Assembly: GCF_018131075.1 (NCBI RefSeq)
Contig: NZ_JAFCLS010000012.1
Location: 62,001-126,000 of the forward strand
Source of the DNA: Bradyrhizobium sp. JYMT SZCCT0428
GTDB lineage: Bacteria > Pseudomonadota > Alphaproteobacteria > Rhizobiales > Xanthobacteraceae
DNA length: 64,000 bases
Direction: 5' to 3'
Below, one piece after another: positions 1 to 64,000 of this stretch (position 1 is its first letter; each line of letters opens with the position of its first letter). The notes beneath the pieces are model-generated. The model did not search any database. It was not told where the DNA came from and saw only the letters and a list, made by a program, of their open reading frames with translations. The position numbers and the translations under genes are program-made.

Positions 1-147
1 GATTTTGCCGCGGTCGCCGACCGTTTCGTTAGCGCTACCGAGAAGATGAAGCGCGACGGCTGGTGGTGGCGCGATGCGGGCCTCACCAACAAGAACATCA
101 AGCGGCAGATTCTGAAAGAGATGTTCACGCGAAAGCGGCGTCGGTAG
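1..147 (+). CDS. C-terminal end of an unidentified protein (partial)
   Basis: An open frame enters from the left edge and stops at TAG, giving 48 residues of a longer protein. The tail is rich in Lys, Arg and Trp (a WWW run, then a basic end finishing RKRRR). I do not recognise the family. The start lies outside the window. Two dispersed repeats follow it, so it probably ends its own transcription unit. Confidence 0.6.
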   Translation, partial: DFAAVADRFVSATEKMKRDGWWWRDAGLTNKNIKRQILKEMFTRKRRR

Positions 148-180
148 ATCGACTGCAGACCGCGAACTCAACTCTATCTC

Positions 181-283
181 CGTCATCCTGAGGTGCGCGC
201 TCTTGCACGCCTCGAAGGACGACGGCCCGGCTGGTGGCCGCACACCCTTCGAGGCTCGCTGCGCTCGCACCTCAGGGTGACGG
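181..283. repeat. Dispersed palindromic repeat (CGTCATCCTGAGG type)
   Basis: The ends CGTCATCCTGAGGTGCG and CGCACCTCAGGGTGACGG are near-perfect inverted copies around an internal GC-rich arm (cctcgaagg/cccttcgagg). This is the commonest palindromic intergenic element type in Bradyrhizobium-like genomes. A relative lies at 59258-59364. Transcribed, it would form a long hairpin beyond the stop of the partial gene on its left. Confidence 0.75.
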
Positions 284-307
284 AAATTCAAGGTAGCCAA
301 GCTCCAA

Positions 308-344
308 AGACGTGGATGCCCGGCACAAGGCCGGGCATGACGCG
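308..344. repeat. Short dispersed repeat (GACGTGGATGCCCGGC type)
   Basis: GATGCCCGGCacaaGGCCGGGCATGACG forms a compact inverted repeat. The same unit occurs as part of longer elements at 8411-8495 and 45799-45888. It lies just past the 3' end of the membrane-protein gene on the complementary strand and may serve as its terminator-like hairpin. Confidence 0.7.
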
Positions 345-369
345 CATTCGATAAGTTCAAAATCAACTC

Positions 370-987
370 TCAGGCGTGCTTGACGTGCTTTTCCAGGCCC
401 GGGTCGATCAGCTCGCCCTTCATCAGGGCGATCGGCGCCTTGTAGTAGAGCTTGAGGTCGCTGAACGGGTCGGTCACGATCTTGGTCATCCAGACAAGGC
501 CGGTCTCGACGTCGCGGATGAAGAACAAATGGATGGTGCGGAACAGCAGCCCGCCGATACCGATCGCCAGCCAGATCTTGGCGACCTGACGCATGAAGTC
601 CGCCGTCGTCTCCCACGGCGCGAACATGCCGAACAGGGTCGGATCGACATACAGCACCGCCGGCGACAGCGCCCAGATCACCATCAGCACGACCTTGCGC
701 TGCAGATTGTAGCCGACCTTGATCTCTTCCTTGTGCTCGTGGGTGGCGTGGTTGACGTGGTCATAGCCCTTGGGCTCGAAGAAGAAATGCCCGGCCTGGC
801 GTGACGTCATCGACACCAGCCAGCCGACCAGCGCCGACACCACCGGGTCGATGAAGAGCATGACGTAGGCGAACAGAAAGCTCGCGGCGCTGACGAAGTG
901 CAGCGACTGGTTGATGCGGCTGTGGTGATAGTAACGATGGTCGTCCCAACGCTGGGTTCGCAGTTCCTGCATGAAGTTCTTGATCAT
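370..987 (-). CDS. Integral membrane protein, possibly Mpo1/DUF962-like
   Basis: A 205-residue protein with four or so hydrophobic segments. Near the N terminus is a His-rich stretch (RYYHHSRINQSLHF) followed by two membrane segments and a loop reading RQAGHFFFEPKGYDHVNHATHEH. The order His...N...H, then Q-x-GH-x-FE, recalls the Mpo1-like (DUF962) family of membrane iron oxygenases in fatty-acid alpha-oxidation, but the match is by eye and moderate. I chose ATG at 987, preceded by GGGGGAG; a TTG four codons upstream would absorb that ribosome site. It is read in the same direction as the methyltransferase and glycosyltransferase to its right, so a lipid role is plausible. Confidence 0.55.
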   Translation of the reverse strand: MIKNFMQELRTQRWDDHRYYHHSRINQSLHFVSAASFLFAYVMLFIDPVVSALVGWLVSMTSRQAGHFFFEPKGYDHVNHATHEHKEEIKVGYNLQRKVVLMVIWALSPAVLYVDPTLFGMFAPWETTADFMRQVAKIWLAIGIGGLLFRTIHLFFIRDVETGLVWMTKIVTDPFSDLKLYYKAPIALMKGELIDPGLEKHVKHA

Positions 988-1108
988 GATCTCCCCCAAA
1001 ATTCTTTCGGGTTAAGGATTAACGGGATTCGATGTCCGGCGTATGACATCATCGAAATGTCATATGAAGTTTCGCGGCGCCGCATTGACGCAGCGCCGCG
1101 GCGGCGCG

Positions 1109-1798
1109 CTACGCAGCTTTCGCGACGTCGATTTTCCGGAAACGCACCAGCGAGAAGTGACCGAGCGGCGGCACCAGGCGGCGCTCCGCCAGCTCCATGC
1201 CGCGCGCGCCTGATAGCCACTGCGCGTAGCGCGACCACGCGAACTCGGCGGTGCGGAAGCCGAGCGGGCGAACCACCGGCTGCAGGCGCTGCTCGATGAA
1301 GCGGCGCACGCCGGCGTCCGCACTGACGCGGGTCAGGATGATGAGTTCACCGCCCGGGCGCAGCACGCGGGCGAATTCGTCGAGCGCCGCCTCCGGGTTC
1401 GGCACGGCCGTGACGACATATTGCGCCATCACGACGTCGAAGGAGTTGTCGGGGAATTCGAGTTTCTCGGCGTCCATGACAGCCAGGCCCTCGACGTTCT
1501 TCAGCTTGAGTTCGTCGACGCGCTTCCTGGCCTTCTGCAGCATCGCTTCCGAAATGTCGGTGCCGAAGATGCGCAAGTGCGGTGCGTATTGCGGCAGCGA
1601 GATGCCGGTGCCGACACCGACCTCGAGCACGCGGCCGCCGATCTTGTTGGTGGCCTGGATCGCCGCCTTGCGGCCCTTGCTGAACACGCCGCCGAAAACG
1701 AGGTCGTATACCGGTGCCCAGCGGTCGTAGGCCTGCTCGACCGTCTCGCGGTCGAAGTCCAACGCCCTGGTGCCGTCAAGTTTGATGATGTCTGCCAT
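1109..1798 (-). CDS. Class I SAM-dependent methyltransferase, PmtA-like phospholipid N-methyltransferase
   Basis: A 229-residue Rossmann methyltransferase. The N-terminal signature ETVEQAYDRWAPVYDLVFG, SAM motif I VLEVGVGTGISLPQY, the acidic FGTDISEAML loop and the RVLRPGGELIILTR motif are those of Rhodobacter-type phosphatidylethanolamine N-methyltransferases, which methylate PE stepwise towards phosphatidylcholine at the cytoplasmic membrane. Bradyrhizobium carries several Pmt/PmtX paralogues, so the exact member and substrate (PE, monomethyl- or dimethyl-PE) cannot be assigned here. The stop of the upstream glycosyltransferase lies 37 bp before its start, so the two are probably co-transcribed leftwards. 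Other ubiquinone/menaquinone-type methyltransferases are the alternative. Confidence 0.8.
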   Translation of the reverse strand: MADIIKLDGTRALDFDRETVEQAYDRWAPVYDLVFGGVFSKGRKAAIQATNKIGGRVLEVGVGTGISLPQYAPHLRIFGTDISEAMLQKARKRVDELKLKNVEGLAVMDAEKLEFPDNSFDVVMAQYVVTAVPNPEAALDEFARVLRPGGELIILTRVSADAGVRRFIEQRLQPVVRPLGFRTAEFAWSRYAQWLSGARGMELAERRLVPPLGHFSLVRFRKIDVAKAA

Positions 1799-1835
1799 GG
1801 TCTGCCTTCTCGTCTCTCTTCAAAAGTAGATTGAA

Positions 1836-2891
1836 CTAACCCTGTACGGCGCTGGTGCCGGGGATGCGGCGCGCCGGCAGCGTGGCGCGGCTGGGCTGCA
1901 GCGCGGCCAGATTGCCGATGAACTGACGGGCGCTGTTTTCCCAGGAACGCCCCAGCGCAAAGTTCCGGCAGGTCTCGCGCGACATCGTCAGCGCGCGCAG
2001 GCAGGCACTGCGCAGATCCCAGTCCAGCGCACCGATCGGATGATCGGAGATGACGTCCAAAGGCCCGGTGACCGGAAACGCCGCAACCGGCGTGCCGCAA
2101 GCGAGCGCTTCCAACTGGACGACGCCGAAGGTGTCAGTGAGGCTCGGAAACACAAAGACATCGGCAGCGGCGAGATGCGACCTGAGATCCTCGCCCTTCT
2201 TCTCGCCGAGGAAGACGGCGTGCGGATATTTCTGCGCCAGTTGCGCCCGCTGCGGCCCGTCGCCGACAACGACTTTCGTTCCCGGCAGGTCGAGCGCGAG
2301 AAACGCCTCGAGATTCTTTTCGACCGCAACCCGGCCCATGGTCATGAAGATCGGCCGCGGCAGGTCGATCGTGGCCGGGCTCTCAGGCGAGAACAAATCG
2401 GTGTCGACGCCGCGGGTCCAGAAGCCAAGCTTGCGAAAACCGCGCTCGCTCAGCTCCTGCCGCAATGAGGCGGTCGCGACCATGGTGGTCGACGCCGCCG
2501 CATGAAAATGCCGCAACAAAGCGTAGCCGACGCTGGCCGGGATCATGGTGCGGACCGCGACATATTCCGGGAAGCGCGTGGTGTAGGACGTGGTGAACGC
2601 GAGCTTGTGGCGGCGGCAATAGCCGCGCACCGCCCAGCCGATCGGGCCTTCGGTCGCGATATGAATTGCCTCGGGCGCCGCCGCCTCGATCCGGCGAGCG
2701 ATCTCGCGGCGGTTCGGCAGCGCGATGCGCAAGCCGGGATAGGTGGGAACGCCGACGGACGGAAATCCGTCGGGCGTCAGGAAGCTGATCTCGGCGTCAA
2801 GCTTGGACGCACTGCGCGCCAGCGAGGTTAACGTCCGGACAACGCCATTCACCTGCGGATGCCAGGCGTCGGTTGCTATCAATACCCGCAT
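1836..2891 (-). CDS. GT4-family glycosyltransferase
   Basis: A 351-residue GT-B glycosyltransferase of family 4. It opens with MRVLIATDAWHPQVNGVVRT, the N-terminal motif of MgtA-like mannosyl/glucosyltransferases acting on lipids. The donor-site segment (RPIFMTMGRVAVEKNLEAFL) and the C-terminal E-x7-E motif (FPSLTDTFGVVQLEALACG) are intact. In rhizobia and relatives such enzymes build glycolipids (for example diglycosyl- or glucuronosyl-diacylglycerol) that replace phospholipids under phosphate limitation. Pairing with a PmtA-like methyltransferase just downstream supports a membrane-lipid role, but the acceptor is unknown. It is divergent from the TAXI protein gene; the 135-bp gap should hold both promoters. 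Confidence 0.85.
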   Translation of the reverse strand: MRVLIATDAWHPQVNGVVRTLTSLARSASKLDAEISFLTPDGFPSVGVPTYPGLRIALPNRREIARRIEAAAPEAIHIATEGPIGWAVRGYCRRHKLAFTTSYTTRFPEYVAVRTMIPASVGYALLRHFHAAASTTMVATASLRQELSERGFRKLGFWTRGVDTDLFSPESPATIDLPRPIFMTMGRVAVEKNLEAFLALDLPGTKVVVGDGPQRAQLAQKYPHAVFLGEKKGEDLRSHLAAADVFVFPSLTDTFGVVQLEALACGTPVAAFPVTGPLDVISDHPIGALDWDLRSACLRALTMSRETCRNFALGRSWENSARQFIGNLAALQPSRATLPARRIPGTSAVQG

Positions 2892-3026
2892 GTCGGGACC
2901 CCGGGATTATCCATGATTCTCACTTCCCGACGTTGGTTCATGGATATTTCAAGCGTATGACGTCATCGATCTGTAAGGATGTTTTTCCCGTCACCCCGGC
3001 GCTTTTTCGTGTAACGTGACAGTACG

Positions 3027-4427
3027 ATGTCAAACCCGAACGCAAATTCCGCCCCATCCCGCCCACGCCGGAAGCGAAAGAACAATTCGCTGCTGGTGCT
3101 CGCCGCCGGAATTTTCATTTTCGGCGCCGCCGCCGCCACGCTCTATTACCTGTTGCAGCCGACTACCTTGCGGATCGCGGTTGGCCCGCCCGGAAGCGAC
3201 GATCAGAAACTGATCCAGCTGATGGCGCAGACCTTCGCGCGCGACCACAGCTCGGTTCGGCTGTCGCTCGTTTCGACCCCGGGCGCGGTCGAGAGCATCG
3301 CGCTGTTCAACAGCGGCAAGGCGGACCTTGCGGTGGCGCGCGGCGATCTGAACCTGCCGGCCAATGCCGAGTCGGTCGCCATCCTGCGCAAGAACGTCGT
3401 GGTGCTGTGGGCGCCTTCAGGCATCGCGCCGAAAGGCTCGAAGAAAACGCCGGCGGCCAAGATCAAGAGCCTCGACGAACTCGCCGGACATCGCGTCGGC
3501 GTCGTCGGACGAACCGAGGCCAACGTCAAGCTACTGCGCACGATCCTGACCGAGGCCGGCATCAAGGTCGACAAGGTGACGATCACCCAGTTCGGCGTCA
3601 ATCAGCTCGCCGAGATGGCGCGCGACCAGACCGTCGACGCGTTCATGACGGTCGGCCCGCTCAACAGCAAGATCACCGTGGACGCGATCAACGCCACCGT
3701 AGCGGTCCGAGGCGAACCGAAATTTCTCCCGATCGACGTGTCGGAGACGATTTCGAAGAAGCACCCGGTCTATGAAGCCGAAGAAATTCCCGGCAGCATC
3801 TTCGCATCATCGCCGGCGCGCCCCGAAGACAAGATCGATACCGTCAGCGTCAACCATTTGATCATCGCGCCGAAGTTGCTGTCCGACACCGCGGTCGGCG
3901 CACTCGCACGCCAGATCTTTACCCACCGCCAGCAGCTCGCGCGCGAACTGCCGAGCGCCTCGCAAATCGAGAAGCCGGACACCGACAAGGACGCCGCGCT
4001 GCCCGCGCATACCGGCGCTGCCGCCTATATCGACGGCAACGAGCGGACGTTCCTCGAGAGAAACAGCGACTATCTCTGGTTCGCGATCATGGTGTTCTCG
4101 GGCATCGGCTCGGCCTGGGCGTGGCTGCAGCATTACTGGAAGCGCGAAGAGCGCGAGCAATATGCCGGGCATCGCGACAATCTGCTCGACCTGATTTCGA
4201 AGGCGCGCACGGCACAAACGCCCGAAGAACTGTTCGAGATGCAGGGTACGGCGGATGCGCTGTTGCGCGAGGCGCTCGACTTTCACGAGGAGGGTGCGAT
4301 CGAGGACGGGGAATTAGCCGCCATCGGGCTGGCGCTCGAACAATTCCACCATGCGGTGACCGACCGCCGCGCCATGATCGGCACGGCCGAACCCGACATG
4401 CAGCGGCTGCGGGCGCTACAGAGCTAA
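3027..4427 (+). CDS. TAXI-family TRAP-type solute-binding protein, membrane anchored
   Basis: A 466-residue protein: a basic N-terminal tail (about 22 residues), a transmembrane anchor (SLLVLAAGIFIFGAAAATLYYLL), then the TAXI domain (TLRIAVGPPGSDDQKLIQLMA; later LDELAGHRVGVVGRTEANVKLL). After residue 345 a second membrane helix (YLWFAIMVFSGIGSAWAWLQ) leads to a cytoplasmic helical tail of about 100 residues. TAXI proteins are periplasmic receptors of TRAP transporters. This double-anchored form with a cytosolic extension, and with no TRAP permease gene nearby, suggests that it works alone or with a distant permease, possibly in sensing. Start ATG at 3027 has no strong ribosome site. Confidence 0.8.
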   Translation: MSNPNANSAPSRPRRKRKNNSLLVLAAGIFIFGAAAATLYYLLQPTTLRIAVGPPGSDDQKLIQLMAQTFARDHSSVRLSLVSTPGAVESIALFNSGKADLAVARGDLNLPANAESVAILRKNVVVLWAPSGIAPKGSKKTPAAKIKSLDELAGHRVGVVGRTEANVKLLRTILTEAGIKVDKVTITQFGVNQLAEMARDQTVDAFMTVGPLNSKITVDAINATVAVRGEPKFLPIDVSETISKKHPVYEAEEIPGSIFASSPARPEDKIDTVSVNHLIIAPKLLSDTAVGALARQIFTHRQQLARELPSASQIEKPDTDKDAALPAHTGAAAYIDGNERTFLERNSDYLWFAIMVFSGIGSAWAWLQHYWKREEREQYAGHRDNLLDLISKARTAQTPEELFEMQGTADALLREALDFHEEGAIEDGELAAIGLALEQFHHAVTDRRAMIGTAEPDMQRLRALQS

Positions 4428-4428
4428 A

Positions 4429-4487
4429 AGCGTTTTCGAGCGAAGTGGATGCCGGTTCGCGTAAAGAAAACGCGTCAAAACAAGAGT
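4429..4487. repeat. Partial copy of the AGCGTTTTCGAGCGAAGTGG repeat
   Basis: This begins one base after the TAXI stop codon. Its complement matches the right half of the longer element at 63876-63980 (GACGCGTTTTCTTCGCGCGAACCGGT, then CCACTTCGCTCGAAAACGCT). Shorter relatives sit at 9590-9621 and 35333-35387. The hairpin half of the full element is missing here. Confidence 0.65.
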
Positions 4488-4716
4488 CTGGAGAACTGCG
4501 GCTTTTTCTCCATTTTTTTAATGCTTTGCGCACGAACTGCGCTCCCGCCGCCGTCTCCAAACCCCTGCGACGAAGCCGTCCTGAAACAATTCCCTAACGC
4601 GACGAAACCATTTTGGCGACATTGTGCAAATGTCCTGAAACGGTTGGCCTGTACTGGATTGCCTCAACGACGCGCTGGAACTGGCGCGACAGGGCGCAAA
4701 CTGAAGGGGACGACCG

Positions 4717-5400
4717 ATGTTCAACTCATTCAAACTGAATACCCGCCTCGCCGCCGCCGCTTTCGGCGCCATCGCGATTGGCGCAACCGCATTATCTACA
4801 CCCGCCGCCGCAGCCCCGCTGCCGCTGTTTCCCTTCTTCATGGCGCCCCCGGTTGAAGCCGCTCCGCCGCCGGTCGCGGTTGCTCCCTCGCAGGATGAAG
4901 AGCGCTTCGAGCTGCCCGCCCGCCTGCGCCGCCAGGTCGTGAACTACAACACCCGCGAAGCTCCAGGCACCATCATCATCGACACCCCCAACACCTATCT
5001 CTATCTGGTGATGGGCAACGGCCAGGCGATGCGCTACGGCATCGGCATCGGCCGCGACGGCTTCACCTGGTCCGGCACCCAGACGATCACCAAGAAGGCG
5101 GAATGGCCGGCATGGACGCCGCCCCCGGAAATGATCGCCCGCCAGCCCTACCTGCCGCGCCACATGACCGGTGGCCCGGGTAACCCGCTCGGCGCGCGCG
5201 CGATGTATCTCGGCGGCACCATCTATCGCATCCACGGCACCAATGCTCCGGAGACGATCGGCACCCGCGTTTCCTCCGGTTGCCTGCGCCTCACCAATGA
5301 AGACGTCAGCGACCTCTACTCGCGGGTCAGCGTCGGCACCAAGGTGATCGTGCTGCCGATGACGGATCGCCGCGCCGACCTCGGCCGCACCATCCGCTAA
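4717..5400 (+). CDS. L,D-transpeptidase (YkuD/ErfK family), secreted
   Basis: A 227-residue protein with an N-terminal signal peptide (AAAFGAIAIGATALSTPAAAA) and a YkuD catalytic domain from about residue 75. The catalytic pair is His173 (YRIHGTNAP) and Cys189 (SSGCLRLTNEDVSDLY), with the conserved RYGIGIGRDGF strand. It should form 3-3 crosslinks in peptidoglycan or attach proteins to it in the periplasm. A paralogue with the same core lies at 42462-43751. The start ATG is preceded by AAGGGGACGACCG. A strong intrinsic terminator follows 22 bp after the stop, so it is probably monocistronic. Confidence 0.93.
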   Translation: MFNSFKLNTRLAAAAFGAIAIGATALSTPAAAAPLPLFPFFMAPPVEAAPPPVAVAPSQDEERFELPARLRRQVVNYNTREAPGTIIIDTPNTYLYLVMGNGQAMRYGIGIGRDGFTWSGTQTITKKAEWPAWTPPPEMIARQPYLPRHMTGGPGNPLGARAMYLGGTIYRIHGTNAPETIGTRVSSGCLRLTNEDVSDLYSRVSVGTKVIVLPMTDRRADLGRTIR

Positions 5401-5422
5401 GGCGTTCCGTCTTCAATATCTG

Positions 5423-5456
5423 AAAACGGCTCCGGCATTCGCCGGAGCCGTTTTTG
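5423..5456 (+). terminator. Rho-independent terminator of the L,D-transpeptidase gene
   Basis: A perfect 14-bp stem (AAAACGGCTCCGGC / GCCGGAGCCGTTTT) with loop ATTC and a T run. It can act on both strands. Confidence 0.9.
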
Positions 5457-5806
5457 CGTTGCGGAGTTCACTGCCGCCGGTCCAATCCTCCAAAAACATC
5501 TTCGCGCACGGCCGAAGTGCGATATGTTGCCTGGAACTCGGCAATCAAAAGCAACGACGCCGTCGGCCGGCACAATTTGTTCGGCGGTCAAAAAGGCGGA
5601 ATAACGCCGCCGTCGATTGTAGGGAGGATTCATGAAGCTTCAGCCGCAAGCGGGCAGTGCCGAAGGCCCGTTGGAGTGCTAGCGGTATTTTGCCCACGGC
5701 GGGCTTGCAATGTTCATCTCACGTTTTGGGGGGCCGATCCGTTTTCAATGGAGTCGGCAGGGAGGCGTGCGCCTCGTTGATCAAACACACCCAACAGGAG
5801 AACATC

Positions 5807-6142
5807 ATGCATTTTTGTATGACAGCACAGTATACGCCTCAGGCTCTCAACAAAATCATGGAAAATCCCAAGACCAATCGCCATGAAGCGGCGAAAAAGC
5901 TGATCGAAGCAGCTGGTGGCAAATTACTCTCGATGTACAGCACCGCTGCCGATGGACCCGGCGTTCTGGTAATCTTCGATGTACCTGACCCCAATGCAGC
6001 ACCGGCCATTTCAGGCACGGTGGTGGCATCCGGTGCCATCCACAATGTACACCTCACTCGTTTGTGGACGCAGGATGAAATCACGCTGGTTCGCCAGAAG
6101 GCGGTCCAGCTTCGTGGCTCATACACGCCGCCCGGCGGCTAG
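5807..6142 (+). CDS. GYD domain-containing protein
   Basis: A 111-residue protein. MHFCMTAQYTPQALNKIMENP, the KLIEAAGGKLLSMY segment and the GVLVIFDVPDPNAAPAI strand match the small GYD-domain family (ferredoxin-like alpha/beta fold, function unknown, common in rhizobia). The frame is open upstream, but ATG 5807 has AGGAG six bases before it and is the conserved N terminus. It has no signal peptide and is presumably cytosolic. The 400 bases upstream hold no gene I can support, so it probably has its own promoter there. Confidence 0.85.
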   Translation: MHFCMTAQYTPQALNKIMENPKTNRHEAAKKLIEAAGGKLLSMYSTAADGPGVLVIFDVPDPNAAPAISGTVVASGAIHNVHLTRLWTQDEITLVRQKAVQLRGSYTPPGG

Positions 6143-6823
6143 TCCGCAGGAGAGCCCAACGGGCGCGCGCAAAGTGCGGCCCGTTGGGCGCCACTCGCAA
6201 CTCCATCCTGCGCCGACGACGAACGATCGTCGTCCGCGATCGGTGTGCGGAGATTTTGGTGGAGATGATCGCACGGAGCCTTTCGCTGACCCCTTGGCGA
6301 AAGCCGGTCGCCAGCGAGCCGCCGCCCAATCCAGCCTCACGGACAGGATCAACCTCAGCGTTGCTGAGGCCTTCGTCAACGTCGGCTCGCTGACCCGGCT
6401 GAACCTATACATCCATCGCCGCCCGCGCAAATTTGCGTGTGGACTGTTTTGTCTGGCGCTCGATTTCCTCGCCGAGGCGATCCGCAAACCGTCACCTGGC
6501 AAGATCGGCTGCCCGCGCGCGCGATGGCTTTCGTGAAATCGGTATTGGCCTGATCGCGGCCGAGCATACGTAAATGCGGTCAATCGGGTCGGTCTTCAAG
6601 GAAATCCGATCAAGCGATCGCAATTATTTGTGAGCGCCGCAAATCGCGTGGCGTCTGCCGCTATCGTGCCGTTAATCCGCCATCTCACCTAGCCTTGTTG
6701 CCTTGTCCGCACGCCGCTACGGCGTGCCCGGTGTTAACGGATTAACGTGATGAGTTCCGGCCCACTCTGGCGCCCCCCTCGCCGCCCCTGTAAGAGAAGT
6801 AATTCAATCGGTCCGGGGGGACG
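6143..6823. other. Non-coding or degenerate stretch
   Basis: About 680 bases without a supportable gene. Several frames stay open on both strands (for example 6119-6583 complement), but they are Arg/Ser/Pro-rich, lack ribosome sites and match no family I recognise. A GC-rich inverted repeat (GCCCAACGGGC / GCCCGTTGGGC) at about 6156-6190 could be the terminator of the GYD gene. The rest may be decayed coding DNA. The promoter of the DUF4403 gene should lie near the right end. Confidence 0.4.
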
Positions 6824-8392
6824 ATGCGTCTGCCGATGCATTCCAAAACGATCCTGATCGGGGCCGCGGTAATCGCGGTCTCGTTTCTGATCAGCCTCAA
6901 AGCTATGGATTGGCTGGCGCCGAGCGGCACGGTCAAGCCGCCGGCGCTTGTCGAATTGCCGCCGCTGGCTCCCGCCCCGCGCAGCTCCACCGTGATGGCG
7001 CCGATCGCGGTGGCGCTGACGGCGATCCGCGACGCCGCCGATCGGAGTTCGCCGCGCGCCTTCAACGGCAAGGCGGAAAATCCCATCTCGCAGATCCTGC
7101 AGAACGCCGATATCGGCTGGACCGCCTCGCGCGGCCCGATCGCCGCGACCGGCGCGCAGGACGCGCTGACGCTGACGACGCCGCTGACCGGGACGCTCAA
7201 CGTCACCGGCTCGCTATCGGCCAAGGCAACGGGGGCGGTCGGCGACGCGCTCGGCGGCCTCCTCGGCGGCAACGTCGCCAAACAGATCGGCAGCGTGAAC
7301 ATCAAGAACCTCAACGCGTCAGCCGAGATCAAGGGCAATGTCGTCATCACCGCGCGGCCGAAGATCGCCGCCGCCTGGCGCATCGAGCCCAATCTCGCCG
7401 CGCAGGTGAATCTGGGCGACACCAGCGTTGCGATGGCCGGCGCCCGCATCAACGTGCCGGCCCAGGTCAAGCCGCTGATCGACAAGACGGTCGCCGATCA
7501 GATCAATCTGGTGCAGGCGCGGATGCGCAATGATCCCGCGTTTGAAAACAACGCGAAGGTGCAGTGGGCCAAGGCCTGCCGCTCGATCCCGCTGCAGGGC
7601 ACCAGCGCCAGCTCATCGCTGCCGGCGCTGTGGCTCGAACTGCGGCCGACAAGGGCGATCGCCGCCCAACCGCGCGTCGACGCGCAGGCGCTGATACTGA
7701 CGCTCGGCATCGAGGCGGAGACCCGCATCACCCCGGTCGAGACCAAGCCCAGTTGCCCGTTCCCCGCCACCATCTCGATCGTGCCGCCGACGCCGGGGCG
7801 GGTCGCGATCGGCGTCCCCGTCGACATGCCCTTCACCGACATCAACAAGATCGTCGAGGCGCAGTTCGCCGGAAAGACCTTTCCCGAGGACGGTTCGGGT
7901 TCGGTCGACGTCACCGTGAAGCGCGCCACGGTGGCGGCATCCGGCAATCGCCTGCTGATTTCGCTGTTGGTGAATGCCAAGGAGAAGAAGAGTTTCTTCG
8001 GCTTCGGCGGCGAGGCCAGTGTGCATATCTGGGGCAAGCCGGTGCTCGATCAGGCACAGCAGACCCTGCGGCTGACCGACATCGAACTCGCGGTCGAATC
8101 GGAGGCGGCGTTCGGCCTGCTCGGCGCTGCGGCGCGCGCGGCGATGCCACATCTGCAGAAGGCGCTGGCGGACAAGGCCACCGTCGACCTCAAGCCGTTC
8201 GCCAGCAACGCGCAGAAAAAGATCGCCGCCGTGATCGCGGACTTCCAGAAGAACGAGGACGGCATTCGCGTCGCCGCCGAGATCACCAAACTGAGATTGG
8301 CCGACATCGCCTTCGATTCAAAAACGCTGCGCGTGATCGCGGAAGCCGAAGGCGCCATCAATGTGTTTGTGACCACGCTGCCGGGGTTGTGA
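6824..8392 (+). CDS. DUF4403 family protein, membrane anchored
   Basis: A 522-residue protein with an N-terminal membrane anchor or signal (TILIGAAVIAVSFLISLKAM). The conserved core includes INVPAQVKPLIDKTVADQIN, the VQWAKACRSIPL motif and a second repeat-like half (LRLTDIELAVESEAAFGLLGAA) typical of DUF4403, whose two halves resemble tandem lipid-binding barrel folds. It is likely periplasmic and its biochemical role is unknown. The start at 6824 is preceded by GGGGGG at close spacing; a second Met four codons later is possible. It stands alone, followed by a dispersed repeat. Confidence 0.85.
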   Translation: MRLPMHSKTILIGAAVIAVSFLISLKAMDWLAPSGTVKPPALVELPPLAPAPRSSTVMAPIAVALTAIRDAADRSSPRAFNGKAENPISQILQNADIGWTASRGPIAATGAQDALTLTTPLTGTLNVTGSLSAKATGAVGDALGGLLGGNVAKQIGSVNIKNLNASAEIKGNVVITARPKIAAAWRIEPNLAAQVNLGDTSVAMAGARINVPAQVKPLIDKTVADQINLVQARMRNDPAFENNAKVQWAKACRSIPLQGTSASSSLPALWLELRPTRAIAAQPRVDAQALILTLGIEAETRITPVETKPSCPFPATISIVPPTPGRVAIGVPVDMPFTDINKIVEAQFAGKTFPEDGSGSVDVTVKRATVAASGNRLLISLLVNAKEKKSFFGFGGEASVHIWGKPVLDQAQQTLRLTDIELAVESEAAFGLLGAAARAAMPHLQKALADKATVDLKPFASNAQKKIAAVIADFQKNEDGIRVAAEITKLRLADIAFDSKTLRVIAEAEGAINVFVTTLPGL

Positions 8393-8410
8393 GAGAACAG
8401 CTTTATCCGT

Positions 8411-8495
8411 CGTCATGCCCGGCCTTGTGCCGGGCATCCACGTCTTCCATCAAGCAAGAAAGACGTGGATGGCCGGGACAAGCCCGGCCATGACG
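8411..8495. repeat. Dispersed palindromic repeat (CGTCATGCCCGGC type)
   Basis: Two back-to-back hairpins: CGTCATGCCCGGCcttgtGCCGGGCATCCACGTCTT, then AAGACGTGGATGGCCGGGacaaGCCCGGCCATGACG. The outer ends are inverted copies. The same architecture is at 45799-45888. It sits between convergent genes, downstream of both. Confidence 0.8.
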
Positions 8496-8511
8496 ATGGT
8501 GGGCGTGCATA

Positions 8512-8724
8512 TCACCCTTCAAACTTGAACGAGACTTTCACCTTGGCGCGGTAGGCTTCGACCTTGCCTTTGGCGTCCAGTTGCAGATCGAGTTGCACGA
8601 CTTCGGCGACGCGAAGATCGCGCAAGGACTTTCCGGCCCTCGCGACGGCCGCAGTCGCGGCCTTTTCCCAGGAGTCCTTGCTGGTACCGATCAGCTCAAT
8701 CACCTTGTAGACGCTCTCAGCCAT
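8512..8724 (-). CDS. Dodecin family flavin-binding protein
   Basis: A 70-residue protein. SVYKVIELIGTSKDSWEKAA and the C-terminal VEAYRAKVKVSFKFEG strand are the dodecin signature, with the expected length. Dodecins form hollow dodecamers that bind and buffer flavin (riboflavin or FMN) or related ligands in the cytosol. GGAGGACGACATG gives a clear ribosome site. Nothing nearby indicates an operon. Confidence 0.92.
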   Translation of the reverse strand: MAESVYKVIELIGTSKDSWEKAATAAVARAGKSLRDLRVAEVVQLDLQLDAKGKVEAYRAKVKVSFKFEG

Positions 8725-8847
8725 GTCGTCCTCCCGTTGATGTTTACAGGCAGGACTTAAAGTGCTCCTGCCGCGCCTCAGCCTAACATCGCAATTTCAG
8801 GCCTGATAGGATGCGGTGCAGCAATTGCACGCAGAGCGAGCTTCAGC

Positions 8848-8887
8848 AAAACAAAAGGCCGGGCGGCAATGATGCCGTCCGGCCCTT
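8848..8887 (-). terminator. Intrinsic terminator of the PRC-barrel gene
   Basis: Read on the complementary strand, AAGGGCCGGACGGCA pairs imperfectly with TGCCGCCCGGCCTT around ATCA and is followed by TTTTGTTTTG. It lies about 30 bp beyond the stop at 8918. Confidence 0.75.
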
Positions 8888-8917
8888 CGGTTCAGTCGAG
8901 ACTTTAAAGTCGCGAGC

Positions 8918-9445
8918 TTAGTTGGTCGTATATTTGAACTGGCTCATCGCCTTCAGCTCATCCTTGGTCGCGCTGAGCACGGCGTGATCCGGATACCAGG
9001 GATTTGGCTTTGCGGCAGGCGCCGTGGCCGCACCCGTGGTCGTGGTCGATCCCGGCCGTGCGCCGCCGCTGGCGGGCGCATTTGCAGCGCCGGTATAGGC
9101 GACAGGCTCCATGACGAACTTGACCTTGTCGAGCGGCACCGCAACCAGGTGCTCGCCGACGCCGAGGAAGCCACCAACGCCGATCACAACGGCCTTGATG
9201 TCACCGCTCTTGTCGGTGAGCAGGTCGTTGATCGAGCCGAGGCTTTCATTCTTGTCGTTGTACACGTTCAAGCCGACAATCTTCGAGGCGCGCCAGATGC
9301 CCTGGAACGACGAAGACATGTCCGATGCTGTCGCAGGCGCTGGCGCCTTGCTCGATTCAGCGGGAGTCGTCGGCGACTGTGCGAACGCGACAGATGCAAG
9401 CAACGCAGAACCGGCCAGGCCGGCGATGGTATATTTGGCTAACAT
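8918..9445 (-). CDS. Secreted PRC-barrel domain protein
   Basis: A 175-residue protein with a signal peptide (MLAKYTIAGLAGSALLASVAFAQ), a Pro/Ala/Ser linker, and a PRC-barrel domain (about residues 45-110: GLNVYNDKNESLGSINDLL, then DIKAVVIGVGGFLGVGEHLVAVPL). An Ala/Gly/Thr-rich tail follows. PRC-barrel proteins of this secreted kind are common in Bradyrhizobium and often stress related; the ligand is unknown. ATG 9445 follows GAGGAG and starts the signal peptide; the longer frame upstream is not needed. A second, cytosolic PRC-barrel gene is next upstream (9620-9997). Confidence 0.9.
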   Translation of the reverse strand: MLAKYTIAGLAGSALLASVAFAQSPTTPAESSKAPAPATASDMSSSFQGIWRASKIVGLNVYNDKNESLGSINDLLTDKSGDIKAVVIGVGGFLGVGEHLVAVPLDKVKFVMEPVAYTGAANAPASGGARPGSTTTTGAATAPAAKPNPWYPDHAVLSATKDELKAMSQFKYTTN

Positions 9446-9589
9446 ATCGGTTCTCCTCAGTTTCGAAATCGTGCTGAGGAAACCCGCCAACTAAGCAAGC
9501 GTTCCAATGGAACATGCGACAAGAGTTCCCTTTGAACGCGCTTTCTGCCGCAGATAAGTCTACGCAATCTGCGTAAACTTGATTGCTAT

Positions 9590-9621
9590 GCGAACCGGTA
9601 CCCACTTCGCTCGAAAGCGCT
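9590..9621. repeat. Short copy of the GCGAACCGGT...CCACTTCGCTCGAAA repeat
   Basis: GCGAACCGGTACCCACTTCGCTCGAAAGCGCT matches the right end of the element at 63876-63980. It touches the 3' end of the adjacent PRC-barrel gene and contributes bases to its stop codon region. Confidence 0.6.
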
Positions 9622-9997
9622 AGAAGCCGCCCCAGTATGGCGGCATGCCGTAGTAGCGGTGCAGTTCCGCTTCCTGTGCGCGATCGCCCCAATCGAAATC
9701 CTTGTCGGCGCGGAACGACGGCGCGCGCTTCAACTCTTCATCGTCGATGTCGAGTTCGTAAGCTTCGAATTTGGTGTTGTAGCTGAGCCGGCCCCACGGC
9801 AACGGAAGCAGGTTGGTGCCCATGCCCAGGAACCCGCCGAAACTCAACACGGCGTAAGATACTTTGCCGGAGATCTTGTCGATCATCAGCCGTTCGATAT
9901 GACCGATCATATCGCCGTTCGGTCGTCGCACCGCGGTGCCTTCGACACGATCGCTCGCGATCAACTGATGCGGCTTGGTCATGACGTCGATTGCCAT
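9620..9997 (-). CDS. Cytosolic PRC-barrel domain protein
   Basis: A 125-residue protein without a signal peptide. The PRC barrel runs from about residue 8 to 80 (HQLIASDRVEGTAVRRPNGD; KVSYAVLSFGGFLGMGTNLLPLPW) and shares the GGFLGxG turn with the secreted neighbour at 8918-9445. The tail RYYGMPPYWGGF is typical of this subfamily. ATG 9997 follows GGAGGGTCCG. The two PRC genes run the same way but are separated by 170 bp and a repeat, so co-transcription is uncertain. Confidence 0.88.
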   Translation of the reverse strand: MAIDVMTKPHQLIASDRVEGTAVRRPNGDMIGHIERLMIDKISGKVSYAVLSFGGFLGMGTNLLPLPWGRLSYNTKFEAYELDIDDEELKRAPSFRADKDFDWGDRAQEAELHRYYGMPPYWGGF

Positions 9998-10139
9998 CGG
10001 ACCCTCCACACATGGAATCAAGGCTCTAACGCTCGAGCCGGTGGCCGGTTCCCGCACCGCAAAATGAGACAGCCACCCTTCCCTTTCGGCAAGGATGGCT
10101 GCGAAGGATGGCTGCATCGCACGCTGCGCAGAAAAGACG

Positions 10140-10724
10140 TCAGCTCCGGTAGTCGATCAGCAGCGCCGAGAACGACGCACTGGCGCTCGATGTGCTCGAA
10201 CTGCCGGTCGCGCTGTAGCTCGACGACGACGCCGATAGTGATTCCTGCAGCGTCTGCAAGAACTGCTTGAGGATGTCGTCGAGCGAAGTGGTGCTCGAAG
10301 AACTGTCGTCACTCGAGGACGCGCCTTCAGCGGGCGGCGGACCGCCGGGAGGCGGACCACCGGCGCCGCCGGGTCCACCCGGACCGCCAGGACCAGCCCC
10401 GCCGGGGCCATTGGCGAAGGCGGCTTTGAAGACGCCCTGCAATTCGGTGGCCTGCTCGCTGGTCAGCTTGCCGCTGGAAACCTGGCTCTCGATCAGATCG
10501 TCGATCTTCGACTTCATCTCCTCGGGCGAGGGCCTCGTGCCGCTGGCCTGGTCGCTGGCCCGGCTGGACTGCATCGCGGAGTCGATATCGGTCAGCGCCG
10601 CCGACAGCGCATCCTTGTCCGACGAGCTGATAACGCCGGAATTGACTTCCGACAGCAACTCGTTCTGCAACTTCTGAAGGGGCGACTGGTAGGACTGGGC
10701 CGAGGCCGCCGAAATCGAGGTCAT
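10140..10724 (-). CDS. Low-complexity protein with Gly/Pro linker and Ser-rich tail, function unknown
   Basis: A 194-residue protein. Residues 1-110 are helical and Ser/Ala/Asp-rich (LQKLQNELLSEVNSGVISSSDKDAL; later KSKIDDLIESQVSSGKLTSEQATELQ), with spacing reminiscent of EF-hand-like helix pairs but no calcium loop I would call. A Gly/Pro linker of about 30 residues follows, then a Ser-rich end. There is no signal peptide. GGAG six bases before ATG 10724 sets the start. The linker is a likely site of length variation. Type III-like or periplasmic export cannot be judged from this. Confidence 0.7.
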   Translation of the reverse strand: MTSISAASAQSYQSPLQKLQNELLSEVNSGVISSSDKDALSAALTDIDSAMQSSRASDQASGTRPSPEEMKSKIDDLIESQVSSGKLTSEQATELQGVFKAAFANGPGGAGPGGPGGPGGAGGPPPGGPPPAEGASSSDDSSSSTTSLDDILKQFLQTLQESLSASSSSYSATGSSSTSSASASFSALLIDYRS

Positions 10725-10895
10725 GAAGGCTCCAAAGTTTCGTAGCAAGACGTCACGACCGTAGGGTTAACGGTGTTAACGAGGTCTTTGCAGCCGCTCC
10801 CTGACCTGTTGCCCCGTATTGCCCGACTCCGTCCGGAAACATTTGGAAACAAAAATCCTTCGCCCGCATCCCCGAATCACCGACAAAAGGTCGAC

Positions 10896-11647
10896 ATGGC
10901 CCAGGCACAACCCAACATCCTCGTCGTCGAGGACGATCGCGAGACGCGCACGCTGATCGCGAAATATCTGCGCAACAATTCCTGCAACGTCACGACGGCG
11001 AGCGACGGAAGGGAAATGGCGCGCGCGATGACCGACCATCGCGTCGACCTCCTGATCCTCGACGTCATGCTGCCCGGCGAGGACGGTCTCAGCCTGTGCC
11101 GTAAGGTGCGCGCGACATCGCAGACCCCGATCATCATGCTCACCGCACGCGGCGAGGACGTCGACCGCATCCTGGGCCTCGAGATGGGCGCCGACGATTA
11201 TCTGCCGAAGCCGTTCAACCCGCGCGAATTGCTGGCGCGGATCAACGCCGTGCTGCGCCGGCAGGCCGCCGCGCAAACCGCCAGCGCGGTCGAAGGAGCG
11301 AGCGTACTGACATTTCTGGGCTGGCGGATCGACTGCCGCTTACGCGAGCTGGCAATCCCGAGGGCGCGCGCGTCGCCATGACCAGCGCCGAGTTCGACCT
11401 GCTGCGGACCTTCTGCGAGCGGCCCGGCCGCGTGCTGTCGCGCGACAGCCTGCTCGACCTCACGCAAGGGCGCAACGCCGGCTCGTTCGAGCGCTCTATC
11501 GACGTGCTGGTCAGCCGCATCCGCCGCAAGATCGAGCCCGATCCGCTGGAAGCCACCATGATCAAGACGGTGCGCTCGGGGGGCTACATGTTCACGCCGA
11601 GGGTTGAAGCATTGGAAGTCGAGGCAGTGACCGCCGGCGGCAGGTGA
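10896..11647 (+). pseudogene. OmpR/PhoB-type response regulator, frameshifted
   Basis: The receiver domain is intact (NILVVEDDRETRT; phospho-acceptor Asp56 in LLILDVMLPGEDG; KPFNPRELLARI). The winged-helix output domain begins in the same frame (FLGWRIDCRLREL) but then runs to a stop at 11381. The remainder (NPEGARVAMTSAEFDLLRTF ... IRRKIEPDP ... VRSGGYMFTP) continues in another frame to 11647. One base is missing within the Arg codon expected between 11351 and 11354. As written the product would be a 161-residue receiver with no DNA-binding helix. The downstream kinase gene is intact and adjacent, so this is either a recent mutation or a base-calling error. The start is ATG 10896 after AAAAGG. 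Confidence 0.88.
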
Positions 11648-11649
11648 TC

Positions 11650-12975
11650 ATGAAGCTTTTGGGCTTTTTGAATCTTCGCGGCATCAGCGGCCAGATCGCG
11701 GCCCTCGTCGTCGTCTCGATCGCAGCGCTGCATCTGATCATCACCGCGGGTTTCTGGCTGCACCGGCCGGACCAGCCCGACCCGTCATTCGACCGCGGGC
11801 ACGGCCAGCTTGTCAGCGCCGTGCAACTGCTCGGTGCGGCACCCGCCGCCGAACGGCCCCGGCTTTCAGGCGACATCGCGCGCGCCTTTCCGCAGCTCGG
11901 CCTCCAGATCCTGTCGCCGGGCTTGACGCCGGAGTTGCGCGAACCCGAGGGCAATCTGCGCGGCCTGCAACGGCGGCTCGGCCGCGATTATCGCATTTTT
12001 GCGCTGCCGCCTGGCGGCGACGTCCGCAAGATCGGCGTGGCCTTGCCGGATGGCGCGATGGTTTCGGCGAACCTGATGCCGGACCAGCACCGGCCACCCT
12101 TCCTGGGCGGACCGTGGATGATGACGCTGCTGTTTGCGGTCATCAGCGTCACCCTGCTCGGCCTTTGGGCGGCCCGCGCGCTGACCGCGCCATTGTCGTC
12201 GTTCGCCAAGGCCGCCGAAAGCTTCAGCCTCAACGGCGCGGCGGCGCCGCTGCCCGAGCGCGGCCCGGAGGAAATCCGCTCCGTCGCGCGGGCGCTGAAC
12301 CGGATGCGCGCGCGCATCACCGGCCTGATCGACGACCGCACCAAAATGCTCGCCGCCATCAGCCACGATCTGCGCACGCCGATCACCAGAATGCGGCTGC
12401 GCTCCGAGTTCATCGAGGACGAAACCCATCGCAGCCGCATGCTTTGCGATCTCGACCAGATGCGTTCGATGCTGGAATCGGTGCTGTCGTTCCTGCGCAA
12501 CGACCGCAGGCTTGAATCGATGACGCTGGCCGACATCGCCAGCACGCTGCAGCTGATCACCGATCAGTTCGGCGACATGGGGCGCAAGGTCGCCTACGAC
12601 GGCCCCGCGCATGCGATGGCGACGGTGCGGCCGGACGATCTGCACCGCAGCGTCACCAACCTCGTGGAAAATGCCGTGCGGTTCGGCGCCGAAGCGACCA
12701 TCCGTCTTCGCGTGTCTGATGATCAGATCGCCATCGACGTCGAAGACGACGGCCCCGGCATTTCGGACGCGCAGAAGCAAAACATGCTGGAGCCGTTCGT
12801 GCGCGGTGACGACGCCCGCAACATGGATCAAGCCGCGGGCTTCGGCCTCGGCCTTTCCATCGCCAACGCCATCGTGCTCGCGCATGGCGGCACGCTGTCA
12901 CTGCACGACCGGCAGCCGCGCGGGTTGGTGGTGCGGATACAATTGCCGGTTCATCAGCACAGCGTTGCGGCGTAG
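11650..12975 (+). CDS. EnvZ-like sensor histidine kinase
   Basis: A 441-residue membrane kinase: transmembrane helix 1 (about 12-35), a periplasmic domain of about 120 residues, helix 2 (WMMTLLFAVISVTLLGLWAA), HAMP linker, H-box with His239 (AAISHDLRTPITRMRLRSE), N-box (NLVENAVRFG), G1 (DVEDDGPGI) and G2 (GFGLGLSIANAIVLAHGG). All catalytic motifs are intact. It lies two bases past the stop of the frameshifted regulator; a GTG at 11644 would overlap that stop. The signal is unknown. If the regulator is truly broken, this kinase would be orphaned unless it phosphorylates another partner. Confidence 0.92.
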   Translation: MKLLGFLNLRGISGQIAALVVVSIAALHLIITAGFWLHRPDQPDPSFDRGHGQLVSAVQLLGAAPAAERPRLSGDIARAFPQLGLQILSPGLTPELREPEGNLRGLQRRLGRDYRIFALPPGGDVRKIGVALPDGAMVSANLMPDQHRPPFLGGPWMMTLLFAVISVTLLGLWAARALTAPLSSFAKAAESFSLNGAAAPLPERGPEEIRSVARALNRMRARITGLIDDRTKMLAAISHDLRTPITRMRLRSEFIEDETHRSRMLCDLDQMRSMLESVLSFLRNDRRLESMTLADIASTLQLITDQFGDMGRKVAYDGPAHAMATVRPDDLHRSVTNLVENAVRFGAEATIRLRVSDDQIAIDVEDDGPGISDAQKQNMLEPFVRGDDARNMDQAAGFGLGLSIANAIVLAHGGTLSLHDRQPRGLVVRIQLPVHQHSVAA

Positions 12976-12991
12976 ATCGTGTTGTTGCTAC

Positions 12992-13186
12992 TCAAGCCGC
13001 GAGCGAATCCGGATGCGATTCCTCGTAGATCGCGACCGCCTCGAACTGATAGTCGCAGGCGCGGCAATACCACAGGAAGGACGTACGGCCCGCATTGCTT
13101 TCGATCCAGTCGGGTCTCGAGATCGGTGTTCCGCACTGGGCACAGGGATTCTCACGGGGCAAATAGCTGGAATCCAATCGAGCCAT
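12992..13186 (-). CDS. Small zinc-ribbon-like protein
   Basis: A 64-residue protein with two Cys pairs (CAQC at residue 15 and CRAC near residue 41), spaced as in a rubredoxin-like zinc ribbon. GGGGAG before ATG 13186 is a strong ribosome site. Family unknown; conserved small proteins of this form exist in Bradyrhizobium. It converges with the kinase gene, ending 16 bp after that gene's stop. Confidence 0.7.
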   Translation of the reverse strand: MARLDSSYLPRENPCAQCGTPISRPDWIESNAGRTSFLWYCRACDYQFEAVAIYEESHPDSLAA

Positions 13187-13465
13187 GGCGCATCTCCCCT
13201 CGCTGATATTTTTGCTTTGTATTTGAAATAGACAGCTTTGCTGTCGAAACTGAACACGCTGTCGCGCAGTCTTTTAAACCTTCCTCGAATCATTTGCACG
13301 ACATTCATGCTCGGACGAATCGCCGCAATCCTGTTTGAACCAGTCGCCGCAATGGCGTCGAATTTTTCCGCTATTGCCGGTCGATCCTCCGCAATAATCG
13401 TGATACGCAAACCGTTAACGCGCAAGTTGCGCTCGAGACTCTTTGATGAAGGCTTTGATTTGTTG

Positions 13466-14140
13466 ATGAAAGCTTTGCTGAAGCTGACTTCGTTTCCCGT
13501 CGTCGCAGCATTTTTGGTTGCGCCACCAGCTGCGGCGCAACAGCGCGCGCAATATGAAAGCCTGGTCGCCGCCCATGCCAGCGCCAACAATGTGCCGGAA
13601 GCGCTGGTGCACCGCGTAATCGTTCGCGAGAGCAAATATCATCCGGATCTGGTCGGACGCGGCGGCACCATCGGCCTGATGCAGATCAAGCTCGCGACCG
13701 CGCGCGGCGTCGGTTACACCGGCGACGCGGCGGGCCTGCGCGATCCCGCCACCAACCTCGCCTATGGCGTGAAATACCTCGCCGGCGCCTGGCGCGCTGC
13801 CAACGGCAACCAGGACCGGGCCGTGCGCCTTTATGCCGGCGGCTATTATTACGTTGCCAAGCGCCAGCGGCTGGAACGGCTGAACCAGCCCGGACCGGTG
13901 CTGGCGAGCGCCCCGCCAATGAACATCGCGCCGGCCAAGGACGCCCCGGTGGAGGCGACGGAAGCCGCTATTGAGCCGAAACAAGCTTTGAAACCAGCTG
14001 AAGCGGTCGAAAAGCCGAAAGCGGCGGCGACGCTTGTCCCGATCCCGAAGAAGCGTCCGAAGAAACTCGCCGAGGCGAAGCCGCAGGTTCCGCAGCCGCC
14101 GGACGCCTTATCAGGTGCAAACGGCGCCAAGCCGCGTTGA
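13466..14140 (+). CDS. Lytic transglycosylase (SLT domain), secreted
   Basis: A 224-residue protein: signal peptide (FPVVAAFLVAPPAAAQ), an SLT domain at about residues 28-135 with catalytic Glu in VHRVIVRESKYHPDLVG and the GLMQIK motif, then a Pro/Ala/Lys-rich tail. It should cleave glycan strands of peptidoglycan in the periplasm. The frame is open far upstream, but the signal peptide fixes ATG 13466. Just before it, ATG 13446 opens a six-codon peptide (MKALIC) whose TGA overlaps the start (TGATGA). The two starts share a near-identical GATGAAxGCTTTG string. Confidence 0.88.
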   Translation: MKALLKLTSFPVVAAFLVAPPAAAQQRAQYESLVAAHASANNVPEALVHRVIVRESKYHPDLVGRGGTIGLMQIKLATARGVGYTGDAAGLRDPATNLAYGVKYLAGAWRAANGNQDRAVRLYAGGYYYVAKRQRLERLNQPGPVLASAPPMNIAPAKDAPVEATEAAIEPKQALKPAEAVEKPKAAATLVPIPKKRPKKLAEAKPQVPQPPDALSGANGAKPR

Positions 14141-14171
14141 CACGCCCCCACATCGGCCTACATTAGACCTG

Positions 14172-14284
14172 TTCCGAGGGGAGCTCCGATGAGGAGCTGA
14201 GATACCGCAAGCTTGGGCCTGTTTGGCTTGGGACCGCGGTGACCCTTTGAACCTGATCCGGGTCATGCCGGCGAAGGGACAGGG
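14172..14284 (+). promoter_or_regulatory. TPP riboswitch (THI element)
   Basis: The hallmark strings are present in order: GGGGAGCTCC, then GCTGAGATACC, then GACCCTTTGAACCTGATCC and GGGTCATGCCGGCGAAGGGA. Together these form the two arms of the thiamine-pyrophosphate aptamer. The element ends one base before the thiO start, so TPP binding most likely blocks translation initiation of thiO and thus the thiOSGE(C) operon. The 3' end of the aptamer serves as the thiO ribosome site region (GGGACAGGG). Confidence 0.97.
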
Positions 14285-15298
14285 ATGTTTCAGAGTACTA
14301 AGCCGCGGGGGGATTCCCCTGTATCTATTATCGGCGCCGGCATTGCCGGCGCGTGGCAGGCGTTGCTGTTCGCAGAGGCCGGCCATGCCGTCATCTTGTA
14401 CGAGCGCAGTGACGCCGGGATGACGCTTTCCACCAGCCATTGGGCCGGCGGCATGCTGGCGCCCTGGTGCGAGGCCGAAGCGTCGGAACCCGTGATCGGC
14501 CGGCTCGGCATCCGCTCGCTCGACCTCTGGCGCGAGCATTTCCCGGAAACGCCGTTCAACGGATCGCTGGTCGTGGCGCATCCGCGCGACCGCGCCGATT
14601 TCGAACGCTTTGCCAAGCTCACGTCAGGTCATGTCAGGCTCGACGCGCCAGCCTTGCGCGAACTCGAACCGTCGCTGGAGGGCCGTTTCCGCGACGGGCT
14701 GTTTTACGCCGATGAGGGCCATGTCGAGCCGCGTCGCGTGCTGCCGGAACTGCACGCGCGGATCGCCGCGGCCGGCGGAAAGATCAAATTCGAGAGCGAC
14801 GCCAGCGCGGACGACCTCGACGGCCTCGTGATCGATTGCCGCGGCCTGGCCGCGCGCGACGCGCAGCCCGAGCTGCGCGGCGTCAAGGGCGAGATGATCA
14901 TCGTCGAGACGTCAGAGGTGGAACTGGCGCGCCCGATCCGGCTGATCCATCCGCGCTGGCCGCTCTACGTGATCCCGCGCGGCGACGGCAGGTTCATGCT
15001 GGGCGCGACCTCGATCGAAGCCGAAGACACCGGTGTCAGCGTGCGCTCGGCGCTGGAGCTATTGGGCGCCGCCTACGCGGTGCATCCGGCATTCGCCGAA
15101 GCGCGCATCGTCGAATTCGGCTCGGGGCTGCGCCCCGCCTATCCCGACAATCTGCCGCGGATATCAATCAACGATGAAAAGATCGCCGTCAACGGACTCT
15201 ATCGCCACGGTTTTTTGCTGGCGCCGGCGCTGGCGGAACTGACGCTCGCTTTCGTTCAGCGCGGCGTGATCGACAATGAGGTGATGCAATGCGTGTGA
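14285..15298 (+). CDS. thiO: Glycine oxidase ThiO-type FAD-dependent oxidoreductase
   Basis: A 337-residue DAO-fold flavoenzyme: FAD-binding VSIIGAGIAGAWQALLFAEAG near the N terminus, the HWAGGMLAPWCEAE segment, and the C-terminal GLYRHGFLLAPALAE. In thiamine synthesis ThiO oxidises glycine to the imine that ThiG condenses with the ThiS thiocarboxylate and deoxyxylulose phosphate to make the thiazole. It is first gene behind the TPP riboswitch and overlaps thiS by 10 bp, showing translational coupling. Confidence 0.95.
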   Translation: MFQSTKPRGDSPVSIIGAGIAGAWQALLFAEAGHAVILYERSDAGMTLSTSHWAGGMLAPWCEAEASEPVIGRLGIRSLDLWREHFPETPFNGSLVVAHPRDRADFERFAKLTSGHVRLDAPALRELEPSLEGRFRDGLFYADEGHVEPRRVLPELHARIAAAGGKIKFESDASADDLDGLVIDCRGLAARDAQPELRGVKGEMIIVETSEVELARPIRLIHPRWPLYVIPRGDGRFMLGATSIEAEDTGVSVRSALELLGAAYAVHPAFAEARIVEFGSGLRPAYPDNLPRISINDEKIAVNGLYRHGFLLAPALAELTLAFVQRGVIDNEVMQCV

Positions 15299-15486
15299 CC
15301 ATCAACGGCGAGGCGCGGGAGATCAACGCGTCAAGCGTCGATGCGCTGCTGCGCGAGCTCGAATACGAAGGCACCCATTTCGCGATCGCGCTGAATTACG
15401 ACGTGCTGCCGAAGAGCCGCTGGGCCGAGACGCCGATCAAGAATGGCGACGAGATCGAGATTATTACGCCACGGCAGGGAGGATGA
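15289..15486 (+). CDS. thiS: Sulfur carrier protein ThiS
   Basis: A 65-residue beta-grasp protein ending in the required Gly-Gly (ITPRQGG), the site adenylated and thiocarboxylated to donate sulfur to the thiazole. The conserved segment FAIALNYDVLPKSRW is typical. It overlaps the end of thiO and is separated from thiG by 155 bp that hold a dispersed repeat. Confidence 0.96.
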   Translation: MRVTINGEAREINASSVDALLRELEYEGTHFAIALNYDVLPKSRWAETPIKNGDEIEIITPRQGG

Positions 15487-15510
15487 ATTGATCGCAACCT
15501 CTCCCCCCAC

Positions 15511-15628
15511 GTCGTCCCGGCGAAAGCCGGGACCCATAACCACCGGCTTGCGTGGTTACGGGAAGCGTCTGCCATTGTGCCACCAAGCGAGATCACGCGG
15601 TATGGGTCCCGGCGTTCGCCGGGACGAC
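15511..15628. repeat. Dispersed palindromic repeat inside the thi operon (GTCGTCCCGGCGAAAGCCGGG type)
   Basis: GTCGTCCCGGCGAAAGCCGG and CCGGCGTTCGCCGGGACGAC form the inverted outer ends, with an inner arm around 15560. It fills the thiS-thiG gap and its right end directly adjoins the thiG ribosome site (AGGAA at 15627). Transcribed, it would give a long hairpin in the mRNA and could lower or stabilise expression of distal genes. Confidence 0.85.
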
Positions 15629-15641
15629 AGGAACTAACGCC

Positions 15642-16424
15642 ATGCTGAACTTCTACGGCAAAACCTTTTCCTCCCGCCTGCTGATCGGCAGCGCGCTCTA
15701 TCCCTCGCCCGCGATCATGCAAGGCGCGATCCGCGCCTCCGGCGCCAACATCGTGACTGTGTCGCTGCGGCGTGAAGCCGCCGGCGGCAAGACCGGCGAT
15801 GCGTTCTGGTCGCTGATCCGCGAGCTCGACGTATCCGTGCTGCCGAACACCGCCGGCTGCCGCAGCGTCAAGGAAGCCGTGACCACCGCAAAGCTGGCGC
15901 GCGAATTGTTCGGCACACCCTGGATCAAGCTCGAAGTGATCGCCGACAACGACACGCTGCAGCCTGACGTGGTCGGCCTCGTCGAGGCCGCCGGCATCTT
16001 GATCAAGGACGGCTTTGAAGTATTTCCCTACTGCACCGAAGACCTCGGGGTCGCCATGCGGCTGGTCGATGCCGGCTGCAAGGTCGTGATGCCGTGGGCG
16101 GCGCCGATCGGCAGCGCCAAAGGCATCACCAACCGCGATGCCTTAAAACTGCTGCGCGACCGGCTGCCCGACATCACGCTGGTGGTCGACGCTGGTTTGG
16201 GCGCGCCGTCGCACGCCGCCCACGCCCTTGAACTCGGCTACGACGCGGTGCTGCTCAACACGGCCATTGCAAAAGCCGCCGACCCCGTCGCGATGGCGAA
16301 CGCGTTTCGCCTCGGCGTCGAGGCTGGACGTACCGCCTATGAGGCCGGGCTGATGGAAGCCCGCGATTTCGCCTCCCCTTCAACCCCTGTCATCGGGACA
16401 CCGTTCTGGCATGCCGTATCCTGA
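15642..16424 (+). CDS. thiG: Thiazole synthase ThiG
   Basis: A 260-residue TIM-barrel protein. [20 protein letters not shown], the catalytic Lys in [12 protein letters not shown] and [19 protein letters not shown] match ThiG. It condenses deoxyxylulose phosphate, dehydroglycine and ThiS-COSH into the thiazole phosphate. An upstream open frame runs through the repeat (making residues like [11 protein letters not shown]), but that is repeat-derived; ATG 15642 after AGGAA is the true start. It overlaps thiE by 14 bp. Confidence 0.96.
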
Positions 16425-17019
16425 TAAATTCTATCCTGTCGTCGACAGCGTCAAATGGGTGGCGCGGCTGACCGCGCTCGGCGTCGGCACCATCCAGCTG
16501 CGCGCCAAGGACCTCAATGACTCCGAGGCGCTGCAGATCGTCAGCGACGCGCTCGCGGTGACCAAGGGCACCGCGACGAAGCTCGTGGTCAACGATTACT
16601 GGCGCGCGGCGATCGTCGCCGGCGCGGAGCATCTGCATCTCGGCCAGGAGGACCTCGTCGATGCCGACCTCGATGAAATCCGTAAAGCGCGGCTGACGCT
16701 CGGCATCTCCACCCATGACGACGAGGAACTGGCGACCGCGCTGCGCGCAAACCCGGATTACATCGCGCTGGGGCCGATCTTCCCGACCACGCTGAAATCG
16801 ATGCGTTTTGCGCCGCAGGGCATTCCAAAAATCACAGAATGGAAAAAGCGCATCGGCGACATCCCGCTGGTCGCGATCGGCGGCATCAAGTTCGAACAGG
16901 CAGCCGAGATTTTTGCGGCTGGCGCCGACTCGATCGCGGTGGTCTCCGACGTCACCCAGAATACCGACCCCGACGCGCGGGTACGGCAATGGCTCGGCCA
17001 GGATGCGAAGGCCGCATGA
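16411..17019 (+). CDS. thiE: Thiamine-phosphate synthase ThiE
   Basis: A 202-residue TIM barrel. [36 protein letters not shown] and [15 protein letters not shown] are the ThiE motifs that hold HMP-PP and thiazole phosphate; VAIGGI and SIAVVSDVT form the phosphate-binding end. It joins the two halves of thiamine. Its start lies within the end of thiG, so the pair is translationally coupled. Confidence 0.95.
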
Positions 17020-17039
17020 TGAATTCACTAAACCATCGA

Positions 17040-19075
<2,036 letters not shown>

Positions 19076-19100
19076 GGCACGCGCACTCACCTGGACCACA

Positions 19101-19499
19101 ATGACCGACGATCTGACCGGCGTCTGGGACGGCACTTATATTCAGCCGTCGATTGGCATGGTCACGTTTCTGACGACGCTCATCGATTCCGGTGGCGCGC
19201 TCGGAGGAAGCGTGACCGAACCTTGCATGACGTCGGGCTGCCCGGTGAGCACTCACAATGCTTCGATTTCAGGTCAGCGATCCGGCAGCGCGGTATCGTT
19301 CGTCAAGACGTACGAACCGCCGGGCTACGGCTATGACAAGGTCTTCTATGAAGGCGCGGTCAATGCAGACGCCACGGAGATTAGCGGCCGCTGGCGATTG
19401 CCGGGCGCCACGCTCTCGGGGACATTTTTGATGGTCCGCTCGAGCAAGACGGCGGAAACGACCGCAGCCGAACAACAGGCCAAGGAGCCGGTGCGCTAG
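19101..19499 (+). CDS. Conserved small protein of unknown function
   Basis: A 132-residue protein, 25 bp past thiC. It starts MTDDLTGVWDGTYIQPS and has alternating beta-type segments (VSFVKTYEPPGYGYDKVFYEG, EISGRWRLPGATLSGTFLMV). The G-x-W-x-G-x-Y opening and the GRWRLP...GTFLMVR end look like a small antiparallel barrel, as in avidin- or lipocalin-like stress proteins, but I cannot name the family. There is no signal peptide. Its ribosome site is weak, so it may be read through from thiC. Confidence 0.65.
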   Translation: MTDDLTGVWDGTYIQPSIGMVTFLTTLIDSGGALGGSVTEPCMTSGCPVSTHNASISGQRSGSAVSFVKTYEPPGYGYDKVFYEGAVNADATEISGRWRLPGATLSGTFLMVRSSKTAETTAAEQQAKEPVR

Positions 19500-19506
19500 C
19501 GAACGC

Positions 19507-19632
19507 AGCTCGTAGGATGGGTTGAGCCCTTGCGAAACCCATCGCATGTCGCGATTGCCTCGATGGGTTTCGCTTCCACCTTCGCCGGGTTGAGCTTCGG
19601 TGGGCGCGGTCGCTCTACCCATCCTACGAGCT
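19507..19632. repeat. Dispersed repeat bounded by 16-bp perfect inverted ends
   Basis: AGCTCGTAGGATGGGT at the left end and its exact complement ACCCATCCTACGAGCT at the right, with inner copies of AAACCCATCG / CGATGGGTTTC. A typical Bradyrhizobium intergenic element of the GTAGGATGGGT type. Confidence 0.85.
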
Positions 19633-19790
19633 ACTTCGTTCTCCAACCAGGAGTAGTGTACGCCTTCTCCTTCCCCCGTTAGCATTTCGTTAACCATTTC
19701 CGCCCACCTTCCCCTCAGCGGCTTGGGGGCCGTTGATTCCTGATGCTTCTGCTCCGTGTTTGGGGGCTAGCGTTGATCGGGAGGTGTTGT

Positions 19791-20072
19791 ATGTCCCAAG
19801 AGTTTCGTGCTCATTCCCTTGAGCAGTCCTTTGCCGGCGCGCCGGAGTTTACCTCGCCGCATCCGCACGACCTTGCGCCCCATGAAATTGTTCCGATGCT
19901 GATCGGTTCCACCGTCGAGGCGGTCGAGCGCGAGCTCGTGGTGCAGACGCTGGCGCGGTGCGACGGCAATCGCACCCGCGCGGCGCGCGTGCTCGGCCTT
20001 TCCGTGCGCACGCTGCGCAACAAGATCCGCCTGTACACCACCGACGGGCTCGACGTTCCCGGGCCTGAGTAG
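19791..20072 (+). CDS. Small Fis-type helix-turn-helix regulator
   Basis: A 93-residue protein whose C-terminal half is a Fis/NtrC-type DNA-binding domain (EAVERELVVQTLARCDGNRT, then AARVLGLSVRTLRNKIRLY). There is no AAA+ or receiver domain, so it is a freestanding HTH protein. GGGAGG before ATG 19791 fixes the start. Comparable stand-alone Fis-like proteins in alphaproteobacteria act with sigma-54 regulators, for instance in flagellar or nitrogen control; no such genes are adjacent here. The targets are unknown. Confidence 0.82.
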   Translation: MSQEFRAHSLEQSFAGAPEFTSPHPHDLAPHEIVPMLIGSTVEAVERELVVQTLARCDGNRTRAARVLGLSVRTLRNKIRLYTTDGLDVPGPE

Positions 20073-20114
20073 AAGCGGCGCGTTGCTGGCTCGCAGGGTG
20101 GATCAGACAACCCG

Positions 20115-20181
20115 CGTAGCCCGGATGAGCGCGAGCGACATCCGGGGTACGCTTATGCGGGCTACGTGCTTATGCAGGCTA
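20115..20181. repeat. Dispersed repeat (CGTAGCCCGGATGAGCG type)
   Basis: CGTAGCCCGGATGAGCGCGAGCGACATCCGGGG, then repeated GCGGGCTACGTG and GCAGGCTACAC ends. The fuller version is at 36009-36087. It lies between the Fis-like gene and the end of the caspase-like gene. Confidence 0.75.
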
Positions 20182-20215
20182 CACGACGCAACCGCGAGTC
20201 ACACCTCACTGATCC

Positions 20216-22042
20216 CTACTCCACCCGCCCGGCCCTGATCGGGTTCGACGCCCGCAGCGCCTCAAGCGCCGTGAAGGTGTTGCCGTCGAATTCACCGTCG
20301 GTGCGCCCGACCTGGAAGCCGAACTCCTTCAGCAGTTCCTGCACCTGGGCCCTGGTATCGGCGTGCCAGGCGGCGTGTTTCTTGAACAGGCTTTCGCGTG
20401 CATCCGGCGAGCCCATGCGGAAGGCGGTCAGAAGATATTCGGCCGATTGCTTGGGGTTGCGCGGCACCGCTTCGCCCTGGTCCAGCACCAGCGCATAGTT
20501 GCGCATGCCGCCGGGATGGCCGCCGGCCGCCGCGCGTTCGAACCAGCGCGCCGCTTCCACGCCATCCTTCTCAACTCCCTCTCCGCGCTCGTAGAGATAG
20601 GCAAGATCCGACATCGCCGCGCCAAGCCCCTTGTCGGCGGCCTGCCGAAACCAGAAGGCGGCCGCGCGCTTGTTTTCCTTGAGGAGTTCGCCGCCATAAT
20701 AGCAAATGCCGATCCGCCACATCGCCGCAGGATAGCCGTCCTTCGCGAGGTCAAGCAGCATGTCGAGGCCGGCGACCTTGTCGCGCTTGGCCAGCGCGTC
20801 CAGCAGTGCGCGGGCCAACTGGGCGCGCAGCCGCGGCGTGCCGGGTTCCTGCAGAATCGCGGCGACGCAGGCCGGCACGGCGTCCTTGACGCGGATATCG
20901 TCCCGCTTGACGCGCGGCGCCCGCGAGTCCGGAACGTCGGAGCCGTAGCTGGCGAGGCGATCGCAATTCGCGACCGCGTTCGGGTTGGCGAGATCGGCGC
21001 GCACCATTTGCGGCTGTCGCTTGAGAAAGTCGTTGAAGGCGCGATTGTTGAACACCGCGCGAGCCACGGGCTGTGACGGCTGCGGCGGCAGGCTGGCCAC
21101 GTCAGGCGGCCTGGCCGGCTTGTTGCTCGCGACAGGCGCTTCCTGCGCGCTCTTCGCGGGCGCTGCACCATCGCCGGCGAGATACAATTGCCCGATGATC
21201 TGGTCGTAATAGGCCGGCACCTGGGTGTGGCTGACGGTCAGCGAAAGGTCACGCACCGCGACCTGGGTGGATTTCGCGATCGCGACCAGCGTGTTCTCTT
21301 TCTTCTGAACCTCCTTGAGGAAAACCCGCGTGAACACCGAATTCGGATCGGAATCGCTGTCCGACATGCGGTCGAGCGCCGCCTGCCCGACACCAGCCGA
21401 ATAGAGCACGAACACCCCTTCCGGCGGCGTGCCCTGCGCCAGCCCGCGCACGCCGCCCAGGCTTCGGGTCGTGCCTGTCTTGAACGGGTTGTCGCGGCAG
21501 GCATCCAGCACGAACACCGAAGCGCGCGCGCCGCGGTCCTGCAGATCGGTGATGATCTTTTCGGTCTGCACCGCCTCGCCGGTGAGCAGGCTTTCCTGGC
21601 CCTGCTTCACCGGCGGAATGTCGGTCGGCAGGATGTAGTTGACGCCACGAACCTCGATGCCATGTCCGGCGTAATAGATGAGCGCGAGATCGCCCGCAGA
21701 CACCCTGTCCATGAAGGCGGAAAGCTGCCGGATGAAATCGCGGCGGTTCAGATCGGTCGCAAGCTGAACCTGGAAGCCGAGCGCTTGCAGCGAGGACGAA
21801 ACCGCCTTCGCATCGTTCACCGCCTTCTCGAGTTTTGGCACGCTCTCATAGGCATTGTTGCCCACCACCAGCGCAAGACGCTTTTCCGCGCGCGCCGGGG
21901 TCGCCGACACCGCCGCAACAAGGGCGAAAACGGCGAAGGTCGCGCGAACGGCGGATTTGGCTGCGGAACGCAAGAGTTCGTCCTTGAAATAAACTGCGGC
22001 TTCTATGCCGCCCGAAAATGCTGCGATCAGCTCGAGCAGCAT
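20216..22042 (-). CDS. Secreted caspase-like (C14) protein with Sel1 repeats
   Basis: A 608-residue protein. After a hydrophobic signal (ATFAVFALVAAVSATPARA) comes a caspase p20-like domain: RLALVVGNNAYESVPKLEKAVNDA, the His127 loop (IYYAGHGIE) and the Cys182 loop (VFVLDACRDNPF). Both catalytic residues are present. A Pro-rich linker follows. Residues about 420-540 carry Sel1-type repeats (AMWRIGICYYGGELL; AMSDLAYLYERGEGVEKDG; GMRNYALVLDQGEAVPRNP), and the end (VQELLKEFGFQVGRTDGEFDG) resembles a peptidoglycan-binding fold. Orthocaspase/Sel1 fusions are frequent in rhizobia and likely act in the periplasm; substrates are unknown. The true start may be a TTG about 23 codons inside. Confidence 0.87.
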   Translation of the reverse strand: MLLELIAAFSGGIEAAVYFKDELLRSAAKSAVRATFAVFALVAAVSATPARAEKRLALVVGNNAYESVPKLEKAVNDAKAVSSSLQALGFQVQLATDLNRRDFIRQLSAFMDRVSAGDLALIYYAGHGIEVRGVNYILPTDIPPVKQGQESLLTGEAVQTEKIITDLQDRGARASVFVLDACRDNPFKTGTTRSLGGVRGLAQGTPPEGVFVLYSAGVGQAALDRMSDSDSDPNSVFTRVFLKEVQKKENTLVAIAKSTQVAVRDLSLTVSHTQVPAYYDQIIGQLYLAGDGAAPAKSAQEAPVASNKPARPPDVASLPPQPSQPVARAVFNNRAFNDFLKRQPQMVRADLANPNAVANCDRLASYGSDVPDSRAPRVKRDDIRVKDAVPACVAAILQEPGTPRLRAQLARALLDALAKRDKVAGLDMLLDLAKDGYPAAMWRIGICYYGGELLKENKRAAAFWFRQAADKGLGAAMSDLAYLYERGEGVEKDGVEAARWFERAAAGGHPGGMRNYALVLDQGEAVPRNPKQSAEYLLTAFRMGSPDARESLFKKHAAWHADTRAQVQELLKEFGFQVGRTDGEFDGNTFTALEALRASNPIRAGRVE

Positions 22043-22269
22043 CTTAAAGGCTCAGTCCGGCACTTTGAAAGAGCGTATCATCACCCTTGAGCCAAGTGCG
22101 TCGCCTCGCGCGCAAGTAAAATTTCCCGCCCGGACTGCGACAAATCAACCCGACGGGCAAATCAGTTCTGATTGTCAGAATTCGTGTCAAGCCCTGAAAT
22201 GAAAAATATTTCTGTTTCCCAGAATGAAAATCAGGTGCATATGTTTGGCCATCCCGTCCCACTCAGAGG

Positions 22270-22660
22270 GCGCCGGCCGTCGTCACGGACGTTGGACGGG
22301 TTGCGGTGGACGCTTGTTTGCGCTGAGACGATGGCGCGGACTAAGCGTACGGCAAAACCGTGTGGTCCTGGCACCCGTTGCAGGTGTCAAGTTGCCGGAG
22401 AAGCGCGAGCTGAACCGGCAGCGACGGAGTCAACCAAGAACTCGTCTCCGGGGAGAGCACGATATAAGCCGTAAAGCCATTGCGCAGGGAATGTCGGATG
22501 TTCTCCGCTGCCCTGTATGCTCATGTGCACCTTGTTTTGTGCAAGCCGCACATGAGACCGCGGGTGCAGCGCGCATCCGGCATTCCCTGCGCCCTCTATT
22601 TTTTGGGGGCGGGAAGTTTCTGGCAAAGCTCGGGCGCGATGCGCCGCGAGGCTGCGAAGT
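22270..22660. repeat. Long dispersed repeat with inverted arms, non-coding
   Basis: No convincing gene exists here. The distal part has arms GCGCAGGGAATGTCGGATG (22482-22500) and CATCCGGCATTCCCTGCGC (22574-22592), inverted with one mismatch, enclosing a second pair CTCATGTGC / GCACATGAG. Sequence like this recurs as an intergenic element in Bradyrhizobium (from memory, not searched). The bases 22270-22480 precede it in the same orientation and may belong to the same unit. Confidence 0.6.
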
Positions 22661-22712
22661 TATATCTGCTGTTGGAAAACTGAATTGAGAATGCGCGCCA
22701 CGCAAATGGTCG

Positions 22713-22818
22713 GCTCCCTCCCCCTTGCGGGGGAGGGTTGGGGAGAGGGGTAAGCCACGCACACCGCTTATGCCGCCACCCCTCTCCCTAGCCCTCCCCC
22801 GCAAGGGGGGAGGGAACG
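22713..22818. repeat. Dispersed palindromic repeat (CTCCCCCTTGCGGGGGAGGG type)
   Basis: GGCTCCCTCCCCCTTGCGGG, then GAGGGTTGGGGAGAGGGG, is mirrored by CCCCTCTCCCTAGCCCTC and CCCCGCAAGGGGGGAGGGA. Four G/C-tract arms give a cruciform-like element. Confidence 0.85.
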
Positions 22819-22920
22819 ATCCCGCCACGCAGTTGCGAGGAGCGCAAGCACATAGATGATTGCAAGCCATACGCGGGTTGGGCAGTGTATTCCCAAGCGC
22901 CCAAATTCCGGAGAAGCCCC

Positions 22921-23033
22921 ATGCCCATCCAGCATTTCCTCCCTCCCGCCGGCATCAAGTCGCCGCCGCTGTCGTTTGCCGCCCGCGTCGGCGATCTGCT
23001 GTTCATCTCGGGGATTCCCGGCTTCGAGACGAC
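22921..23033 (+). pseudogene. RidA-family gene, N-terminal fragment
   Basis: MPIQHFLPPAGIKSPPLSFA, then RVGDLLFISGIPGF, is the beginning of a RidA/YjgF enamine deaminase. After Phe the reading passes into inverted glutathione S-transferase sequence and hits TAA at 23036-23038. The matching C-terminal part of the gene lies on the other strand at 23174-23455. Confidence 0.85.
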
Positions 23034-23169
23034 ATAAGGCAGCTGCCCGCGCGGCGCCGACGACGGCGAGACGATCGGCGACAGTGAGACCATCATCGCG
23101 CATCTGGTGCGAAAATATCGCCTCACCATCGACGCCGAACAGTTCTGGATAGGAATAAAGCGTCAGCAT
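23031..23169. pseudogene. Three shuffled glutathione S-transferase fragments (two inverted, one direct)
   Basis: 23031-23065 reads on the complementary strand as SAPRGQLPYVV, the cis-Pro segment of a GST thioredoxin fold. 23063-23140 reads forward as DDGETIGDSETIIAHLVRKY and LTIDA, which should follow it directly. 23138-23169 reads on the complementary strand as MLTLYSYPELFGV, the N terminus of the same protein. The pieces belong to one metaxin/Tom37-like GST seen in Bradyrhizobium but are out of order and in mixed orientation. Confidence 0.82.
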
Positions 23170-23173
23170 CGCG

Positions 23174-23455
23174 TCACCGCGCCTTCAGCGACGCCACGCC
23201 CTCGATCTCGATCAGCATCTGCGGGTTCGGCAGCGCCACCACCACGCAGGTGGTGCGCGCCGGATAGGGCGCCGGCCCGAACGCTTCCGCATAGAGCTTG
23301 TTCATGGTGGCGACGTCGGACGCGCGCGTCAGCAGCACGTTGACCTTGACCAGATCGCGGAGTGTCGCGTTGGCTTCAACGAGGATGCGCTTGATGTTGA
23401 TCACGACGTTGCCGAACTGCGCCTCGAAGCCGTCGGGCAGCGCGCCTTTTTCGTC
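23174..23455 (-). pseudogene. RidA-family gene, C-terminal fragment, inverted
   Basis: The complementary strand reads DEKGALPDGFEAQFGNVVIN through LVEANATLRDLVKVNVLLTR and PYPARTTCVVVALPNPQML to IEGVASLKAR and a stop. The RidA catalytic Arg (YPARTTC) is present. The frame continues upstream into GST-derived residues, giving a 134-residue chimeric open frame from 23578. Its missing start is the fragment at 22921-23033 on the other strand. A functional product seems unlikely, though the chimeric frame is open. Confidence 0.85.
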
Positions 23456-23553
23456 GGCGAGCTTGAGGAAGGCGAACACTTTCAGCCCATAGCCGTTATT
23501 GTCGGCGAACGCCGAGGCGTCGAACAGGTGCTCATGGACGAACGGCACGCCCG
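23456..23553 (-). pseudogene. Two glutathione S-transferase N-domain fragments in swapped order, inverted
   Basis: On the complementary strand the frame reads GVPFVHEHLFDASA and then FADNNGYGLKVFAFLKLA. In an intact GST the second segment precedes the first (LFGV-ADNNGYGLKVFAFLKLA-GVPFVHEHLFDASA). They are fused in frame to the RidA C-terminal fragment. Confidence 0.82.
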
Positions 23554-24014
23554 CCGCACTGACGCCGGCGCAGCGCATGACCGATCATCTGGTCACGCGC
23601 ATGCTCGACGATCTCTATTGGGTGATGTCGTATTCGCGCTGGAAAGACGATCGGTATTTCCCCGCCTTCCGTGACGGCTTCATGGCGCAGCATGCGCAGA
23701 TCGACGAAGCCGGGCTGAACAAGGCGCGGGACTACAACGCGCAGCGCTATTATTATCAGGGCATCGGCCGCTACACGCCCGACCAGGCCTACGCGCGCGG
23801 GCTTTCGGATCTGCAGGTGCTGGCTGATCTGATTCCGTCGGATGGATATGTGCATGGGGTGACGCCGACCAGCGTCGATGCCGGCATCTACGGCTTCATC
23901 GCCAACATCCACTTCTTCCCGATCCCGACGCCGCTGAAGGCGTTCGTATCGGATCATCCCAATCTCGTGCGCCATTGCGAGACGATCCACGCAATGGTGA
24001 GCAAGAAATCGTAG
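23553..24014 (+). pseudogene. Glutathione S-transferase, C-terminal domain fragment
   Basis: Forward frame ALTPAQRMTDHLVTRMLDDL, then YWVMSYSRWKDDRYFPAFRD, YYYQGIGRYTPDQAYARGLS and SVDAGIYGFIANIHFF to a stop at 24014: the all-helical C domain of the same metaxin-like GST. ATG 23577 could start a 145-residue protein (MTDHLVT...), but it would lack the whole thioredoxin fold that binds glutathione. The first four codons continue the broken LTIDA...ALTPAQR join. Confidence 0.85.
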
Positions 24015-24033
24015 GGTGGTTACGCTCCAACCT

Positions 24034-24117
24034 CGTCATTGCGAGGAGCGAAGCGACGAAGCAATCCATGTCTCAGCAAGCGGAGAGATGGATTGCTTCG
24101 CTCCGCTCGCAATGACG
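24034..24117. repeat. Dispersed palindromic repeat (CGTCATTGCGAGGAGCG type)
   Basis: Outer ends CGTCATTGCGAGGAGCGAAG and CTCCGCTCGCAATGACG, inner arms GAAGCAATCCAT / ATGGATTGCTTC. Nearly the same as the element at 17040-17124. It directly follows the scrambled GST/RidA stretch. Confidence 0.88.
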
Positions 24118-24147
24118 CGGATAGAGCGCGGCCAAATCGCGAGCGCC

Positions 24148-24588
24148 CTACCTCAGCGTAATCGCCAAGCCGCTGAGATCCGCATTCGCCATCAGCCCGG
24201 TTTGCTGGCCGGCGAGCTCGAGCACCGCGCCCTTCTGGTTGGTGAGCACGATCGCACGCGCGCCGCGGCCGATCGCAAGGCCCGCGCCCGCCGCGCCATA
24301 GACGCCGGCGACGTCGGACGGGCGGTAGATGTTGCTGACGCGGCCGCGCAGCACGGTCTTCGAGCCGCCGAACACCAGGCCGTAATCCAGCCCGCCGGTG
24401 GAAAGCGCGTAGCGCCGGCCGCGGAAGTTCAGCGTGCCGCTGCCGCCGGAGCCGCCGATGACCCATCCAGCCTTGTAGATCGTCATCGCGATGGTGCCCT
24501 CATCGGCGCGGGCGACGGAGGACAGCGCGGCGCCGGCGAACGCCGTTAGCGCGACGAGCGCTACTCGAATGGCAGATGACTTCTTCAT
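24148..24588 (-). CDS. Secreted Gly-rich protein of unknown function
   Basis: A 146-residue protein with a signal peptide (VALVALTAFAGAALSSVARA) and a Gly/Ala-rich beta domain (MTIYKAGWVIGGSGGSGTLN; YGLVFGGSKTVLRGRVSNIY; GLAIGRGARAIVLTNQKGAV). The hydrophobic glycine pattern resembles SYLF- or DUF1134-like envelope proteins, but I cannot assign it. ATG 24588 follows AGGAAAC. It is probably periplasmic or outer-membrane associated. Confidence 0.72.
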   Translation of the reverse strand: MKKSSAIRVALVALTAFAGAALSSVARADEGTIAMTIYKAGWVIGGSGGSGTLNFRGRRYALSTGGLDYGLVFGGSKTVLRGRVSNIYRPSDVAGVYGAAGAGLAIGRGARAIVLTNQKGAVLELAGQQTGLMANADLSGLAITLR

Positions 24589-24860
24589 GCAGTGTTTCCT
24601 TGAGGTGGAGAGCGAGCGCCGCGACGGTGAATCAGGTCGCGCTTGCCCGATTGTAACCGATTGACGGGATCGACAAAGCTTATTCACGCCGCGCGATTTG
24701 CAGGGTTCCATCGCGCCTCAAGCCTGGCCATTTCCGCGCCTCGGCTTTGAACCAATCGGACACTTGGGGGACATAATTCATGACCGGGACATGACGTCTC
24801 GGGCGCCTCCCCGATGGCACGCGGGAGAGCAGCAAACCCCCTGATATTTGGAGACCCTCG

Positions 24861-25115
24861 ATGCGCCGTCTTTGCCTCCTCGCCGCCACCGCCGCTGTTG
24901 CCGTCACCACGCTTGCCGCCATGAGCCCCGCCGAGGCCTCCTTCCACCTGATCCGCTGGCAGGATTCCGGCTTCTGCCAGATCTGGGACCAGAGCATCCC
25001 GACCGCGCCGTATCCGGGCAACTACACCGTCGTCGTCGGCAGCGAAGTGCCGACCTTCGGCGACGCGCTGGTGCTCAAAGACGGCCTGCTGCACAACGGC
25101 ACTTGCTCGTTCTGA
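24861..25115 (+). CDS. Small secreted protein, copy 1 of a tandem pair
   Basis: An 84-residue protein: signal peptide (LCLLAATAAVAVTTLAAMSPAEA), then a mature part of about 58 residues with two cysteines (GFCQIWDQSIPT ... GTCSF) that could form a disulfide. Family unknown. GGAG nine bases before the ATG. A clean terminator follows. The frame at 25204-25404 is a degenerate second copy of the mature part. Confidence 0.78.
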   Translation: MRRLCLLAATAAVAVTTLAAMSPAEASFHLIRWQDSGFCQIWDQSIPTAPYPGNYTVVVGSEVPTFGDALVLKDGLLHNGTCSF

Positions 25116-25138
25116 GCGCGGCGTTAACGCTTCGATCG

Positions 25139-25162
25139 AGGCCGGCCCTGCCGGCCTTTTTC
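25139..25162 (+). terminator. Intrinsic terminator of the small secreted protein gene
   Basis: Stem AGGCCGGC / GCCGGCCT with loop CCT, followed by TTTTT. A second GC-rich hairpin of similar sequence follows the paralogous copy at 25439-25469, so the terminator was probably duplicated with the gene. Confidence 0.88.
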
Positions 25163-25203
25163 GTGGCGGAGAAATTGAACCAATCACGCTTTCGCCACAC
25201 TCA

Positions 25204-25404
25204 ATGAATGCCCGGATCCCCATCGGGCGCCGACCCCGCCAGCGCCGCTGGGAAGGCACCGGCGCCTGCCAGATCTGTGACGAGAGCATTCCGACCAAGC
25301 CGATCCCCTCGAACTACAAGACCGTCAGCAAGCCGGTCCCGACCTTCGCCGCAGCGATCGCGATCAAGGACGGCATGCTCCAGAAGGGCGCCTGCAATAT
25401 CTAG
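25204..25404 (+). pseudogene. Headless tandem copy of the small secreted protein
   Basis: The C-terminal 46 residues (ACQICDESIPTKPIPSNYKT, then PVPTFAAAIAIKDGMLQKGA, CNI) align along their length with the mature part of the neighbour at 24861-25115 (FCQIWDQSIPTAPYPGNYTV...DALVLKDGLLHNGTCSF). The first 20 residues are basic (MNARIPIGRRPRQRRWEGTG) and show no signal peptide or ribosome site. It is best read as a duplicate that lost its promoter, start and secretion signal, though a short cytosolic product is conceivable. Confidence 0.75.
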
Positions 25405-25438
25405 GCTTGCGCTCTCCAGCAACATGAATTCGTCGATC

Positions 25439-25478
25439 AAGGCCGGTGGGTTGATACCCCGCCGGCCTTGCTGTTTTG
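25439..25478 (+). terminator. Hairpin after the headless copy
   Basis: AAGGCCGGTGGG pairs with CCCCGCCGGCCTT (one bulge) around TTGATA, then TGCTGTTTT. It resembles the terminator after the intact copy. Confidence 0.6.
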
Positions 25479-25592
25479 CTCCATGCTCCGCACACCTGCC
25501 CCGCGCTGCTCGCACCATCCGGGGGCTGACGGCGCGCAATCCGCATCCTAGTATGCCCCTCACATAAAAACAGAACCGTTGAGGAAACATCC

Positions 25593-26360
25593 ATGCCCCT
25601 GCTCCAAAATCACATCGCTGTCATCACCGGCGCAGGCTCCGGCATCGGGCGCGCGATCGCGAAAGGCTACGCCAGCGAGGGCGCGCGCGTGGTGCTGCTC
25701 GACATGAACGAGCAGGCCGCTGCCAGCGTCGCCGGCGAAATCCGCGACGCCGGCGGCAAGGCGGAGAGCTTCCTGCTCGACGTCACCAAGCGCGAGGACT
25801 GCGTCGCGATCGCCAGGCGCGTCGCCGACAAAATCGGACAGGTCTCCATCCTGGTCAACAATGCCGGCATCGCCCGCCGCAACGGCATGCTGGGCGCAGC
25901 CGAAGCCGTGATCAACGATTGGGAAGACATCATCGCGATCAACCTCACAGGTGTTTTCAATGTGACGCATGCGTTCCTCGAGCCCTTGCGCGCCGCCAAG
26001 GGACGCATCGTCAATATCGGCTCGATCCAGTCGTTCGTGCATCTGAAGACGCCGAGTTCGCCGGCCTACACCGCCTCCAAGCACGGCGTGCTCGGCTTCA
26101 CCAAGGCGCTCGCCGCCGAACTCGGCAAGGACGGCGTCCGCGTCAACGCGATCGGCCCGGGCTTCATCGAGACGCCGCTGAACGAAAAGGTCCGCGCCAG
26201 CAATCCGGCGCTGGCGAAGGTGTTCGTCGACCACACCCCGCTCGGCCGCGCCGGCACCGCCGAAGACATTGTCGGCCCCGCGGTCTTCCTGGCGTCCGAT
26301 CTGTCCGCCTATGTGTCAGGGTCGATCGTGATGGTGGATGGCGGCTACCGGACCGTCTGA
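25593..26360 (+). CDS. Short-chain dehydrogenase/reductase (FabG-like)
   Basis: A 255-residue classical SDR. The NAD(P)-binding TGAGSGIGRAIAKGYASEG is near residue 10, followed by the Asp of VVLLDMNE (favouring NAD+), NNAG near residue 90, catalytic Ser in NIGSIQSF, and Tyr/Lys in PAYTASKHG. The C-terminal GSIVMVDGGYRTV is typical. The substrate is unknown; sugar, polyol or 3-oxoacyl reduction are all possible. ATG follows GAGGAAACATCC. The P450 gene 119 bp downstream runs the same way and may share a pathway. Confidence 0.92.
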   Translation: MPLLQNHIAVITGAGSGIGRAIAKGYASEGARVVLLDMNEQAAASVAGEIRDAGGKAESFLLDVTKREDCVAIARRVADKIGQVSILVNNAGIARRNGMLGAAEAVINDWEDIIAINLTGVFNVTHAFLEPLRAAKGRIVNIGSIQSFVHLKTPSSPAYTASKHGVLGFTKALAAELGKDGVRVNAIGPGFIETPLNEKVRASNPALAKVFVDHTPLGRAGTAEDIVGPAVFLASDLSAYVSGSIVMVDGGYRTV

Positions 26361-26402
26361 GCCGACGGGACCCGCGATTTGGTGCGGGAACCCAACAAAA
26401 AC

Positions 26403-26430
26403 GGATTGCCGGGTCAGGCCCGGCAATGAC
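26403..26430. repeat. Truncated dispersed repeat
   Basis: GGATTGCCGGGtcaggCCCGGCAATGAC: one half of a CCGGGCAATGAC-type hairpin, between the SDR and P450 genes. Confidence 0.6.
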
Positions 26431-26479
26431 ATACTTGCCTAGGCAACTAAGTTAGCTCTCCCACCCACGGCAGCCGATC

Positions 26480-27652
26480 ATGTCCAACGCCCCGCATTTC
26501 GACATCGACGTACCAACGTTCTGGGCCGATCCCTATCCGGCCCTGGCGCGGATGCGGAAGGAAGCACCGATCGCGTTCGTGCCGCAGCTGGGCTCGACCG
26601 TGTTCACACGGCGGGACGACATCTTCACCCAGGAAAAACGCATCGACGTGTTCTCCTCGCATCAGCCGGCGGGGCTGATGAACACGCTGATGGGCCACAA
26701 CATGATGCGCAAGGATGGCGATGCGCATATGTCGGAGCGCGCGGCGATGTTTCCGGCGGTGTCGCCGCGCACCGTGCGCGACACCTGGGTGCGCCAGTTC
26801 CAGGCCCATGCCGACCGCATCCTCGACGAGCTCGTGCCGCAGGGCAAAGCCGATCTGTGCAAGGCGCTGGCGCTGCCGCTGTCGGCCGAATGCCTGAAGG
26901 ACATCACCGGGCTGACCAACATGCGCTACCAGGACATGGATGCCTGGTCGCAGGCGATGATCGACGGCATCGCCAATTACACCGGGAACAAGGAAGTCGA
27001 AGCGCGTTGCCACGCCGCGACCTCAGGCATCGATGCCGCGATCGACGACATGATCCCGGTGGTGGCCCAACATCCCAACACCTCGATCCTCAGCGTGCTC
27101 CTGGCCTCGGGCCAGAACATGGAAAGCATCCGCGCCAACATCAAGCTGGCGATCTCGGGCGGCCAGAACGAGCCGCGCGACGCCATCGCGGGCGCGACCT
27201 GGGCGCTGCTGACGCATCCCGAACAGCTCGCGCTGGTCCAGGGCGGCAAGGCGAAGTGGCTCGACGTGTTCGAGGAATATGCGCGCTGGATCGCCCCGAT
27301 CGGCATGTCGCCGCGCCGCGTTGCAAAACCGTGGTCCTATGGCGGCGTCGATTTCGAGCCGGAGGACCGCGTGTTCTTCATGTTCGGCTCCGCCAACCGT
27401 GACGAGGCCTGTTTCGGCGACCCTGACCGCTTCGACATCACCCGCAACACGTCAAAGAGCATCGCCTTCGGCGCCGGCCCGCATTATTGCGCCGGCGCCT
27501 TCGCCTCGCGCGCGATGGTCGCGGATGTCGCGCTGCCCGGTATTTTCACACGGCTCAAGGGTCTGCAACTCGACGAAAGCGAGCCGGTGCGGATCGGCGG
27601 CTGGGCGTTTCGCGGCCTGCTCAATCTGCCCGTGAGATGGAACGCGCACTAG
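26480..27652 (+). CDS. Cytochrome P450
   Basis: A 390-residue bacterial P450. The heme loop [15 protein letters not shown] carries the thiolate ligand Cys337; the K-helix ExxR is in EEYARW. The I-helix reads [14 protein letters not shown], with Asn-Glu-Pro where most P450s have acid-Thr, so proton delivery may differ. It is soluble and needs a ferredoxin and reductase; none lies next to it, although a Rieske reductase is 28 kb away. GC content and codon use fit the neighbours. The substrate cannot be inferred, but the preceding SDR is a possible partner. Confidence 0.93.
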
Positions 27653-27762
27653 TGTCACGCTTCACTAGGCTGTTGATCGCGGCCACAGATGCGGTTGCGT
27701 AATTGAAGCCGTCATCTAACGTCTGATATGACGCAGCCTGCGTTGACAGGCGGAGTAAGCAC

Positions 27763-28263
27763 GTGGCCAACGACACCAAACAGGGACGACAGGGACCACA
27801 GGGCCCGCGCGGCGAGCCCGGACGTCCCGGACCGCAGGGGCATCCCGGACCGCCGGGCCTGGAAGGCCCGCGCGGCAAGGCCGGAGCGGACGGCAAGGCC
27901 GGCGCGCAAGGTAAAGCCGGACCGCAAGGTCCCCGCGGCGAGGCTGGTCCGCAGGGCAAGCCCGGTCCGCAAGGCGCAGCCGGTCCGCGCGGCGAACCTG
28001 GACCGCCCGGCCAGTTGCCCTCGATCGAGCAGGTCATGCCGTGGCTGCATCTGATTTTCGATGCCTGGGAAGATCACCGGAAAATGCGCGAGCGCGAGGC
28101 AGCGGAGCGTGAAGCTGCGGCACTCGAGGACACCGAACGCGAAGCCGCCGAGCGAGAGGCGCTCGAGACGGCCCTGCACGGTGATGATGGCGACGCTGAT
28201 GATGACGACGATCGCCGCAAGGAAAAGAAGAAGCACAAGCGCAAACACAAGGACAAGAAGTAA
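27763..28263 (+). CDS. Collagen-like triple-helix-repeat protein
   Basis: A 166-residue protein. From residue 8 there are about 26 uninterrupted Gly-X-Y triplets (such as [13 protein letters not shown]), followed by a helical Trp-containing segment ([20 protein letters not shown]), a Glu/Ala/Arg-rich coiled-coil region and a highly charged Asp-then-Lys tail. There is no signal peptide or cell-wall anchor, so localisation is unclear; the helical part may serve as the trimerisation domain. It starts with GTG at 27763, seven bases after CGGAG. Bacterial collagen-like proteins usually occur on surfaces and exosporia; a small unsecreted one is unusual. Confidence 0.88.
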
Positions 28264-28305
28264 GCGCGCCGCTCGGCGCCGCGGACGCGGCAACAAACGC
28301 GCGAT

Positions 28306-28527
28306 TCAATGAGCGGCGCTGGGCCCGCGGCCAATATCCGGCAGCAGGCGCATCAGCCGAAAGCACCAGCGCATGACGCGATACCAGAGAAAACCCGCAA
28401 TGGAGCCCGAAATCGCGAGAATGGCGATGATGGCGGGCTCGTAGCTTCCGCCCATCCACAGCATCCAGCCGGACCACAGCACGGTGAAAGCGATGGCGCT
28501 CAGTTTCAGGGGAATCGTCGGCTGCAT
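28306..28527 (-). CDS. Small membrane protein
   Basis: A 73-residue protein with two hydrophobic helices (LSAIAFTVLWSGWMLWMGG; AIIAILAISGSIAGFLWYRV) and a basic C-terminal end. ATG 28527 is preceded by GGAGGGTGTC. Family unknown. It converges with the collagen-like gene. Confidence 0.7.
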   Translation of the reverse strand: MQPTIPLKLSAIAFTVLWSGWMLWMGGSYEPAIIAILAISGSIAGFLWYRVMRWCFRLMRLLPDIGRGPSAAH

Positions 28528-28668
28528 GACACCCTCCACGGCAATCGGATGGTGCCAACCTATGCCCGGGGGACCGGCCGCACTGTGAGCTACGTCACGT
28601 GGGCTACGGACCCCCTGGAAAATGCGATGCGGATCGCCTCCAATTCAATTGCCGGGGCGCAGCCCGAC

Positions 28669-28935
28669 CTACCCGAATCTCGCCCGCGATCGTTCCCGTG
28701 CCTTCTCGGCCTCGACCTCGCGGTCGCGGGCCGGTGCGTTGGTCTGCAGCGCCGCCAGCAGGCGGCGGGCGCTGTCGGAAACCTCGGTGACCGCGCGGTT
28801 GAAGGCCTCGGCATTGGCCTGCGACGGCGAGTTGAACCCGGACAGCTTGCGCACGAATTGCAGCGCCGAAGCATGGATTTCCGCGTGCGTCGCCGGCGGC
28901 TCGAAATTGAACAGGGTCTTGATGTTGCGGCACAT
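28669..28935 (-). CDS. DUF2277 domain-containing protein
   Basis: An 88-residue protein. MCRNIKTLFNFEPPATHAEI and ASALQFVRKLSGFNSPSQAN match the DUF2277 family, including the invariant CRNIK start. The end is charged (KARERSRARFG). It has no known function and is widespread in soil bacteria, usually as a lone gene as here. GAGGAGAACCAC before the ATG is the ribosome site. Confidence 0.9.
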   Translation of the reverse strand: MCRNIKTLFNFEPPATHAEIHASALQFVRKLSGFNSPSQANAEAFNRAVTEVSDSARRLLAALQTNAPARDREVEAEKARERSRARFG

Positions 28936-29069
28936 GTGGTTCTCTCCTCGGGATGCAGGCTGGCCATTCCAGGGACGAACGGCCGATGCAAAATCCGACA
29001 GTTTCGACTATTCTGTCATGGATTGACCGGCGCGTTCACCCTCTCGGCAATGGCAATAGCGAGTTCCCG

Positions 29070-29315
29070 ATGAACCACGTGACCTACAAGATCGTCGAGC
29101 ATGACGGCGGCTGGGCCTATACCGCCAATGGCGTTTTTTCCGAACCGTATCCGACCCATGCCGCGGCGCTCGCGGCCGCGCGGCGCGCGGCGGCCGAGCA
29201 GCGGGTGCCCGGGCGCACCGAGGTGATCGAATACGAAACCGCTGACGGCAAGTGGCAGACCGAGACCGCGGCCGGCAACGACCGCCCGGAGACCGATGTC
29301 GAGGACACCGCCTAG
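29070..29315 (+). CDS. DUF2188-like small protein
   Basis: An 81-residue protein. HVTYKIVEHDGGWAYTANGV, then PTHAAALAAARRAAAEQR and VIEYETADGKWQTE, follow the DUF2188 pattern (GGW strand, Ala-rich helix, DGxW strand). It is cytosolic with unknown function. The frame is open upstream to 28953, but homologous proteins start near ATG 29070; the ribosome site is weak. Confidence 0.7.
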   Translation: MNHVTYKIVEHDGGWAYTANGVFSEPYPTHAAALAAARRAAAEQRVPGRTEVIEYETADGKWQTETAAGNDRPETDVEDTA

Positions 29316-29409
29316 CCGCGCGCAGGTTCGCGGTGCGCCGAAACAGCCCTTGTGATAGGCTCCCTGACAAGTGGCCGCACAAAAGAGCGCCGCATCAGGG
29401 GAGATCAGC

Positions 29410-30468
29410 ATGAATTTTTCGCAAATCACATTAACGGCTGCACTCGCCTTGACCTCCTTCGCCGCGTCTGCCGCAGATTATCCGGCGCCCAAACAGGGCG
29501 ACTGGATCGCCAAGGATTTCAAATTCCACTCCGGCGAAACCATGGAGCTGCGGCTGCACTACACCACGATCGGCGAGCCGACAGGCCAGCCGGTGCTGGT
29601 GCTGCATGGATCGGGCGGCTCCGCCACCAACATGCTGACGCCGACCTTTGCCGGTGAATTGTTCGGCCCCGGCCAGCCGCTCGACGCGGCGAAATACTAC
29701 ATCATCATCCCGGACGGGCTCGGCCACGGCAAATCGTCAAAGCCCTCCGACGGCATGAAGACGGCATTCCCGAAATACAATTACGAGGACATGGTCGACG
29801 CGCATTACCGCCTGGTCAAGGAAGGCCTCGGCGTGAAGCACCTGCGGCTGGTGATCGGCAATTCGATGGGCGGCATGCACACCTGGATCTGGGGCGGAAA
29901 ATATCCGCAGTACATGGACGCGCTGGTGCCGATGGCCGCGCAGCCGACCGAGATGGCGGCGCGCAACTGGATGCTGCGACGGATGATGCTGGAGACCATC
30001 CGCAACGACCCCGACTACAACCGCGGCAATTACATCACCCAGCCGCGCATGATGAAATACGCCATCGCCGCCTATGGCATCGCCACCGGCGGCGGCACGC
30101 TGGCCTATCAGATGCTGGCGCCGACGGGCGCGAAGGCGGACAAGATGGTGGACGACCGGCTGGCGCTGCCGATTACGGCCGATGCCAACGACTTCATCTA
30201 TCAGTGGGAAGCCTCGCGCGATTACAATCCGACCGCAGGCCTCGACAAGATCGAAGCGACGCTGCTTGCGATCAACGCCGCCGACGATGAGCGCAATCCG
30301 CCGGAGACCGGTGTCACCGATGCCGCGATGAAACGCGTCAAGAACGGCCGGCTGTTCCTGATCCCGGCCTCGACCGAGACGCGCGGACACCTCACGACAG
30401 GCAATGCGGCATTCTACAAGAAGCAATTGCAGGAATTGCTGCAGACCGCGCCGCAGCGGACGATGTAG
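29410..30468 (+). CDS. Secreted alpha/beta-fold hydrolase, MetX-like
   Basis: A 352-residue protein with a signal peptide (ITLTAALALTSFAASAADYP). The fold is the homoserine O-acetyltransferase/MetX type of alpha/beta hydrolase: oxyanion region VLVLHGSGGSATNM, nucleophile elbow LVIGNSMGGMHTWIWG (Ser), acidic residue in INAADDERNPPE and catalytic His in TETRGHLTTG. A secreted MetX-like enzyme is unlikely to make methionine and more probably hydrolyses an ester or amide in the periplasm. CAGGGGAGATCAGC before ATG 29410 supports this start. The MmcQ gene follows 19 bp later, probably in the same operon. Confidence 0.88.
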   Translation: MNFSQITLTAALALTSFAASAADYPAPKQGDWIAKDFKFHSGETMELRLHYTTIGEPTGQPVLVLHGSGGSATNMLTPTFAGELFGPGQPLDAAKYYIIIPDGLGHGKSSKPSDGMKTAFPKYNYEDMVDAHYRLVKEGLGVKHLRLVIGNSMGGMHTWIWGGKYPQYMDALVPMAAQPTEMAARNWMLRRMMLETIRNDPDYNRGNYITQPRMMKYAIAAYGIATGGGTLAYQMLAPTGAKADKMVDDRLALPITADANDFIYQWEASRDYNPTAGLDKIEATLLAINAADDERNPPETGVTDAAMKRVKNGRLFLIPASTETRGHLTTGNAAFYKKQLQELLQTAPQRTM

Positions 30469-30487
30469 GCCCGGAAGAAAGCGTGCA

Positions 30488-30832
30488 ATGTCAACCAGCC
30501 GCTTTCGTCGGACCGCACTCGCGCTTTCCGATACGGTGGAGAGCGCGCATCACGGCAAGGCCGATTTCCGTGTCGGCAAACGGATCTTCGCTACGCTGGG
30601 CCATCCCGACGAAGACTGGGGCATGGTGAAGCTGACGTACGAACAGCAAGCGATGCTGGTAGAGGCGGAGCCCGAAATCTTCCGCCCGGTGCCGGGTGGG
30701 TGGGGCAAACAGGGCTACACCAATGTTCGCCTGGCCAAGGCCAATGCGGCGACGCTAAAAAGCGCGCTTACAATGGCCTGGCAGAATGTCGCGCCGAAGG
30801 CATCCGCCAAGCGACGCGGGATGCCACAATAG
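30488..30832 (+). CDS. MmcQ/YjbR family protein
   Basis: A 114-residue protein. RRTALALSDTVESAHHGKADFRV, KRIFATLGHPDEDWGMVKLT and the C-terminal KSALTMAWQNVAPK match MmcQ/YjbR, a CyaY-like fold suggested to bind DNA; its role is unproven. ATG 30488 is 19 bp after the hydrolase stop. Confidence 0.88.
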   Translation: MSTSRFRRTALALSDTVESAHHGKADFRVGKRIFATLGHPDEDWGMVKLTYEQQAMLVEAEPEIFRPVPGGWGKQGYTNVRLAKANAATLKSALTMAWQNVAPKASAKRRGMPQ

Positions 30833-30870
30833 CAATTGCTGCAACCCCATCGCTCCTTTCGATGGCTGCA

Positions 30871-31596
30871 TCATCTATCGTCGACACGCCGGGATATTCG
30901 GAATTCGGGACAACTACCCCATGGGACGTTGCGCGCGCGATTTTTGTCGGGGGTACCTTTCAGCCCGGCATGCAGAACGTTCACTTCCTGCAACTCGTAT
31001 CGATCGGTGGCAGCGTCATGAGAAAAGATCACGTCAATGGTCGTGTACGACCATATCAGGCAAAGAACACACACAGGCGCGAAACGCACTTGAGGCAAGT
31101 AATATTGGAAATGGACGCGCGAACTGGCGCGGTCCCCGCGCATGTCCGGCACTTCCTGCGTTTGGACGTATTCCGCACCCATGCTGCGCATCACGGCATG
31201 GGCCGAGGCCAGTTGGCGATTCATCGACGCGTCGGACCCAGCAAGCTCTCTGACATGTGAGAGAAGCTGATCATTGAGATTGCTGTTGAAAGACGCTGTC
31301 GGGCCGCGAAAGCCATTGTCCGACGGCCAAAACACGCCATTCGACAGACCCGGCCATACAGTCCAGCGTTGCGCGCCGGCCCGAGACAGGATGCGCTCGT
31401 ATTCAGCAACGCTAATCGAACCGACGCTGCATTTCTCCAGCCCGAGGAGTTCGGTAAAGCTGAAAGCCCAGAGCAGGACGGGGAGCGCAAACAGCAATCC
31501 CACGGGCGAAAGGAGGCCTATTGCAATCTTCGGATTCGTGCCCAACGCGTTTCCAATCGTGAAGGCGCCCGTAGAGCGGCTCCTTCCACCAACCAC
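30871..31596 (-). CDS. Membrane protein of unknown function
   Basis: About 241 residues. The N-terminal membrane helix (LLSPVGLLFALPVLLWAFSF) is followed by an extracytoplasmic region of about 110 residues (one Cys) and a second helix (FAPVCVLCLIWSYTTIDVIF) near residue 180, leaving a C-terminal segment on the first side. I recognise no family. Codon use is less GC-biased than in neighbours, suggesting acquired DNA. The open frame starts at a GTG without a clear ribosome site; a TTG about 18 codons in (after GGAAACGCG) is an alternative. The 260 bases to its right hold no gene I can support. Confidence 0.6.
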   Translation of the reverse strand: MVGGRSRSTGAFTIGNALGTNPKIAIGLLSPVGLLFALPVLLWAFSFTELLGLEKCSVGSISVAEYERILSRAGAQRWTVWPGLSNGVFWPSDNGFRGPTASFNSNLNDQLLSHVRELAGSDASMNRQLASAHAVMRSMGAEYVQTQEVPDMRGDRASSRVHFQYYLPQVRFAPVCVLCLIWSYTTIDVIFSHDAATDRYELQEVNVLHAGLKGTPDKNRARNVPWGSCPEFRISRRVDDR

Positions 31597-31858
31597 GGGC
31601 GGTCAGACCGCATGTTAGGCAACTTGCTGCCCCCGGCAGTTCACCACACATCCACCCGCAAGAAGATAGCACGTTCGTGCTGCGTCCATTTCAAGGCCGC
31701 AATCAGTTCGATGCGACGGCCGAGCGGCCAGCATCCGATTTCGCACCGCATCAAATTTGGGCCCGCCACATCGCTCATTATTTGAGCGTGCATCAGTTCG
31801 CCTGCTCCGCTTGAATTGTCATCGATACGATTCGAAAGACAACACGGTGGAGGATTGG

Positions 31859-32212
31859 ATGCGAAGACTCGCGCAGCTCGCTCTGCTCGTGTGTCTCTGT
31901 GCGCTCGCAAGCGCCGCGCTCGCCGTCGACAGGGGCCAGTTCGAACATGTCCCGCCCGATATCCGCAACTGGTTCAAGAGTGTGATCGCGCCGAACGGCG
32001 TGCCCTGCTGCGATATTTCCGACGGCCATCGCACCTCCTACGACGTGCGCGACGGCGTCTATTGGGTGCCGATCCAAGGCCAGTGGATGGCGGTGCCCGA
32101 CCGCGCCGTCATTCGCGATCACGGCAATCCGATCGGAGAGGCCGTGGTGTGGTACGTGCATCACCGCGGCAGCATTATCATCAGCTGTTTCGTGCCTGCG
32201 GACGCGGTGTAG
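31859..32212 (+). CDS. Secreted conserved protein with PCCD motif
   Basis: A 117-residue protein with a signal peptide (LALLVCLCALASAALA). The mature part has VPPDIRNWFKSVIAPNGVPC, CDISDGHRTSYDVRDGVYWV and the end VVWYVHHRGSIIISCFVPAD. The adjacent Cys pair (PCCD) and the late Cys suggest metal binding or a disulfide. Similar proteins are common in Bradyrhizobium with no assigned role. GTGGAGG six bases before ATG 31859 defines the start. Confidence 0.8.
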   Translation: MRRLAQLALLVCLCALASAALAVDRGQFEHVPPDIRNWFKSVIAPNGVPCCDISDGHRTSYDVRDGVYWVPIQGQWMAVPDRAVIRDHGNPIGEAVVWYVHHRGSIIISCFVPADAV

Positions 32213-32320
32213 GATTCCGGCAGCGTCCGGGATCGCAGGATGGAGAGATAATAGGTGGTCGCCGGAATACCGCGATGGTATCTTCACGTCATCGCGCCGC
32301 ATTCACTCAGGAGATGTGCC

Positions 32321-32926
32321 TTGACCGACTTTGCCGCCAGCGACCTCGCCGCGATCTATCCTGCCCCCTCGCCGCGCGTGATCGCGAAGGCTCGCCCCGA
32401 GATCGACGTCCATGCGAAGAAATTCATCGGCATGTCGCCGTTCTGCGTGCTGGCCACGTCGGGCTCGGACGGCAGCGTCGACGCGTCGCCGCGCGGCGGC
32501 AATCCCGGCTTCATCCGTGTCGCCGGGCCGAGGGCACTGCTGATGCCGGACCGCTCCGGCAACAACCGGATCGACAGTTTTCGCAACATCGTCGAGGGAA
32601 GCGGCTTCGTGCAGCTGATCTTCTTCGTGCCGGGGATCGACGAGACGCTGCGTGTCGGCGGCAAGGGCAAGGTATCGGTGGATCCGGAGGTGATGGCGTC
32701 GATGGTCGAGTTCGGCAAGCTGCCGCGCGCGGTGCTGCACATCGACGTGCATGAAGCCTATTTCCATTGCGGCAAGGCGCTGATGCGATCAAAGCTGTGG
32801 GCGGGCGAAACGCGGGTTGAACGCGCTGTGATGCCCAGCATCGGCGAAGTCATTCACGACCAGACCGGCCTTGGCGAACGGGAAAGCCAGGAAGTGATTT
32901 ACGAGCGGTACAAGACGCAGCTGTAG
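32321..32926 (+). CDS. Pyridoxamine 5'-phosphate oxidase family protein (MSMEG_1061-like)
   Basis: A 201-residue split-barrel flavoprotein relative. PFCVLATSGSDGSVDASPRG and LMPDRSGNNRIDSFRNIVEG are the FMN-contact strands of PNPOx-like proteins. The C-terminal ALMRSKLWAGETR places it with the MSMEG_1061-type subgroup. It probably binds FMN or F420-like cofactor; the substrate is unknown. The likely start is TTG 32321 (MTDFAAS), seven bases after AGGAG, rather than the longer frame beginning at 32255. Confidence 0.83.
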   Translation: MTDFAASDLAAIYPAPSPRVIAKARPEIDVHAKKFIGMSPFCVLATSGSDGSVDASPRGGNPGFIRVAGPRALLMPDRSGNNRIDSFRNIVEGSGFVQLIFFVPGIDETLRVGGKGKVSVDPEVMASMVEFGKLPRAVLHIDVHEAYFHCGKALMRSKLWAGETRVERAVMPSIGEVIHDQTGLGERESQEVIYERYKTQL

Positions 32927-32950
32927 GGAACGCCGAGGCTGGTCCCGGGA

Positions 32951-33337
32951 TCAGCGATCGGTCGCAGGACTGCTTGCGCTACCGGCCAGGCGAAGTTCGG
33001 CCAGTCGCGCTTCCCTGTCGGCAATCCATTGCTCTACTTTTTGGGCCTGGCTTGGGCCGAACTCAAATTCCCCCATCGGCGTGCCCGCATCGATCCAGCG
33101 CCGGTTGCTGGCAGGCAAGAGCCAGACAATCGCAGCGATGGCCGCCGCCGCGACCACAGCGAGCGCGCCCATCACGAAATCGGCCCACAAGAGATAGCCA
33201 AGGAAAACGGCAAGCGCGGCGAGCATGAACATGCTGCCGCGCTTCATCACCCGCCCATTACGCTCGAGATGCACATAATGCGATCTCAGCTCCGCCAGCT
33301 CTCGCTCGAGCCGGGCAATTTCCTCAGAGGGCGCCAT
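32951..33337 (-). CDS. Membrane protein with coiled-coil ends
   Basis: A 128-residue protein: an N-terminal charged helix (EEIARLERELAELRSHYVHLE), two membrane segments (SMFMLAALAVFLGYLLWADF; MGALAVVAAAAIAAIVWLLP) and a C-terminal charged helix (QKVEQWIADREARLAELRLA). No family recognised. Its start is 11 bp past the bacterioferritin stop in the same direction, so it may be the last gene of the bfd-bfr unit. Confidence 0.68.
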   Translation of the reverse strand: MAPSEEIARLERELAELRSHYVHLERNGRVMKRGSMFMLAALAVFLGYLLWADFVMGALAVVAAAAIAAIVWLLPASNRRWIDAGTPMGEFEFGPSQAQKVEQWIADREARLAELRLAGSASSPATDR

Positions 33338-33348
33338 CGCGCCTCCGC

Positions 33349-33834
33349 TCAGTGCTCGCTCTCGAGCCCGCCGACGTGCTTCTGGGTGTAGAGCTCAAGC
33401 CCGATGCGCTTGATCAGGTCGAGCTGGGTCTCGAGGAAATCGATGTGGTGCTCCTCGTCCTTCATCAGCTGCTCGAACAGGTCGCGTGAGACGTAATCCT
33501 TGACGCCGTGGCAGTGGGTGGCGGCTTCCTGGTACAGCGTGCGCGCCGATATCTCGGAGGCCAGGTCGCATTCGATGATTTCCAGGACGTTCTGGCCGAT
33601 CCGCAGGGGATCGAGCACCTGCATGTTGGGAAAGCCGTCGAGGAACAGGATCCGGTCGGTGAACTTGTCGGCGTGTTCCATCTCCTCGATGGATTCCTTG
33701 CGCCAGACCTTGGCCATATTCAGCAGGCCCCAATTGTTCAGGAGCCGGTAATGCAGCCAGTACTGGCTGATCGCGGTAAGCTCGCTGCGCAGGCCCTTGT
33801 TGAGATAATCGATGACTTTTGGGTCGCCCTGCAT
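33349..33834 (-). CDS. bfr: Bacterioferritin
   Basis: A 161-residue heme-containing ferritin. Ferroxidase-site residues are present (Glu in [18 protein letters not shown], then [20 protein letters not shown] with the heme-ligand Met, then [13 protein letters not shown]). It stores iron in a 24-mer in the cytosol. ATG 33834 follows GGAGTG; the longer frame to 33861 is not supported. An Irr-type iron box lies 45 bp upstream. The Bfd gene is next upstream in the same direction. Confidence 0.96.
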
Positions 33835-33878
33835 TGGTGCACTCCGGGGTTTTGAGGCCAAATCGGCCCGAAACTGTA

Positions 33879-33895
33879 TTTAGAACGTTTCTAAA
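33879..33895. promoter_or_regulatory. Iron control element (ICE, Irr-box) upstream of bfr
   Basis: TTTAGAACGTTTCTAAA is a perfect 7-3-7 inverted repeat matching the ICE motif bound by Irr in rhizobia. At 45 bp from the bfr start it is placed to control bfr. Iron-storage genes are often Irr targets, repressed at low iron. Confidence 0.85.
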
Positions 33896-33963
33896 TCAGT
33901 TTGGAGGCAAGAGCAATGGTTCCCGCAAAAAGGAACCGAACTATCCCGCGGATTTGGAAGGTT

Positions 33964-34224
33964 TCAGGAGGCGGCGAGCGCGAACTCGTGGGCCTGCTCT
34001 TCGGTCACGGCGTGACTATGCGGGCAGCCCGAGCAGCAGGCCTTGGCGCAGGGACCCAGCGCTTGGTCGATGATGGCCTTGATGGTGCGCGCGCAGCGGC
34101 CGCACTCGGCGCTGCAGCCGAGGCATCCGTAGATCTGCTTCGGATTGCGCGGCAGGTCCGAAGCTGCACTGACGGCATTGCGGACATCATGGTCGCTGAG
34201 GACGTTACAGGAACAGACAATCAT
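33964..34224 (-). CDS. bfd: Bacterioferritin-associated ferredoxin with Cys-rich extension
   Basis: An 86-residue protein. The BFD-like [2Fe-2S] ligands are in MIVCSCNVLSD (CxC) and SAECGRCART (CxxC), the expected pattern for the electron donor that releases iron from bacterioferritin. It carries a C-terminal addition of about 25 residues with further cysteines and histidines (GPCAKACCSGCPHSH), beyond the usual 64-residue Bfd. Next gene downstream is bfr. An ICE-like site lies upstream at 34336-34352. Confidence 0.9.
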   Translation of the reverse strand: MIVCSCNVLSDHDVRNAVSAASDLPRNPKQIYGCLGCSAECGRCARTIKAIIDQALGPCAKACCSGCPHSHAVTEEQAHEFALAAS

Positions 34225-34335
34225 GAAGTCGGCAGGCCCTTCGGTGATGCTTACCCACTTCGATATTGAAGCGGCGGTCGCGATGCAAAAGGAAAAACAA
34301 CACTTTCAAGCAATTCCAAACTGAGCCCAAGTCAG

Positions 34336-34352
34336 TTTGGAATGAGTCTAAA
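34336..34352. promoter_or_regulatory. Probable second ICE-like Irr site upstream of bfd
   Basis: TTTGGAATGAGTCTAAA fits the rhizobial ICE pattern with one mismatch and lies 112 bp before the bfd start. A half-similar string (TTTGGAATTGCTTGAAA on the complementary strand) is at 34304-34320. The area 34225-34429 otherwise holds no gene. Confidence 0.55.
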
Positions 34353-34429
34353 AAGCCTTGTCTTACAAGCACAATCGCAGGTTTCCCGCGCAGGCACTGT
34401 GACCTTAATCACCACCACCTCCACCACTA

Positions 34430-34828
34430 TCAATCATCACTACTACCGCCGCTGTCGCTGTCACTACCGCTGTCGCTGTCGCCTCCCCCGCTATCATCGC
34501 TGGAGGAATCACTCGACGAGCTGGAGTCGTCGGACGAGCTGAAATTGTCGGACGAACAGCTGGAGCTGGAATTATCGGCCGGAGTGGAATTGTCGGACGA
34601 GCAGTTCGAACTGGAATTATCGCTGCTGAACAGGTTGGCGATGCTCGAGCCACTGCTGCCGCCGCCGCTACTGGAACCATAGCTGTCATCATCGCGGTCG
34701 CGATAGCGGTCGCTATCGCGCGACGAGCCGCTGGGCCATGCGCTGATATTGTACGTCCGGGCCACCACCCAGTAGAACATCACCGCCATGCCGCCGAGTG
34801 CGACCAGATATATTGGCATCCCGCTCAT
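34430..34828 (-). CDS. Membrane-anchored Ser/Asp-rich low-complexity protein
   Basis: A 132-residue protein with one N-terminal transmembrane helix (MPIYLVALGGMAVMFYWVVA), a charged Arg/Asp linker, and about 85 residues built almost wholly of Ser, Asp, Asn and Gly (such as SSDNSSSNCSSDNSTPADN). Two cysteines interrupt the tail. The tail should be disordered and acidic, perhaps binding cations outside the membrane. ATG 34828 after AGAGGATTCC is preferred to the longer frame. Short TCxTCG-type repeats make this DNA prone to slippage. Confidence 0.65.
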   Translation of the reverse strand: MSGMPIYLVALGGMAVMFYWVVARTYNISAWPSGSSRDSDRYRDRDDDSYGSSSGGGSSGSSIANLFSSDNSSSNCSSDNSTPADNSSSSCSSDNFSSSDDSSSSSDSSSDDSGGGDSDSGSDSDSGGSSDD

Positions 34829-35013
34829 CCCGGAATCCTCTTCAAAAGCGGTTGGGTAGCAGGCCTTTTGCACCGCAATGAAGCCCAACCGCGTGCCCCT
34901 TGGTCGCCAAATGAGGCAGTCCCGTTCATTGATCATTTCAGCAAAATATGGAACTTTCCGCTCCGACGGACCGCTTTCCCGCCGTCCTTTGCTCCATCAG
35001 AAAGGTGAGGCCC

Positions 35014-35334
35014 ATGAAGAAGACATTGATGGCGCTGACTGCCGTCACCGCTTTGGCTGTTTCCGCGGTAGCCGTTCCAGCTCCTGCCCACGCGCAGCGT
35101 GGCGTAGCGGCCGGCGTCGCAGCCGGATTGATCGGCGGCGCCATTGTCGGCGGCGCGATCGCCTCGCAGAACGGCTATTACGGTGGTCCGGGCTATTATG
35201 CGCCGGCTCCGGGCTATTACGGCGGCCCGGCCTATGTCGCCGAACCCGGCTACGGGCCGGACTGCATCTGGCAGAAGCAGCGCTTCTGGGACGGCTATGG
35301 CTGGCGCGTCCGCAGCGTCCGGGTTTGCGACTAG
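35014..35334 (+). CDS. Secreted Gly-rich small protein, copy 1 of a paralogous pair
   Basis: A 106-residue protein: signal peptide (ALTAVTALAVSAVAVPAPAHA), then QRGVAAGVAAGLIGGAIVGG, a glycine-zipper-like segment, a Gly/Tyr/Pro stretch (YGGPGYYAPAPGYYGG), and a C-terminal motif with two Cys (CIWQKQRFWDGYGWRVRSVR). Related secreted proteins are frequent in Bradyrhizobium; the zipper suggests membrane or wall association. The copy at 35626-35901 shares the signal, zipper and C-terminal motif. Confidence 0.82.
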   Translation: MKKTLMALTAVTALAVSAVAVPAPAHAQRGVAAGVAAGLIGGAIVGGAIASQNGYYGGPGYYAPAPGYYGGPAYVAEPGYGPDCIWQKQRFWDGYGWRVRSVRVCD

Positions 35335-35387
35335 AGCATTGTCGGTTCTGATTTGGTCGGATCAGAACCGACGCTCGAAAACGCGCT
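35333..35387. repeat. Hairpin repeat of the CTAGAGC...CGAAAACGC family
   Basis: It starts at the stop codon of the preceding gene: TAGAGCATTGTCGGTTCTGA, hairpin GTCGGTTCTGAT / ATCAGAACCGAC, then GCTCGAAAACGCG. Same architecture as 63876-63980 (CTAGAGC, a hairpin of other sequence, AAAACGC end). Confidence 0.65.
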
Positions 35388-35419
35388 GAACACCCGTTCA
35401 CCTTCATTAAATCGCACGC

Positions 35420-35454
35420 AAAGTCCCGGAAACCCGATGGGTCTCCGGGACTTT
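35420..35454 (+). terminator. Probable hairpin terminator
   Basis: AAAGTCCCGGA pairs with TCCGGGACTTT, extended inside by ACCC/GGGT. No T run follows, so it may instead be an RNA-stabilising hairpin. Confidence 0.55.
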
Positions 35455-35625
35455 GCCGTTCCACGGCCAGAAAAAACCGCTTTTTTCGGCCATCAAGCCC
35501 GCACGTTTACTTTCGGTTGACCGTTGTGCGCTCTTTTCGAAGCGGCCAATTCGAGTACGGCGTGTGTGCCTAACCCTAAACCCGGCGTCGGCTGATCAGG
35601 CGCCACCTCCAGGAGAGTCCCCAAC

Positions 35626-35901
35626 ATGAAGAAGACATTTGCTGCCTTCGTCGCGGCCGCAACAATTGCCGGTTCGCTCGCTGCGGCACCCGCACCCGCG
35701 AACGCCCAGCGCGGCGTGGCGGCTGGCGTGGTCGGCGGCCTGATCGGCGGCGCGATCATCGGTGGCGCCATCGCCTCCAGCCGCCCGGCTTACGGCGGGC
35801 CGGTGTATGTGGAAGACGCCCCCCCGGCCTGCCGCCTGGTTCGCGAGCGCTTCTGGGACGGCTACGGCTGGGCCTACCGCCGCGTCGAGGTCTGCCACTG
35901 A
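35626..35901 (+). CDS. Secreted Gly-rich small protein, copy 2 of a paralogous pair
   Basis: A 91-residue protein with signal peptide (AAFVAAATIAGSLAAAPAPANA), zipper QRGVAAGVVGGLIGGAIIGG and a Cys-bounded end (CRLVRERFWDGYGWAYRRVE). Against copy 1 it lacks about 15 residues of the Gly/Tyr stretch. GGAG lies nine bases before the ATG. It has its own upstream region of nearly 300 bp and a strong terminator, so the two copies are probably separately controlled. Confidence 0.83.
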   Translation: MKKTFAAFVAAATIAGSLAAAPAPANAQRGVAAGVVGGLIGGAIIGGAIASSRPAYGGPVYVEDAPPACRLVRERFWDGYGWAYRRVEVCH

Positions 35902-35942
35902 TCTGACCGACCGGCGCGTCTAACGCGCCTTGCGAGTTCAAG

Positions 35943-35971
35943 CCCGGCCGGGATCCTCGGCCGGGTTTTTT
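35943..35971 (+). terminator. Intrinsic terminator
   Basis: CCCGGCCG / CGGCCGGG stem around GGATCCT, followed by six T. It lies 42 bp beyond the stop of the second Gly-rich protein. Confidence 0.92.
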
Positions 35972-36008
35972 CGTTCGCGCTGATGTCTTTTGCTTGCAGC
36001 ATAGCTTC

Positions 36009-36087
36009 CGTAGCCCGGATGAGCGCAGCGATATCCGGGAACAAGGCGCGCACCGACCCGGATGTCGCTTCGCTCATCCGGGCTACG
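36009..36087. repeat. Dispersed palindromic repeat (CGTAGCCCGGATGAGCG type)
   Basis: Outer ends CGTAGCCCGGATGAGCGCAGCG and GCTTCGCTCATCCGGGCTACG are inverted; inner ATATCCGGG / CCCGGATGT. The fuller relative of 20115-20181. It lies between convergent genes. Confidence 0.88.
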
Positions 36088-36097
36088 ATCAACCAAG

Positions 36098-37333
36098 TCA
36101 ACGCGACGAGCTGATCGAGCGCAGCACCGCTTCGCTTGGCCAGCAATCAACCTTCAGCCCTGCTTGCTTCTGATACGCCCCCAGCGCCGCGCGGGTCTGC
36201 ATGCCGGCCTTGCCGTCGAGCTTGTCCTTGTAGAGGCCGATCCGCGTCAGATGACGCTGCATGGCATCGACGTCCTTGCTGCGCAATTGCGTCGATGCCG
36301 ACCATGGCGTCGCGAATGGCAACGGGTTCGACATGCGGTCAGCAAGATGGCCGACGAACAGCACGTACAAATCAGAGAAGTTATATTCCTTGATCACGAA
36401 GTAGTTCTTGGTGGTCAGGAACGCCGGACCATAGATGCCTTCGGGCTGCAGCAGCGAGGCCGGCTGGGCCTGCTCGGCCGCACTCAATTTTTGTCCGCGC
36501 ACCGGCACGAAGCCCGCGCGCAGCCATTCGCCGATCGGCTTCGTCACCTCGGGCACGCCCATGGTGCAGTCGGCATTATCAGGCGCGCGCACTTCATAAG
36601 CCCAGCGCAGGCCCGGCTGCCAGCCCTTGTTGACGAGCTGCTGGGCGGCGGAGGCGAGCGCGTCGGGCACCGAATTCCAGATGTCGATGCGGCCGTCGCC
36701 ATCGAAATCGACACCATGCTTGTAATATTCGCCCGGCAGGAATTGCGTCAGGCCGGTGGCGCCGGCCCAGGACGAGCGCATGTCCTTGCGCGTCACGGCG
36801 CCCTCGCCGAGGATCTTCAGCGCCAGGATGAATTCGGCGCGGTACTGATCCTTGCGCCGGCCGACATAGGCCTGTGTCGCCACCACGCGCACGGTGTCGT
36901 AAGGCAATCGATGACGGCCATAGTCGGTTTCGCGGCCCCAGATCGCGAGCACGACCGTGGCGGGCACACCGAAGCGGCTCTCGATCTGGCTGAGCGCTGT
37001 GCGATGCTTTTGCATCAGCTTCTGCCCCTCTGCCGCCAGCCGCGCGATCGAGGCCTCCTTCACATAATCGGCCGGCACCTGCACGAACTCGGCCTGCGAC
37101 GGCGCGCCGGTGGCGGGCCGTCCGGGCAGGATCAGGTCGGGCAATTTGTAATCCGGCTCGAGGCCGCGGGTCTCGGCGTCAAACGTCGCCCGCGATACGC
37201 CGGCGGCCTGCGCCTCCGGCCACAGCGAGGCGATGAACTGCGTGAAGCCGGCATCGGCGGCGTGAACCGGGCGCGTTGCTCCCAGCGTCATCGCCGCCAA
37301 AATCAGGACCGCCGCTATCGCGCTCTGTCGCAA
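36098..37333 (-). CDS. Lytic murein transglycosylase, MltB family
   Basis: A 411-residue protein: signal peptide (SAIAAVLILAAMTLGATRPVHA), an SLT_2/MltB domain with catalytic Glu in VLAIWGRETDYG and the motif SSWAGATGLTQFLPGEYY, and a C-terminal peptidoglycan-binding domain (DVDAMQRHLTRIGLYKDKLD, then GMQTRAALGAYQ). It cuts glycan strands in the periplasm. I prefer a TTG start at 37333 (seven bases after GAAGGGA), which begins the signal peptide, over the longer frame to 37429 that would overlap the YqhA gene. The YqhA gene ends 31 bp upstream, so they may be co-transcribed. Confidence 0.9.
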   Translation of the reverse strand: MRQSAIAAVLILAAMTLGATRPVHAADAGFTQFIASLWPEAQAAGVSRATFDAETRGLEPDYKLPDLILPGRPATGAPSQAEFVQVPADYVKEASIARLAAEGQKLMQKHRTALSQIESRFGVPATVVLAIWGRETDYGRHRLPYDTVRVVATQAYVGRRKDQYRAEFILALKILGEGAVTRKDMRSSWAGATGLTQFLPGEYYKHGVDFDGDGRIDIWNSVPDALASAAQQLVNKGWQPGLRWAYEVRAPDNADCTMGVPEVTKPIGEWLRAGFVPVRGQKLSAAEQAQPASLLQPEGIYGPAFLTTKNYFVIKEYNFSDLYVLFVGHLADRMSNPLPFATPWSASTQLRSKDVDAMQRHLTRIGLYKDKLDGKAGMQTRAALGAYQKQAGLKVDCWPSEAVLRSISSSR

Positions 37334-37364
37334 GACCGAATCCCTTCGATCGACATGCCGCCCG

Positions 37365-37955
37365 TCAATGCGAGACGGCGTGTTTGGCGTTCTCCGTGGA
37401 ATCATTCGACAGCTTGTCGACATAGGCAATGCCGATCGCCGACAGAATGAAAACCGTATGGATGATGGTCTGCCACATCACGCCGGTTTCGGTGTAGGCG
37501 CTCTTGCCCGAGGACAATGCACCGGCCTCGATGAAAGTGCGCAACAGATGGATCGACGAGATGCCGATGATCGCCATCGCGAGCTTGATCTTGAGCACGC
37601 TGGCGTTGACGTGGCTGAGCCATTCCGGCTGGTCGGGATGCCCTTGCAGATTGAGCCGGGAGACGAACGTCTCGTAGCCGCCGACGATGACCATCACCAG
37701 GAGGTTCGAAATCATCACCACGTCGATGAGGCCGAGGACCGCCAGCATGATCTGCTGCTCGCTGAAATCAAAGGCGTGAGCGAACAGGTGCCACAACTCC
37801 TTCAGAAACAGCACGACATAGACGCCCTGCGCGACGATCAGGCCGATATAGAGCGGCAATTGCAGCCAGCGCGAACTGAAGATCAGGAACGGGATCGGAC
37901 GCAATGCCTTCCTCTCAGCTGGGGGCGGCAAGGGCGTTTCCGGCGTCATGGACAT
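37365..37955 (-). CDS. YqhA/UPF0114 (TIGR00645) family membrane protein
   Basis: A 196-residue integral membrane protein. The segments [40 protein letters not shown] and [20 protein letters not shown] are the YqhA family signature. Three to four membrane helices. Function unknown. A second Met two codons in is an alternative start; no strong ribosome site is seen. Confidence 0.9.
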
Positions 37956-38111
37956 GGTCGGGGGTCTTTCTGTGCGGGACTCAAGTGGGCAATCGCGGCC
38001 AATCTAATAGCCGGATATGGCACATTCCGGACGAGCGGCATTGAGCGGCCATTTGGCGCAGGCCGAGTAGCGCCTGCGACACGGCTTCGTCATCTCAGCG
38101 CGAACCACAAC

Positions 38112-39761
<1,650 letters not shown>

Positions 39762-39962
39762 CGCGATCCCTTGAAACCAGAGGATTTATGGAAATTTGCT
39801 GCCGCTGATGTAGCGGCGCGGCCCCCAAAGGGCAACCGCAGGGGCGCGTTTTCTGTTCGTTCACCACGGATGAATACGGGATGGTCACCATGTGCGCGTC
39901 TGTGTGCGCCAGATCACGACAATTGAAACCTTCTTTTAATAAATCAGGCCAAAAGTCGTTCA

Positions 39963-39983
39963 AGACGCCGAAAAACGGCGTCT
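39963..39983. other. Short perfect hairpin in the ettA upstream region
   Basis: AGACGCCG / CGGCGTCT around AAAAA. It lacks a T run. It may belong to the leader of the small open frame at 40024 or be the end of an unseen transcript. Confidence 0.4.
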
Positions 39984-40023
39984 CCGCGGCGAAACCGCGA
40001 ATGGCAAACCAGAGACCTGAGTC

Positions 40024-40215
40024 ATGGCGACGACCAGTTCGGCATCCCTTTCCACCCCGGCGCACGGCCACGGCCTTGCAAAGCCGCTCGCTGAACTTCG
40101 CAACTTCTGGCGCCAGTTCGTGGCCAAGGCCTTCAACCCCTACCGCCCGGAACTGCACTATATGCGCGGCCCCGGCCCCGCCTGGCGCGCCAAGCACATC
40201 TCCCGCTCGAACTGA
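40024..40215 (+). CDS. Possible small protein
   Basis: A 63-residue frame, ATG preceded by AGAGACCTGAGTC. The middle (GLAKPLAELRNFWRQFVAKAFN) is an amphipathic helix and the end (RPELHYMRGPGPAWRAKHIS) is basic. Composition fits neighbouring genes, but I know no relative, and the long open frame on the opposite strand (39691-40197) is no better supported. Confidence 0.4.
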   Translation: MATTSSASLSTPAHGHGLAKPLAELRNFWRQFVAKAFNPYRPELHYMRGPGPAWRAKHISRSN

Positions 40216-40341
40216 GCTTCCCGGAATTTTGACCTGGCCCTGCTTCTAGGCCGCTTGCGCGCCTCTCGATTGCGCGCGACCATGGCGATCTCCCCTGACG
40301 GCCCAATTCCGCCGTCACCCTCGCCATGATCGGACTTTCCA

Positions 40342-41301
40342 ATGACGCGGCTGCGCTGTGCAATCCTCGACGACTATCTCGATGTGGCCCTGAAGGTCGC
40401 GGACTGGTCCCAAATCGCCGACCGGGTCGACGTCACCGTCTTCAACCAGCCGTTTGCGAACGCGGAAACCGCCGCCAGTGCGCTGAAGGATTTCGAAATC
40501 ATCTGCGCGATGCGCGAGCGCACGCCGTTTCCCCGCGCCCTGTTTGCGGCGCTGCCGAAACTGAAACTGCTGATCACCTCGGGCATGCGCAATGCCGCGA
40601 TCGACATGGAAGCCGCCAAGGATCAGGGCGTGGTGCTGTGCGGCACCCAATGGGGCCGCGACCCAACCGCCCCCCTGACCATGGGCCTGATCCTGGAACT
40701 GACCCGCAATATCGGCCGCGAGAACGCGCGGATGCATGCCGGCGAACCGCTGCAGAAATTCGTCGGCATGGAAATCGAGGGCCGCACGCTTGGGGTGATC
40801 GGCCTCGGCAAGCTCGGCACCAAAGTGTCAAAACTGGCGCAGGCCTTCGGCATGAACGTGATCGCCTGGAGCCCGAACCTGACGCCCGAAAAATGCGCGG
40901 AAGCCGGCGTCGGCTACGCCTCCAAGGAGGAATTGTTCGCGACATCAGACATCGTCACCATCCACGTCGTGCTGGGCCCGCGCTCACGCGGGCTGGTCGG
41001 GCGGGAAGATCTCGCGCGCATGAAACCGACCGCCTACCTCGTCAACACGGCGCGAGGGCCGATCGTCGACGAGGGTGCGTTGCTGGAAACGCTGCAACAG
41101 AAAAAGATCGCGGGCGCCGGCATAGACGTGTTCTCGGTCGAACCGCTGCCGGTCGATCATCCGTTCCGAAAACTCGACAACCTCGTGCTGACGCCGCATC
41201 TCGGCTACGTCACCGAGGACAGTTTTCGCAACCACTATCGCCAGATGGTCGAAGGCATCGACGGCTGGTTCAAGGGCGAGGCGCCGCGTAAGCTGGCCTG
41301 A
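40342..41301 (+). CDS. D-2-hydroxyacid dehydrogenase family protein
   Basis: A 319-residue NAD-dependent dehydrogenase. Nucleotide-binding GRTLGVIGLGKLGTKVSKLA is near residue 150; the catalytic Arg/Glu/His triad lies in VNTARGPIVDEGALLETL (Arg), the FSVEPLPVDHPF region (Glu), and LVLTPHLGYVTEDSF (His). The N-terminal CAILDDYLDVALKVADWSQI marks the subgroup often annotated as D-2-hydroxyacid dehydrogenase or phosphoglycerate dehydrogenase-like. The substrate is unknown. It stands alone, convergent with the epimerase gene 15 bp away. Confidence 0.92.
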   Translation: MTRLRCAILDDYLDVALKVADWSQIADRVDVTVFNQPFANAETAASALKDFEIICAMRERTPFPRALFAALPKLKLLITSGMRNAAIDMEAAKDQGVVLCGTQWGRDPTAPLTMGLILELTRNIGRENARMHAGEPLQKFVGMEIEGRTLGVIGLGKLGTKVSKLAQAFGMNVIAWSPNLTPEKCAEAGVGYASKEELFATSDIVTIHVVLGPRSRGLVGREDLARMKPTAYLVNTARGPIVDEGALLETLQQKKIAGAGIDVFSVEPLPVDHPFRKLDNLVLTPHLGYVTEDSFRNHYRQMVEGIDGWFKGEAPRKLA

Positions 41302-41316
41302 GAGCGCAGGCCTCAG

Positions 41317-42282
41317 TCAGGCCGCATTTCTATCCGCCACCTGCCTCGCGACCATTGCAAATCCCTCTCGCCAGGATGAATAGGCCTGCCGCCAGCCCAG
41401 TTCCTGCCTCGCCTTGGCGTTCGAGCCGGCCCGCACCTGGGTCATCATCGAGACCATATGCTCACCCGCCAGCAGCCGGCCGAGCCAGGCCGGCACGTGA
41501 AATGGCGGCTTGGCGCCGAGAATGCCTGATAGCGCCGGCAGCCAATCCCTGACTTGCGCCGGCTCATCGTCGACGATGTTGTAGATGCTGCCGGGCCGGC
41601 CATGCTCAATGGCGGCAACGGTCGCGGAGGCCGCGTCCTCGACGTGCACGAACGACCACCAGCCGCCGCCGTCGCCGATCAGCGGCACGCGGCGATGGCG
41701 CAACTGGCCGATCATGGCTGACGACAGCATACCGGTATCGGGTCCATAGAACGATCCGTAGCGCAGCACGATGCCTTCAGGGGCGACTGATGCGGTCACG
41801 GCCCGCTCCAGATGCTGGATCGCTTCGAGCGTGGGGCGCAATTCCTGCGGCGGATCAGCATCGAGTTCATCGACCTCGGTTTTGACCGGTCCGCCACCGC
41901 TGCCATAGGTCCAGCCGCAAAAGCTCTGGGCAATGAAACGCTTCGCGCCGGCATCGCGCGCCGCAACCAGCAGAAAATCGGTGCCGCGCGTTCGCAGCTG
42001 ATTGGTGGTGGCGAAGGCGCGATCGAAACGGCGCAGATCCGTCACCGCGGCAAGATCGGTCATCTCATCGATGACGACATCGGGCTTCGCCGACATCACG
42101 GCGGCATGAACGGCCGGGGCGTCGAGGCCGTCGGCCACGACCGGTTCAGCCCCCAGCCGTTTGACGGCATCGGCGTTCGCCGCCGTCCGCGTCATGCCGG
42201 TGACGGAATGACCGGCCGCAACCAATGCAGGAACGAGTTCGCGGCCAACGGCGCGGGTGGCGCCCGCAACGAAAATTCGCAT
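41317..42282 (-). CDS. NAD(P)-dependent epimerase/dehydratase (extended SDR-like)
   Basis: A 321-residue Rossmann protein opening MRIFVAGATRAVGRELVPAL, with the substrate-side segment RFIAQSFCGWTYGSGGGPVK and later GSIYNIVDDEPAQVRDWLPA, typical of NAD-dependent epimerase/NmrA-like sugar-nucleotide or isoprenoid reductases. The usual YxxxK is not obvious, so an atypical reductase is possible. The frame continues open to 42897, but AGAAGGAACC before ATG 42282 and the conserved nucleotide-binding start there settle the N terminus. Confidence 0.88.
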   Translation of the reverse strand: MRIFVAGATRAVGRELVPALVAAGHSVTGMTRTAANADAVKRLGAEPVVADGLDAPAVHAAVMSAKPDVVIDEMTDLAAVTDLRRFDRAFATTNQLRTRGTDFLLVAARDAGAKRFIAQSFCGWTYGSGGGPVKTEVDELDADPPQELRPTLEAIQHLERAVTASVAPEGIVLRYGSFYGPDTGMLSSAMIGQLRHRRVPLIGDGGGWWSFVHVEDAASATVAAIEHGRPGSIYNIVDDEPAQVRDWLPALSGILGAKPPFHVPAWLGRLLAGEHMVSMMTQVRAGSNAKARQELGWRQAYSSWREGFAMVARQVADRNAA

Positions 42283-42405
42283 GCTGAGGTTCCTTCTGCT
42301 TGCCGCCCAGCCTCTGATGTCGGCGGCAAATAGTCGGAAGAAATGTGAATTCAAGCGTGCGAATGTGGCAGCCGAACGGGGCACGGCGCGCACCTCGCGC
42401 CCAAC

Positions 42406-42435
42406 AAAAAAGGCACGCTTTCGCGTGCCTTTTTT
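42406..42435 (-). terminator. Strong bidirectional terminator of the second L,D-transpeptidase gene
   Basis: Perfect 13-bp stem (AAAAAAGGCACGC / GCGTGCCTTTTTT) around TTTC, 27 bp past the stop at 42462. Confidence 0.93.
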
Positions 42436-42461
42436 AAACGATGTCGATCTCGAACCAGCGC

Positions 42462-43751
42462 CTAGCGCACCGTCACCGGCGCGGGCAGCGGGGGCACCAC
42501 GGTCGGCTGCATGCCGGGAACCGGGGCGAGTTGCGCCTGAGTCGGCGCACCCTGAGCAGCGGCAGGCGGCAAGCCTTGTGCGGGTGCCAAGCCTTGGGCA
42601 GGCGCGGCCGAAGCGGTCGCAGTTCCAGGCGGCGGGCCGCCGGGCATTACGACGACGCGGGTGCCGACTTTGACGCGTTCGAACAGGTCGGACACGTCCT
42701 CGTTCAGCATGCCGATGCAACCCGACGAGACGAACTTGCCGATCGTCGAGGGCTGGTTGGTGCCGTGGATGCGGTAGACGGTCGAACCCAGATACATCGC
42801 GCGGGCGCCCATCGGATTGCCAGGGCCGCCGGCCATGAAGCGCGGCAGATAGGGCTGGCGCTCGATCATCTCGGACGGCGGATGCCAATCCGGCCACTCG
42901 GCCTTGCGGCTGACCTTCTGCACGCCGGTCCAGGTGAACCCGTCGCGGCCGACGCGGACGCCATAGCGGATCGCGCGGCCACCGCCGAGCACGTAATAAA
43001 GGTAGGTGTTCGGCGTATCGACGACCAGGGTGCCGGCGGGCTCCTTGGTCGCGAACGAAACTTCCTGACGGCGCAGATGTGGCGGGAGCTGCACGGGCGC
43101 CGCTTCCGGCTGTTCTTCCGGCGGCAAGGCGGAAAGCACCATCGGTCTGCCGTCGGCGCCGACGGCGGGTTGCTGCTGCGGTTGCAAAGCGCCGGTGACG
43201 GCGGGTCCGCCGCCGACGGCTTCCGGCGGACGCATGCGATCATCACCGGGAACGCGACGACCATCACCGCGGTCCGAATAGATCACGGGTGGCGGACCGG
43301 CGGGCCGACCGTAACGCGGGTCATCTGGCGAAAGAATCGGGCCCGTAGGCATCGGCTGGCCGCGGTCCGAATAAACCGGCGCGCCGGCGGGACGGCCGTA
43401 ACGCGGATCATCCGGCGAAAGGACGGGGCCTGTGGGCATCGGCGGGCCGCGGTCGGAATACATCGGCCGGCCGTAGCGTGGGTCGTTCGGCGAAAGCACC
43501 GGGCCAGGCGGCGGCAGCGCGGTCGAACTCTGGGCGTTCGGCGCCTCGTCGTCTTCCAGGTCGTCGAAATCGGCTGTGCCGGGTCCGCGGCGTTCATCGA
43601 CGCCATAACCACCGGGAACATACTGTCCCGGAGCCGCCGAATAGACGGGGCCTGGGGGCAGCGGATAGCCCTGCTGTGCCTGGGCAAGCGAGGTTCCCGC
43701 CATTGCAGCAGCAATGGCAGCGCTGATCGTCAGAATACGGTTAATCATCAT
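42462..43751 (-). CDS. L,D-transpeptidase with N-terminal tandem Pro/Tyr repeats
   Basis: A 429-residue secreted protein: signal peptide (ILTISAAIAAAMAGTSLAQA), an extended region with three tandem repeats of about 27 residues built on GPVLSPDDPRYGRPxYSDRG (residues about 80-165), then the YkuD domain with His329 (YRIHGTNQP) and Cys345 (SSGCIGMLNEDVSDLF), and a Pro/Ala/Gln tail. Its catalytic core closely matches the smaller enzyme at 4717-5400, including the 16-residue His-Cys spacing. The repeats may span the wall or bind other envelope parts. Either of two adjacent ATGs (43751, 43748) can start it. Confidence 0.92.
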   Translation of the reverse strand: MMINRILTISAAIAAAMAGTSLAQAQQGYPLPPGPVYSAAPGQYVPGGYGVDERRGPGTADFDDLEDDEAPNAQSSTALPPPGPVLSPNDPRYGRPMYSDRGPPMPTGPVLSPDDPRYGRPAGAPVYSDRGQPMPTGPILSPDDPRYGRPAGPPPVIYSDRGDGRRVPGDDRMRPPEAVGGGPAVTGALQPQQQPAVGADGRPMVLSALPPEEQPEAAPVQLPPHLRRQEVSFATKEPAGTLVVDTPNTYLYYVLGGGRAIRYGVRVGRDGFTWTGVQKVSRKAEWPDWHPPSEMIERQPYLPRFMAGGPGNPMGARAMYLGSTVYRIHGTNQPSTIGKFVSSGCIGMLNEDVSDLFERVKVGTRVVVMPGGPPPGTATASAAPAQGLAPAQGLPPAAAQGAPTQAQLAPVPGMQPTVVPPLPAPVTVR

Positions 43752-44085
43752 CGCTCTTGTATAGTCCCCAAGCCACACCGGACCGTTAACGGCAGATGAC
43801 GGAAGATAGCGGCGCATTCAAGACAAATCAGCAAATTCGGCCCAAATCGGTCATTTCGTGATGGACCGTGAACGCTGCGGCAAAGATGCCGCACGGCGCG
43901 AAAAACATAGATTACCAGCCCCTCGCCGCCATTGGCCGCCAATTTTGTAACAAACAGGTTCGAGACGTTGAGATACTCTCGAATCGGCCTGATTCGCGGT
44001 GCGAATCCAGCCGCTTCCCAGTGGTCACCGCGTTCCCTTGGCATCAACAGCCCTGCATGTTCCCGGCAAGGCGGAACTCGCGTCC
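43752..44085. other. Divergent intergenic region
   Basis: About 330 bases between the L,D-transpeptidase (leftward) and the Ala/Pro-rich protein (rightward). It must hold both promoters. The rightward frame is open from a GTG at 43999, without a ribosome site. I see no repeat or RNA structure worth naming. Confidence 0.5.
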
Positions 44086-44904
44086 ATGCTCCCCGGTTTT
44101 CGCTTCCTGTTCGCCGCGATCGTGCTGTCGATGTCGGTTCTGGTCTTTGGGCTTGGTGCGGCCGCGCTGCTGCGTGCCTCGCATGAGCAATTTGCCAGCC
44201 TCCCGTCGCGGCGGCCGCCGCCCGAACCGGTTTTTGTCAGGCAGAACGAACCGCCCATGCCGACGCTGGCCCTGCTGCGCGTCGAGCCCGACGTCGCGGA
44301 GAAGGTGCCGGACAATGTCGCGGCTCCGATCATCGAGACCGTGACCCCTGCCGCGCCAGCTCCGGAAGCGTCGCCGGCCGAACCGGAAAAGACGGCTGCG
44401 CTGAAGCTCGACGAGCCCGTGAAGCTGAACGATGCCGTAGCGGCCGAGACGGTGAAAGCGGAAATCCCGGCGGCAGAAACAATACCGGCTGTTCAGGCCG
44501 CGCCGGCCGAGATGCCGGCCGCCGAGACGGCTGCTGCCGAAACGCCTGCGGCCAAGACGCCTGCTGCAAATGAAGAAGTGAAGCTCGCGGCGATCGCGGA
44601 AACGCCGCCGCCAGCGACATCAGCCGTATCGACCGAGCCTGCGCCGGTGGCGGAAGCGCCTTCCCTGGAAGGCAACCTCGCCGCGATGAAGATCGCCACG
44701 CTGGGCGGTCCTGCCGTCGCTATCCAGGAAACGGCTTCGGTGAAACCGGCGGCCGCGAAACCAGAGCGCAGCGTCAACCGGAAGCGGGCGCAGCGCGCCA
44801 AGGAGCGCCGCCGCATCGCCGCGGCGCGACGCGCGCTGCAGGCACGGCAGCTGGTTCAGCAAGCGGCCGACCCGTTTGCGCAACTAACCGCGCGCAGCAG
44901 ATAA
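44086..44904 (+). CDS. Ala/Pro/Glu-rich single-pass membrane protein
   Basis: A 272-residue protein. One N-terminal membrane helix (FLFAAIVLSMSVLVFGLGAA) is followed by a long Ala/Pro/Glu-rich stretch (EIPAAETIPAVQAAPAEMPA and similar) and a very basic C-terminal helix (RKRAQRAKERRRIAAARRAL). No catalytic domain. The Ala/Pro/Glu region resembles periplasm-spanning linkers. The start is uncertain; 44086 begins the helix cleanly, but the frame is open 29 codons further. Confidence 0.65.
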   Translation: MLPGFRFLFAAIVLSMSVLVFGLGAAALLRASHEQFASLPSRRPPPEPVFVRQNEPPMPTLALLRVEPDVAEKVPDNVAAPIIETVTPAAPAPEASPAEPEKTAALKLDEPVKLNDAVAAETVKAEIPAAETIPAVQAAPAEMPAAETAAAETPAAKTPAANEEVKLAAIAETPPPATSAVSTEPAPVAEAPSLEGNLAAMKIATLGGPAVAIQETASVKPAAAKPERSVNRKRAQRAKERRRIAAARRALQARQLVQQAADPFAQLTARSR

Positions 44905-44919
44905 TAAAACGCGCCCCGT

Positions 44920-45777
44920 TCAGGTGGGGCCGGTCGCAACCGGCGGCCCGCCCTGCATCCCCCATTCGGTCCATGAGCCGTCATACAGCGCAGAGCCGCG
45001 GACGCCGAGACGATAAAGCGCCAGCGTCAGCACCAGCGCGGAGACGCCGGAGCCGCAACTCGTCACGATCGGCGCGTCGAGCTTGACGCCAGCGCCGACA
45101 AACACGGCACGCAGCTCCTCGAGCGACTTCATCGCACCGGTCGAGGCGTCGAACAGCTGGTTGTAGGGCACGCTAAAACTGCCGGGAATATGCCCCGAAC
45201 GCAGGCCCGGCCGCGGCTCGGGCACCTTGCCCTGATAACGTTCGTTGGCGCGCGCATCGAGCACCTGCTCAGCGCGGCTTTCGAGGTTGTCGACCATCTG
45301 CTCGATATTGCGCGTGTAACTGGGATCGAAGGTCGCCTTGAACGTCGCCGGCTTCGGCGTGACCTCACCGCTCTCTACCTTGCGGCCTTCGGCACGCCAC
45401 TTCTTCAGGCCGCCATTCAGAATCCGGACGTTCTGGTGTCCGAACGACAGGAACATCCACCACACGCGGGGTGCTGCGACCCATCCGCCGGAATCGTACA
45501 GCACGACCGTATCGCCGTTGGCTATTCCAAGCCCGCCGACATCGCGGCCGAACTGCGCGGCGCTCGGAAACATGTGCGGCAGCGGAGTGGAATGATCGGA
45601 CACCGCGTCGACGTCGAAGAACACCGCGCCAGGAAGGTGGGACGCGAGATAATCGTCCTTCGGCAGCGGCAGAATACCCGGCATCTTGAACGACGCGTCG
45701 ATGATCTTGATTGTTGGATCGTCGAAATGCGCGGCGAGCCAGTCGGTGGAGACAAGCGGATCATCGGTGGAAGACAT
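44920..45777 (-). CDS. sseA: 3-mercaptopyruvate sulfurtransferase
   Basis: A 285-residue protein with two rhodanese domains. DPLVSTDWLAAHFDDPTIKI and the active loop with catalytic Cys in VTSCGSGVSALVLTLAL (CGSGV-type loop) identify an SseA-type mercaptopyruvate:cyanide sulfurtransferase. It moves sulfane sulfur from mercaptopyruvate to thiol acceptors. The tail ends GGPPVATGPT. A single-domain rhodanese lies just upstream on the same strand across a repeat (45912-46325). Confidence 0.92.
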   Translation of the reverse strand: MSSTDDPLVSTDWLAAHFDDPTIKIIDASFKMPGILPLPKDDYLASHLPGAVFFDVDAVSDHSTPLPHMFPSAAQFGRDVGGLGIANGDTVVLYDSGGWVAAPRVWWMFLSFGHQNVRILNGGLKKWRAEGRKVESGEVTPKPATFKATFDPSYTRNIEQMVDNLESRAEQVLDARANERYQGKVPEPRPGLRSGHIPGSFSVPYNQLFDASTGAMKSLEELRAVFVGAGVKLDAPIVTSCGSGVSALVLTLALYRLGVRGSALYDGSWTEWGMQGGPPVATGPT

Positions 45778-45798
45778 CGTACGAAATCCTTTGGTGTT

Positions 45799-45888
45799 CG
45801 TCATGGCCGGGCTTGTCCCGGCCATCCAAGCCTTTGTTATTGCAATTACAGTAAGACGTGGATGCCCGGGTCAAGCCCGGGCATGACG
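45799..45888. repeat. Dispersed palindromic repeat (CGTCATGGCCGGGC type)
   Basis: CGTCATGGCCGGGCttgtCCCGGCCATCCA, a short AT spacer, then AGACGTGGATGCCCGGGtcaaGCCCGGGCATGACGG. Same build as 8411-8495. It lies in the gap between the two rhodanese genes. Confidence 0.88.
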
Positions 45889-45911
45889 GCGGTGGTTGTG
45901 GCTGGCGAACC

Positions 45912-46325
45912 TCAGCCCTTCTTCTTCGGCTCCCACTTCTCGACCGGGCCGCCCGCGTCGCGCCAGGCGGCGAAGCCGCCGGCCATGTGCGCGACCGGCT
46001 TCAGGCCCATGTCTTTCGCGGTCTTGGCCGCCAGCGCCGAACGCATGCCGCCGGCGCAGTGGAAGATGAATTTCTTGTCCTGCTGGAACACCGGCTTGGC
46101 GTAGGGGCTTTCCGGGTCGATCCAGAATTCCAGCATTCCGCGCGTGCAGGAGAACGCGCCGGGAATGCGGCCATCGCGCTCGATCTCGCGCGGATCGCGG
46201 ATATCGACGATCACGACATCGTCGCCGGCAGCCGCCTTGATCGAATCCACAGCGCTCAGGGTTTCGATCTCGGCATTGGCTTCGTCGATCAGGGATTTGA
46301 TACCGCGGTGGATGGTCTGGGGCAT
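45912..46325 (-). CDS. Single-domain rhodanese
   Basis: A 137-residue protein with a rhodanese fold (VVIVDIRDPREIERDGRIPG) and catalytic Cys in IFHCAGGMRSALAA. Such proteins are persulfide carriers or detoxify sulfide and cyanide. The start ATG 46325 follows AGGTG; a GTG three codons earlier would overlap it. Its neighbour downstream is sseA. Confidence 0.9.
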   Translation of the reverse strand: MPQTIHRGIKSLIDEANAEIETLSAVDSIKAAAGDDVVIVDIRDPREIERDGRIPGAFSCTRGMLEFWIDPESPYAKPVFQQDKKFIFHCAGGMRSALAAKTAKDMGLKPVAHMAGGFAAWRDAGGPVEKWEPKKKG

Positions 46326-46377
46326 TGATTGCACCTTTATTGTTTCGACGCGTTCCGCGTGACGGCTGTTCGGACGC

Positions 46378-47553
46378 CTACCGCACCAATTCCTTCATCG
46401 CGCCTTCGAGGCCTTCGATCGTGATCGGGTACATCCGTTCCGAGAACAGCCGGCGGATGATGGTGGTGGATTCCGAATAATCCCAGTGCTTCTTCGCCAC
46501 CGGATTGAGCCACACCGCGTGCGGATAGGTGCGCGTGATGCGATCGAGCCAGACCGAGCCGGCCTCCTCGTTGACGTGCTCGACCGAGCCGCCGGGGACC
46601 ATGATCTCGTAAGGCGACATCGAGGCGTCGCCGACGAACACGACCTTGTAGTCGTGCGGGTATTTATGCAGCACGTCCCAGGTCGGCGTGCGGTCGGTGA
46701 AGCGCCGCTTGTTCTGCTTCCAGACGCCTTCATAGAGGCAGTTGTGGAAGTAGAAATATTCCATGTGCTTGAACTCGGTCTTCGCCGCCGAGAACAGCTC
46801 CTCGACCTGCTCGATATGCGAATCCATCGAGCCACCGATGTCGAAAAACACCAGCACCTTGACCGCATTGCGCCGCTCGGGGCGCATATGCACGTCGAGA
46901 TAGCCGTGGTTGGCGGTCTCCTTGATCGTGGTGTCGAGGTCGAGCTCATCGGGCGCGCCGGTGCGGGCGAATTTGCGCAGGCGGCGCAGCGCGATCTTGA
47001 TGTTGCGGATGCCGAGCTCGACATTGCCGTCGAGATCCTTGAACTCGCGCTTGTCCCACACCTTGACGGCGCGGTTGTTGCGGTTCTTTTCCTGGCCGAT
47101 CCGCACCCCTTCGGGATTGTAGCCGTGGGCGCCGAACGGCGAGGTGCCTGCCGTGCCGATCCACTTGCTGCCGCCCTGATGGCGGCCCTTCTGTTCCTCG
47201 AGCCGCTTGCGAAGCGTCTCCATGAGCTTGTCCCAGCCCATCGCCTCGATCTGTTTCTTCTCTTCCTCGGTGAGGTATTTCTCCGCGAGCTTCTTCAGCC
47301 ATTCGGCGGGAATGTCCGCCTTCTCCATCGCGTCGAGCAGGTTCTCCAGCCCCTTGAACACGGAGCCGAACACGCGGTCGAACTTGTCGAGGTTGCGCTC
47401 GTCCTTCACCAGAGCGGCGCGGGAGAGGTAATAGAAATTCTCCACCGTCTGGTCGGCGAGATCGGCGTCGAGCGCCTCCATCAGCGTCAAATATTCGCGC
47501 AGGGTCACCGGGACCTGTGCGTCGCGCAGCGATGTGAAGAATTGCAAGAACAT
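46378..47553 (-). CDS. VWA domain protein, CoxE-like
   Basis: A 391-residue protein. The N-terminal half is helical (LREYLTLMEALDADLADQTV; YLTEEEKKQIEAMGWDKLME). The von Willebrand A domain has the MIDAS motif in VLVFFDIGGSMDSHIEQVEE (DxGxS). This layout is that of CoxE-like proteins that work with MoxR AAA+ ATPases in cofactor insertion or chaperoning. The MoxR ATPase at 48044-48886 is the likely partner, on the opposite strand with one small gene between. Cytosolic. Confidence 0.92.
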   Translation of the reverse strand: MFLQFFTSLRDAQVPVTLREYLTLMEALDADLADQTVENFYYLSRAALVKDERNLDKFDRVFGSVFKGLENLLDAMEKADIPAEWLKKLAEKYLTEEEKKQIEAMGWDKLMETLRKRLEEQKGRHQGGSKWIGTAGTSPFGAHGYNPEGVRIGQEKNRNNRAVKVWDKREFKDLDGNVELGIRNIKIALRRLRKFARTGAPDELDLDTTIKETANHGYLDVHMRPERRNAVKVLVFFDIGGSMDSHIEQVEELFSAAKTEFKHMEYFYFHNCLYEGVWKQNKRRFTDRTPTWDVLHKYPHDYKVVFVGDASMSPYEIMVPGGSVEHVNEEAGSVWLDRITRTYPHAVWLNPVAKKHWDYSESTTIIRRLFSERMYPITIEGLEGAMKELVR

Positions 47554-47701
47554 GGAATACAGATTGCCCGCCGGGCCGCTGACGTCAAGGGCTGGCGGAT
47601 TCCCGACGGGGAAGGCCAGCGCATACCAGACAGACCTAGACCGGGAGGGTTTTTCCTCTAGAATTGAGCCATAAAGGGCTTATTCCGGCAGGGGAAATTC
47701 A

Positions 47702-47944
47702 ATGGGGATCATAGCTGCGCTGATCATCGGCGCGATTGCGGGCTGGCTGGCCGGGAAGATCGTGCGCGGCGCGGGCTTCGGGCTGATCGGCAACATCGTG
47801 ATCGGCATCATCGGCGCGCTTCTTGCGGGCTGGCTGTTGCCGCAACTGGGTGTCAACCTCGGCGGCGGCTGGATCCGCGAGATCATCAACGCCACCATCG
47901 GCGGCGTGATCATCCTGGTGATCCTCTCGCTGGTCAAACGCTGA
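47702..47944 (+). CDS. GlsB/YeaQ/YmgE family stress-response membrane protein
   Basis: An 80-residue protein with three Gly-rich membrane segments (IIAALIIGAIAGWLAGKIVR; GLIGNIVIGIIGALLAGWLL; ATIGGVIILVILSLVKR), the typical GlsB/YeaQ/YmgE build (transglycosylase-associated protein family). It is small, membrane bound and usually stress induced. It sits between the VWA and MoxR genes and has its own terminator, so it is probably transcribed separately. Confidence 0.93.
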   Translation: MGIIAALIIGAIAGWLAGKIVRGAGFGLIGNIVIGIIGALLAGWLLPQLGVNLGGGWIREIINATIGGVIILVILSLVKR

Positions 47945-47968
47945 GAGGCGCGCATCACCTTCCAATCG

Positions 47969-47991
47969 CGACCGCCGAACCGGCGGTCGTT
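47969..47991 (+). terminator. Probable terminator of the GlsB/YeaQ-like gene
   Basis: CGACCGCCG / CGGCGGTCG stem around AAC, followed by TTTAC; short T run. Confidence 0.7.
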
Positions 47992-48043
47992 TACTGTTCA
48001 GGCCGGAAATGGCCACGGAACGAACAACAAGGCAAAAAGATAG

Positions 48044-48886
48044 ATGAAATTTACCGGCACCAAGGACTACGTCGCCACCGAAGACCTCAAGGTCGCGGTC
48101 AACGCCTCGATCGTGCTCGAGCGCCCGCTGCTGATCAAGGGCGAGCCCGGTACCGGCAAGACCGTGCTGGCCGAGGAAGTCGCCAAGGCGCTCGGCGCGC
48201 CGCTGCTCACCTGGCACATCAAGTCCACCACCAAGGCGCAGCAGGGCCTTTACGAATACGACGCGGTATCGCGGCTGCGCGACAGCCAGCTTGGCGACGC
48301 CAGGGTCTCCGACATATCCAACTACATCAAGCGCGGCAAGCTGTGGGAAGCCTTCACCCATGACAAGCGCCCGGTGCTGCTGATCGACGAAATCGACAAG
48401 GCCGACATCGAATTCCCCAACGACCTCCTGCTCGAACTCGATCGCATGGAGTTCTTCGTCTACGAGACCGGCGAAAACATCAAGGCGAGCCTGCGGCCGA
48501 TCGTGATGATCACCTCGAACAACGAGAAGGAATTGCCGGACGCGTTCCTGCGCCGCTGCTTCTTCCACTACATCAAGTTCCCCGACGCCGACACCATGGG
48601 CCGGATCGTCGACGTGCACTTCCCCAACATCAAGAAGCGCCTGGTCGAGGAAGCGCTGCGGATCTTCTTCGAGGTGCGCGAAGTGCCGGGCCTGAAGAAG
48701 AAGCCCTCGACGTCGGAGCTGCTCGACTGGCTCAAGCTGCTGCTCAACGAGGACATCACCCCGGAAATGCTGCGGGAGCGCGATCCGCGCAAGCTGATCC
48801 CGCCGCTGCACGGCGCGCTCCTGAAGAACGAGCAGGACGTGCATCTGTTCGAACGGCTGGCGTTCCTGAGCCGCCGCGAAGTGTAA
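48044..48886 (+). CDS. MoxR-family AAA+ ATPase
   Basis: A 280-residue AAA+ ATPase. Walker A is GEPGTGKT at residues 33-40, Walker B is PVLLIDEIDKADIEF, sensor 1 is in IVMITSNNEKELPDAFLRRC with the arginine finger region following. The short C-terminal lid matches the CoxD/MoxR subgroup. With the VWA protein at 46378-47553 it forms the common MoxR-VWA pair, thought to remodel or mature metalloenzymes. The downstream terminator limits the unit. Confidence 0.93.
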   Translation: MKFTGTKDYVATEDLKVAVNASIVLERPLLIKGEPGTGKTVLAEEVAKALGAPLLTWHIKSTTKAQQGLYEYDAVSRLRDSQLGDARVSDISNYIKRGKLWEAFTHDKRPVLLIDEIDKADIEFPNDLLLELDRMEFFVYETGENIKASLRPIVMITSNNEKELPDAFLRRCFFHYIKFPDADTMGRIVDVHFPNIKKRLVEEALRIFFEVREVPGLKKKPSTSELLDWLKLLLNEDITPEMLRERDPRKLIPPLHGALLKNEQDVHLFERLAFLSRREV

Positions 48887-48898
48887 TCGGAAGACGAC

Positions 48899-48933
48899 AA
48901 CGCCAGAACCCGGGGTTCTGGCGTTTTGCTTTT
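48899..48933 (+). terminator. Intrinsic terminator after the MoxR gene
   Basis: AACGCCAGAA / TTCTGGCGTT with loop CCCGGGG, followed by TTGCTTTT. Confidence 0.88.
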
Positions 48934-48984
48934 GAAACGACAAAACCCAAATCAACAAAACAAGCGACAAGAAGAACAGGGAAG

Positions 48985-50490
48985 ATGAACGTTCAAACCC
49001 AGATTCATGCCGCCTCGCCCGGCCATACCGAGCACTTCGACGTCCTGATCGCGGGCGCCGGGATCTCCGGCGTCGGTGCGGCCTACCACCTCACCACGCA
49101 ATGTCCGGGCACGAGTTTCGTCGCCCTCGAAACCCAGAAGACATTCGGCGGCACCTGGAGCACGCACCGTTATCCGGGCATCCGCTCCGACAGCGACCTG
49201 CACACGTTCGGCTACCGCTTCAAGCCGTGGACCTCGGCGCCGATCGCGAGCGCGGCCGAGATCCTCAAATATATGGGCGACGTCATCGAAGAGAACGATC
49301 TCGCCCGTCACATCCGCTATCAGCACACCATCACTTCGGCGACCTGGTCGAGCGAGCAGAATCTCTGGACCATCGAGGCCACGCGGAGCGACACCGGCGA
49401 AAATCTTCGCTTCACTACCAATTTCTTCTGGATGTGCCAGGGCTATTACCGCCACACCGAAGGCTATACGCCGGAGTGGAAGGACATGGCCAGGTTCAAG
49501 GGCCAAATCGTCCATCCACAGAAATGGCCTGAAGATCTCGACTACAAGAACAAGCGCGTCATCGTGATCGGCTCCGGCGCCACGGCCGCAACGCTGATCC
49601 CGGCGCTGGCCAATGACGTCGCGCATGTCACCATGCTGCAGCGTTCGCCGACCTATTTCCGCACCGGCCGCAACGCGATCGAGATCGCCGAGCAACTGCG
49701 GCAGCTGCAGGTCGACGAGAAGTGGATCCACGAAATCACCCGGCGGAAAATCCTGTTCGATCAGGACGCGTTCACCCGCAAGACGTTCGAGGAGCCGGAA
49801 GCGGCGAAGAAGGATCTGCTGTCGGCGGTGGAAGCCCATCTCGGCAAGGACTACGACATTGCCACCCACTTCACGCCAAAATACCGGCCGTGGCGGCAGC
49901 ACATCGCCTTCATTCCCGACGGCGATTTGTTCCAGGGCATCAAGTCGGGCAAGGCTTCGGTCGTCACCGACGAGATCGAGCGCTTCACCGAGAAGGGCAT
50001 CCTGCTGAAATCCGGCAAGGAGCTGGAAGCCGACATCATCATCACCGCGACCGGTTTCAACCTCTCGGCCAATGGTGACATCGAATTCGCGGTCGACGGC
50101 AAGAAGCTGGATTTCGCCGATACCGTGACCTATCGCGGCATGATGTTCACCGGCGTGCCCAACCTGGTCTGGGTGTTCGGATATTTCCGCGCCAGCTGGA
50201 CCTTGCGCGTCGACCTCGTCGCCGACTTCGTGTGCCGGCTGCTCAACCACATGAAGAACACCGGCGCCAAGAAAGTGGTGCCGCAGCTTCGGCCGGAAGA
50301 CCACAACATGCCGCTATTGCCGTGGATCGACCCGGAAAATTTCAATCCAGGCTACATGATGCGCGGCATGCACTTGTTGCCCAAGCGCGGCGACAAGCCG
50401 GAATGGCAGCACAACCAGGACTACTGGGCGGAGAAGGATGAATTCCCGGCCATCGACCTGAAGGACCACGTCTTCGTCTACGGCTCCTGA
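48985..50490 (+). CDS. Flavin-binding monooxygenase, Baeyer-Villiger type
   Basis: A 501-residue two-dinucleotide-fold enzyme. FAD motif VLIAGAGISGVGAAYHL near residue 17, GGTWSTHRYPGIRSDSDLHT, the Baeyer-Villiger fingerprint FKGQIVHPQKWP (FxGxxxHxxxWP), and NADPH motif VIVIGSGATAATLIPAL. It should insert oxygen into a ketone, or hydroxylate or S/N-oxidise a substrate, using NADPH and O2. It begins the run of oxidative genes. Its partner genes may include the oxidoreductases downstream, but it has its own upstream region after a terminator. Confidence 0.93.
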   Translation: MNVQTQIHAASPGHTEHFDVLIAGAGISGVGAAYHLTTQCPGTSFVALETQKTFGGTWSTHRYPGIRSDSDLHTFGYRFKPWTSAPIASAAEILKYMGDVIEENDLARHIRYQHTITSATWSSEQNLWTIEATRSDTGENLRFTTNFFWMCQGYYRHTEGYTPEWKDMARFKGQIVHPQKWPEDLDYKNKRVIVIGSGATAATLIPALANDVAHVTMLQRSPTYFRTGRNAIEIAEQLRQLQVDEKWIHEITRRKILFDQDAFTRKTFEEPEAAKKDLLSAVEAHLGKDYDIATHFTPKYRPWRQHIAFIPDGDLFQGIKSGKASVVTDEIERFTEKGILLKSGKELEADIIITATGFNLSANGDIEFAVDGKKLDFADTVTYRGMMFTGVPNLVWVFGYFRASWTLRVDLVADFVCRLLNHMKNTGAKKVVPQLRPEDHNMPLLPWIDPENFNPGYMMRGMHLLPKRGDKPEWQHNQDYWAEKDEFPAIDLKDHVFVYGS

Positions 50491-50535
50491 TGATGGGCTG
50501 CCCGAGTGACGGAGACATCCGTCACTCGGCCGATA

Positions 50536-51552
50536 TCAGCGGAGATGAGCCTCAATCACGTTGAAGCGGCCGGCTGGATAAATCGCGGCGAGGACAAAAC
50601 CGCTTTGGGCCAGCAGTTCGGCATACTGCCGCTCGGTGCGCTCGAGCCCGCCCGGCCCGCGAAGCATGTTCAGATCGCTCAGTGCGTGCGCCCTGTGCTC
50701 TTCGGTCGTCGTTGGCGATTCCGGCATCAGCCGTTCGACCAGCAGCAATTTGCCGCCGCCCGGCAGCGCCTGGCGGCAGTTGCGCAGGATTGAAGTGCTG
50801 CGGGCGTCGTCCCAATCGTGGATCACGCTCTTGAGGATGATCGCGTCGGTGGCCGGCGGAACGCGCTGAAAGAAATCGCCGGCTACGAAATCCACGCGGT
50901 CGCTCACGCCGATATGTCGAAGATGGCTGGTCGCGGCCTCCGCGCATCGCGGAAGGTCGAAGACAGTGCCGCGCAGCTGCCGGTGTTGCTTCGCGATAGC
51001 GCCGAGCAATTCACCGGACCCGCCTCCCACATCCATCAAATGCGACAATCCGCTGAAGTCGTAGCATCGCAGAATTTCCGGTGTTACAGCCCGCGTCAGG
51101 TCCGTCATCGCAGCATTGAATTTGGCGACGTTAGCAGGCGTTTGAGCCATCAGATCAAAGCTGTTCTCGATGCCCAGAAGTTGCGCGGCGGTTTTGCCGG
51201 TCATGACCGATTCGAGCATGCCGCTCCAAGACTTCGTGAGCATCTCCGCTTCCAGGATGGCCCACGCCTTGAATGATTGCTCGGATGCGCCGTCGAGGCA
51301 GGCACCCACGTCGGTCAATGCGTAGGAATCCTCGCCGGTTCGCGCGCACAGGCCGATGGTGGAAAGCGTGGTGAGCAGACGTCCGAGCGCTCGCTCCTCG
51401 GCGCCGGCCGCCTCCGCAAGCTTGCCCACGGTCTGCGGGCCGCCTCGCAGAAGCTCCGCCAGCCCCAGTCGCACCGCGACATGGATCGCCGCTGTAACGC
51501 GGTGCGACTGTATTAAGTCGAGAAGCTTGAGGGCCGGCTGTTGTGACGACAT
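50536..51552 (-). CDS. SAM-dependent O-methyltransferase
   Basis: A 338-residue enzyme: N-terminal winged-helix dimerisation domain (LLDLIQSHRVTAAIHVAVRL; TVGKLAEAAGAEERALGRLL) and a C-terminal SAM domain (HLMDVGGGSGELLGAIAKQ; VRGDFF-type site VDFVAGDFFQRVP; the ILKSVIHDWDD segment). This is the plant-caffeate/hydroxyneurosporene-type class; the His in IHDWDD is the usual catalytic base. ATG 51552 follows GGAGAAGCC. It starts 19 bp past the Bug-protein stop in the same direction. A methyltransferase beside a VanA-like demethylase may adjust methoxy groups, but the substrate is unknown. Confidence 0.9.
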   Translation of the reverse strand: MSSQQPALKLLDLIQSHRVTAAIHVAVRLGLAELLRGGPQTVGKLAEAAGAEERALGRLLTTLSTIGLCARTGEDSYALTDVGACLDGASEQSFKAWAILEAEMLTKSWSGMLESVMTGKTAAQLLGIENSFDLMAQTPANVAKFNAAMTDLTRAVTPEILRCYDFSGLSHLMDVGGGSGELLGAIAKQHRQLRGTVFDLPRCAEAATSHLRHIGVSDRVDFVAGDFFQRVPPATDAIILKSVIHDWDDARSTSILRNCRQALPGGGKLLLVERLMPESPTTTEEHRAHALSDLNMLRGPGGLERTERQYAELLAQSGFVLAAIYPAGRFNVIEAHLR

Positions 51553-51571
51553 GGCTTCTCCGATCGCAGGT

Positions 51572-52615
51572 TTATTGCGGGTTCCGGATATCAATCACTT
51601 TGGTGAGTTGGTTGACCGCGGCTCGTTGCTTTTCGATCGCTTGTTTCAGCTCCTCGGTCGTTCCGCTCAGCACGTTATGCCCGCTTGTCTCCAGTTTGCG
51701 GCGAACATCGGCGTCGCGGCAGATCGCGGCGACATCAGCGGCAATCCGGTTTCTCACGGCTTCGGACAAGGCCTTGCCGCCATAAATTCCTGCCAGCCCA
51801 TCGATTTCAAGCTCGGGGTAACCGAGTTCGCGCACGGTCTTGATGTCCGGCAGCGTAGCTGCGCGGCTTGGATTGACTACGGCAAGAAAGCGCGCCTTTC
51901 CGGCCTGAACAGGCGAGGACGAGGCGGTCAAGGAGGTCAGAAGCGCCTGTATCCGGCCCTCACCCAGATCAGCCTGCGGCTGGGAGGCGTCGCGATAACT
52001 GACGAAATTCATCTTCAGATCGTGTTGTTTCAGGAATGCTGAAAATACAAATCGCGGCAGCGTGGGTCCGGACGCCCAGGCATATTTCTCGGGGCTGGCC
52101 CGCAGCGCCGCGATCAGTTCCGGAATGCTGTTGACCGACAGCTGGTTGCTGACCGCAAGTGTCAAAACGATCGCTGTGGTCGACGCAATCGGCACCAGAT
52201 CGTGGTTGACGTCGTATGGCAGCCGGTCGACGAGCAGTGGCGCCACCGTGATGGAGCCGGCCACCGTATACAACAGCGTATGATCGTCCTGGCTTGCGAC
52301 GAACGATCCGACACCAATCGTGCCTTCGGCGCCAGGCCGATCCTCAACCACGACTGGCTTGCCCCATTTCTTGCCCAGAGCATCGGCGAAGATCCGGGCA
52401 GCGGCATCATTGGCGCTTCCGGGCGGAAAGGTCACGATCAGCTTGACCTGCCGCTCGGGCCAATCCGCTCTTGCGGACATCGGCGCAACAAGCGCCGTGA
52501 CACAAGCCGCAAGAACAGCGATCGAGCGCAGCCCTCGCGCCTTGCACGAGGCGGATTTTCCTTGAGCTGGGCGATGGGCCGACCATGTTGAACCATGAGA
52601 CATTTGCGAGAACAT
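51572..52615 (-). CDS. Bug-family (tripartite tricarboxylate transporter) substrate-binding protein
   Basis: A 347-residue periplasmic receptor: a signal peptide (LRSIAVLAACVTALVAPMSA) and the TctC/Bug fold (QVKLIVTFPPGSANDAAARI; VVEDRPGAEGTIGVGSFVAS; IKTVRELGYPELEIDGLAGI). Bug proteins bind small carboxylates and deliver them to TctAB permeases or sensors. No TctAB genes lie here. Gene order with MarR and the methyltransferase suggests uptake of an aromatic or carboxylic compound. The start at ATG 52615 or 52603 is uncertain. Confidence 0.9.
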   Translation of the reverse strand: MFSQMSHGSTWSAHRPAQGKSASCKARGLRSIAVLAACVTALVAPMSARADWPERQVKLIVTFPPGSANDAAARIFADALGKKWGKPVVVEDRPGAEGTIGVGSFVASQDDHTLLYTVAGSITVAPLLVDRLPYDVNHDLVPIASTTAIVLTLAVSNQLSVNSIPELIAALRASPEKYAWASGPTLPRFVFSAFLKQHDLKMNFVSYRDASQPQADLGEGRIQALLTSLTASSSPVQAGKARFLAVVNPSRAATLPDIKTVRELGYPELEIDGLAGIYGGKALSEAVRNRIAADVAAICRDADVRRKLETSGHNVLSGTTEELKQAIEKQRAAVNQLTKVIDIRNPQ

Positions 52616-52637
52616 TGTCACGACTGCCTCCCATTCT

Positions 52638-53141
52638 TTACTGGCTGAATTTGCGTTGCGGCTTTCGGCGACCGTTTCCGGGACGGGCGTAGGAATCATT
52701 CGCTTCAATGACGCGCACGAGCATGTCCAGCATCGCGCGCCGTTCCTCTGGCGATAGCGGCGCCAGCAGGCGTTCCTGAGCGGCGAGCAAGTCGGGACTC
52801 AAGCGGCGGCGCAACGCCGCGCCTCGTTCGGTCACGTAGAGTTTGCGCGCGCGCCGGTCATCGGGATCGATCTTCCGCTCGACGAGACCCTTGCCCTCCA
52901 GTTCGTCGATCATCTGGCCAAAATTGACCACATCGACGCCCATGCGCTCGGCCACCTGTCTCTGGCCTCTCCCCGGCTGCTCCAGGACGGCCACGAGAAC
53001 GCCAAAAATCATCGGCGTCAGATCTTCCCCGCCCAGGATTTCGGCGGTGACACCAAGGCAGATTTGATTGAAGCGACGGGCCAAATGAGCCGGCACCCGG
53101 TGAGACGGCAATACTTCCGGAGAAGTGTGCGGTTCGGCCAT
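52638..53141 (-). CDS. MarR-family transcriptional regulator
   Basis: A 167-residue winged-helix regulator. RRFNQICLGVTAEILGGEDL, QPGRGQRQVAERMGVDVVNF and the wing VERKIDPDDRRARKLYVTER are MarR motifs. The Arg-rich C terminus (GRRKPQRKFSQ) is basic. It is first of the leftward set MarR - Bug protein - methyltransferase and lies beside the palindrome at 53160-53180, so it probably represses its own operon and perhaps the Rieske operon, relieved by the aromatic inducer. Either ATG 53147 or 53141 can start it. Confidence 0.9.
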   Translation of the reverse strand: MAEPHTSPEVLPSHRVPAHLARRFNQICLGVTAEILGGEDLTPMIFGVLVAVLEQPGRGQRQVAERMGVDVVNFGQMIDELEGKGLVERKIDPDDRRARKLYVTERGAALRRRLSPDLLAAQERLLAPLSPEERRAMLDMLVRVIEANDSYARPGNGRRKPQRKFSQ

Positions 53142-53159
53142 GATCATCTCAAAAGATAA

Positions 53160-53180
53160 GAATTATTATTATAATAATTC
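53160..53180. promoter_or_regulatory. Perfect 21-bp palindrome, candidate MarR operator
   Basis: Arms GAATTATTAT and ATAATAATTC are exact complements around one central T. It lies 18 bp before the MarR start in DNA far richer in A+T than the rest of the window. MarR-family proteins bind such palindromes in their own promoters. It would overlap the MarR promoter or leader. Confidence 0.75.
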
Positions 53181-53213
53181 ACACGATATGTCAAAAGCAG
53201 AACGGTTTTATAT

Positions 53214-53286
53214 ATGTATACTATGTAGGTATTATATAGCCTTCAACTTCTAATATTTGCCATCGGATAGCAGCTTATGTATACAT
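53214..53286. promoter_or_regulatory. Two GTATAC-centred palindromes, candidate GntR operators
   Basis: ATATGTATACTAT (about 53212-53224) and ATGTATACAT (53277-53286). Both are centred on GTATAC, similar to sites of FCD-type GntR regulators. They flank the probable promoter of the Rieske gene (start 53317), whose operon encodes a GntR/FCD protein. The link is inferred. Confidence 0.5.
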
Positions 53287-53316
53287 CTTGAATTCATAGT
53301 GTGATGGAGTGCAGCC

Positions 53317-54366
53317 ATGCCGTCATCGTTCGCGCTCAATGCCTGGTACGCCGCCGCCTGGGACGTCGATCTCAAGCACGCACTGTTTCCCCGCACGATC
53401 TGCGGCAAGCATGTGGTGATGTACCGTCGCTCTGACGGCCAGGTGGCCGCGCTTGAGGACGCCTGCTGGCACCGGCTTGTGCCGCTATCGAAGGGGCGGC
53501 TCGACGGCGACACCGTCGTCTGCGGCTATCACGGGCTGAAATACAACGCGCAGGGCCGCTGCACCTACATGCCCTCGCAGGAGACCATCAATCCGTCGGC
53601 CTGCGTGCGCTCCTATCCCGTGGTCGAACGGCATCGCTTCATCTGGCTGTGGATGGGCGACCCGGCGCTGGCCGATCCGGCGCTGGTGCCTGACATGCAC
53701 TGGAACGACGATCCGGCCTGGGCCGGTGACGGCAAGACCATTCAGGTGAAATGCGACTACCGCCTCGTGGTGGACAATCTGATGGACCTCACCCACGAGA
53801 CCTTCGTGCACGGCTCCAGCATCGGCAACGACCACGTCGCCGAGGCCCCGTTCGACGTCACCCATGGCGAGCGCACCGTGACGGTGACGCGCTGGATGCG
53901 CGGCATCGAGGCGCCGCCGTTCTGGGCCGCGCAGCTCGGCAAGCCCGGCCCGGTCGACCGCTGGCAGATCATCCATTTCCAGGCGCCTGGTACCGTCAAT
54001 ATCGATGTCGGGGTGGCGCCCGCCGGCACCGGCGCGCCGGAGGGCGACCGCTCGCAGGGCGTCAACGGTTTTGTCCTGAACACCATGACGCCGGAGACCG
54101 ACACCACCTGCCACTATTTCTGGGCCTTCGTCCGCAACCACCGGATCACCGAACAGAAGCTGACCACCGAGATCCGCGAAGGCGTCTCCAACATTTTTCG
54201 CGAGGACGAGATCATCCTCGAGGCGCAGCAGCGCGCCATGGACGAGAACCCGGACCGCACCTTCTACAATCTCAACATCGACGCCGGCGCGATGTGGGCG
54301 CGGCGCGTGATCGATCGCATGGTGGCTCACGAGACATCGCCGCCGACCGCGCAAGCGGCGGAGTGA
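53317..54366 (+). CDS. Rieske non-heme iron oxygenase, VanA-like
   Basis: A 349-residue ring-hydroxylating/O-demethylating oxygenase alpha subunit. The Rieske cluster ligands are Cys50-x-His52 (EDACWHRLVP) and Cys69-x2-His72 (VVCGYHGL). The iron facial site is in DNLMDLTHETFVH (Asp157, His160, His165 in the usual pattern). The C-terminal domain and length match vanillate O-demethylase oxygenase (VanA) and relatives. It should work with the ferredoxin-reductase at 55132-56109. First gene of the rightward operon; the substrate (a methoxy-aromatic is the family norm) is unconfirmed. Confidence 0.93.
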   Translation: MPSSFALNAWYAAAWDVDLKHALFPRTICGKHVVMYRRSDGQVAALEDACWHRLVPLSKGRLDGDTVVCGYHGLKYNAQGRCTYMPSQETINPSACVRSYPVVERHRFIWLWMGDPALADPALVPDMHWNDDPAWAGDGKTIQVKCDYRLVVDNLMDLTHETFVHGSSIGNDHVAEAPFDVTHGERTVTVTRWMRGIEAPPFWAAQLGKPGPVDRWQIIHFQAPGTVNIDVGVAPAGTGAPEGDRSQGVNGFVLNTMTPETDTTCHYFWAFVRNHRITEQKLTTEIREGVSNIFREDEIILEAQQRAMDENPDRTFYNLNIDAGAMWARRVIDRMVAHETSPPTAQAAE

Positions 54367-54370
54367 GGCC

Positions 54371-55123
54371 ATGAGCGAACGCGATTCCGAACGCTCGATC
54401 TCGCAGACGGTGCGGGCCCAGCTCGCGCTGCGCGACATGATCCTGTCAGGACAGTTGCGGCCGGGCGAGCGCATCAGCGAATTGCAGGCGGTCGAGATCA
54501 CCAGCGTGTCGCGGACGCCGGTGCGGCTGGCGCTGGTCCGGCTCGAAGACGAAGGCCTGTTGCAGGCGATCCCGTCCGGCGGTTTCATGGTGAAGGCGTT
54601 CACCGAGCGCGACATCCTCGATTCGATCGAGCTGCGCGGCACGCTGGAGGGCCTCGCCGCCCGCTTCGCCGCCGAACGCGGCGCCAGCGCGCGCAGCCTC
54701 GAGCCGCTGAAGGAGTGCCTCGCCGACCTCGATCAGCTGGTTCGGCAGGATCCGGTCTCGGTCGAAGCCTTTTCCGCCTATGTGACCATGAACGCGCGCT
54801 TCCACGCGCTGCTCACCGAGCTATCCGCCAGCCCGCCGCTGATCCGGCAGATCGACCGCGTCTCGGCATTGCCGTTCGCGTCGCCGAGCGGCTTCGTGAT
54901 GGCGCAGTCGGCGCTGCCGGAAGCGCACCAGATCCTGCTGATCGGCCAGGACCATCACCGCATCGTGGTGGACGCGATCGAGAACCGCGAGGGTGGGCGC
55001 GCCGAAGCCATCATGCGCGAGCATGCGCGCCTCGCCGCACGCAATCTGCGGCTGGCGCTGCGCAATCGCACCCATCTCGATTTGCTGCCCGCGCTCGCTC
55101 TGCTTCAATCCCCAGCCCAATAG
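54371..55123 (+). CDS. GntR/FCD-family transcriptional regulator
   Basis: A 250-residue protein: N-terminal winged helix (LRDMILSGQLRPGERISELQ; SVSRTPVRLALVRLEDEGLL) and an FCD all-helical ligand domain (DILDSIELRGTLEGLAARFA) with Asp/His residues for metal binding (HHRIVVDAIENREGGRAEAI). Situated four bases after the oxygenase stop and eight bases before the reductase start, it is embedded in the operon. It probably senses a pathway acid and controls the operon, possibly at the GTATAC sites upstream. Confidence 0.93.
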   Translation: MSERDSERSISQTVRAQLALRDMILSGQLRPGERISELQAVEITSVSRTPVRLALVRLEDEGLLQAIPSGGFMVKAFTERDILDSIELRGTLEGLAARFAAERGASARSLEPLKECLADLDQLVRQDPVSVEAFSAYVTMNARFHALLTELSASPPLIRQIDRVSALPFASPSGFVMAQSALPEAHQILLIGQDHHRIVVDAIENREGGRAEAIMREHARLAARNLRLALRNRTHLDLLPALALLQSPAQ

Positions 55124-55131
55124 AGGCCATC

Positions 55132-56109
55132 ATGCGCTTTGCCGAACATTGGAGCTGGTGCACGGTCGACGCGATCCGTGACGTCACGCCTGGCATCCGC
55201 GAATTCCGCCTGCGCCCGGACGGCGGCGTGGCGCCCTACCCGGCCGGCAGCCATCTCAACGTCGCGGTGCTCATTGATGGACAGCCAGCGCGGCGGTCCT
55301 ATTCGCTGGTCGGCGATCGCGATCCGGAAGTGTATCGCATCGCGGTGCGGCTGGCGCCGGACAGCCGCGGCGGTTCGCGCGCGATGTGGACCCTCAAGCC
55401 GGACGCGCGGATCGAAATCTCCAATCCCACATCGCTGCTCGATATCGACTGGAACAGAAAGAATTATTGCCTGATCGCTGGAGGCATCGGCATCACCCCG
55501 ATATCAGGCATCGCCAGCGCGCTGCAGCGGCGGAATATCGACCTCACCCTGCACTACGCGGTGAAGTCGCGCGGCGACGCCGCCTATCTCGACGAATTGT
55601 CTTCCGTACTCGCCGACCGACTGGTCGTCCACGCCAGCGACGAAGGCGAGCGGCTCGATCTCGATGCCACTTTCCGCGCACTGCCGTTGGACGCGATCGC
55701 CATCATGTGTGGCCCGATGCGGATGCTGGAAGCCGCGCGGCGCGCCTGGAACGATGCCGGGCGAGCCCCCGCCGATCTGCGCTACGAAACCTTCGGCTCC
55801 AGCGGCCTGCTGCCGACGGCCGAATTCCGTGTGCGCCTGAAGGACACCGGCGCCGAGCTTGTGGTCTCGCCCAACAGCTCGATGCTCGACGTGCTCAACG
55901 ATGCCGGCTTCGAGGTGATATCGGACTGCCAGCGCGGCGAATGCGGCGTCTGCGCCGTCGATGTCATCGCCGTTGATGGCGAGATCGATCACCGCGACGT
56001 GTTCTTCAGCGACCAGCAGAAGAAAGACAACCGCAAAATCTGCCCCTGCGTGTCACGCGCGGTGGGCGTGGTCACGATCGACACCCTGTACCGGCCCGAA
56101 GCAGTCTAG
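55132..56109 (+). CDS. VanB-like ferredoxin-reductase (PDR family)
   Basis: A 325-residue phthalate-dioxygenase-reductase-type protein: FMN domain (RRSYSLVGDRDPEVYRIAVR), NADH domain (LIAGGIGITPISGIASAL; IMCGPMRMLEAARRAW) and a C-terminal plant-type [2Fe-2S] domain (CQRGECGVCAVDVI, then a last Cys in KICPCVSRA). It feeds electrons to the Rieske oxygenase. It starts eight bases after the regulator stop. Its stop overlaps, on the other strand, the stop of the NAT gene by three bases (TCTAGG). Confidence 0.93.
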   Translation: MRFAEHWSWCTVDAIRDVTPGIREFRLRPDGGVAPYPAGSHLNVAVLIDGQPARRSYSLVGDRDPEVYRIAVRLAPDSRGGSRAMWTLKPDARIEISNPTSLLDIDWNRKNYCLIAGGIGITPISGIASALQRRNIDLTLHYAVKSRGDAAYLDELSSVLADRLVVHASDEGERLDLDATFRALPLDAIAIMCGPMRMLEAARRAWNDAGRAPADLRYETFGSSGLLPTAEFRVRLKDTGAELVVSPNSSMLDVLNDAGFEVISDCQRGECGVCAVDVIAVDGEIDHRDVFFSDQQKKDNRKICPCVSRAVGVVTIDTLYRPEAV

Positions 56110-56960
56110 GCGAAAAACGGATGCGGCGCGCCATGCACGCCCTTCTGCGCGACGGTATTGAGCGCAGTCGAAAGCTCCTCATCGGATAGCACGATGCCAA
56201 AGGTTTCGGTCAGAACGTCGCGATACTCACTCTTGTCACCCAGCATTCGCCGTTCAGCTTCGCCCGTGGCGTGACGCACATTCAGCCTTGCATTGAACAG
56301 CGTGATGCGGGTCCTGTTTAGTCCGGGACGCGCCGCGATCAGGTTGCTGCGATAGGGGCTGTCGGGATGGCTGGCGGTAAACCAGTTGCAGATCTCGTAT
56401 TCGGCGTCGACGCGCGGCAGCAGCACGACGCGATAGATGTGCTCCCACCGGTTGCCCAGACGCGACTGCAGGGTCAGCTCGTCTCCCATTCGGATGAAAC
56501 GCATGACCTCGTGCGGCGTGTCCTGTTCGACGTCGGCCACCAAATGCAGCGGCGCCGTCGGCGCCAGATTGCCGAAGCCGACGTCAGCCAGATATGTACC
56601 TTCCGGCAAATTGACCAGCAACACCATGTGAAACATGGGCCGCGGCGCGTCGATCGCCAATCCGCGCACGACGCGGGCCTGCAGACTGGTGACGTCGAAG
56701 CCCAGGGAACGCAGCCCGCCGCGAAACAGCATGTTCTGCTCGAAACAATAGCCGCCGCGGCGGCTGCCGATCATCTTCCGCTGCAGTGATGCCAGATCGA
56801 GCTTCGGCGCCCGGTCCAGCAGCACGTCGATACTCTCATACGAGATCGCGCTCGAATGCGCGTCGACCAGGCCGCGCAACGTCGTAAGCGTGGGTGCACG
56901 CGATCCCGAGTAGCCGATGCGACCGAGCCAGGCGTCCTGATCGAAAAGGTCATCTGGCAT
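56106..56960 (-). CDS. Arylamine N-acetyltransferase
   Basis: A 284-residue NAT. The catalytic triad has Cys72 (RRGGYCFEQN), His111 (RPMFHMVLLV) and Asp126 (YLADVGFGN), with normal spacing. It acetylates arylamines or hydrazines from acetyl-CoA and may detoxify aromatic amines. Start taken at ATG 56960 after GGTGGA; the GTG four codons earlier is an alternative. It is the downstream partner of the GMC oxidoreductase (19-bp gap). Confidence 0.93.
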   Translation of the reverse strand: MPDDLFDQDAWLGRIGYSGSRAPTLTTLRGLVDAHSSAISYESIDVLLDRAPKLDLASLQRKMIGSRRGGYCFEQNMLFRGGLRSLGFDVTSLQARVVRGLAIDAPRPMFHMVLLVNLPEGTYLADVGFGNLAPTAPLHLVADVEQDTPHEVMRFIRMGDELTLQSRLGNRWEHIYRVVLLPRVDAEYEICNWFTASHPDSPYRSNLIAARPGLNRTRITLFNARLNVRHATGEAERRMLGDKSEYRDVLTETFGIVLSDEELSTALNTVAQKGVHGAPHPFFA

Positions 56961-56979
56961 GGCAAAATCCACCCGGGGT

Positions 56980-58620
56980 TTACGCCGGCAGTCTTGCCGC
57001 CTCCGGCGCGGCCTTGCCGCGGATCATGTCGGAGGCCTTGTCGGCGATCATCATGGTCGAGGCGTTGAGATTGGCCGAGATCATCCGCGGCATGATCGAG
57101 GCGTCGACCACCCGCAGGCCCTGCAGCCCGTGCACGCGCAGCTGGTCATCGACCACAGCCCATTTGGTATCCGCCGGCCCCATCCGGCAGGTGCAGCCGG
57201 GGTGGAACGTGGTGGTGCCGCGCTCGGTGGCCGCGGCGAGAAACTCGTCGTCGCTCTGAACCTTGGGCCCGGGGAAATCCTCATAGGCGTAATATTGCGC
57301 GAGTGGCGCGGAGGCGAGCAGCCGGCGCGCCAGCTTCATGCCGGCGACGACGACGCGGCGATCGAGCTCCTCGACGAGATAATTGGTCTGAATGATCGGC
57401 GGCGCAAACGGATCGGCTGAGCGGATCCGGACATAGCCGCGGCTTTCCGGGCGCTGCTGCCATGATGCGATGGTCATGCCGGGCTCGTCTTCGAGCTGGC
57501 CCTGCACGCCCTCCTTGTAGCTCGCGGGCGTGAACGTCAGCTGCAAGTCGGAGCTTTCGGTGGTCTCGCCGGAATGCCAGAAGCAATAGACCATGGTCGG
57601 CGACAGCGACAGCAGCCCGCGCCGCGTCGTCGCCCATTTCAGCGCCTCGACCCAAAGACTGAGCCCGCGCCGAAGCTCGTTAATGGTCTTGATGTTCTTG
57701 ACGCGCGCGACCGAACGCGGCGCGTAATGATCCTGCAGGCCCTCGCCGACGCCGGGCAATGCATGACGGACCTCGATGCCGTGCGACTGCAACAGCTCCG
57801 GCGAGCCGACGCCGGACAATTGCAAGACTTGAGGTGAATTGTAGGTACCGCCGGAGAGGATGACTTCCTTGCTGGCGCGCACTTCGGTGGGCGTGCCGCC
57901 CTTGCCGCCCTTCAGGTAGCGAACGCCGACCGCGCGCTTGCCCTCGAAGATGATGTTGGTGACATGTGCATGCGTCCGCACGTCGACATTCCCGCGTTTT
58001 ACCGCCGGATGCAGGAACGCGGTCGCGGCACTGACGCGCAGGCCGTTCTGAATGGTGCGCTGGGCGTAGGAAACGCCTTCCTGAATCGCGCCGTTGTAGT
58101 CGGGGTTGCGCGGAATGCCCAGACTCATGGCGCCCGCCATGAACGCCTCGCACAGCGGATCCCGCCAGTCCATAGTCGTGACGGTCAGGTTGCCGTCGCG
58201 CCCGCGATAGGTTTCATCGCCCTCGCCGACGCGCCGCTCCAGCCGCCTGAAATAGGGCAGAATGTCCGGGTAGCCCCAGCTGCGATTGCCGAGCTGCGCC
58301 CAGGTATCGAAGTCCTGGCGCTGGCCGCGGTTGTAGATGTGGCCGTTGATCGACGACGAGCCGCCGAGCGTCTTGCCGCGCGGCGCGTAGATGCTGCGGC
58401 CGCCGGTCCACGGGCCGGGCTCCTGCTGATACGCCCAGTTGATGCTCTTCATGTGGAACGTCTTGATGAAGCCGGCCGGCAGATGGATGTAGGGATGCCA
58501 GTCCTTGCCCCCTGCTTCGAGCACACACACGCGGGTGCCCGCGTCTTCGCTGAGCCGGTTGGCGAGCACGCTGCCTGCGGAGCCCGCGCCAATGATCACA
58601 TAATCGAACGTTTCCATCAC
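56980..58620 (-). CDS. GMC-family FAD oxidoreductase (choline/alcohol dehydrogenase-like)
   Basis: A 546-residue flavoprotein. FDYVIIGAGSAGSVLANRLS is the FAD motif. GMC signature 1 lies in GKTLGGSSSINGHIYNRGQR, signature 2 in ILSGGTYNSPQVLQLSGVGS. The C-terminal active-site His and Asn are in TFHPGCTCRMGPADT and MPRMISANLNASTMM. It oxidises a primary alcohol or a polyol; BetA-type and alkan-1-ol dehydrogenases are close relatives. The substrate is unknown; an aromatic alcohol would fit the neighbourhood. First gene of the leftward GMC-NAT pair. Confidence 0.93.
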   Translation of the reverse strand: MMETFDYVIIGAGSAGSVLANRLSEDAGTRVCVLEAGGKDWHPYIHLPAGFIKTFHMKSINWAYQQEPGPWTGGRSIYAPRGKTLGGSSSINGHIYNRGQRQDFDTWAQLGNRSWGYPDILPYFRRLERRVGEGDETYRGRDGNLTVTTMDWRDPLCEAFMAGAMSLGIPRNPDYNGAIQEGVSYAQRTIQNGLRVSAATAFLHPAVKRGNVDVRTHAHVTNIIFEGKRAVGVRYLKGGKGGTPTEVRASKEVILSGGTYNSPQVLQLSGVGSPELLQSHGIEVRHALPGVGEGLQDHYAPRSVARVKNIKTINELRRGLSLWVEALKWATTRRGLLSLSPTMVYCFWHSGETTESSDLQLTFTPASYKEGVQGQLEDEPGMTIASWQQRPESRGYVRIRSADPFAPPIIQTNYLVEELDRRVVVAGMKLARRLLASAPLAQYYAYEDFPGPKVQSDDEFLAAATERGTTTFHPGCTCRMGPADTKWAVVDDQLRVHGLQGLRVVDASIMPRMISANLNASTMMIADKASDMIRGKAAPEAARLPA

Positions 58621-58646
58621 ACTTTTTTCTGCCGCGGACTGAAAAA

Positions 58647-59240
58647 CTACCGCAGTCTATCGTTGAGTTGATAATTGAGATGCGCCTTCACCGTCGGCCA
58701 CTCGCTGGCGATAATGCTGAAGACGACGGTATCGCGCAACGTGCCATTCGGCGCGATCACATGGTTGCGCAAGATGCCATCCTGCTTGGCGCCCAGGCGT
58801 TCGATGCCGCGGCGGCTCTGCTGGTTGAAGAAGTGCGTGCGGAATTCCACCGCAATGCAATCGAGCGTCTCGAAGGCATGCGTCAGCAACAGCAATTTGC
58901 ACTGCGTATTGACGGCGCTGCGCTGCACACGCTTGGCGTACCAGGTGGAGCCGATCTCGACGCGCCGGTTGGCGGCATCGACATTCATGTAGGTCGTCAT
59001 GCCAGCGATCTTGCCGTCAGCATCGAACACCGTGAACGGCAGCATCGAGCCTGACGCCTGCAAGCCGAGCCGGCGGTCGATCTCCTTGGTCATGTCATCA
59101 GGCGCCGGCACGAAGGTGTACCAGAGATTCCACAGCTCCCCGTCCCGCACCGCTTCGGACAGGCCGTCGCGTTGATCGTGCGACAGCGGTTCGAGCCGCG
59201 CGTGAGCGCCGCGAAGGGTAACCGGTTCAAGCCAGGGCAT
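58647..59240 (-). CDS. GNAT-family acetyltransferase (RimJ/RimL type)
   Basis: A 197-residue protein. VTLRGAHARLEPLSHDQRDG is the RimJ-like start; the acetyl-CoA site is in IGSTWYAKRVQRSAVNTQCK, later THFFNQQSRRGIERLGAKQD. It acetylates an amine, perhaps a protein N terminus or small molecule. The start falls 26 bp past the GMC start, in the same direction, so GNAT-GMC-NAT may be one unit. Confidence 0.9.
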   Translation of the reverse strand: MPWLEPVTLRGAHARLEPLSHDQRDGLSEAVRDGELWNLWYTFVPAPDDMTKEIDRRLGLQASGSMLPFTVFDADGKIAGMTTYMNVDAANRRVEIGSTWYAKRVQRSAVNTQCKLLLLTHAFETLDCIAVEFRTHFFNQQSRRGIERLGAKQDGILRNHVIAPNGTLRDTVVFSIIASEWPTVKAHLNYQLNDRLR

Positions 59241-59257
59241 CGTATTTGTCCTCTCCC

Positions 59258-59364
59258 CCTCATCCTGAGGAGCGCTTCACTTGAAGCGCGTCTCGAAGGA
59301 TGAGGCCATCGCAATTCATTCATGGTTCGAGACGCGTCGCAAGTGCGACGCTCCTCACCATGAG
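59258..59364. repeat. Dispersed palindromic repeat (CCTCATCCTGAGGAGC type)
   Basis: CCTCATCCTGAGGAGCGCTT and the right part GCGACGCTCCTCACCATGAG are inverted, with inner arms CGCGTCTCGAAGGATGAGG / CATGGTTCGAGACGCG. Related to 181-283. Between the GNAT and SMP-30 genes. Confidence 0.85.
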
Positions 59365-59383
59365 AGTATCGCAAGCAGCGCCA

Positions 59384-60310
59384 TTATCTGTTCAAGAAAT
59401 TCAGCGGCAGGCCGGGGCGCGGCCAGTCCATCGCGACCAGTTCGCCCTTGCCTGACAGCGTAATGTAGGCGGTCTTCAGGTCGGGCCCGCCGAAGGCGAT
59501 ATTGGTGGTCATGCGGTCGCCGGTCGGCACCTGCTCGACCAAGGTGCCGTCGGGCGCGATCACGGAGATGCAGCCCGAGATCAGCGTCGCGACGCAGATA
59601 TTGCCTGAGGCTTCGACCGCGAGCGAGTCGAACATCTGGTAGCCGCCGAGGCCCGTGATCGGCTTGCCGCGTTCACCGCGATAGATCGGCTCGCGCGGCT
59701 TCAACGTGCCGGGCGCGGAAAGTTCGTAGGCCCATAGCCGCGCAGTCGGCGTTTCGGCGATGTAGACGGTGTTTTCGTCTGGCGACAGCCCGATGCCGTT
59801 GGCCGGGAGTACGCCGTGCACGACTTCGACGATCTCCTTCATGCCGGGCTTGACGTAGTAGACGCCGCCGACATCCATGTCGCGAGCCCGGCGCTTGCCG
59901 AGTTCGGAGAACCACAGCCCGCCGTGCTTGTCGAACACAAGGTCGTTGGGACCCCGCAGCGGGTACTCGCCGCATTTGTCGACCACCGTCTCGACCTTGC
60001 CGTTCGAGAGGTCGACGCGCTGGATCGAGCCCCCGAGATAGTCATCGGGCTGCGGACCAGGCATGATCACCTTGCCCGTCGGAATCCAGCTAAAGCCGCC
60101 ATTGTTGCAGAAGTACATTTTGCCGTCGGGGCCAAGCGCCGCACCATTGGGGCCACCGGGGACCTCCGCGACCACCTCCTTGCGGCCGTCCGGCCAGATC
60201 CGTGTCAGCCGCCGGCCACGGATTTCGACCAGCACGACCGATCCGTCCGGCATGACCACAGGGCCTTCCGGAAACTCCAGATCGGTGGCGAGAACGCGGA
60301 CATTTCCCAT
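59384..60310 (-). CDS. SMP-30/gluconolactonase-family protein
   Basis: A 308-residue six-bladed beta-propeller. LEFPEGPVVMPDGSVVLVEI (with the metal-ligand Glu), PNGAALGPDGKMYFCNNGGF, NDLVFDKHGGLWFSELGK and LPANGIGLSPDENTVYIAET match SMP-30/LRE proteins. They hydrolyse lactones using a divalent metal ion. It probably opens a sugar or aromatic-derived lactone, which could act on a Baeyer-Villiger product from the FMO at 48985 in principle. Cytosolic. Confidence 0.92.
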   Translation of the reverse strand: MGNVRVLATDLEFPEGPVVMPDGSVVLVEIRGRRLTRIWPDGRKEVVAEVPGGPNGAALGPDGKMYFCNNGGFSWIPTGKVIMPGPQPDDYLGGSIQRVDLSNGKVETVVDKCGEYPLRGPNDLVFDKHGGLWFSELGKRRARDMDVGGVYYVKPGMKEIVEVVHGVLPANGIGLSPDENTVYIAETPTARLWAYELSAPGTLKPREPIYRGERGKPITGLGGYQMFDSLAVEASGNICVATLISGCISVIAPDGTLVEQVPTGDRMTTNIAFGGPDLKTAYITLSGKGELVAMDWPRPGLPLNFLNR

Positions 60311-60495
60311 GAAATCCTCCCGGCTTTTTATGGCTGCAGGCGGACTCCAAGCTCATTTCCGCACGCGCAACGCTGACGTTGCGTCATGTTATGGCAAAGC
60401 AGATCAGGCTTGCCAACCCGACGACCTGCGCAACAGGTATGCCGCGCTCCCCGGCCTCGCCACCAGCGAACGCAGGCGTATGCGCCTTTTTCCGT

Positions 60496-61638
60496 TCACT
60501 CGTACAAATACCCGACCGGCTTGCCTTCGTTACGCAGCGGACGAACGTCCTTCCGCGTAATGATTTGACCAGCCAGGCCGTCAATTTCGTCGCGCTGCGT
60601 CGGCGTCCAGCTGCGAAGATTTTCCATACCTTTCAGCAAGCCCAGCCGGAGGATTTGGGTATTTTCGCTTAAGCCCACCAGATCGATCGTGTTCTTGCCC
60701 GCCGTGACCGTATCGCCGGTCGCAAGTTCAAAATTCTCCCCCGCGCTATTCGTGAATTGGGCCGTGCCGCGAATGACGCGATAGATGACGACCTCACCTT
60801 TCCCGAGAAAGGCGGTTTCCGCTGCTGCGGAGGTGCTCTTCGGCAACAGTGACTGGCCACGCGGGTCGGTCGCGATGATATGTCCGGTTGTAAGGCGGCC
60901 GCTCGGAATCTCGATGCCGATATCGCGCACGTAGACCGGCCCGGCGGATTTGATCGACGAGCCTGCCGCCAGCGGCTTGTAGAGCGCTTCCAGCTCCAGC
61001 GGATCCTGCAGCCAGAAACAGGCATCGGCAGGACGGTCATGCAGCGGATGGCTCCAGGCTACACGCGGCGTTTCCTCTTCGTTGATGTGCTCATGATCAA
61101 CCACCGTCGGATTGGGGAAGGTCGTGGGATCGGTGATGAAGGCTTCAAGAAATTTGCCGGAATAGCCCATCGACATCGGATCCGGCACCACCGTCTGCGG
61201 CGTTTTCAGGTTTTCTTCGGTGGACAATCCCGACCATGTGTAGAAGAGCTGGCGATGCACGATCGCGCTCTGCAGCATCACCGCACCGGGACCGACGTAG
61301 TAAAACCGGCCATCGTAATCGAAGGTGAACACGCCGGACGTGACCAGCACGAGCTGGTAACCGCCGGGTGGCAGGTGGAGATGGAAATCGGTGGGGCCTG
61401 TATCGGCGCGGTAAATCGGCAGATTTGTAGAGACTTCGTGGAGGAGGAAGGTTTCGTTGTTCGCGTGAAAGCCTTCGTTCGCGCGATTGTAGAGGGCTTG
61501 CGGGCGATAGGTCGGCTCGTGCAAGGCATCCCGATCGCGATCGATAGCCACGAAGTTCGTTTTATTGAGGCGGAGGGCATCGCCGTCCGGGCGAGTAAGG
61601 CCAGGCCATTTGAGATCAACCGCGGCATGTATATTCAT
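60496..61638 (-). CDS. Cupin-like protein of unknown function (homogentisate-dioxygenase-like size)
   Basis: A 380-residue protein. It has a cupin-like region (LHLPPGGYQLVLVTSGVFTF, then FYYVGPGAVMLQSAIVHRQL, with His at the end), a middle His-rich stretch (VVDHEHINEEETPRVAWSHP), and a second barrel-like half (GKGEVVIYRVIRGTAQFTNS). Two cupin halves suggest a bicupin, maybe a metal-dependent dioxygenase, but I cannot name the family. ATG 61638 after GGAGGACGTC fixes the start. It is probably part of the catabolic set, next to the SMP-30 gene (185-bp gap). Confidence 0.7.
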   Translation of the reverse strand: MNIHAAVDLKWPGLTRPDGDALRLNKTNFVAIDRDRDALHEPTYRPQALYNRANEGFHANNETFLLHEVSTNLPIYRADTGPTDFHLHLPPGGYQLVLVTSGVFTFDYDGRFYYVGPGAVMLQSAIVHRQLFYTWSGLSTEENLKTPQTVVPDPMSMGYSGKFLEAFITDPTTFPNPTVVDHEHINEEETPRVAWSHPLHDRPADACFWLQDPLELEALYKPLAAGSSIKSAGPVYVRDIGIEIPSGRLTTGHIIATDPRGQSLLPKSTSAAAETAFLGKGEVVIYRVIRGTAQFTNSAGENFELATGDTVTAGKNTIDLVGLSENTQILRLGLLKGMENLRSWTPTQRDEIDGLAGQIITRKDVRPLRNEGKPVGYLYE

Positions 61639-62136
61639 GACGTCCTCCAATCCCTGAACTTCAGCGCGACCCAGCCCTGTTCAAATGTTCAAATGCGCTG
61701 CTCAGCTTTGGCAGAGCGCTTGGAGGCACCGGTCGACGCTGACGGGCTCATGCTGCAATGCGAATTCCGGGCCAGTTCGCGCACGGGGCATGGCGCCGAT
61801 TCCCAAGGCACGCTTCGGGGCGGGGCGGTTGAAGAAAATACAAGGCGCACAGGACGTTAGACAGCCCGCCGCTTGGCGCTGCCTTGCCCCTCGTCGCCAA
61901 CCTCGCAACTCCAGGGGGAATTGGCGAGAGTTGCCTTGCGTAAATTGTCAGCAAGCATTGCCAGGAAACGCGCAGCTGGATGCCGCGAGACTGATCTGCC
62001 GCCACGCGCTGCTTTGGTTGGTCATGCGGTCGAAATCAACCAGAGAGAGCTCATGCTCGGCGCGTCGGCCTCGCGCTCCGGCGCTCACCTCGAAGGTGAT
62101 GGATTTCGCTTCCGCCAACCCATTCCACGAGCTGTC
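61639..62136. other. Non-coding stretch
   Basis: About 500 bases between the cupin-like gene and the AraC gene. Open frames on both strands lack ribosome sites and family motifs; I see no repeat. The promoter of the leftward cupin-like gene should lie near 61640-61750. Confidence 0.5.
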
Positions 62137-62973
62137 CTACTCCCTCACCGGTATCCATATCTCGAGCCCGCCATTGCCGGTCGCGGGATCGAACTTCCCG
62201 TCATAGCGCTCGAAGCACGGCGCGTCGGCGGCCTTCATGCCGGACGCCGGCAGCCAGTGATTCCAGATCGTGTTGACGGTACGGCGAATGGTCGAGATGT
62301 GCTCGGCGTGGGTAAACACGGCGTATTTCTGTTCGGGAATCCGCACCCGCTGGAATTCGCGCGGCAGGTCGGAGAAGTCGGCCACTTCGACGGCGGCGAC
62401 ATAGTCGAAATTGCCGGCATCGTCGGCGTTGCAGCAGACGCCATAGGCGACCTTGCCGATCCGGCCCGGTACACGGTCGATGGTCTGATTGAAACGCTGC
62501 CACAGGCTCGGAATGAAGGCGCCTTCGTTTTCGTGGGTGCAGCGTTCGCCGATGCCGGCGACTAGCAAGGCCTTGCCGGTCTCGAAACGCGGGGGCTTGA
62601 GATGATCGAGCGCGGTTGAAATCATGACGATGGGCTCCTGAAGCTTGAGACGATCAAGGCACGTTCCTGATCGAACCATCTCGGGCGTGATGCCGAAATG
62701 GTCGCGGAACGCGCGGGTGAAGGCTTCGTGAGAGCTGTAATCCGCATCCAGCGCGAGGCTGAGAATGTCAGGCGCGCCGGCGCCAAGCGCACGCGCCGCG
62801 TTGCTGAGGCGACGCGCACGTACATAGCGCATGACCGAATATCCGGTCGCGGCGGCGAACGCCCGCACCAGATGGAAGCGCGAGACGCCGGCGACCGCGG
62901 ATATCTCGTCGAGGGTCAACGAACTGGCGAGATGACTCTCGATGTACCAGAGCGCCTTCTGGGCTGGGTTCAT
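62137..62973 (-). CDS. AraC-family regulator with GyrI-like effector domain
   Basis: A 278-residue protein: an N-terminal AraC DNA-binding domain (SLTLDEISAVAGVSRFHLVR; SLALDADYSSHEAFTRAFRD; HFGITPEMVR) and a C-terminal GyrI-like/BacMR effector domain (VAGIGERCTHENEGAFIPSL; DYVAAVEVADFSDLPREFQR; EQKYAVFTHAEHISTIRRTV). This order is that of Rob/SoxS-like multidrug or small-molecule-responsive activators. The target may be its own region or the catabolic genes to its left; its ligand is unknown. Confidence 0.93.
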   Translation of the reverse strand: MNPAQKALWYIESHLASSLTLDEISAVAGVSRFHLVRAFAAATGYSVMRYVRARRLSNAARALGAGAPDILSLALDADYSSHEAFTRAFRDHFGITPEMVRSGTCLDRLKLQEPIVMISTALDHLKPPRFETGKALLVAGIGERCTHENEGAFIPSLWQRFNQTIDRVPGRIGKVAYGVCCNADDAGNFDYVAAVEVADFSDLPREFQRVRIPEQKYAVFTHAEHISTIRRTVNTIWNHWLPASGMKAADAPCFERYDGKFDPATGNGGLEIWIPVRE

Positions 62974-63105
62974 CGGTGACGGCTTTCATTCGAAGCGGCC
63001 GCATCATGAACGCTTGCTGCGCGCTGCATTTGACCGGCGTTGCTCTTGCGGTCGCAATTGCGCAGCTAATGACCGAGGCCGGGCATTATCCCGCAACGGC
63101 GGCAA

Positions 63106-63456
63106 TTATTTCGCCGCAGGCGCCGCATCCTTGGCCGCCGGCGCGTCGGCCTTCTTTTTCAATTCCTCCGCCGTCTTCTTCTGCAGATCGTCCACGAACT
63201 TCTGCAGTGCGATCACCGTTCCCTTCAGCGCCTCGATCTGCCGGTTGGCGGCATCGAGCTTCTGCTGATTGTCCTGCGTGATCTTGTTGATGGTCTTTTG
63301 CAGGAAGTCGACATTGCTCTGCAGGCAGGAGGTGCGCCGCTCCATGGTTTTTTCGACGGTGCAGATTTCGATGCCGGGAACATCCTGCGCGTAAGCCGCG
63401 CAGGGCATCAGCAGCGCTGCAACGGCGGCGGCGGTTCTTGCAATCCGGGCGATCAT
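63106..63456 (-). CDS. Secreted coiled-coil protein
   Basis: A 116-residue protein. Signal peptide (ARTAAAVAALLMPCAAYAQ), two Cys (EICTVEKTMERRTSCLQSNV), then a helical coiled-coil (DFLQKTINKITQDNQQKLDA, ALKGTVIALQKFVDDLQKKT) and an Ala/Lys tail. It is like an alpha-helical periplasmic hairpin of unknown function. ATG 63456 follows GAGGATTGG. Confidence 0.75.
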   Translation of the reverse strand: MIARIARTAAAVAALLMPCAAYAQDVPGIEICTVEKTMERRTSCLQSNVDFLQKTINKITQDNQQKLDAANRQIEALKGTVIALQKFVDDLQKKTAEELKKKADAPAAKDAAPAAK

Positions 63457-63640
63457 CCAATCCTCACTCAAACTTCATTCGGTCAATCACATCAATTTGC
63501 TCGTATCAGGCCGCTGGCTGCAGCGATACCACACTGATACCGCATTCAGGCGGTGAGCTTCCGCTTTATTGGTGTGGATGGACTTTCGCCGGGGAACCCA
63601 AACGCAAGGTTTGCACGCCCCGGCAGTGGAGATTGAACCT

Positions 63641-63859
63641 ATGGCAACGCGCGAGAAGCGGCTGGCACAGTTCGATGGCAACGGGGAACCGCCGCCGGAC
63701 CGGCCGGTGGAGGTGCTTTGCGAGGATCACAGCGGCACGTATCAGTTACCATTCGCCTGCCGCTGGATCGAGGGGCAATGGCGCAATGAGCGGACCGGCG
63801 GCGCCCTCGAGGCGACCGTGGTCGGCTGGCGGCTGCCGCGGGTGAGCAGTCAAGTTTGA
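63641..63859 (+). CDS. Small conserved protein
   Basis: A 72-residue protein. REKRLAQFDGNGEPPPDRPV, then LCEDHSGTYQLPFACRWIEG and TGGALEATVVGWRLPRV: a Trp/Gly-rich form with a C-terminal basic end. Similar small proteins are common in Bradyrhizobium and unassigned. GGAG is nine bases before ATG 63641. The frame upstream (to 63569) does not have a ribosome site. Confidence 0.65.
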   Translation: MATREKRLAQFDGNGEPPPDRPVEVLCEDHSGTYQLPFACRWIEGQWRNERTGGALEATVVGWRLPRVSSQV

Positions 63860-63875
63860 CCGGCATTTTCCGAGG

Positions 63876-63980
63876 CTAGAGCCTTTTCCGTTCCGATGGA
63901 ATCGGAACGGAGCTCTAGATTCTTGTTTTGACGCGTTTTCTTCGCGCGAACCGGTGTCCACTTCGCTGGAAAACGCTCTG
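63876..63980. repeat. Full-length copy of the CTAGAGC...AAAACGCTC repeat
   Basis: CTAGAGCCTTTTCCGTTCC, hairpin TTCCGATGGAATCGGAA, then GAGCTCTAGATTCTTGTTTT and GACGCGTTTTCTTCGCGCG, AACCGGTGTCCACTTCGCT, ending GAAAACGCTCTG. The ends are AGAGC-like inverted. Partial relatives: 4429-4487, 9590-9621, 35333-35387. Confidence 0.75.
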
Positions 63981-64000
63981 CGCGGCTTGCAGGCGCAGCC

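Follow-up and report, generated by a model that had tools for sequence, protein, structure and literature searches.

The locus described here raises the question of how two neighbouring bacterial genes can be taken apart into small pieces and joined again in another order and orientation without loss of sequence. It lies in a window of 64,000 nucleotides (the whole stretch of DNA that was analysed), which corresponds to C24:62001-126000 of genome G000 (9,243,757 bases in 180 contigs). The genes encode RidA and a glutathione S-transferase (GST). While intact relatives show the order 1-2-3-4-5-6-7, the window reads 1, -5, +6, -2, -3, -4, +7. The block borders were obtained by arranging the window's own letters as in an intact relative and then matching them exactly, which gives the following features (identities refer to the close relative G084):

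22921..23027, plus strand: block 1, start of ridA (codons 1-35), in place and collinear with ridA of G084 (L003 from 873)
23028..23059, minus strand: block 5, inverted, GST piece APRGQLPYVV (89%, 36 bp)
23058..23137, plus strand: block 6, moved with its orientation kept, GST piece DDGETIGDSETIIAHLVRKYRLTIDA (91%, 81 bp)
23130..23456, minus strand: block 2, inverted, remainder of ridA, the gap between the genes and GST codons 1-13 (95%, 327 bp)
23457..23508, minus strand: block 3, inverted, GST piece ADNNGYGLKVFAFLKLA (97%)
23509..23509, no strand: one added base at junction -3|-4, from the block parse
23510..23554, minus strand: block 4, inverted, GST piece GVPFVHEHLFDASA (93%, 45 bp)
23552..24014, plus strand: block 7, in place, GST C-terminal domain through the stop codon (alignment to G084; Pfam PF17171)

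The ridA part of block 2 is matched by Pfam PF01042, and blocks 3 to 6 all derive from the N-terminal half of the GST. The initial annotation had described about eight shuffled pieces of the two genes spread over a kilobase, and the exact parse recovers every piece named there on the strand given. The GST N-terminus and the RidA C-terminus, listed as two inverted pieces, are indeed inverted but constitute a single uninterrupted block of 327 bp; this means that seven blocks and six junctions are present, with the mixed order and orientation as described. Five blocks (32, 80, 327, 52 and 45 bp) are moved or inverted. The disorder is limited to about 23028-23553 (~525 bp) and thus does not span the kilobase, both flanks (22921-23027 and 23554-24014) being collinear with G084. 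All ancestral positions are covered by the blocks with zero bases missing, which bears out the statement that both proteins can be rebuilt almost without loss, and the distance between the fixed anchors is 558 bp in the window and 554 bp in G084. Chance similarity was rejected on account of the 89-97% identity of the displaced blocks to G084 over 36-327 bp, and insertion of foreign DNA since the whole interval is accounted for except one base. That the two genes have long been separate was rejected as well, because the relatives carry the intact order.

This intact ridA-GST order is found in all three close relatives. One of them (G084) came from a search of 195 genomes of the genus (own genome included) and the others (G259 and G260) from a later search of 265 genomes; the identity of the window blocks to them is 95.0%, 95.3% and 94.4%, respectively. 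In G084, where contig C7 is collinear with C24 at a mean identity of 93.3%, ridA (L003 873-1259) and the GST gene (L003 1264-1962) follow each other in tandem on one strand and both frames are open. The GST part aligns collinearly as one piece in all 29 loci compared (L003-L031). Among the matches listed for the 194 other genomes of the genus all lie inside block 2 or start in block 7 and none crosses junctions -2|-3 or -4|7, so that the alignment to homologous strains proposed in the initial annotation favours a rearranged locus. In the search of 265 genomes, 144 of which had a match, the listed matches end at block borders within about 7 bases with the exception of G073. There one match extends about 20 bp beyond junction -3|-4; the locus of G073 itself has the intact order, and the overrun is read as a probable likeness between two CTGTTCG strings. 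A search of 60 genomes, of which 36 (with the own one) belong to the genus, gave 32 with a match, and four listed matches overrun junction 1|-5 by about 20 bp owing to a likeness between inverted block 5 and the beginning of block 2. The junction pattern FLKLAD[DE]KG, back-translated with one variable codon, had six matches in the GTDB genome collection (which may leave out the window's own or very near genomes), all of which fall in metagenome-assembled genomes from other groups and are taken as chance hits. Nine contig pairs provided 509,167 aligned bases out of the 9.24 Mb of the genome, and no other genic inversion was recognised in them apart from two weak candidates (C24:153351-153404 and C90:21825-21872); of the ten inverted candidates four represent the scrambled locus and four others are hairpin or repeat sequences. 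The new junctions do not occur in any of the matches listed for other genomes, and the event appears to be lineage-specific.

Neither the ridA nor the GST frame can be traced through its gene any longer. An intact second copy was not found in the own genome, where the best other match reaches 35% to the relative's RidA and 30% to its GST. As 17 RidA-family matches occur in the genome (the broken one counted), the loss of ridA may be tolerated. One open reading frame (23174-23578, minus strand) happens to run through blocks 4 and 3 and on into the ridA portion of block 2 without a change of frame. Compared with G084, G259 and G260, the window has 8 synonymous and 5 non-synonymous private substitutions; the branches of these three relatives have 19/10, 15/10 and 13/2. 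The ancestral frames of the window blocks contain no stop codons. As no decay is visible, the event is recent on the branch of the window. An apparent extra of amino-acid changes on this branch, seen with distant relatives (11 synonymous/10 non-synonymous versus 22/6 for G084), vanished with G259 and G260, and polarisation with close relatives was trusted over that with distant ones. As judged from sequence comparison, the rearrangement is present in the assembly, derived, young and unusual.

The surroundings show some further peculiarities. A scar at 25243..25245, 1.7 kb downstream of the scrambled region, marks a private deletion in which 140-141 bp were lost and one base was added, the ends showing no overlap; the deleted stretch is present in all three close relatives. 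It may go back to the repair process that acted on the scrambled pair, or to one like it. The deletion (within window 25204-25404) takes the start and the signal-peptide part of a gene for a small secreted-type protein that is whole in G084. Strong palindromic repeats, which we take to be REP-like, lie on each side of the scrambled pair at a distance of about 100 bp or less (22713-22818 and 24031-24120), and G084 has other sequences at these places. Rfam gave matches only below gathering scores, mostly to the repeat at 22713-22818. A repeated element of about 500 bp (22155-22656, no Rfam family at gathering score) has a further copy at G000:C24:128767-129286 and copies in contig C7 of G084. 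At 20073-22063 the window has about 2 kb where G084 has about 140 bp, including a gene (20216-22042, minus strand) with caspase (Peptidase_C14) and Sel1 domains.

The junctions themselves carry little homology. In window order (J1 to J6) the overlaps amount to 0, 2, 8, 0, -1 (one added base) and 3 bp, and at the old breakpoints adjacent blocks share 3, 3, 2, 2, 1 and 5 bp. Short strings shared between breakpoints had been proposed together with microhomology-mediated joining, and this holds in part only. The string CGACGCCG, common to the end of block 6 and the adjoining block 2, is the 8-bp overlap at 6|-2 (J3), the longest one, but three of the six junctions (J1, J4 and J5) have no overlap. 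The summed junction microhomology modestly exceeds random pairing (P = 0.012), an excess owed to one junction. An imperfect inverted repeat connects sites a and e (P = 0.009), and the other five linked pairs are not below 0.05 by the same score; pooled homeology is weak (P = 0.022) and likewise owed to one junction. At break a there is a 3-bp duplication, and both junctions of this break have zero overlap.

The symmetry of the cut sites is conspicuous. Perfect palindrome arms within 2 bp of the cuts measure 4, 6, 2, 5, 6 and 2 bp against a mean expectation of 1.87; none of 20,000 draws was as high and other settings gave P values of 0.0001-0.0012. With the letters of the relatives the excess is found for G084 (P 0.00015-0.0021) and G259 (0.00025-0.0016) and is weaker for G260 (0.0019-0.074). 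Cuts b and e each fall on one of the region's three longest palindromes, and the third, GACGCGCGCGTC, is uncut. Moreover, the string TCGNCG/CGNCGA occurs at five of six cuts (P = 0.00025, with the motif chosen after looking); both enrichments were spotted by eye first and tested afterwards. Since the predicted energy of hairpins shows no enrichment at the cuts with the sequence of G084, G259 or G260 (P 0.21-0.76), it is the symmetry of the sites and not the strength of hairpins that stands out.

Whether one or several events were involved can be approached from the permutation. The six breakpoints make one cycle (worked out by hand) with a reversal distance of 5, and in simulations of five inversions with random ends six or fewer breakpoints were left in 0 of 3000 cases. 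This means that either the breaks belong together or sites were reused. Reuse is the core of a stepwise account, in which small inversions, perhaps with a block move, accumulated over time at short inverted repeats. There are 57 shortest paths of five inversions, and along the best of them each step has 5-8 bp of inverted repeat available, but by the same measure random positions already reach 4 bp at the median and 6 bp at the 95% level. Allowing block moves shortens the path to three steps, which speaks for this account and against a single event, and in yeast template switching is known to invert the spacers that separate short inverted repeats, as outlined in PMC8604942. Against it stand the junctions without overlap, the missing intermediates in relatives with their collinear GST part, and the lack of decay that leaves little time, so that we consider a stepwise origin improbable. 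We infer that all breaks arose in a single event.

The explanation we tentatively prefer, at somewhat less than an even chance, is one local multi-break event which was healed by end joining and disrupted the tandem pair. Six breaks within about 525 bp would have been made together, mostly at short CG-rich palindromic sites; non-homologous end joining would then have put five small pieces back between the fixed flanks, wrongly ordered and oriented, with staggered ends filled in and not trimmed, a shattering and rejoining on a micro-scale. We infer here the simultaneity of the breaks, the joining by Ku/LigD and the action of some cutting agent. This explanation agrees with the lossless tiling, with old breakpoints overlapping by just 1-5 bp, with the single cycle of breakpoints and with the junctions, most of which resemble products of end joining (little or no homology, a small addition at -3|-4, the 8-bp junction being the exception). 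The 3-bp duplication between zero-overlap junctions at break a is the product expected of filled-in staggered ends. The genome contains four Ku loci and two LigD_N loci, and the private deletion nearby as well as the restriction of recognised genic inversions in the aligned bases to this locus also fit. Several Ku copies per rhizobium are known, with four in Sinorhizobium meliloti according to the outline in PMC7719229. One LigD_N match (G000:C24:200062-200376) is located on the same contig about 115 kb away. On the other hand, pieces of 32-52 bp must have remained close by, and the 8 bp of homology at one junction together with the inverted repeat of sites a and e indicate annealing. Furthermore, end joining of nuclease cuts in rhizobia usually deletes 1-6 bp, as far as PMC10932983 describes it, whereas six joins were lossless here; the cuts in that study had other end shapes. 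A bolder form, which we regard as doubtful, is a natural bacterial micro-chromothripsis in which symmetric CG-rich sites were all cut in one event, possibly by a single enzyme with a sequence preference, and Ku/LigD then religated every piece, the smallest of about 30 bp, without loss.

The main rival to end joining is serial template switching in one stalled replication fork, where palindromes act as stall points at which the growing strand leaves one of the two templates for the other. Since synthesis can be held up at a palindrome from either direction, switches would be nearly reciprocal, each interval happening to be copied once. Such a model was proposed by Lin et al. 2011 (PMC3161906) for nearly reciprocal non-homologous inversions of starving Escherichia coli with junctions at secondary structure; as far as that account goes, it matches the near-reciprocal pattern, and the palindromes over-represented at the cuts, the homeology at J1 and the homology at J3 fit as well. 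However, hairpin energy is not enriched, the imprecision is at most 5 bp compared with a few tens in the outline of that work, and the model does not demand that each interval is copied only once. In 3,000,000 trials, randomly positioned segments with the lengths found here never tiled the interval, although such a tiling could still arise if copying switched between fixed stall points. Altogether we rate template switching as rather unlikely. A sequencing or assembly artefact appears about as improbable as the stepwise origin. The scrambled order is known from the assembly of one genome alone, a draft of 180 contigs, and absence of decay would equally be expected of an artefact, but no intact second copy was found in the assembly and the pieces tile exactly. 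Overlaps of 0-8 bp are far below what assemblers can join on, and reads of chimaeric origin would therefore need to prevail at each of six joins. Finally, a programmed and reversible shuffling locus with TCGNCG-type sites would account for the string at five cuts, the reuse of sites and the absence of loss and decay. Shufflons and intragenic invertons rely on defined recombination sites and a recombinase. Here the joins are inexact (overlaps range between -1 and 8 bp, and one site has a 3-bp duplication), close relatives are all intact and the product disrupts two enzymes. Among 20 chosen neighbouring open reading frames (13 matched a Pfam family and 7 none) no recombinase or transposase family was found, in line with the absence of a transposase noted in the initial annotation. 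The inexact joins and the absence of a recombinase family there make such a system highly improbable.

To our knowledge, lossless complex local rearrangements are known mainly from eukaryotic genomes, and a literature search at the level of titles and abstract openings, covering few subscription journals, revealed no comparable bacterial case. Since gene callers would give unrelated short open reading frames at such loci, similar cases may be overlooked. A recent bacterial example resolved to the base, together with three intact relatives, allows shattering with end joining to be tested against template switching at the fork. The locus illustrates a way in which a single step could destroy or recombine genes and, if the micro-chromothripsis were true, bacteria would be able to scramble genes in a single step.

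Several known systems resemble this locus in part. Scrambled genes of ciliates, as generally outlined, likewise consist of permuted and inverted pieces, with short pointer repeats at matching ends, but here there is no sign of descrambling and the order would represent a mutation and not a developmental programme. The inversions of starving E. coli are also non-homologous and nearly reciprocal. In the outline of PMC3161906 their junctions lie near secondary structure and they gain or lose a few tens of bp, whereas here palindromes but not hairpin energy are enriched at the cuts, at most 5 bp per breakpoint are concerned and five blocks are permuted. Inversions of spacers between inverted repeats in yeast are small and within genes too, but according to the summary in PMC8604942 they are single inversions between perfect inverted repeats, in contrast with the changed order and the three junctions without homology found here. 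Shufflons and intragenic invertons (PMC11868660, in outline) similarly flip and reorder several segments with nothing lost; the present locus differs in its inexact joins and in having no recombinase among the 20 neighbouring open reading frames. With eukaryotic chromothripsis or chromoanagenesis, as commonly summarised, it shares clustered breaks, reordered and reoriented pieces, weak junction homology and an apparently single event: six breakpoints are clustered in about 525 bp, and order and orientation are scrambled beyond a few independent inversions. In contrast with chromothripsis, however, it covers about 0.5 kb instead of megabases, it is bacterial, and all of its pieces have been retained.
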